22,050 nt of DNA from a virus. Location: positions 1 to 22,050 of the IMG/VR virus record IMGVR_UViG_3300047550_005099; one strand, 5' to 3'. Position numbers and translations under genes: made by a program. The notes under the pieces were generated by a model. It searched no databases, was not told the origin of the DNA, and saw only the letters and a list, made by a program, of their open reading frames with translations. Below, in pieces: positions 1 through 22,050 of the stretch (positions are counted from its first letter, which is position 1; each line of letters begins with the position of its first letter).

Positions 1-108
1 ATAAATTGCAGGAATCTCTGCTCCGTTAGGCAGCGTATAACAACCAACTAAATTTGGCAGTGCAGAAAGCAGCTCAGTAACTGCCTCACGCAGTTGAGAA
101 ATGTTCAT
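1..108 (-). CDS. Partial tail-region protein, N-terminal 36 residues only
   Basis: An open frame begins with ATG at 108 and runs off the left edge of the window, so only 36 residues are visible (starting MNISQLREAVTELLSALPNL). The visible part looks like an amphipathic helix. I do not recognise the family. It is the next gene downstream of the tail-tube-like gene in the minus-strand operon, so a tail or tail-completion role is the natural guess from position. No separate Shine-Dalgarno sequence precedes it: the bases just upstream are the T-tract and 3' arm of a terminator-like hairpin, and the only purine-rich stretch (GGGGACAGG) lies inside that hairpin. Confidence 0.6.
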   Translation of the reverse strand, partial: MNISQLREAVTELLSALPNLVGCYTLPNGAEIPAIY

Positions 109-109
109 G

Positions 110-137
110 AAAAAGCCTGTCCCCGTAGGGACAGGCT
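110..137 (-). terminator. Rho-independent terminator-like hairpin after the tail-tube gene
   Basis: A perfect 10-bp inverted repeat (114-123 with 128-137, 4-base loop) is followed on the minus strand by a run of Ts at 113-110. It lies 28 bases after the stop of the 165-740 gene and ends two bases before the ATG of the next gene, so it can lower downstream transcription and may also hide that gene's ribosome binding site. Confidence 0.8.
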
Positions 138-164
138 AGCGAAACCACTATGGAAGAGAACGAA

Positions 165-740
165 TCAGTTGGGAGCAGTCGGGATGATGCTGCCAGTCTC
201 TGCGGCGTTCTGATGGATGCCAATGCGACCACGGCTGGTCAGATCAAAAGTCACTTCCACGAGGTTATCAGCAGGATAGCTCTCGTTGTAGTTCATCACG
301 CAAGCAACAAAAGCCACACGATCATAGTAGTAAGTGGTGCCAGAAGCGCCAAGCTGCTTGTTGATCTCCACATACACTTCATGGTTCTTGTTGTAGCGGC
401 TTTCGCTAACCACTTGGAATGCTTCGTCGAAGCTGTTCGGCAGGAACACAGTGCCATCAACGTCCTTCTGGAAGTAGGAAGTGATCGAAGCAGTGGCCTG
501 ACTGGTAACAATCACGCTATCAGCAAAACCGCCGCCACCAAGCAGATAGAACTCTTGGTTGCCATCGTTAAAGGCAATAGAAGCAGTAGTGGCTGCCTGG
601 AGCGTGTAAAGGGTGGGAGCGCCGCTCACGGTGAAGGTGGCGCCGCTTTGAGTGATAACGGGACGAGTCGTGCCAGTGATAGAGCCAACGCGAACAATCA
701 CGTCTTGACTCTTCACCAGCTCTGTCGGATGGTAAAGCAT
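165..740 (-). CDS. Probable major tail (tube) protein
   Basis: A 191-residue protein with no cysteine cluster or membrane segment, rich in Thr, Ser and Val and in short beta-type stretches, as expected for a siphovirus tail-tube subunit. It follows the capsid and connector genes and precedes a terminator-like hairpin, the usual place for a highly expressed tail-tube gene. The ATG at 740 has a GAGG Shine-Dalgarno with an 8-base spacer. The call rests on position, size and composition; I cannot point to a diagnostic motif. A decoration or neck protein is the main alternative. Confidence 0.55.
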   Translation of the reverse strand: MLYHPTELVKSQDVIVRVGSITGTTRPVITQSGATFTVSGAPTLYTLQAATTASIAFNDGNQEFYLLGGGGFADSVIVTSQATASITSYFQKDVDGTVFLPNSFDEAFQVVSESRYNKNHEVYVEINKQLGASGTTYYYDRVAFVACVMNYNESYPADNLVEVTFDLTSRGRIGIHQNAAETGSIIPTAPN

Positions 741-767
741 GAAAAGATCCTCAATGGGAAAGAGAAA

Positions 768-1157
768 TTAAGCGTTGTTCACGCTGCCTTTGCCAATTAG
801 TCTAAAAATTCCCCTAACTGGTACGCCCAAGAACTGCCAATAGTGAATAGCAATTTGCTCGTTGGGCAATAGCTCAAAACGCCCCTCTCTCCCATTGATA
901 ATCGCCTGAGCAGAGTCTCCAATGGTTACACCAGAAAGCGTAAGGGGGCTTGTCATCCTGCCTTCCATGTAGACGGCAGTCATATCAGCCCCCAAAAGCT
1001 GATCGTACCTTGGATTGTTTTTCTGCTTCAGTGTGGCATAGAAGGCTACGCCACTAGACACTGGCATGTAATTGCCAGTTTCATTGTCAAGCGCATAGCC
1101 TGAAGCCACGTTAAACACCAGAGTGGCGTTCGCAAGTGGCTCCAGGAAATTGCTCAT
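768..1157 (-). CDS. Head-tail connector region protein, function unassigned
   Basis: 129 residues, beginning MSNFLEPLANATLVFNVASG. No recognised catalytic motif. Its ATG overlaps the stop of the upstream DUF4054-type gene by four bases (1154-1157), so the two are probably translationally coupled. Its place between a connector and the tail-tube gene is where head-closure, stopper or tail-terminator proteins are encoded in siphoviruses. That role is inferred from position only. Confidence 0.6.
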   Translation of the reverse strand: MSNFLEPLANATLVFNVASGYALDNETGNYMPVSSGVAFYATLKQKNNPRYDQLLGADMTAVYMEGRMTSPLTLSGVTIGDSAQAIINGREGRFELLPNEQIAIHYWQFLGVPVRGIFRLIGKGSVNNA

Positions 1158-1465
1158 ACGACAAAACCAACAGAAGAAAGAGGGAGCTTTTCAAGCATCC
1201 GCTTGAACTCTTGGCCATACTGCGTGGCGTCAAGTCCTTCGCCATACACCTTGCCTTCAGTGGCACCAATTTGAATGCCCATTTGAGTAAGCTGAATGGC
1301 AATGATATGAGCAGCGAGAAACTTCACGGCCCTATCAGTTTGATCCCCAAATACATCCTCTGACGCATCATAAGAAGCTTCAGAAATGGCACCATTGACA
1401 ATGCCAGAAGGATGCGGGCTGAATTCAGGAAAACGGTCAAGAAAGCTTGCGTAGGTGACTGCCAT
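1154..1465 (-). CDS. DUF4054-type head-tail adaptor protein
   Basis: A 103-residue protein whose start (MAVTYASFLDRFPEFS) and central helix (FLAAHIIAIQLTQMG) match my memory of the DUF4054 family, small alpha-helical connector proteins encoded just after the major capsid gene in many siphoviruses. The family is thought to form part of the ring joining portal and tail. It starts three bases after the upstream stop and overlaps the next gene by four bases, so all three connector genes look like one translational unit. Confidence 0.65.
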   Translation of the reverse strand: MAVTYASFLDRFPEFSPHPSGIVNGAISEASYDASEDVFGDQTDRAVKFLAAHIIAIQLTQMGIQIGATEGKVYGEGLDATQYGQEFKRMLEKLPLSSVGFVV

Positions 1466-1467
1466 AA

Positions 1468-1854
1468 TCAGGCCTTCCCAATGCGGATGGCTTCCATCCG
1501 TTTTGCAATGGCATTACGAACGCGCACTCGCCCTTCAATCTTCTTCCAATCAGCAAGCTGCTCAGAGTCGTGAATGAGTTCGATGGCGCGGATAGCCTGA
1601 GTGAGAGGAAGTTCGCTAAGACTTTGAGCACTCTCGGGCAGCACTTCTGCTGTCACTTGCTCTTTCATTTCTTCAATGGCGCCAATCTGCATCAGCTTCT
1701 TGACGGCACGATTTTCCTTCGCCTCGTTCCACTTCTCATCAGGAATTTCCTGATTCAGGCCAGGGGTGAGCTGAATAAGCCCGCTCTTGGTGATAATGCC
1801 AAACCCTGCATCACGCGGGGGATTCTCAAGTTCGGGACGATAAGCAATGAGCAT
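1468..1854 (-). CDS. Small head-region protein, function unassigned
   Basis: 128 residues. The N-terminal 60 residues contain a segment resembling a short phage motif, with L-T-P-G-x-N followed by I-P-D-x-x-W and then a helix ending in I-G-A-I-E-E; I have seen this pattern in small proteins encoded next to capsid genes but know no function for it. The C-terminal half is predicted helical and charged. It lies between the capsid and DUF4054-type genes. A 6-bp inverted repeat (1853-1858 with 1866-1871) covers the start codon and could reduce initiation. Confidence 0.6.
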   Translation of the reverse strand: MLIAYRPELENPPRDAGFGIITKSGLIQLTPGLNQEIPDEKWNEAKENRAVKKLMQIGAIEEMKEQVTAEVLPESAQSLSELPLTQAIRAIELIHDSEQLADWKKIEGRVRVRNAIAKRMEAIRIGKA

Positions 1855-1909
1855 TGTTCAAAAGAAACAATTGCACATAGCTTAACGTCCCTTGCTTGAT
1901 TAACTATCC

Positions 1910-2818
1910 TCAGGCAGAAGCCTGCACGTAGATGACGCTCTTGGGATAGTACAGGGCGACGCCACCAACGCGAGCATGAGCAGGAACAATGAATTCCAGG
2001 CCACGCTGCTGGGGCGGGAACAGTTCAAGCGGCTGAGGGATGTGCAGTTGCACTTTCTCAGGATCGCGCTTGTATACCACCATACGATTGGTGTTGAGCA
2101 CGCTGTTGGCCTTGTCGAGCTGGTTGATCGGCTCAACGTTGCGGATGAAGGGGTTGGTGCGCAGGAAGTATTCCAGCACGGTCACGTCCGAAGAGTCGGA
2201 GTTGCGAGTGGTGCTCACCTTGTTGTAATCAGCCCAAGGCATCAGAATGGTGTCGGGCTGCTCCTTCATCTTGGAAGCGTTGATAATGGCGGTCACGCCA
2301 TAGTTCAGCAGTTCCAGCATTTCCTGGGCAGTGGTGCCGCTGTCGGTGAACCACTTATTGGCAGCAACAACGTCCACAGTGGAGTTGTTGAAGAAGCCAG
2401 ACAGGCCCACAGCGCTTTCGCCGAAGAAGGCCACGTCTTCCACTTTCTCCTCATAGGCACGACGCACGGCAGCAGCACGACGCTGCTCCAGAGCGAGGTT
2501 GGCCATTTGAGCAGCACGCAGTTCCTGCACGGTGTAACCAAAGCTGCCACCGAACGAGCGGATGTTGATGCTCTTCTCGACTTGGCTCACGTCAGCACGC
2601 GGCAGATCGTCAGCAGCATCAGCAATCAGCTTGAACTCACCAGTGGAGTCCATGATGCGGTAGGTGAAGGTCTGGGCGCCAGGACCAGCTTCAGCAGTGA
2701 CAGGCAGCACAGTCGGATATTTAATATCCGCGTACTGAGTTTCAAAAACTTGGGGGCGAATGTACTCAAGCTGACGCTCAAGGAACAGGCCCGCATCATC
2801 CATACGGAATTCAGACAT
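1910..2818 (-). CDS. Major capsid protein, DUF2184 (HK97-fold) type
   Basis: A 302-residue protein that I recognise as the DUF2184 type of major capsid protein, which forms the icosahedral shell. It has a helical N-terminus, a middle region rich in beta segments with an R-S-F-G-G-S-F-G-Y motif near residue 90, a helix with L-E-Q-R-R-A-A-A, the segment A-F-F-G-E near 155, and a C-terminal region ending in repeated hydrophobic strands. The start is supported by a strong AGGAGG at 2833-2828, 9 bases before the ATG. It directly follows the cement-protein gene and precedes the connectors, the usual order. The strong ribosome site fits high expression. Confidence 0.85.
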   Translation of the reverse strand: MSEFRMDDAGLFLERQLEYIRPQVFETQYADIKYPTVLPVTAEAGPGAQTFTYRIMDSTGEFKLIADAADDLPRADVSQVEKSINIRSFGGSFGYTVQELRAAQMANLALEQRRAAAVRRAYEEKVEDVAFFGESAVGLSGFFNNSTVDVVAANKWFTDSGTTAQEMLELLNYGVTAIINASKMKEQPDTILMPWADYNKVSTTRNSDSSDVTVLEYFLRTNPFIRNVEPINQLDKANSVLNTNRMVVYKRDPEKVQLHIPQPLELFPPQQRGLEFIVPAHARVGGVALYYPKSVIYVQASA

Positions 2819-2835
2819 TGTTAAGAGCCTCCTAA

Positions 2836-3393
2836 TCAGTCGCCAGTGAGAGTGAACGAGGGGCCGTTCAGTTCCAGAATGGCCACGCCGTCACCAGTGG
2901 TGCTGGTCAGATAGCGAGCGTTGGACAGAACAGCGGTTTTGCCAGCAATGGCAGCGTTGTTGAAGCGACCAGCGTACTTGACGCCAGTAGCAGTGTGAAT
3001 CACGCGAACAGCAGTGGAAGGATTCACAGCGCCATGCACATACACAGCCACGGCACCTTCAGAGGCCACGTTCATGACTTGATCCACTTTCACGCCAGGA
3101 CGGCTGTTGGCATCCAGAGCAGTTTCGTCCACGTAGGTGAGGACGTTAATACCGAGGAAGCTATCGCCAGAAGCGGAAATGGTCTTAGCACCGAGACCGT
3201 CAGTGCCAGTGCTGTCATACACCACGCCATTGCCGAACGGAATGACCACGGCGGTCTCGTTCACGCGGGTGATGATGGTGTTGTTGCGAATGTCAGAAAG
3301 CTGACCTTCCAGCAGAGGATCATGCACCAGAGCGTAGGTCTGCTGCACGCCACCTGCAGTGGGAGATCCCGATGCAGAGAAAGTTACGGCCAT
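2836..3393 (-). CDS. Probable capsid structural cement / decoration protein
   Basis: 185 residues, glycine-, alanine- and threonine-rich, with alternating short beta strands and the segment AVAVYVHGAVNPSTAVR, which resembles the DUF2190-like capsid cement proteins encoded directly before DUF2184-type capsid genes. Such proteins bind and stabilise the expanded head. The start has AAGGAGG at 3410-3404 with a 10-base spacer; this site lies inside the last codons of the protease gene, so translation may be coupled. Family assignment is from pattern and position. Confidence 0.6.
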   Translation of the reverse strand: MAVTFSASGSPTAGGVQQTYALVHDPLLEGQLSDIRNNTIITRVNETAVVIPFGNGVVYDSTGTDGLGAKTISASGDSFLGINVLTYVDETALDANSRPGVKVDQVMNVASEGAVAVYVHGAVNPSTAVRVIHTATGVKYAGRFNNAAIAGKTAVLSNARYLTSTTGDGVAILELNGPSFTLTGD

Positions 3394-3395
3394 AA

Positions 3396-4013
3396 TTACT
3401 TAGCCTCCTTGGAGATGGAAAGGGGCTTCTTCCAGGCATTCTGCAGCATGTCCATATAAGAGGACGGTGCAGACTGAGGAGAAGCAATGGAAGCTACGGC
3501 TTTGCGCAGCTCGTCGGTGGCGGCAGAATCTTTGCGACCCTCAGAGAGAGTGTCAAACATTGCCTGCACGTAGTCGTCGCTCTTCTCGGAGAGATCAAGC
3601 TCGTCACCACGCACTGCCTTGATGGCGTCAACCATCACTTCACGGGCAGTTTTGCCAGCGAAGCTATAAGCCGAGTCCAGAACAGGCTTGGCCTTTTCAA
3701 CCAGAGCCAGTCGCTCTTCTACCATGGAATCAAGATTGATTTCCTTGGCAGCAGCAAGCTCTGCAGTCAGTTCTTCAACTTGCTCGGCCAGGGCATCGGC
3801 GCGGCCTTCGGCTGCGTCCATTTTGCCCTTCAGTTCCTTTTCCATGGCGTCCATTTCGCCCTTGAGCTTTTCGGCCTTGGCCATGGCATCTTCATACTGA
3901 CGCTTCATTTCGGCGTAGCTACCTTTCGCGTCTTCACGCTCGGCAGTGATGGCAGCCGCAAGAGCTGCATCGGCCTCATACGAAACGCCGTCAAACACAA
4001 TGTTGGCGGTCAT
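3396..4013 (-). CDS. Nested scaffold protein from an internal in-frame start (candidate)
   Basis: Met193 of the protease-scaffold gene is preceded by AGGAG with a 5-base spacer (4023-4019 to ATG 4013). Translation from here gives a 205-residue protein, MTANIVFDGVSYEADAAL onward, that lacks the protease domain and contains the coiled coil and C-terminus. Lambda's C/Nu3 pair shows that head protease genes can contain a nested scaffold gene. The ribosome site is seen in the sequence; the product is inferred. Confidence 0.5.
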   Translation of the reverse strand: MTANIVFDGVSYEADAALAAAITAEREDAKGSYAEMKRQYEDAMAKAEKLKGEMDAMEKELKGKMDAAEGRADALAEQVEELTAELAAAKEINLDSMVEERLALVEKAKPVLDSAYSFAGKTAREVMVDAIKAVRGDELDLSEKSDDYVQAMFDTLSEGRKDSAATDELRKAVASIASPQSAPSSYMDMLQNAWKKPLSISKEAK

Positions 4014-4589
4014 TTTGTCTCCTGTAGAGGATAAAAGATCTTCGACAGCGGCATCCGCTGAATCAAGCATGAGGCGAACTTGCGCCCCACCTCTTGCCCT
4101 GTTGACAATAGCCACATGATTGCCACGAATGTTCCGCTGAATGCCATCGTAATGTTGGCCGTCAGGCGTAATTCCTGGCTCGGGCGTATAGTCCACTTTG
4201 TAACCACAAGACACTTCACGCACGTCTCCGCGCATGATCGCATCAATGGTCTCTTTGTCAGTGACAGTCAAAGTGCTTTCAACAAAGCCATCGGAGTAAG
4301 ACACATCTGCGCTGGTAAAACCAACTGCATAATCTTTAGTGTTCAATGCGTCCAGGAGCACTGGAGGGTGCTCCTTGGTAACGCATTTCTCCCGAAAACT
4401 ATCTAGCGCCTCAATGGCAGCCACTTCCTCTTCGGGCCTGTACTCCAAGCGGACGCCCCCGTTCGCGTCCGTATAAGACTGAATTCCAGTGCGAGCTATC
4501 CGCGCTTTGACGCGCAGGTAGCCCTCATCCGTGAACACGTAGTTCTGGATGGTAGAAACGTCGTAACGGAAGCCGTTTAAGGTGTCCAT
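3396..4589 (-). CDS. DUF2213-type prohead protease fused to a scaffold-like C-terminus
   Basis: 397 residues. Residues 1-175 match my memory of DUF2213 prohead proteases; His74 (in K-E-H-P-P), Ser127 (in E-V-S-C-G-Y) and His158 (in G-N-H-V-A-I-V) could form a Ser-His-His triad like that of herpesvirus-type maturation proteases. Residues about 215-290 are a long charged coiled coil (Ala/Glu/Lys-rich), typical of scaffolding. The C-terminal 100 residues are helical. Processing of scaffold and capsid during head maturation is the likely role. AAGG, 7 bases before the ATG, supports the start. A second, in-frame start at 4013 may give a scaffold-only product. The triad assignment is inference. Confidence 0.8.
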   Translation of the reverse strand: MDTLNGFRYDVSTIQNYVFTDEGYLRVKARIARTGIQSYTDANGGVRLEYRPEEEVAAIEALDSFREKCVTKEHPPVLLDALNTKDYAVGFTSADVSYSDGFVESTLTVTDKETIDAIMRGDVREVSCGYKVDYTPEPGITPDGQHYDGIQRNIRGNHVAIVNRARGGAQVRLMLDSADAAVEDLLSSTGDKMTANIVFDGVSYEADAALAAAITAEREDAKGSYAEMKRQYEDAMAKAEKLKGEMDAMEKELKGKMDAAEGRADALAEQVEELTAELAAAKEINLDSMVEERLALVEKAKPVLDSAYSFAGKTAREVMVDAIKAVRGDELDLSEKSDDYVQAMFDTLSEGRKDSAATDELRKAVASIASPQSAPSSYMDMLQNAWKKPLSISKEAK

Positions 4590-4646
4590 ATACTTACCTT
4601 ATCAATAAATACCGTTTATACTTCAAACAGCTATTCAACCCTGACT

Positions 4647-5180
4647 ATGGGGCGCCGCTGGCACTACGTTTATTATTCCTATGAAGAGTGGGGGCGCGGT
4701 TATATTGGCAAGCGCTCCTCCAAGGTGCCGCCAGACCAAGACGAATATCTAGGCAGTTTTAGCGACTCAACTTTTAAGCCTAGCCATAAAATTATCTTGG
4801 CAATTTTTGACACATCTAACCAAGCCCTAGAAGCGGAAATAATCTTGCACAATTTTTACAGCGTCGACAAAAATCCTCATTTTGCAAACAAGGCAAGGCA
4901 AACGTCTTCTGGCTTTGCATGGAGCGGAGATCTAACAAAGGTTCTTGCCCCCGAGCAAGAAAGATCTCGTCGTCTAAAAATTTCGGCGTCTCAGCGATCC
5001 GGGTCAAAGGGTTTCTTTTATCGGCTCATCTCCCCCTCCGGTTTGATTTATGTCACAATCAATTTGACTGAATTCTGCAGGACACATAATCTGAATCGTC
5101 AAAACATCGAAAAAGTAGCAAGCGGCGCACGCCGCCATCACAAGGGATGGAGGGTAGAGCGCATGGAGATGAAGCAATGA
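4647..5180 (+). CDS. GIY-YIG-like homing endonuclease
   Basis: 177 residues. The N-terminus has H-Y-V-Y-Y-S (the GIY-like strand) followed by G-R-G-Y-I-G-K-R-S at 16-24, then a catalytic-type glutamate in the helix E-A-E-I-I-L-H-N-F-Y (Glu62/Glu64), all in the order of the GIY-YIG nuclease domain. The C-terminal 50 residues (S-P-S-G-L-I-Y, then N-L-T-E-F-C, ending H-H-K-G-W) resemble the DNA-binding tail of phage free-standing endonucleases of the Seg type. Such enzymes cut an allele lacking the gene and promote its spread. It lies on the strand opposite to the head operon, and its stop overlaps the start of the next plus-strand gene. No Shine-Dalgarno is evident. The target site is unknown. 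Confidence 0.75.
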   Translation: MGRRWHYVYYSYEEWGRGYIGKRSSKVPPDQDEYLGSFSDSTFKPSHKIILAIFDTSNQALEAEIILHNFYSVDKNPHFANKARQTSSGFAWSGDLTKVLAPEQERSRRLKISASQRSGSKGFFYRLISPSGLIYVTINLTEFCRTHNLNRQNIEKVASGARRHHKGWRVERMEMKQ

Positions 5181-5461
5181 TGTTGCTCAAAAAAAGCGAC
5201 GCGGACGTGCTAAAGATGCCGTATCAACAAGCCCGCATCCTCATTGCCGAGCGCATTAAAGAAGCCCGGCTCAATGCCGGGCTTTCTCAAAAGGACGTGG
5301 CTGCCGTCTTGCACACAAGTCAAAGCTCATATTCACGAATGGAGCGAGCGGAGCTTGCGCCAGACTGTGTGCAAGTTAGGACTCTTAGCGGCCTCTACGG
5401 AATCAGTGTACTGTGGCTCATGGGTTATCCATCTTTCGTGATTGACACGAGGCCGCGCTAA
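5177..5461 (+). CDS. XRE-family helix-turn-helix regulator
   Basis: 94 residues from the ATG at 5177, chosen because GGAG lies 8 bases upstream and because the ATG overlaps the TGA of the endonuclease gene (ATGA); the frame is also open upstream without such support. Residues about 20-75 form an XRE/Cro-type DNA-binding fold: R-I-K-E-A-R-L-N-A-G-L-S-Q-K-D-V-A, then S-Q-S-S-Y-S-R-M-E-R. The C-terminus is short, with no sensor or peptidase domain. It ends exactly where the minus-strand gene ends (5461/5462). It may control its own two-gene island or phage genes; no operator was identified. Confidence 0.75.
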   Translation: MMLLKKSDADVLKMPYQQARILIAERIKEARLNAGLSQKDVAAVLHTSQSSYSRMERAELAPDCVQVRTLSGLYGISVLWLMGYPSFVIDTRPR

Positions 5462-5773
5462 TCAATCTTCGTCGTCGTCCTCCTCTTGTAGCTCTGCAAG
5501 CTGATTTTCGATGTCTTCCATAATGTATGACTTTGCCATTGCCTCAATCTCAAAAACCAAGAACTTAGTCGACTCAAAATGAGGATCAGGCTTGTCGTAG
5601 ACGCTCATCACATAAATGTGAGTTTCGTCAAGCCTGCCATTCTTAAAGCATTGCTTCTCGACCAGCTCCCATCGTGAAGTGTTGCGATGTTCATTTGCAG
5701 AAAGAATAGACAAAGCCTTCATCAGACCAATGCCTTCGTCTTCTTGTTCAATGACGCGCACGTATTCGCTCAT
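5462..5773 (-). CDS. Small acidic protein, function unknown
   Basis: 103 residues, with a pattern of beta strands in the middle (T-H-I-Y-V-M-S-V-Y-D and K-F-L-V-F-E-I-E-A-M) and a strongly acidic C-terminal tail (ELQEEDDDED). No family recognised. Its start codon overlaps the stop of the preceding frame (ATGA at 5773-5770), so it is probably translated together with the frameshift gene upstream. It ends back-to-back with the plus-strand regulator. Confidence 0.6.
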   Translation of the reverse strand: MSEYVRVIEQEDEGIGLMKALSILSANEHRNTSRWELVEKQCFKNGRLDETHIYVMSVYDKPDPHFESTKFLVFEIEAMAKSYIMEDIENQLAELQEEDDDED

Positions 5774-6195
5774 TGGTCTTTGTTGCGATTTTCTACCATC
5801 TTAATGATGCGATTCGCCCACGCCCTGCCGGCATCTCCTCCCCATAATTGCCAAGCAATGTATCCGGCGTCATTCTCTCCTCCACTTTTATTCTTTTCGT
5901 GACGAGAGAAAAACGCTGCCATGCGCTTAATTGTCGCATAGCTGATTTTGCTTCCTCCAGCCAGATCTCCAGCCCTGGCCACTCCGCTGCCAATGCCTTG
6001 CTTGCCAGCTTCTTGCGTGCTTAATCCGCCTTTGCCATATTTCTTGCGCAGTTCCAAGCCACGTCGCGCAGCAGCCCTCACAGACGCGGGAGGGGAGAAA
6101 CTCTCAGAGTCTCCCCTCAGCGCTTTTTTCCGCAAGAACCATCCATCTCCTCCTCTTCCTCTTCTTCTTCCTCCCCCTCTTCTTCGCCCATGCAC
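5770..6195 (-). CDS. Downstream frame of a probable -1 frameshift gene; conserved phage domain of unknown function
   Basis: Taken alone, this frame starts at a GTG (6195) without a ribosome binding site, and its first 20 residues are an Arg/Gly run that is only the shifted reading of the acidic repeat of the overlapping gene. Meaningful protein begins after 6123: F-S-P-P-A-S-V-R-A-A-A-R-R-G, then S-T-Q-E-A-G-K-Q-G-I-G-S-G-V-A-R-A, then S-G-G-E-N-D-A-G-Y-I-A-W-Q-L-W-G-G-D-A-G. I recognise this as a domain recurring in phage proteins, with no known function. The most likely product is a fusion: 87 residues from the DUF6496-like gene, then 117 residues from this frame (204 in all), made by slippage at 6129-6123. 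Independent translation from GTG is the alternative. Confidence 0.7.
   Translation of the reverse strand: MHGRRRGGGRRRGRGGDGWFLRKKALRGDSESFSPPASVRAAARRGLELRKKYGKGGLSTQEAGKQGIGSGVARAGDLAGGSKISYATIKRMAAFFSRHEKNKSGGENDAGYIAWQLWGGDAGRAWANRIIKMVENRNKDQ
6090..6129 (-). promoter_or_regulatory. Programmed -1 ribosomal frameshift signal
   Basis: In the frame of the 6117-6383 gene, A_AAA_AAG occurs at 6129-6123 with the correct phase (codons GGA AAA AAG), two codons before the stop. Four bases later a perfect 9-bp stem follows (6118-6110 with 6098-6090); inside it a further 3-bp stem (6109-6107 with 6103-6101) can stack across a TT bulge. A -1 slip puts the ribosome exactly into the downstream frame (AAA AAA GCG). 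The heptamer is the one used by Escherichia coli dnaX. AGGAGG-like purines lie about 15-20 bases upstream. Confidence 0.75.
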
Positions 6196-6383
6196 ATTGA
6201 ATCAACGTAGGAATCCCAGTAGGCGTCGCTCTTGCCCTTCATGGACATGCCAGCTTTCTGCAGGGCAATGGCAATCGCCTGGGAACGATTCTTTACGGGC
6301 TCGCCACTGCTACTTTTCAACTTGCCACTCTTGAATTCTTTCATCACAAGCCTAATTTTTGCCTGCTTCTCTTTCGTGGTCAT
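6117..6383 (-). CDS. DUF6496-like protein, zero-frame product of the frameshift gene
   Basis: 88 residues. Residues 1-47 (V-M-K-E-F-K-S-G-K-L-K-S-S-S-G, then N-R-S-Q-A-I-A-I-A-L-Q-K-A-G-M-S) match the DUF6496-type small domain found in many phage proteins; no biochemical role is known to me. Residues 66-79 are almost pure glutamate, a flexible acidic linker. The normal stop is at 6117, giving the short form; a -1 slip at the run of six As would fuse it to the conserved domain in the next frame. It lies between the sugar-modifying cluster and a small acidic gene in the minus-strand operon. Confidence 0.75.
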   Translation of the reverse strand: MTTKEKQAKIRLVMKEFKSGKLKSSSGEPVKNRSQAIAIALQKAGMSMKGKSDAYWDSYVDSMCMGEEEGEEEEEEEEEMDGSCGKKR

Positions 6384-6406
6384 TGCCCTACAGATTTTTG
6401 TACAGT

Positions 6407-6940
6407 CTAGGCCTTAATGCCTTTGAAATACAAATCGCACGATTGCTCGTTCGTTAAAAATTCATACTCAAGAAAAAGCTCGTCAAAATCAATGGCGGAA
6501 ACAAAGTCTTCTTCCGTGAGATTCAGATAGTAAGACCAACCCCGTGCAATCGTTAAAGGACTGTCTTGAGGAGTAGTGCGCTCAGTGCCATGCTCAGGGC
6601 GACCAGTGGTAGCGCAAGTAAAGACAACGAGTCCTCCCCGCTTGCACAGTCGCACCATATTCAAGAAGGTTTCCTTCCAGAACGGATTGTGTTCAAAGCA
6701 TTCGCAGGAAATGGTGCAATCAAAAAGCTCAGCGCTGTCATACTCATGCCCACTCACCACCACGTCTACGCTAGGCCCTTCGCCCACATCCACGCCAATA
6801 TATTCGTCAGCGCTGAAAAACTGCCTGACAGTGCCGTTGATATTGAGGCTTCCAATCTCCAAAACACGTCCGCCTTGGAAGAAGCGAGGGTGTTGCTCCT
6901 TCACTGAAGCAATATATACAGACTGTTCGCGGTGTGCCAT
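6407..6940 (-). CDS. Class I SAM-dependent methyltransferase (Methyltransf_11-like)
   Basis: 177 residues with the SAM-binding core: motif I V-L-E-I-G-S-L at about 26-32, the acidic end of strand 2 (Y-I-G-V-D-V-G-E-G), and the post-motif segment F-D-C-T-I-S-C-E-C-F-E-H followed by a helix and the strand G-G-L-V-V-F-T-C-A. This is the Methyltransf_11-type order seen in small-molecule and sugar methyltransferases. Its ATG shares one base with the stop of the upstream glycosyltransferase-like gene (TAATG), so it probably acts with the sugar cluster, perhaps methylating a glycan. The substrate cannot be told from sequence; it lacks DNA methyltransferase motifs. Confidence 0.75.
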   Translation of the reverse strand: MAHREQSVYIASVKEQHPRFFQGGRVLEIGSLNINGTVRQFFSADEYIGVDVGEGPSVDVVVSGHEYDSAELFDCTISCECFEHNPFWKETFLNMVRLCKRGGLVVFTCATTGRPEHGTERTTPQDSPLTIARGWSYYLNLTEEDFVSAIDFDELFLEYEFLTNEQSCDLYFKGIKA

Positions 6941-7656
6941 TAGGAGATAAAACCAATGGGGGCCGTGGCAATTTTCATGCCAGGCAGGATCCTGTCACGA
7001 TAAAACACCATGCCAGTGATGATACGTTCTGCAATGAAGGCCAATGCCCTCTTGTCATATCCATTGATTTTCATGAACTGTTTTTCATGCTTGTTCCAGA
7101 TGGGGAGTAAGGCATTGAACAGCACGGTCATAAATTGTTTGTAGTTTTGACTGCTGCCGCGTGCCATATTGCATCCGATGAAGCGATTCTGAGCCCAAAT
7201 CGCTTCATTCTCCTCCATGGAAAAGAGCCAATCGCCCGTCGCTGCAAGTTCGCGAGTAATGGCGGGAGCATCAAAGTCTTTGTGTCCTCCATGGAACTGC
7301 TCCTCTAGTGAGCAGCTAAACTCTGCCACTTCTGGTACGTACAACGTGTCCTCTTCGTACCATTGATCTTCTGGCTCAATCCAATTACGTCGATACTGAG
7401 CATTGCCAATGTTCGGTTCTTTTGCATTATTGATCATCCAATGGATGCAAGTGAGTTCTCCCCAGCGTTCGTTCAATGGAGAAAGAAATGCGTCTTCATC
7501 GTCAAACTGGTAGCCTTCCGAACGTAGCCATGCACGCTCACTATCCTTGAGGCGACACGCCCCTCCCATGATGGGCACAATGCGAGAACGCGCTGTGTAG
7601 CGCACCTTCTCGCCTGGGATGCAGACGGCGTAAATCGTGCTGTCAGACGGCTCCAT
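6940..7656 (-). CDS. DUF4422-like glycosyltransferase
   Basis: 238 residues. The segment with I-H-W-M-I-N-N followed by N-I-G-N-A-Q-Y-R-R-N-W is the signature I associate with DUF4422 proteins, a glycosyltransferase-like family of polysaccharide gene clusters; the C-terminal half includes F-M-T-V-L-F-N-A-L and an R-A-L-A-F-I-A-E-R-I helix also usual for it. It overlaps the next upstream glycosyltransferase gene by 14 bases and the methyltransferase by one. Likely transfers a sugar to a glycan or a virion protein. The donor and acceptor are unknown. Confidence 0.65.
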   Translation of the reverse strand: MEPSDSTIYAVCIPGEKVRYTARSRIVPIMGGACRLKDSERAWLRSEGYQFDDEDAFLSPLNERWGELTCIHWMINNAKEPNIGNAQYRRNWIEPEDQWYEEDTLYVPEVAEFSCSLEEQFHGGHKDFDAPAITRELAATGDWLFSMEENEAIWAQNRFIGCNMARGSSQNYKQFMTVLFNALLPIWNKHEKQFMKINGYDKRALAFIAERIITGMVFYRDRILPGMKIATAPIGFIS

Positions 7657-8359
7657 AGACTTTCCTTGCGTGCCAAAGCTCGTTGTAGTTGTTCACGCCT
7701 TTAGCGCCGAGTCCCTTGAGATCACCGCCACCAGCGGGCTTGCTCCAAGCCATGATCGTGCCATCAGGCAAAACAAATGCCCGATTCTTCTGTCCGTGAG
7801 TGGGCGTCAGCTCCAAATAGTCGCCATAAATGAAATTGGCCTGGCTTCCATTGAGCGCAAGAGCCTTGCCAAGCAGCGTAGGACCAGTGGGGCATAAAGG
7901 CGTGATGCCATAGTATTGCTGAACGCAGTTTGCCACAATCATCTCAATGGCAGTCTGAAGAGCCTGGTTGTTTGGCTTGGAGAACAGCACTGTCGTGGCG
8001 CATGCCCAGCTTGTAAAGCTGAAACGTTGAATGTCGCGGAAGGCCAAAAACTCCACGCGATCCCCCAGCTCCACTGCATTGAATGCCCTAATGCCAATGT
8101 CAAAATACCAGCCGCCAAGCTTGTTCAATAGGCAGAAGCGCCCAAGATCTGCCTTGTAGGAGAACGGCTGCAGGCAGTCGTACGCCCACAACACTTCTTC
8201 TTCGTAGTTATCAGCAATAAATGCTCGCAGCGAATCATTGTTGTAAATGACATGCTTTGCCTCGGGGAAGCAAGCATCAATGGTGCCAGTGGCATGCTCC
8301 AGAAAAGGACTAAGCTTTTCGCTCGGATCAGAAGAGAGAAAAATTTGAGAAATCTGCAT
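7643..8359 (-). CDS. Glycosyltransferase with Och1/DXD-type sugar-binding region
   Basis: 238 residues from the ATG at 8359 (MQISQIFLSSDPSEK). A longer open frame reaching 8473 lies wholly over the preceding gene and is rejected. The fold markers are I-S-Q-I-F at the N-terminus, K-A-D-L-G-R-F near residue 70, then L-G-G-W-Y-F-D-I-G, which corresponds to the usual G-G-x-Y-x-D-x-D of the Gly_transf_sug family, and a C-terminal histidine region. In the key motif the second aspartate is replaced by glycine (D-I-G), so metal or sugar-nucleotide binding may be changed. It follows the GT4 gene by five bases and overlaps the next by 14. Confidence 0.7.
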   Translation of the reverse strand: MQISQIFLSSDPSEKLSPFLEHATGTIDACFPEAKHVIYNNDSLRAFIADNYEEEVLWAYDCLQPFSYKADLGRFCLLNKLGGWYFDIGIRAFNAVELGDRVEFLAFRDIQRFSFTSWACATTVLFSKPNNQALQTAIEMIVANCVQQYYGITPLCPTGPTLLGKALALNGSQANFIYGDYLELTPTHGQKNRAFVLPDGTIMAWSKPAGGGDLKGLGAKGVNNYNELWHARKVYGAV

Positions 8360-8364
8360 GGCAA

Positions 8365-9588
8365 TCAACCAATCTTTGCAGGAGTACCAAAGCCCTTGAA
8401 TACAGGCTTTTCTTCCGTAGCGGCAAGCGTCTCGTTCACCGCCTCTTTGAGCTGCCGTTGAATGTACGGCCACGTAAATTGCTCCTCATGCAGACGCTTG
8501 TAGCACCATTGCCCATGCTGCTTGAGGATGTCGCGATTTTCGTAATAGTGCGTGAGCAGCTCAGCGGCAGAATTAGGATCTGGCAGTAGGCGCTCTAGAC
8601 CATAGTTCCTATCGGTCTCGGCGGCGTTACATTCAATGCGTGGCAGCTCATTAAAAATTTCAGCCAGGCTCGTATGATCTGGCACAAGCTGCATCACGCC
8701 AGTGGAACCATGCTCGGTGTTGACCAAGCCCCAACCCTCGCCAATGCAAGTGTTAATGCCAATATCACAAGCGTTATACACTTGATTCAATTGTTCAATG
8801 GGAAGGCAATTGTCTGTCGAAAAATGAGGGCTCGTCAGAATCAACTTGCCCGCCGCATCATACCCTTCATCGCGAGCAACACGCTTAAATAGATCGACAA
8901 TTGGCCACCCCATATCTTTGACTCCCATGTTGAGCCAAAGCCTTGCATTGTCCTTGTCTTTCGCGAATTTGATAAAGGTCTTGATCGTCAAGTCAATCCG
9001 CTTACGCGGCTGGTTCCTGTTGCCATTGAATACGATGAACACATCATCAGGCACGCCAAGAGCCTTCCGGCATTCGTTTTTGTTCATGGGGAAGAACTTG
9101 GTGAAGTCCGTGCCATGCCCAATAATACGGATGGGCTTGGTGTAGCCCATGATTTCCAGTTCTTTCTTTGCGAATTCCGTGTAGGTGGCCAAACCGTCCC
9201 ACTCCATCATCGGAGCAGCCAGATTCGGGAATAAGCCATAAGAATCAATTGGCGTGTAGACAAACCACTTAAAGCCAAGCTCTTCCTTGAGAGGCTTTGC
9301 CTTCTCCCACAGTTGCAGGGCAATCCAAATGTCGTTTGTCACCCACACCAAGTCAGGCTTAACTTTCCTGATCACTTCGGCAATTCGATGGGAGCCAAAC
9401 GGATCGGAACCATAAGCCATGGCCGGGTACATCTGGCAATGCTGCTGCATTGAATTGGGGTCGCCGTGCCAGTTGACCGCGAGAGCATGCACTTCATGAT
9501 CTTCCGCCAGTGCAGGGATGAGATATTCTGCTACACGACCAAACCCCGTCTGTACTCCAACATCTCCGGCGTAAAGGATACGAGCCAT
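8365..9588 (-). CDS. GT-B fold glycosyltransferase, family 4 type
   Basis: 407 residues from ATG 9588 (MARILYAGDVGVQTGFGRVA); an upstream TTG at 9600 is in frame but has no added support. The N-terminal Rossmann half has the G-x-G-F-G-R-V-A-E-Y segment. The C-terminal half has the linker G-H-G-T-D-F-T-K-F-F-P, the nucleotide-binding strand V-F-N-G-N-R-N-Q-P-R-K-R, and G-E-G-W-G-L-V-N-T-E, the E-x7-E motif of retaining GT4 enzymes. It transfers a sugar from a nucleotide sugar. Located inside the head operon between the MuF-like gene and two further glycosyltransferases, so the virion or a host surface glycan is the likely target. Confidence 0.85.
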   Translation of the reverse strand: MARILYAGDVGVQTGFGRVAEYLIPALAEDHEVHALAVNWHGDPNSMQQHCQMYPAMAYGSDPFGSHRIAEVIRKVKPDLVWVTNDIWIALQLWEKAKPLKEELGFKWFVYTPIDSYGLFPNLAAPMMEWDGLATYTEFAKKELEIMGYTKPIRIIGHGTDFTKFFPMNKNECRKALGVPDDVFIVFNGNRNQPRKRIDLTIKTFIKFAKDKDNARLWLNMGVKDMGWPIVDLFKRVARDEGYDAAGKLILTSPHFSTDNCLPIEQLNQVYNACDIGINTCIGEGWGLVNTEHGSTGVMQLVPDHTSLAEIFNELPRIECNAAETDRNYGLERLLPDPNSAAELLTHYYENRDILKQHGQWCYKRLHEEQFTWPYIQRQLKEAVNETLAATEEKPVFKGFGTPAKIG

Positions 9589-9625
9589 AGGACAAAACAA
9601 GCTTGCCCAATGGTAGGAGCAGAAA

Positions 9626-10309
9626 TTACACTTGCACGCTTAAGCCTGCGCCACGCTTGTATTCCACGCGGCATTTGCAATTAGAACGACAAGCGCAACG
9701 CTGCCCTGGCATGGGCAAGCTTCCAATGGGAACAAGGCCACGGGAGGCATAAATCCTGCAATCGTCGCAATGAATCGCCTGCGGATCCAGGATTCGTCGC
9801 ATCATGCTGTATCCCTGCTTTTGTTGCCGAAGTTCAGTTCCTTGCCAGTAAGACTTGCGGATAGCTTGAGCGTAAAGGCCGATACGAGCAAGGCCCATGG
9901 CAGGAGAAACGCGCCCATCCAGAAGATCACGAGCAAAACCTTCGAGATAACGATATTCTTCACGGAGTCCTTGGCCAATGCGTCCCCAGTCGGAAGCCGT
10001 CATACTATCTCGCCCGCCATGACCAATAATGGCCGCCTGTACATGGGCAATCTTCAGCAGCTCCCTGACGCTCTGCTGCCATTGATCCAACGTAATATCG
10101 CCGTCAGCAAGACGCTTTGTAAGACGACGTAGCAAAGTACCAAGCTTGTTAGCTCGACCATCAACCAAAGCCTCCACGGCAGACTGACTAAGGAAGCGTC
10201 CATTAGCTCCGCGATAACGGCCAGAGCGGGGGTCGTAGCTCCATGAGGATTGGTCAAAACGCTGTTCAAGAACGGCTGCGAACGAAGATAGATCATTCAG
10301 GCCTTGCAT
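9626..10309 (-). CDS. MuF-like minor head protein with a C-terminal cysteine cluster
   Basis: 227 residues, mostly helical, ending in a metal-binding-type cluster: His180, Cys181, Cys184, then Cys205, Cys207, Cys211 and Cys213 around the segment A-S-R-G-L-V-P-I-G-S-L-P-M-P-G-Q-R. The C-terminal Cys/His-rich end after a long helical body, encoded just after the portal, is the pattern of phage MuF / head morphogenesis proteins, which are packaged in the head near the portal. It overlaps the portal gene by 17 bases. The N-terminal part contains Y-D-P-R-S-G-R-Y-R-G-A-N-G-R-F-L, a basic motif I cannot assign. Confidence 0.65.
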   Translation of the reverse strand: MQGLNDLSSFAAVLEQRFDQSSWSYDPRSGRYRGANGRFLSQSAVEALVDGRANKLGTLLRRLTKRLADGDITLDQWQQSVRELLKIAHVQAAIIGHGGRDSMTASDWGRIGQGLREEYRYLEGFARDLLDGRVSPAMGLARIGLYAQAIRKSYWQGTELRQQKQGYSMMRRILDPQAIHCDDCRIYASRGLVPIGSLPMPGQRCACRSNCKCRVEYKRGAGLSVQV

Positions 10310-12173
10310 CTTCTGCCTCCAGAATATCCTTGAAACGCTCGGGCGCTTCCTCCTTCCATTGATTCAGAGCAGCATCAATGTCCTCTTGCTTGATCAGCGC
10401 TGCCTCATCAATGTCAGACAGCACAAGCCCTTCCACTTTCATTGGATCCATGGCGTCTTTCTTCTCCTTGAAATAGGACGCCTGTTCTTTCTTGCCCTTG
10501 AACGCGCCTTCCATTGAGCCATGCTTCCGCTTGTATAGCTCTTTGTATTTGCGCGTCACATAGGCGCCAGCCACGGCACTTGGCCACACTTTGAACTTGG
10601 CCTTTGCTGCTGCCACCGCTTGCTTGTGCAGCTCCTTGTCTTTGAACTCAGCGTCTTCCTTTTCTTCTTCGCCGCGCTTGTGCTCTAAATCGCCAGGAAG
10701 ATAAAGACCCGCGCCGTCCGCCACCTCTCGCGTTCCGTCCATGGGGAGAGTGCCGTTCTCTTCATTCATCGGATCGCGACCGCCAGGAGGCACAGCCAGC
10801 TTCCCTTGATCTCCGCCAGCTTGATTCGGAAGTTCCCGCACTACGGACGGATCGAGCGTCAGCTCCATGCTCCATTCGCTGCCGCCATAGCGAGCTTCTG
10901 CCACTTCCTTGGGGCTAAGCACGCCCAATTGAATGTAGCGACCATCAACGGCTGCCACTCGCGCCCTCACGTCTGCCTTCTCGCGTTCGTTCAGCTCAAA
11001 CAGATCGTTGAAGGAGATGCGCCAAGATTCTGGAAGCTTGCCTTTTGTTGGCCCCTCTTTGCTCAGCATCAAATAGCGCATCAGCTTCTGCAGAGGCCGT
11101 TTGTAATGCGCAGTTTGGTAGTCGCCAAGCATCTTGGCAAAATCGCGCTCTTCGCTACGGCCAGTGGCGCCAAGACCACTAGGGCTTTCGCCAAAGAGAA
11201 TCGTATGAGGAATTTTGGAAGCGCCAATAATATCGACGCGCAGCTTCTCAAGAATGTCGCCAACCCCACCAAGATTGCGAGAAATATATTCAAGCTCCTC
11301 GCGCTCCTTATCTACTGCATAGCCTCGATAAACGCTCTTGCTTAGATCATTGAGAATAAGGCGATTTTGCACGTCTTTCTCTTTGCCAGCAGCAAGCATA
11401 TTGGCCAAGCCTTGCAGCTTATGCACAAACACGTCAAATTCCACAAGAACCGTGGCGGCAGCATTCAAGCCAGTCCAATAGTGACGGAAACTGTCATACA
11501 CGCTCTGGAGACTGCTCATGCCCCAGCCATAGTTCCGTTGGCGAATGCGATAGGGCAGCCATTCTCCATCGAAGCGCAAAATCCTGTCTTTGTGAATATA
11601 AGTCAGTTGTGGCTGGGCAATTAAGTCGCCAGAAATGATTTGATAGTACGTTGCCTTGGAATAGTCGTAAAGATTTTCTTCGTTGATAACAGGCGCAATC
11701 TGCCACCTGTCCAGCACTTCCATTCCTTCAATAGAGCGAATGTTCCGCATGTCTACGGGCTGATCCGCTCGCCGTCCATCGTCAATGTAGAGAAGAATGC
11801 AAGCGCCTCCGTAGAGACGAGCATTCTTGCTAGCAAGCAGCAGATTCTCAAGGATGTAGAGATCTTCAATGGCCTGCTCAATGCCATTCACTTCTTCCGC
11901 TGCAGCACCTTCGCCACCAAACAGAATCTTGAATCCCTTGCGCGTGCTCTGTTCAGCAACAATGTCAACAATGCGCTGAGGAATCCACATGCCATAGAGC
12001 CCTTCAAGCTCTTCTTGCGTCAGGAAGACAATTGGTTGCGTTTTGGTATGGGTGCTCTTGTCACGGGAAGTGCCAAATCCCGTGAAGACATTCTGCAGCC
12101 CATCTGCACGGAAACCGCCAGCATCGACGTGCCCAAGATCAACGCTTTCGCCTTCCATTGAAGATATGGCCAT
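10293..12173 (-). CDS. Portal protein, DUF1073 type, with a C-terminal DUF5872-like extension
   Basis: 626 residues. The core (about 40-450) matches DUF1073 portal proteins: G-M-W-I-P-Q-R-I-V-D-I-V-A near residue 60, N-A-R-L-Y-G-G-A-C-I-L-L near 115, and I-L-F-G-E-S-P-S-G-L-G-A-T-G-R-S near 328. Portals form the dodecameric ring through which DNA is packaged and to which the tail attaches. After residue 470 comes a charged linker, then A-K-F-K-V-W-P-S-A-V-A-G-A-Y-V-T-R-K-Y-K resembling the DUF5872 short domain, then a Lys/Glu-rich helical end. It is the first gene of the minus-strand head operon and is divergent from the terminase operon. No Shine-Dalgarno is evident. Confidence 0.85.
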   Translation of the reverse strand: MAISSMEGESVDLGHVDAGGFRADGLQNVFTGFGTSRDKSTHTKTQPIVFLTQEELEGLYGMWIPQRIVDIVAEQSTRKGFKILFGGEGAAAEEVNGIEQAIEDLYILENLLLASKNARLYGGACILLYIDDGRRADQPVDMRNIRSIEGMEVLDRWQIAPVINEENLYDYSKATYYQIISGDLIAQPQLTYIHKDRILRFDGEWLPYRIRQRNYGWGMSSLQSVYDSFRHYWTGLNAAATVLVEFDVFVHKLQGLANMLAAGKEKDVQNRLILNDLSKSVYRGYAVDKEREELEYISRNLGGVGDILEKLRVDIIGASKIPHTILFGESPSGLGATGRSEERDFAKMLGDYQTAHYKRPLQKLMRYLMLSKEGPTKGKLPESWRISFNDLFELNEREKADVRARVAAVDGRYIQLGVLSPKEVAEARYGGSEWSMELTLDPSVVRELPNQAGGDQGKLAVPPGGRDPMNEENGTLPMDGTREVADGAGLYLPGDLEHKRGEEEKEDAEFKDKELHKQAVAAAKAKFKVWPSAVAGAYVTRKYKELYKRKHGSMEGAFKGKKEQASYFKEKKDAMDPMKVEGLVLSDIDEAALIKQEDIDAALNQWKEEAPERFKDILEAEDARPE

Positions 12174-12179
12174 ATTGTG

Positions 12180-12208
12180 TTGCTTTTATTCTACAAACCG
12201 GCTACTGT
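12180..12208 (+). promoter_or_regulatory. Possible promoter of the terminase operon
   Basis: In the 47-base gap between the divergent portal and terminase operons, TTGCTT (12180-12185) and TACTGT (12203-12208) are spaced by 17 bases, a reasonable match to a sigma-70 promoter, 12 bases before the first plus-strand ATG. Weak -10 element. Confidence 0.3.
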
Positions 12209-12220
12209 GGCAGGGAGACT

Positions 12221-12733
12221 ATGGAAACCATGGCCCATTCTCCAATTGTCTTCACCTTCTCGGAAACTGATAAGGATCTGGTGAGAGCCGAAGCGAGGCG
12301 TCGCCAGGCAGTGAACGTGCAGAAGGGCTTAAGAGGGCGCAATGGAGGGCCAGAGGATGGCGACAAGGCCTTGCGTGCCCACATGCTTGGTGCTGCTGGG
12401 GAACTGGCCGTCGCGACGCTTCTAGGGCTGAGGGGGTTTCTCTACGCAGAGACTGAAGCCAAGCGTGGTTCGTTTGACCTTCCGCCAAATATCGACGTAA
12501 AGACGCGCTCCCGCCACTGGCACGATTTGATTTGTCAGTTGGACGAGTCTCTAGGCAAAGCCTTAGTGCTGGTCACCATGGAAAACAAGACTTGCCTTGT
12601 ACATGGCTGGATTAGCAGTGATGAGGCGATGAAGGAGCGATGGAGGAAAGACCCAGCAAAAGGACGCTCTGCTTATTTCGTGCCGCGCTCTAAACTATCT
12701 CCATTGAAAACATTAAACAATGCTGCGCTGTAG
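12221..12733 (+). CDS. PD-(D/E)XK nuclease-like protein in the small-terminase position
   Basis: 170 residues from ATG 12221, preceded by AGGGAG; an in-frame ATG at 12230 is a second choice, and extension upstream to 12158 would run into the divergent portal gene. Residues 56-70 form a helix with G-A-A-G-E-L-A-V-A, then Phe85-Asp86 and Ile91-Asp92-Val93-Lys94, giving the E...D...D-x-K arrangement of PD-(D/E)XK nucleases (Glu61, Asp86, Asp92, Lys94), followed by beta strands (A-L-V-L-V-T-M and C-L-V-H-G-W-I). It overlaps terL by 14 bases. A role in DNA packaging or end processing is inferred from context. It has no visible helix-turn-helix of a normal TerS. Confidence 0.6.
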   Translation: METMAHSPIVFTFSETDKDLVRAEARRRQAVNVQKGLRGRNGGPEDGDKALRAHMLGAAGELAVATLLGLRGFLYAETEAKRGSFDLPPNIDVKTRSRHWHDLICQLDESLGKALVLVTMENKTCLVHGWISSDEAMKERWRKDPAKGRSAYFVPRSKLSPLKTLNNAAL

Positions 12734-14093
12734 TGAATTCGCTCGCCACGCTCTTGGTTTGGAGCTATGGCCAAAACAGCAACAAATTCTGAATGAGCTT
12801 TTTGAAGGCAAAATCAGTCATGCCATTTGGTGCCTTGGACGTCGCTCCGGCAAGTCAACAATGGCGGCAGTGGCGGCTATTTACATGGCGTTCTGTCAAG
12901 AAGATCACTTCCGCAAGAAAGTTAGAAAAGGCGAAAACTACTATGTATGCACTATTGCTAACGATTTGAAGCAGGCCAAAATTGCGCTTGACTTCATTCG
13001 ACAACTTTTGCTCAATAGCCCACTAGAACAAGAAATCGTAAGGGACACGGCATTCGACATTACACTGTCTAACAATTGCGTGTTTCAAGCTATTCCAGCT
13101 TCTGCACGTGCATCGCGTGGTAAAGCAATTGCTCTTGCCGTGTTTGACGAATGTGCTTTCGGCCTAGAGGGGGATGCAAACCGAGGCACTAAAGCGCTCT
13201 TCGATGCTATTTCTCCCTCCATTGCGCAGTTCGCCCCGCATAGCAAAATCTTGGAGCTGTCGTCTCCATGGTTAACAGACGGCGTGTTTTACGAACATTT
13301 CCAGCAAGCCAAAAGCGGCGAGTTCAAGGGGATGGACGCAAAACAAATCCCCACGTGGGAGATCAACCCTGGACTCCCCATCGAGTCAGACTTCATGCAA
13401 AACGCCATGAAGAAAGACGAAGAAAACTTCATGGTTGAGTTTGGGGCTCAATTTAGGAAAAACAACGCCGCTTTTCTTCAGCCAGAAGTTATTGACGCTG
13501 CCATCAATAAGAACAGAAAGCAAAATCTTCCCAGTCCAGAATATCGTGGCACCTACGTGCTATCTCTTGACCCCGCTCGCGGTGGCGTCAATCGAGACGA
13601 ATACGTGGCGTGTATTGTTCACTTTGAGGGGCAGACTCTCGTCGTTGATGAATTCCACACCTTTGAAGCCAACTTTGAAATCAATGGCAAAAAGGAAGTG
13701 AATATCTCCATGGTGGAAGAATGGATTAAAGAGAAGCATCGCATCTTTGATTTTCAAAGCATTGTGCTTGACCAGTTCAACAGCTCTGCCACCATTCAAG
13801 CCCTGCAAAATGATTTCCCCGTCGCAGAACTCACTTGGTCTGTGAGTACAAAAATGAAAGCATTCTCCAAGATGCGAGAATTGTTTAACGCCGGCTTGGT
13901 GGATATTTATAACCACAAGAAGGCTGTTTGGCAGCTCAAAAACCTAAGCGTCATCTATCGAAGCAGTGGACAATGGAGTGTAACTGGCGGCAAGGAAACT
14001 GCAATTGACGACTATTGTTTTGCATTGGCCGCAGCAGTCCTAGAAGCAGCAAGAGATTCAGACGTGGACTGGTTGAATTCTCTCATTCGCTAA
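12720..14093 (+). CDS. terL: Terminase large subunit (packaging ATPase and nuclease)
   Basis: 457 residues with both terminase domains. ATPase: Walker A G-R-R-S-G-K-S-T at 40-47, Walker B A-L-A-V-F-D-E ending at Asp143-Glu144, coupling motif S-S-P-W at 181-184. Nuclease of RNase H fold: Asp284 in L-S-L-D-P-A-R-G-G, Asp351 in V-L-D-Q-F-N, Asp430/Asp431 in I-D-D-Y-C-F-A. It cuts concatemeric DNA and pumps it into the prohead at the portal. Length is normal to short for TerL. The start overlaps the end of the PD-(D/E)XK-like gene, so translation is probably coupled. It is transcribed away from the portal, so the packaging and head operons diverge. Confidence 0.95.
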   Translation: MLRCSEFARHALGLELWPKQQQILNELFEGKISHAIWCLGRRSGKSTMAAVAAIYMAFCQEDHFRKKVRKGENYYVCTIANDLKQAKIALDFIRQLLLNSPLEQEIVRDTAFDITLSNNCVFQAIPASARASRGKAIALAVFDECAFGLEGDANRGTKALFDAISPSIAQFAPHSKILELSSPWLTDGVFYEHFQQAKSGEFKGMDAKQIPTWEINPGLPIESDFMQNAMKKDEENFMVEFGAQFRKNNAAFLQPEVIDAAINKNRKQNLPSPEYRGTYVLSLDPARGGVNRDEYVACIVHFEGQTLVVDEFHTFEANFEINGKKEVNISMVEEWIKEKHRIFDFQSIVLDQFNSSATIQALQNDFPVAELTWSVSTKMKAFSKMRELFNAGLVDIYNHKKAVWQLKNLSVIYRSSGQWSVTGGKETAIDDYCFALAAAVLEAARDSDVDWLNSLIR

Positions 14094-14100
14094 GCCTTGT

Positions 14101-14376
14101 ATGATTTATTCACAGCAATTCGCTCATAAGATGAACAAGTGCGATTTAACCATGCAAGAGACAAGGTTTCTCATTGCATTGCTTGAAAACGGCACCACTA
14201 GCAAGCAAACATCTCTGCAGCTCCTCAATGCAGAACATTTGTACGTGCCAACGCTGCTGCCCAAGCTTCGCGAACATGCCAAGCGTCTGAAGCGCATTGA
14301 TCAGCTTGAACAGGCCTACGAAAACGAGGACGGCTTCTTCGCTGAGAACCAATCATTAAGGGAATATGACGTGTAG
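14101..14376 (+). CDS. Small protein after terL, function unknown
   Basis: 91 residues if read from ATG 14101; in-frame ATGs at 14131 and 14152 are possible and none has a convincing Shine-Dalgarno. Residues 15-60 look like helices (Q-E-T-R-F-L-I-A-L-L-E-N-G then S-K-Q-T-S-L-Q-L-L), followed by a charged helix K-L-R-E-H-A-K-R-L-K-R-I-D-Q-L-E-Q and an acidic end. The layout could be a small winged-helix or helix-turn-helix protein, but no family is recognised. It starts seven bases after terL and probably shares its transcript. Confidence 0.55.
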   Translation: MIYSQQFAHKMNKCDLTMQETRFLIALLENGTTSKQTSLQLLNAEHLYVPTLLPKLREHAKRLKRIDQLEQAYENEDGFFAENQSLREYDV

Positions 14377-14394
14377 CTAAAAGCAGGCTAAACT

Positions 14395-14583
14395 TTGAGA
14401 GCTTTCGCGAAGCACGCTGGCCAGCGTTTGACCACAAGGACAGTAGTTCAGGGCTATTGTCCGTACCAGGGGAAGAGGGGAACAGGCCAACCTGTTCTGA
14501 AACGTCGTACAAAGCGGATTGAAGCCCCGCTCGACACCCTCAACTTTCTCCTGCTTCTCGAAATGCAGCATTTGCTACAGTGA
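14395..14583 (+). CDS. Doubtful small CDS (TTG start) over a hairpin-rich stretch
   Basis: An open frame of 62 codons bounded by a TAA at 14389 and a TGA at 14581. The only early start is TTG 14395, with CAGG seven bases upstream. The protein is basic in the middle (G-K-R-G-T-G-Q-P-V-L-K-R-R-T-K-R) and ends in a leucine-rich helix, which is protein-like. The opposite strand is also open (14571 to 14377, C-P-C-G motif), and the DNA carries several hairpins, so a non-coding RNA is the alternative. Confidence 0.3.
   Translation: MRAFAKHAGQRLTTRTVVQGYCPYQGKRGTGQPVLKRRTKRIEAPLDTLNFLLLLEMQHLLQ
14401..14497 (+). other. Cluster of hairpins, possible structured RNA
   Basis: Four inverted repeats occur in 97 bases: GCTT/AAGC around 14401-14413; the perfect palindrome CGCTGGCCAGCG at 14415-14426; a 9-bp stem (14438-14446 with 14454-14462, one G-T pair); and a 7-bp stem (14480-14486 with 14491-14497, loop CCAA). 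Together they suggest a folded RNA between the terminase transcript and the small-peptide leader, or structure inside the doubtful CDS. Confidence 0.4.
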
Positions 14584-14588
14584 GAGTA

Positions 14589-14650
14589 CGTTCGGCCTTC
14601 GGGCTGCATGATCGCCGAGGATGGAACGGGCCTCGGACCATGGAGGAACG
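14589..14650 (+). promoter_or_regulatory. Riboswitch-like structured leader of the DUF4278-like peptide
   Basis: Three stems form a junction: P1 CGTTC 14589-14593 with GAACG 14646-14650; P2 a short stem closed by a TTCG loop (14594-14597 with 14602-14605); P3 CATG 14607-14610 with 14639-14642 continued by CCGAGG 14615-14620 with CCTCGG 14631-14636. P1 takes up part of the GGAGGAACG ribosome site of the next gene. The loop of P3 contains a second GAACG (14624-14628) that could pair with the same CGTTC, an alternative that would free the ribosome site. The three-stem form recalls the glnA/Downstream-peptide RNAs of cyanobacteria and cyanophages, but I do not see their conserved core, so the class is not assigned. 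Confidence 0.5.
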
Positions 14651-14653
14651 ACT

Positions 14654-14773
14654 ATGAACCCTCTCGCTTTGATCAAGAAGCAGATTGAAAAAGCTGCTCG
14701 TCTTCGTGAAGCTCAACATGCTTCGCTGGTTTATCGCGGCGTTGCTTACGTGCCCAAGCCACACTGGTTCTAG
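14654..14773 (+). CDS. Small DUF4278-like peptide
   Basis: 39 residues: a basic helix (ALIKKQIEKAARLREAQ) followed by L-V-Y-R-G-V-A-Y-V-P-K-P. The Y-R-G-V-x-Y segment is the hallmark of DUF4278, short proteins typical of cyanobacteria and their phages and of unknown function. The start is strongly supported by GGAGGAA, six bases before the ATG. The gene stands alone between a structured leader and a terminator, so it appears to be a separate regulated unit. Most gene finders miss it because of its size. Confidence 0.75.
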   Translation: MNPLALIKKQIEKAARLREAQHASLVYRGVAYVPKPHWF

Positions 14774-14796
14774 GGCTTTTGGTTTTCACGCATGAG

Positions 14797-14821
14797 AAAG
14801 GGGCCTGATGGCCCCTTTTTT
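14797..14821 (+). terminator. Rho-independent terminator, probably bidirectional
   Basis: A 9-bp stem (14797-14805 with 14810-14818, loop TGAT) with a GC-rich core and six Ts at its 3' side ends the plus-strand peptide gene. It also lies 13 bases beyond the stop of the converging methyltransferase gene; in that direction the stem is followed by TTTCTC, a weaker tail. Confidence 0.85.
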
Positions 14822-14833
14822 GTGGCTTGCTGG

Positions 14834-15706
14834 CTATGTCGCCAGTTCCTTAATCCTTTTCAATGGAACAGCGGCCACTTGCGGGACAATGCTATTTCCT
14901 AATTGCTTAAGTCGGTCCACCCGATGGGATAGCCCATCATCTCCTCGACGAAGTGCGGGTTGAGATAGGTGGCTCCTCCATTCTGGGCTGAGCATTGGAC
15001 CACCACTGCGCCAAGAAGCCTGCCCTTGTCCGCCGCTTTCTGATAGTTCACATTCGGGCCGCTGTCCTTGTAGTCGCGAGTCGTTGGCGTGGGAAGCAGG
15101 GGATATTTGTGAGTCGGGATTCCAATATTCTTGAACACTGCCTCCTTTAGGCAATCCCCGTACCCGTGATTTGTCCGTGCTGGCTCTTGTGCTCTGGGCG
15201 TGGGCAACAATCCAAACGCGTTCTCGACGGTGGCAGGCTCCCAAATCACTTGCTGGAATAACTGCCCATTCTGCATCGTACCCTGCTTTGGCAATTTGAA
15301 AGAGGGTTTCTTGGAACGTTTCCCCGTTTTGGTGAGAGAGTAGATTTCTAACGTTTTCAAGCAAGAGGAAGTCAGGTCGAAGCTCCCTAGCCAAACGGAT
15401 GATTTCATAGAACAGCACACTGCGTTCTCCATCGTATCCTGCTTGTTTTCCTGCGACGCTAAGGTCTTGACAGGGGAAGCCTGCAGTGATGAGAGAAAGT
15501 CCGTTTGGACAAAGTGGTGTGATGTCTTCCGCCGAGAGCGAACGAACGTCCGTGAAGATCGGCGTGTCGGGCCAATGCTTGCGAAGCACTCGCCTGCAAG
15601 GCTCATCTGAATCACAGAAGGCAATGGTTTGGAAACCACCGACAAGCCGTTCGGCTGCATAGCTGAAGCCTCCTATGCCAGAGAAAAGGTCAAGGACTGT
15701 GAGCAT
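14834..15706 (-). CDS. DNA (cytosine-5) methyltransferase
   Basis: 290 residues with the C5-methyltransferase motifs in order: F-S-G-I-G-G-F at 8-14 (SAM binding), catalytic Cys79 in G-F-P-C-Q, E-N-V at 117-119, H-R-R-E-R-V-W at 159-165, and Q-L-G-N-S-I-V-P at 268-275 after a target-recognition region at about 170-260. It methylates cytosine in a sequence that cannot be read from the protein. No restriction enzyme is nearby, so it is an orphan enzyme, probably protecting phage DNA from host restriction or regulating it. It starts four bases after the preceding small gene. Most of its length is also open in the +1 frame (see the entry for 14899-15660). Confidence 0.95.
   Translation of the reverse strand: MLTVLDLFSGIGGFSYAAERLVGGFQTIAFCDSDEPCRRVLRKHWPDTPIFTDVRSLSAEDITPLCPNGLSLITAGFPCQDLSVAGKQAGYDGERSVLFYEIIRLARELRPDFLLLENVRNLLSHQNGETFQETLFQIAKAGYDAEWAVIPASDLGACHRRERVWIVAHAQSTRASTDKSRVRGLPKGGSVQEYWNPDSQISPASHANDSRLQGQRPECELSESGGQGQASWRSGGPMLSPEWRSHLSQPALRRGDDGLSHRVDRLKQLGNSIVPQVAAVPLKRIKELAT
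14899..15660 (-). CDS. Overprinted second gene inside the cytosine methyltransferase (+1 frame)
   Basis: 253 codons open in the +1 frame of the methyltransferase. ATG 15660 is preceded by AGGAGG (15674-15669) with an ideal 8-base spacer. The product has motifs I recognise from stand-alone phage proteins of unknown function: S-P-V-K-T-L-A-S-Q, L-P-K-Q-G-T-M-Q-N-G-Q-L-F, F-G-L-L-P-T-P, L-L-P-T-P-T-T-R-D-Y-K-D, and finally L-N-P-H-F-V-E-E-M-M-G-Y-P-I-G-W-T. Each motif is the +1 reading of a methyltransferase motif (for example P-C-Q-D-L-S gives S-P-V-K-T-L). The AGGAGG itself comes from the G-I-G-G-F codons. It may be a true dual-coding gene or a by-product of constrained codons. Confidence 0.4.
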   Translation of the reverse strand: MQPNGLSVVSKPLPSVIQMSLAGECFASIGPTRRSSRTFVRSRRKTSHHFVQTDFLSSLQASPVKTLASQENKQDTMENAVCCSMKSSVWLGSFDLTSSCLKTLEIYSLTKTGKRSKKPSFKLPKQGTMQNGQLFQQVIWEPATVENAFGLLPTPRAQEPARTNHGYGDCLKEAVFKNIGIPTHKYPLLPTPTTRDYKDSGPNVNYQKAADKGRLLGAVVVQCSAQNGGATYLNPHFVEEMMGYPIGWTDLSN

Positions 15707-15709
15707 GTC

Positions 15710-15916
15710 TCAGGAGCGCTGAGGACAGCCAACTCTAGTCTTGCTTGGCTGGTTTGGCAAGCTCTTGTCCCAATGGCGCCAGGCATTGGCAACAATGGCA
15801 ATATTAGTAATCAAATAAGAAACAAAAATAAACGTGCGGACAATTGCCACTTTATCGGCTTCACGATCATGCTTCCCCGCCTTCTCGCCCAGTGCTTTCG
15901 CCCACACTCTCCACAT
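15710..15916 (-). CDS. Small membrane protein, one predicted transmembrane segment
   Basis: 68 residues. A basic, amphipathic N-terminus (A-L-G-E-K-A-G-K-H-D-R-E-A-D-K) is followed by a hydrophobic segment at about 23-44 (V-A-I-V-R-T-F-I-F-V-S-Y-L-I-T-N-I-A-I-V) and a polar tail. This looks like a single-span membrane protein. Function unknown; a holin-like or host-membrane role is possible but unsupported. It overlaps the upstream gene by 50 bases and ends four bases before the methyltransferase start. Confidence 0.5.
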   Translation of the reverse strand: MWRVWAKALGEKAGKHDREADKVAIVRTFIFVSYLITNIAIVANAWRHWDKSLPNQPSKTRVGCPQRS

Positions 15917-16109
15917 TTGCTTCTTGCTGATGAATGTAAGATTTTAGTTCATGAAGATAGCTTCTAAGCATGGCAGCTTTCTCTAGATGCCACTGGTCCA
16001 TGGAAAGAAAATATTGGGCATTATGCCAGTCAATGGCTCGCAACGATTGATAGATGATGGGATTTAATGGCTCGCGCAGGGGAGTATTAAAAGTCCTGCG
16101 TTCTGTCAT
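15867..16109 (-). CDS. Small helical protein, function unknown
   Basis: 80 residues with segments P-L-N-P-I-I-Y-Q-S-L-R-A-I and W-H-N-A-Q-Y-F-L-S, then a long charged helix (W-H-L-E-K-A-A-M-L-R-S-Y-L-H-E-L-K) and a glycine/glutamate-rich end. No family recognised. It overlaps the metallophosphoesterase gene by 23 bases and the membrane-protein gene by 50, consistent with one translationally coupled operon. Confidence 0.55.
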   Translation of the reverse strand: MTERRTFNTPLREPLNPIIYQSLRAIDWHNAQYFLSMDQWHLEKAAMLRSYLHELKSYIHQQEANVESVGESTGREGGEA

Positions 16110-16644
16110 GGCCCTTGAAGAAGGCTTTTATCTCATCAAATGCTACAGGGGCGAAATCGTTCCTTTCTACACAGGCGTTGTAATACCGTCTGTCTACTTT
16201 TCCATTGTCAAAAATTTGATGGCAATGGAGATGGCCATGTACATTCCCCAAATAATGCCCTTGAAGGCACGATGGATGAACGGGGATGTGAGTGAAGATC
16301 AAGCCTCCTCGCATTGTTGAGTCACCATTGTGAAAGAATGCGCCACGCACGTCTTCAAAATACTTCGAGAAATCAGAGAGTCGTCCCAAATCGTGATTTC
16401 CGCGAATGAGAATCTTTCTCCCATTGAGACGATCCAAAATCTTCAAGCTTACACGCGGAATCACCACATCACCAAGATGGTAAATCGTATCGCGCCTGCC
16501 TACTTTTGCATTCCATCGCTCCACCATGGTTTCGTCCATTTCCTCAACGGAAGAAAACGGACGCAATGGAGAGCCATCAGGCGTGATGAAAGACAGGCTT
16601 TTGACATGGCCAAAATGAGTGTCTGCAGTGACAAAGGCGCTCAT
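16087..16644 (-). CDS. Calcineurin-like metallophosphoesterase
   Basis: 185 residues with the full metal-binding set: Asp8, His10 and His13 in T-A-D-T-H-F-G-H; Asp59 in H-L-G-D-V; Asn83-His84-Asp85 in R-G-N-H-D; His119 in F-T-H-I-P-V-H-P; and G-N-V-H-G-H-L-H at 133-140. These build the two-metal site of calcineurin-like phosphoesterases, which hydrolyse phosphomonoesters or phosphodiesters. Small phage versions of this type may act on nucleotides, RNA ends or cyclic nucleotides; the substrate cannot be fixed from sequence. The start shares one base with the stop of the upstream gene (TAATG). Confidence 0.85.
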   Translation of the reverse strand: MSAFVTADTHFGHVKSLSFITPDGSPLRPFSSVEEMDETMVERWNAKVGRRDTIYHLGDVVIPRVSLKILDRLNGRKILIRGNHDLGRLSDFSKYFEDVRGAFFHNGDSTMRGGLIFTHIPVHPSCLQGHYLGNVHGHLHCHQIFDNGKVDRRYYNACVERNDFAPVAFDEIKAFFKGHDRTQDF

Positions 16645-16838
16645 TAGTCGTATTGCTTCACTACTACGGTTTTAATCGGTGCTGTCATCTTTAAATCGAG
16701 AACGCGATTTTCGGCTCCCGCAAAAGAATCATATGTTCCCCTCGGCTCCCACCAAAACCAACAACGCTCTTCCACGTCAAACATGGGCACTCCCGCTCGC
16801 ACGAAAGAGGAGCGTTTGACAATGCGATAGCGGGCCAT
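16644..16838 (-). CDS. Small conserved-looking protein, function unknown
   Basis: 64 residues starting MARYRIVKRSSFVRAG, rich in aromatic residues (C-W-F-W-W-E-P-R-G) and with alternating beta strands, ending in T-V-V-V-K-Q-Y-D. It looks like a small single-domain beta protein. The ATG (16838) lies only two bases after the 3' end of the tRNA-like element, leaving no room for an ordinary Shine-Dalgarno outside that structure. It is the first gene of the 16838-14834 operon. Confidence 0.6.
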   Translation of the reverse strand: MARYRIVKRSSFVRAGVPMFDVEERCWFWWEPRGTYDSFAGAENRVLDLKMTAPIKTVVVKQYD

Positions 16839-16840
16839 AA

Positions 16841-16908
16841 GGCGCTGCCGGGAATCGGACCACGGAATTCTAGGCTATGTGCCTAACGTGTGCCAACACT
16901 TCAGGGCC
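16841..16908 (-). other. Degenerate tRNA-like element (anticodon-position CAT)
   Basis: Read on the minus strand, 68 bases fold as a cloverleaf. Acceptor GGCCCTG (16908-16902) pairs with CAGCGCC (16847-16841) except for one C-C mismatch; the D-arm is GTGT-TGGC-ACAC; the anticodon arm is TTAGG-CACATAG-CCTAG; the T-arm is CCG(T)GG-TCCGATT-CCCGG. Departures from a working tRNA: a four-base D-loop, A instead of T before the CAT triplet, C in place of T at the second T-loop position, a bulged T in the T-stem, no CCA. It may be a decayed tRNA, a tRNA-3'-end attachment-site remnant, or a tRNA-like leader of the gene starting two bases downstream. Confidence 0.45.
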
Positions 16909-17319
16909 AGGAGCCCCCTGTTTGAGCATCATTGACAACTGGTGAGGATGCCTGCAAGCCTGTGCGCACAGTGTAAAGCCGTCCTCGTTGTCAAGCTAAG
17001 CTTGGGGGGCGAATCACGCAAACGCGGCGACCAGGAATTTCCAGTCCGTGCGCTGCTCTCCATCGACAGAGCAATGGAGGGAGAGCCCAACTCTAGCAAG
17101 CTACTGAACAGCTCTTGTATTCCGTCGAGCGGAAATACGGGATGAATCAGCTTGCGCCTGCCAAAGGAGCGGGAATTGTCGGAGAGGGCGCTTAAGCGGC
17201 GCGTGGCTTAAGCGTTATCCCCTCTCAGGCCTAGCAATGCTAGGACTTAGCCCGATGCCGAAGCAGAGCGGTGACTTGCTTACTATAGCACCAAAAGGCG
17301 CTATAGTAAATGCGGGACA
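16909..17319 (-). other. Non-coding, hairpin-rich intergenic region
   Basis: About 410 bases without a convincing gene. Visible structure: TTGACAAC at 16933-16940 inverted at 16987-16994; palindrome CTGTGCGCACAG at 16960-16971; a stem between 17054-17062 and 17074-17086 built on CTCCAT/ATGGAG; a 16-bp interrupted hairpin at 17182-17226 (7-bp closing stem plus 9-bp upper stem formed by two copies of GCTTAAGCG); CCTAGC/GCTAGG at 17230-17244; and 10-bp arms TTACTATAGC/GCTATAGTAA at 17280-17309. It probably holds the terminator of the reductase operon, the promoter of the next operon and perhaps a structured RNA. No clear -10/-35 pair was found. Confidence 0.5.
17280..17309. repeat. Perfect inverted repeat, 10-bp arms
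   Basis: TTACTATAGC (17280-17289) and GCTATAGTAA (17300-17309) flank a 10-base spacer. The AT-rich, symmetrical arms fit an operator for a dimeric regulator or a weak hairpin about 20 bases beyond the end of the reductase beta gene. Confidence 0.6.
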
Positions 17320-17345
17320 AATATGGTATCAATTGCTACCATATT
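17320..17345 (-). terminator. Hairpin at the end of the reductase operon
   Basis: A 9-bp AT-rich stem (17320-17328 with 17337-17345, 8-base loop) includes the stop codon of the beta subunit gene. On the minus strand it is followed by a short TTTGTCC tail, so it is at best a weak terminator. Confidence 0.4.
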
Positions 17346-18060
17346 GTGGAAGATTTAGCGAATTCGTTTCAAAAAAAGCCGGAACAGTTGAGGCCCTGGT
17401 TGAATTTAATTCGGGCGCCTTTCCGCTGACGAACAGAGAATCACTCTGACGAAGCCAAAAGTCCTTGTCCAAATACTTGTTAGACGAGCTGCCAAGTTTG
17501 TCATAGATCCACAGTGCAGTCATCTTGCGAAGCTTGTTCAAGCTTGCACTATACTTTTCTCCAGCTTCTTCGCAGATTTTTGTATTGCAGAACGAGTGAC
17601 ATATCTCATCTCTGGAGATGTCGCTCGCCACAGTACGCAATCCCTTGTCTCCATTGAAGCGGAAGAAAGGAAGAATAGTAAAGAACAGACTCCGCTCAAT
17701 AGTGGCCACTTTCGCAATGGGATGGGCAGGATGGTCAATCCATGCTTGGCGAATTTTCATCGCCTCACGCTCCGCCTTTTCATCCACGCCATGAGCATCA
17801 GCGACAAAGCCCAAAGCCCGATCATGCCGCTCCTCGTCGGCCATATTGCTATAAATGCTCTCAACGAGACCAGGGGAATTAGGCAGGTCACGCTCAAGCC
17901 CTTCCAGCAACATATCCTTTACGGGCAGCTCAAGATGACGAATGGCAAGAGCGCGGAAAATGGTTTCTTCCGAGCCTGCCACAAATTCGCCCTTGGTCAC
18001 TGGCACAGCCTCCCACGGACGCTTGCGAGCAACGGCTGAAAAATAGTCAAGAACTGCCAT
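17329..18060 (-). CDS. nrdB: Ribonucleotide reductase beta subunit, short cyanophage type without radical tyrosine
   Basis: 243 residues from ATG 18060 (MAVLDYFSAVARK); the open frame reaches 18126 but the extra residues look non-coding. It is a ferritin-like helical protein with the six ligands of a dimetal site in R2 order: Glu44, Glu76-x-x-His79, Glu122, Glu152-x-x-His155. The position of the radical tyrosine of E. coli NrdB, four residues after the first His, is Leu83. It lies 69 bases after the alpha gene. From memory, short class I reductases of cyanophages have such small beta subunits that were once overlooked. It would generate the radical used by the alpha subunit, probably through a metal-based cofactor. 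A ferritin-like protein of other function is the alternative. Confidence 0.7.
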   Translation of the reverse strand: MAVLDYFSAVARKRPWEAVPVTKGEFVAGSEETIFRALAIRHLELPVKDMLLEGLERDLPNSPGLVESIYSNMADEERHDRALGFVADAHGVDEKAEREAMKIRQAWIDHPAHPIAKVATIERSLFFTILPFFRFNGDKGLRTVASDISRDEICHSFCNTKICEEAGEKYSASLNKLRKMTALWIYDKLGSSSNKYLDKDFWLRQSDSLFVSGKAPELNSTRASTVPAFFETNSLNLPQYGSN

Positions 18061-18096
18061 TTTGATTACAAAACGATGGTGAAAAGAGACAAGAAA

Positions 18097-18114
18097 GGGC
18101 AGCATTCGCTGCCC
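18097..18114 (-). terminator. Terminator-like hairpin between reductase alpha and beta
   Basis: A 7-bp GC-rich stem (18097-18103 with 18108-18114, 4-base loop) is followed on the minus strand by TTTCTTGTCTCTTTT. It lies just after the alpha stop and 36 bases before the beta start, so part of the transcripts may end before beta. Confidence 0.65.
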
Positions 18115-18129
18115 GTTAATTTGCAAAGA

Positions 18130-20658
18130 CTATTCTGCGCAAGCGCTGCAGAAGCCTCCATCTAGTGAGCAGCTTTCCGTCTCCTCAAGGGAGAAGAATT
18201 CGCTCAAGCTCTCTCCCAATTCTACTCCAACATCGTCCTTCGCCTGAGTGCCAGCTTGCACTTGAAGAGCGTAGTACATAGACGTTTGAGGGCTTTGCAG
18301 CCAAGAGCGCAGGAAGTCTTCGTTATAAACAACTAAGTCGCTCCAATGGTTAAGCGAATAGCCATGAAACAGTCCAGTGCGTTGATATAAAGCAACAATG
18401 CCATTTGCCACTTTAAAGAATGCGTCCCAACCCACTTGCTCGGCAATTTCTACGGGCCCATATTCAAAGCGCTCAACGCCCATGGTCTCGCTGTCGCGAT
18501 CAACAACATAATCAATGGGAGGAGCAATTTCAGGGGCTGTGGTGAAGCCCCTGGAATCAAGGTAGCGATAGGAGCATGAGGCCGTAGGAGCAATGCAGAA
18601 TGCACGATCCATGTCATGGGCACGAGCAATGTCAGCAGCACCACGAATGGCATTGTCAAGATGCCACACCGCGTCGCCAGTGACAGTCGTGTTCCACTTC
18701 CTCGCCCATTCACCGCCATCGTCAGCAAGATAGGCCTCTAGGGCATCGCCAAAGTCCTTGTAGGAAATGCCATGGATGGAGAGGAAGTTGGCAAGACCAA
18801 GAATGCCAAGACCTACTTGCTTGTCAATGGAAGGAGAAAGATATTCTCCAGTGTCGCCAACGCCAGTACGAGGATGCAGCTCGCACAGTTGCGTCATTCC
18901 TTCAGCGAACGCTCCTTCAAGATCACTAATCTTGCAAGCGCCAAGGTTAATGTGCTGAAGAAGGCAAGTGCCACGATGAGGAAGCAGCACTTCTAGGCAG
19001 TTCGACACATAAATGCCGTTGGCATCAAACGCGCCTGCATCAGGAATGGAGCAATCAAATACTTCCTCAATGTCGTAAGGCTTGATGCTTTCCACTTTGG
19101 CTACAAATGCTTTTTCGTAGCAAGCCTTTTGATAGGAGCCAAGAAGCTGATCCAGCTTTTCTTGTTTTTCGGGAAGAGTGAAACCAATCAGCGCAGCAAA
19201 ACGCCGCAGATCACCTTGACCAGAAATATCAAGACGAGAGGCCTTCTTCGTTTGATAAAGCTTTTGTCCTCCCTTGCCATCAGGCATCATGGTCATGCCG
19301 CCGTTGTAACGCTCCTTCCAAATGCGGCTACGAATGCCAAAACGCAAAAGCATGCGCTGCATCACTTGGAGATTGCGAAGGCTCACGCTTGTCACCGCAA
19401 TGCTCTTGCCGTTGCCCTTGGACGTGCCAAGGCTCACAGTGCCATCAGCAGAGAAATAGGCCTCAAGGAATCCACGATGGAAGTCAGCGCTGGTTTCTTC
19501 AAGCAGCTCGGTGGCAGTCTTGTTCTGGCGAGAGATGCCATATTCCACTGCCATGCGAGCAAGGCCAACAGAACCCACGCTTGCGCGATCAGCAACTTTA
19601 CTGTGAGTGCCGGTACGCATCGCGGAATAGTGATCGCCTTGCAGAAGATCGTCCAAGGTGGCAAGCTTTTTCAACGCGCCATCCAAAAGCCCTTTCTTGC
19701 TGCCATAGAAATCCAGCTTTGCACTGGTGTCGTCGTGGTAAGTGCCGTCTGCAAGAAGCCAGCCAAGAAGCCAACCCTCGTCATAACTACCTTTACCTTT
19801 CCATTGAGCGCAATCATCAGAAACATGACGATGGAGGGAAATAGTGTCGCCAGGGGCAAGTGCAGAAAGCTCAGTCCAGCCTTTGGGCGTCATGATTTTA
19901 TGGTCGCCAGTGGCACGCACTGAATAACCTTCCTTGGTCTCTAGAACGTAGGTTTGCTTGAAGCCATTGCTCCATGCACCACGTTCCGACGATGGCATTT
20001 CTTGGCCGTTCACAATGGCAACAAAAGGCTTGCCAGCGAGGCTGTCGATGCGCTGCGGGCCTTCAGTGGTTTGAACGATCGTATTGCCAGCCACGCAAAC
20101 GTTGCTGTAGATGCGAGCGCCCTTGGCGTCCGTCATCATTTTTGTCAGCCACAGGTCACCATTGCCAATTGCTTTTAGACAAGCAGCAATCAGTTCGGGA
20201 GAAGATTTTTCAAGGAAGTTTTGATCAACATTCAGACAACGCTTCGCCCAAGGAAAATCAACGCGAGGAGCGGTGACAAATTCAATGGCATCAGGATGCG
20301 TGTAGTCCAGATGCAGTGTGACGGCACCATTGCGAAACTTGCCACCACGACGTAGGATTTCGTTCAGTTTGCTATAGATTTTGGCAAAGCTCACTGGGCC
20401 ACTGGCAACAAGCCCCTTGCCATTATCCTCGCCCTTGGGACGAAGCTTGGAGAGATGGACGGCAGCACCAGCAGCATTGCGCAGAGCATGAGAGACAAAG
20501 CGCCACGAGGCCTCAATGCCATCAGGCCCTTCCATAGAGTCTTCTACAACGTATGTAGTACAGGACACGGCAAGCCTGCTTTCTGGATCATCCAGCCAAT
20601 CCTGCACCCTCCCCGTCCTAGCAATCGGCTCACACTTTGCCTTTTCCTTCAGTCCCAT
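18130..20658 (-). CDS. nrdA: Class I ribonucleotide reductase alpha subunit interrupted by an intein
   Basis: 842 residues; removing the intein (188-553) leaves a 476-residue enzyme, short for the family. It reduces ribonucleotides to deoxyribonucleotides for phage DNA synthesis. Active-site residues visible: Cys33, N-x-C-x-E formed by Asn186 and Cys554-Leu-Glu556 (thiyl-radical cysteine), Cys575 in N-L-G-A-C, paired Tyr795-Tyr796 for radical transfer, and a C-terminal Cys837-x-x-Cys840 for re-reduction. The tyrosine pair and the adjacent beta gene point to class I rather than class II. The N-terminal ATP-cone regulatory domain is absent. The ATG follows a hairpin (20670-20687). Confidence 0.85.
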   Translation of the reverse strand: MGLKEKAKCEPIARTGRVQDWLDDPESRLAVSCTTYVVEDSMEGPDGIEASWRFVSHALRNAAGAAVHLSKLRPKGEDNGKGLVASGPVSFAKIYSKLNEILRRGGKFRNGAVTLHLDYTHPDAIEFVTAPRVDFPWAKRCLNVDQNFLEKSSPELIAACLKAIGNGDLWLTKMMTDAKGARIYSNVCVAGNTIVQTTEGPQRIDSLAGKPFVAIVNGQEMPSSERGAWSNGFKQTYVLETKEGYSVRATGDHKIMTPKGWTELSALAPGDTISLHRHVSDDCAQWKGKGSYDEGWLLGWLLADGTYHDDTSAKLDFYGSKKGLLDGALKKLATLDDLLQGDHYSAMRTGTHSKVADRASVGSVGLARMAVEYGISRQNKTATELLEETSADFHRGFLEAYFSADGTVSLGTSKGNGKSIAVTSVSLRNLQVMQRMLLRFGIRSRIWKERYNGGMTMMPDGKGGQKLYQTKKASRLDISGQGDLRRFAALIGFTLPEKQEKLDQLLGSYQKACYEKAFVAKVESIKPYDIEEVFDCSIPDAGAFDANGIYVSNCLEVLLPHRGTCLLQHINLGACKISDLEGAFAEGMTQLCELHPRTGVGDTGEYLSPSIDKQVGLGILGLANFLSIHGISYKDFGDALEAYLADDGGEWARKWNTTVTGDAVWHLDNAIRGAADIARAHDMDRAFCIAPTASCSYRYLDSRGFTTAPEIAPPIDYVVDRDSETMGVERFEYGPVEIAEQVGWDAFFKVANGIVALYQRTGLFHGYSLNHWSDLVVYNEDFLRSWLQSPQTSMYYALQVQAGTQAKDDVGVELGESLSEFFSLEETESCSLDGGFCSACAE
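19000..20097 (-). mobile_element. Intein with LAGLIDADG-type homing endonuclease in the reductase alpha gene
   Basis: Residues 188-553 of the precursor (366 residues). Splicing blocks: Cys188 at the N-end (C-V-A-G-N-T-I-V), block B with T-G-D-H (250-253), and the C-end with V-F-D-C-S-I-P, then A-N-G-I-Y-V-S-N followed by Cys554. Endonuclease dodecapeptides: L-L-G-W-L-L-A-D-G (297-305) and F-L-E-A-Y-F-S-A-D-G (397-406). The residue before the terminal Asn is Ser instead of the usual His. The insertion point lies immediately before the catalytic cysteine, so Cys554 serves both splicing and catalysis. Confidence 0.9.
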
Positions 20659-20669
20659 AAGACAAGCAA

Positions 20670-20687
20670 GGCCCGCCTTAGCGGGCC
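20670..20687 (-). terminator. Terminator-like hairpin just upstream of the reductase alpha start
   Basis: A perfect 7-bp GC stem (20670-20676 with 20681-20687, loop CTTA on the plus strand) is followed on the minus strand by TTGCTTGTCTT and, 11 bases on, the ATG at 20658. It can end the transcript of the 20722-20913 gene. The T-tract is interrupted. Confidence 0.6.
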
Positions 20688-20721
20688 GAGAATCAACAGA
20701 AGCAGGCTAGCGCAAACGGGC

Positions 20722-20913
20722 TTAGTCGCACAGTCCTTCAGCGTCCTCCATGGAAAGCAGGTCGTTCACGAAAAGCCGAGCCTCGTTCATTGAGCGAAAG
20801 TAAAAAGGACGCCCACCAATCGCTGCAAACCACTGAAACTCAGGCTTGCTAAAACACGGCCAAATCTTATACGGGCCAATGTTAAATGGCTGACGCTCTG
20901 GAAGACCAAGCAC
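20722..20913 (-). CDS. Small protein with GTG start, function unknown
   Basis: 63 residues. The body (I-G-P-Y-K-I-W-P-C-F-S-K-P-E-F-Q-W-F, then G-R-P-F-Y-F-R-S-M-N-E-A-R-L-F-V-N-D-L) has the rhythm of a real small alpha/beta protein, with many aromatic residues. The frame is closed by a stop only eight codons before the GTG at 20913, so GTG is the only standard start; no Shine-Dalgarno is seen. No family is recognised. It is followed by a terminator-like hairpin and then the reductase genes. Confidence 0.5.
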   Translation of the reverse strand: MLGLPERQPFNIGPYKIWPCFSKPEFQWFAAIGGRPFYFRSMNEARLFVNDLLSMEDAEGLCD

Positions 20914-20973
20914 AATGATAAAGCGAGGATTCTTTTAAGCCTAGGTCTTTTCCATGGAGGGGGAAGTGGCTCT

Positions 20974-21711
20974 TTATACAATCCTCAGAGTTCGCGGATT
21001 CTTCCTGCGTGATAAATCAAAGCTTTCTTCAAGCCATTGAAGCTCATTAGCGCCAGCATCAGTGAGGCCAACTTGCCGAGCGGCATTCTTGGAAATCCTA
21101 TTCTCAGCCAAAAGCTCCCCAATCTCGTTGTAAATGGTCTTCTGCTTGTAAAAGCCAGAATTTGCCTTGTGTTCAATAATTTGCTTTGACGTGGGGAAGA
21201 TTCCTTCTGCTTCATAGTCTGCAATGGCCCAAAGCACATAGCTCCTGCCGTTGACTACAAAAGCAGGAAGATCCTCATCAAGCTTTGCATCCTCCATCAG
21301 CTCCCGCCTGTCCTTGGTTTTGGGCTTCCATTCAACGCGATCAGACCATGGCCCTATCAGTTTCTTCGCCAGCAGCGTTTCACAGGGGCCGTTTTCTAGC
21401 TTCTCTCGCAGTGCATAAGAAAGAGGATGCCACCCAAGGGCAGGAGAATAATCCTGAGGCTTGTTCCATTCCTCAAGCATCTCCGCCCCTTCATCGGCTC
21501 CCACTGGAAACACCTTGTCAATGACAATGGCATCGTGATACTCCCACAGGGCAGCTTCTAGCCGCTCTCTCGTCTGATGCAACGTGCCTACAAGCAGGCG
21601 AATGAAATGCTTGCTTTTCTTCCAGTGGTAGTAGACAGCAAATAACTGATCCTGCATGGGAAGCCCCAGAACAGCTTTCACCATAGCACGGGGACCCTTC
21701 GTTTGCCCCAC
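20974..21711 (-). CDS. Protein with C-terminal winged-helix-like region, function unknown
   Basis: 245 residues if read from GTG 21711, or 236 from ATG 21684; AAGGG lies about 10 bases before the ATG, so the shorter form is plausible. The N-terminal half has F-A-V-Y-Y-H-W-K-K-S and alternating strands and helices that I cannot place. The C-terminal 80 residues (G-I-F-P-T-S-K-Q-I-I-E, Q-K-T-I-Y-N-E-I-G-E-L-L-A-E-N-R-I, then Q-V-G-L-T-D-A-G) look like a winged helix with a recognition helix and wing, so DNA binding is possible. Its own start diverges from the plus-strand frames that follow. Confidence 0.6.
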   Translation of the reverse strand: MGQTKGPRAMVKAVLGLPMQDQLFAVYYHWKKSKHFIRLLVGTLHQTRERLEAALWEYHDAIVIDKVFPVGADEGAEMLEEWNKPQDYSPALGWHPLSYALREKLENGPCETLLAKKLIGPWSDRVEWKPKTKDRRELMEDAKLDEDLPAFVVNGRSYVLWAIADYEAEGIFPTSKQIIEHKANSGFYKQKTIYNEIGELLAENRISKNAARQVGLTDAGANELQWLEESFDLSRRKNPRTLRIV

Positions 21712-21734
21712 GCTGCCCCACGGGAGACGTTACG

Positions 21735-22050
21735 ATGACTAAGGCGGAGCTGCTTCTAGACAATCGTCAAGCGCAGCTCTCCTGCCCGCTCGTCTAGACG
21801 ACGTTCCTCAGACGCGCTCCTCAAGACAAGTGACGCCCCCAAGGGCGGAACGTCTACAGGAGAAAAAAGCTAGACAAGCTGCTCGTTCAAGACTGCGTAG
21901 CCCCCAAAGGGCGGAGCATTCCCCTCCGAGCAGCGAAATCAAAAAGCCTGTACAAGAGAAAAATCGCGGGCTTACTAAGGCTGTTCCAGACCTATGTGAT
22001 GGAATTGGAGAAGCTGTGCGAATCTGCGGCTAGGGCTGGCTAAAAAGCTT
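21735..22050 (+). other. End region with unresolved small frames and short repeats
   Basis: A 20-codon frame starts at ATG 21735 with GGGAG upstream and stops at 21797. A second frame, -1 relative to it, is open from 21743 to 22033 but its first standard start is GTG 21830. I cannot choose between two short genes, one broken gene, or non-coding DNA. CTAGAC occurs at 21756, 21794 and 21870, TCGTCTAGACGA (21790-21801) is a perfect palindrome, and two similar hairpins (CGCCC-CCAA-GGGCG near 21835 and GCCC-CCAAA-GGGC near 21900) repeat about 67 bases apart. Confidence 0.3.

Follow-up and report, generated by a model that had tools for sequence, protein, structure and literature searches.

The C5-cytosine DNA methyltransferase (C5-MTase) M.EcoHK31I has a β subunit of about 176 aa that is nested within the α gene in another reading frame. 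The enzyme is a YGGCCR C5-MTase made up of two polypeptides, of which the larger carries motifs I–VIII and X and the smaller motif IX; the predicted target-recognition region (TRD) is placed in the larger subunit (Lee, Kam and Shaw 1995, summarised in PMC3404938). M.AquI (PMC3404938) is also a naturally split, two-subunit C5-MTase, whose small subunit bears motifs IX and X together with the recognition region or part of it. The locus described here lies on the minus strand of a virus record of 22,050 bases, the whole of which is referred to below as the window, and we propose, with a probability of about 0.87, that it encodes a two-subunit C5-MTase from a single stretch of DNA, α and β being read in two frames. 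Like M.EcoHK31I, it has a large subunit with motifs I–VIII and X and without motif IX, and its frames, nesting and conservation indicate that motif IX would be carried on a second polypeptide within the α gene, in the other frame, as in the bacterial enzyme. The 177 aa predicted for β from ATG 15432 are also close to the length given above for the M.EcoHK31I subunit. The locus differs in being a phage gene and in that codon-position evidence assigns the recognition region to β, whereas the published summary of M.EcoHK31I has it in α. A second subunit with the recognition region and motif IX would be shared with M.AquI, for which at least part of that region is so placed; unlike in M.AquI, however, motif X (LGNSIVPQ) is found in the α frame and β stops before it. 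The layout has already been reported for one studied bacterial enzyme, M.EcoHK31I, and it is its breadth across phages that deserves attention; literature searches for a phage-wide overlapping pattern found no description of one, which does not prove its absence.

The α gene (14834–15706, minus strand) encodes a C5-MTase large subunit of 290 aa with motifs I–VIII and X and no in-frame motif IX. It matches Pfam PF00145 with an E value of 1.1e-48, covering only profile positions 2–168 of 324, as compared with matches reaching positions 321–324 for the one-piece methyltransferases L180, L184 and L175. The catalytic domain, residues 1–173 (15188–15706), contains motif I (DLFSGIGGF), motif IV (GFPCQ, with the catalytic Cys79), ENV and RRERVW, so that the motif I, PCQ and ENV signature of PF00145 is found in α, and motifs IX and X are both present only when the two frames are taken jointly, X in α and IX in β. 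The AF2 model of α has a mean pLDDT of mostly 80–98 over residues 1–173, with a dip at residues 85–92, and its top structural match is M.HhaI (Z 23.1, 218 aligned residues, 3.4 Å). Residues 3–170 of α match M.HhaI, which it resembles in predicted fold but which carries all of its motifs in one frame. A linker of residues 174–256 (14939–15187) follows, which is most likely the β recognition region read out of frame and for which pLDDT is mostly below 50, and the chain ends with the motif X helices, residues 258–290 (14837–14935), again in the α frame, with pLDDT of 87–96 in the last blocks and synonymous sites that are once more free to vary.

Within α, the +1 frame is open on the same strand from ATG 15660 to a stop at 14899 (762 nt, 253 aa plus stop). 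The coordinates, length and ATG given for this frame in the initial annotation, together with an AGGAGG 8 nt upstream, all proved correct, as did its four codon-by-codon correspondences between α motifs and +1 motifs. When synonymous codons of α are permuted, a +1 stretch as long as 253 codons arises with P of about 0.002–0.005, the permuted median being 110 codons. The longest such stretches in the remaining large genes of the window are 40–96 codons. Elsewhere in the window, inspection by eye suggests a ribonucleotide-reductase-like ORF split by an intein-like insertion (18130–20658, minus strand; CVAGNTIV ... VSNCLEVLL) and an ORF (4647–5180, plus strand), with HYVYYSYEEWGRGYIGKR at its start, that resembles a GIY-YIG homing-type endonuclease. 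Judged from the window alone, the openness of the +1 frame is modest and suggestive only, and it is the comparative evidence that is decisive.

At its C-terminal end the +1 product has the conserved motif IX LNPHFVEEMMGYP. The motif IX segment of β, LNPHFVEEMMGYPIGWT (14914–14964, minus strand), has eight columns, L, P, F, V, E, M, M and G, that are invariant across 43 relatives with identity as low as 22%. In one relative, L142, the equivalent motif IX, LNPDWVEWLMGYP, sits in the α frame, and the L142 protein matches PF00145 over positions 2–322; it also aligns with motif IX of M.HhaI, LHPRECARVMGYP, and with the motif X, GNSVV, that comes after it, this second stretch of the match being weak alone but collinear. 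The alignment of this in-frame copy with the M.HhaI motif identifies, at the sequence level, the corresponding element of β as motif IX. The initial annotation had overlooked this identity and had likened the +1 product to phage proteins of unknown function, which it most likely is not, given that it carries a C5-MTase motif without counterpart in α. With motif IX missing from α and present in the +1 frame, the two frames resemble separate subunits of a single enzyme.

The region between motifs VIII and X evolves in the β frame. Mismatch fractions at β codon positions 1, 2 and 3 are 0.33/0.27/0.54, 0.25/0.16/0.48 and 0.29/0.22/0.39 in three groups of relatives, from an alignment that was built on the β frame and so favours β identity, the position pattern and the comparison of α with the third frame being less affected. 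Over the same linker, α-frame identity is not above that of the unused third frame. Taken together, these observations suggest that the TRD most likely lies in β and that the α linker is most likely a by-product of β coding. The α model fits such an arrangement, with residues 1–173 and 258–290 confident and 174–256 disordered, whereas the published account of M.EcoHK31I, with its predicted TRD in the larger subunit, counts against it, the comparison with that enzyme being by published summary. Modelled alone, β has a mean pLDDT of 52, with only the motif IX helix predicted well, as is to be anticipated when a small domain is modelled apart from its partner, and its fold is therefore suggested by its position in the locus. 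Searches with β alone against Pfam and PDB sequences gave no match, and PDB sequence searches with β, a β profile and Firecracker gp5 returned nothing relevant.

We collected viral relatives by separate α and β searches and took 80 further loci by α motifs only, which avoids selection for β; with the first α search these make 96 loci. In 93 of these 96 relatives, all chosen on α alone, the +1 frame holds an ORF that reaches or exceeds 150 codons, compared with 1 of 96 for the +2 frame. Permutation P is ≤0.005 in 81 of the 96, and in 82 the +1 ORF ends 20–150 nt ahead of the end of α. Both frames are found in nearly every relative locus, down to about 30% identity. In the nested pairs the shift is +1 every time, β lies within α and the β stop mostly falls 50–120 nt before that of α. 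By contrast, the +1 frame of the control one-piece methyltransferases, those of the T4-like Slopekvirus type (L175, L265–L269) and of Thermus phage P74-26, is open for 56–109 codons, which is chance level. The initial annotation had held that early +1 stops in close relatives would speak against a second gene, and the core of the frame is free of stops in these relatives.

Some depositors have annotated the nested second gene, as gp53 within gp52 of Paenibacillus phage Kiel007 and gp55 within gp54 of Babsiella, and nested or partly overlapping pairs are also listed for Firecracker (gp5/gp6) and Lilbooboo (gp32/gp33); other depositors list α only, for instance in Synechococcus phage S-H1 and Paenibacillus phage Harrison. 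The nested pair also occurs in cellular contigs of Chitinophaga, Pedobacter, Prevotella and others, many of which are probably prophages. Individual loci depart from the common layout. In L142 (1495–2547) and L010 (1953–2763) the frame of motif IX, or of the last part of α, is switched, as one indel in each could bring about, and the in-frame motif IX of the former and the frame switch of the latter could be natural variants with re-joined frames or sequencing errors. L145 (132–1952) has two apparent α–β units side by side on one contig, the frames of the second displaced relative to the first, and in L056 (749–2371) the pair is unusually long, an open +1 frame of 478 codons lying within an α of about 530.

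Because the third position of each α codon is the second position of a β codon, every synonymous third-position change in α alters β, and the silent sites of α thereby report on the second frame. These sites vary freely as far as roughly codon 91, are under strong constraint from there to codon 268 and are free again right after the β stop. In a profile of 56 sequences, taken over pairs that are 25–70% identical, agreement at 4-fold degenerate third positions is 0.31 for codons 1–50 and then 0.38, 0.41, 0.61 (codons 131–170), 0.66 (171–240) and 0.79 (241–268), before falling to 0.33 for codons 269–290. Among the ten closest relatives, agreement at sites of 4-fold or greater degeneracy is 0.49–0.52 before codon 50, mostly 0.70–0.94 over codons 92–269 and 0.41 past the β stop. 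The first positions of Leu and Arg codons, which are mostly third positions in β, shift in agreement only from 0.52 to 0.60–0.68, a nearly flat profile that argues against a merely slow-evolving segment. Identity in the β frame exceeds the expectation from α alone at motif IX (0.60 against 0.29) and at codons 131–170 (0.45 against 0.28), and matches it outside the core (0.23 against 0.22 for codons 16–50; 0.20 against 0.20 for codons 269–288). Within the gene, third-position agreement in the small T4-like set itself ranges over 0.27–0.78, so values from few or mosaic sequences are not to be over-read, and we base our conclusion on the 56-sequence profile with its boundaries and on the openness. 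The objection, raised at the outset, that constraint might not extend beyond the methyltransferase motifs is answered by sites on which α places no constraint being conserved over the β core. Of the two possibilities first put forward for the +1 frame, a true dual-coding gene is the one borne out by the conserved openness and the synonymous constraint in relatives, and comparative sequence analysis confirms the dual coding as real.

The probable coding core of β spans 14899–15432 (minus strand; 177 aa from ATG 15432), 4-fold agreement rising at about α codons 97–109 and falling at the β stop, and translation probably starts near 15408–15432. The closest possible starts in the window would be ATG 15432, GTG 15420 (with GGAG and 6 nt ahead of it) and ATG 15408. 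The two ATGs, at codons 92 and 100, are found in the window and in every close relative listed; more distant groups could start elsewhere, in many cases at an ATG at codon 51–52, and no start codon is common to the whole family. The initial annotation had instead placed the start at ATG 15660 with the AGGAGG as ribosome-binding site, giving a 253-aa protein. This remains an unlikely start, despite the perfect AGGAGG at 8 nt and a +1 frame that is open over codons 16–91 in those close relatives whose 5′ ends are complete, though at permutation values of 0.05–0.23 per sequence. The hexamer (15669–15674) lies within motif I codons of α (ATA GGA GGC) and is incidental: among close relatives it is kept only in the nearest, L002 and L007, being absent from L001, L005, L006 and L010 and lacking the needed preceding A in L003, L004 and L009. 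Moreover, constraint is slight or absent over the first 75 or so codons of the ORF. At the amino-acid level there is none in codons 16–50, where identity equals the α-only expectation, and at most a weak one, mainly in the closest group, in codons 51–91, where identity is nearly so; onset is at about codon 97–109. Such a start would be impossible in the many relatives that have +1 stops at codons 31–42, and the 5′ extension of the ORF (15433–15660) is probably not needed for β.

We propose the following model of how the two frames might give rise to one enzyme. The α chain, read in frame 0, would fold as the catalytic large domain with motifs I–VIII and X. The linker joining these parts would be no more than the recognition region out of frame. 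The β chain would be translated in the +1 frame from an internal start near 15408–15432 and would supply the small domain, with the target-recognition region and motif IX. The order of elements in the DNA is that of a one-piece C5-MTase (I–VIII, TRD, IX, X), but with TRD to IX in the other frame, so that the enzyme would presumably be completed in trans as an α–β complex. Translation of β, formation of the complex and methylation activity are all predictions of this model, drawn from the DNA.

Other explanations can be weighed against this model. If the +1 frame were a non-coding by-product of codon choice and motif conservation in α, its openness would be a matter of chance, which for the window alone comes to only about 0.002–0.005, and both codons 16–50 and the SPVKT motif do behave in this way. 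Here the suspicion of the initial annotation, that the +1 motifs arise from wrong-frame translation, holds in part: SPVKT is explained by α motif IV and shows absent or weak extra constraint, but the same cannot be said of GTMQNG, LLPTP and LNPHFVEEMMGYPIGWT. For codons of about 109–268 a by-product is refuted by silent-site agreement, openness and β-frame identity. The conservation of α 4-fold third positions over the β core only, with a drop at the β stop, the open frame in 93 of 96 relatives as against short, chance-level stretches in the Slopekvirus-type and P74-26 controls, and the provision of the missing motif IX by β together make it extremely improbable as an account of the frame. We give still less credence, indeed next to none, to an RNA or DNA element as the cause of the conserved third positions, since variation between motifs VIII and X is highest at β third and lowest at β second positions, a protein-coding signature in the β frame, and the boundary of constraint coincides with the β stop.

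Programmed frameshifting, +1 after motif VIII and back before motif X, would yield one full-length enzyme in place of two subunits. The order of motifs in the DNA, the same as in a one-piece enzyme, is compatible with this, as are L142 and L010, which join the frames differently, each by what could be one indel. The double shift is nevertheless made less likely by constraint on the +1 frame that reaches well upstream of motif VIII, into codons where α is constrained too, a constraint that frameshifting would not need; nor would it need frame 0 to be open throughout the linker, as it is. As the studied relative M.EcoHK31I is, in addition, made of two polypeptides, we regard frameshifting as very unlikely.

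A further overlap was encountered in the streptococcal phage C5-MTases (L180, L185–L264). These are one-piece enzymes, 69 of the 70 having an in-frame motif IX, and we rejected them as a negative control on account of a long +1 ORF of their own, leaving the Slopekvirus type and P74-26 as the controls for openness. The ORF is conserved over about codons 52–190 (MTSQQYQ...SLSDILEE..; L180, 1355–1774, plus strand) and matches a family of its own, PHROG 16143. Third-position agreement is raised over codons 49–190, with permutation P ≤0.004 in the four sequences tested. It may be another overlapping gene, distinct from β, with local rate variation or mosaicism as the alternatives.

The α chain matches PHROG 363 over residues 1–288 and β matches PHROG 1008, the group of proteins that the initial annotation knew as being of unknown function. 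Both are named ‘DNA methyltransferase’ and stand as separate families, but across the loci we examined they are mostly two frames of one gene, while some PHROG 1008 members, Firecracker gp5 among them, come from second genes that overlap in part. It is tempting to generalise that the +1 overlap is the rule in a major branch of phage C5-MTases, in which most PHROG 363 genes would hold a PHROG 1008 partner, and that PHROG 16143 is a second, independent overlapping gene, a tentative extension that we rate at somewhat less than even odds.

Protection of phage DNA from host restriction is an established role of phage methyltransferases and, by analogy, is probably the role of this enzyme in the phage. 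Split C5-MTases of this sort also serve as targeted-methylation tools. Along the gene the frames take turns, from α only to both, to β dominant, to both and back to α only, and a family conserved in this form to about 30% amino-acid identity makes a strong natural case for long overlapping genes. A nested β would explain motif-IX-less methyltransferases that look broken. Since the two PHROG families, which are widely used, correspond largely to two readings of one set of genes, leaving nested ORFs out of an annotation means losing the subunit with motif IX and, with it, probably the sequence specificity of the enzyme.
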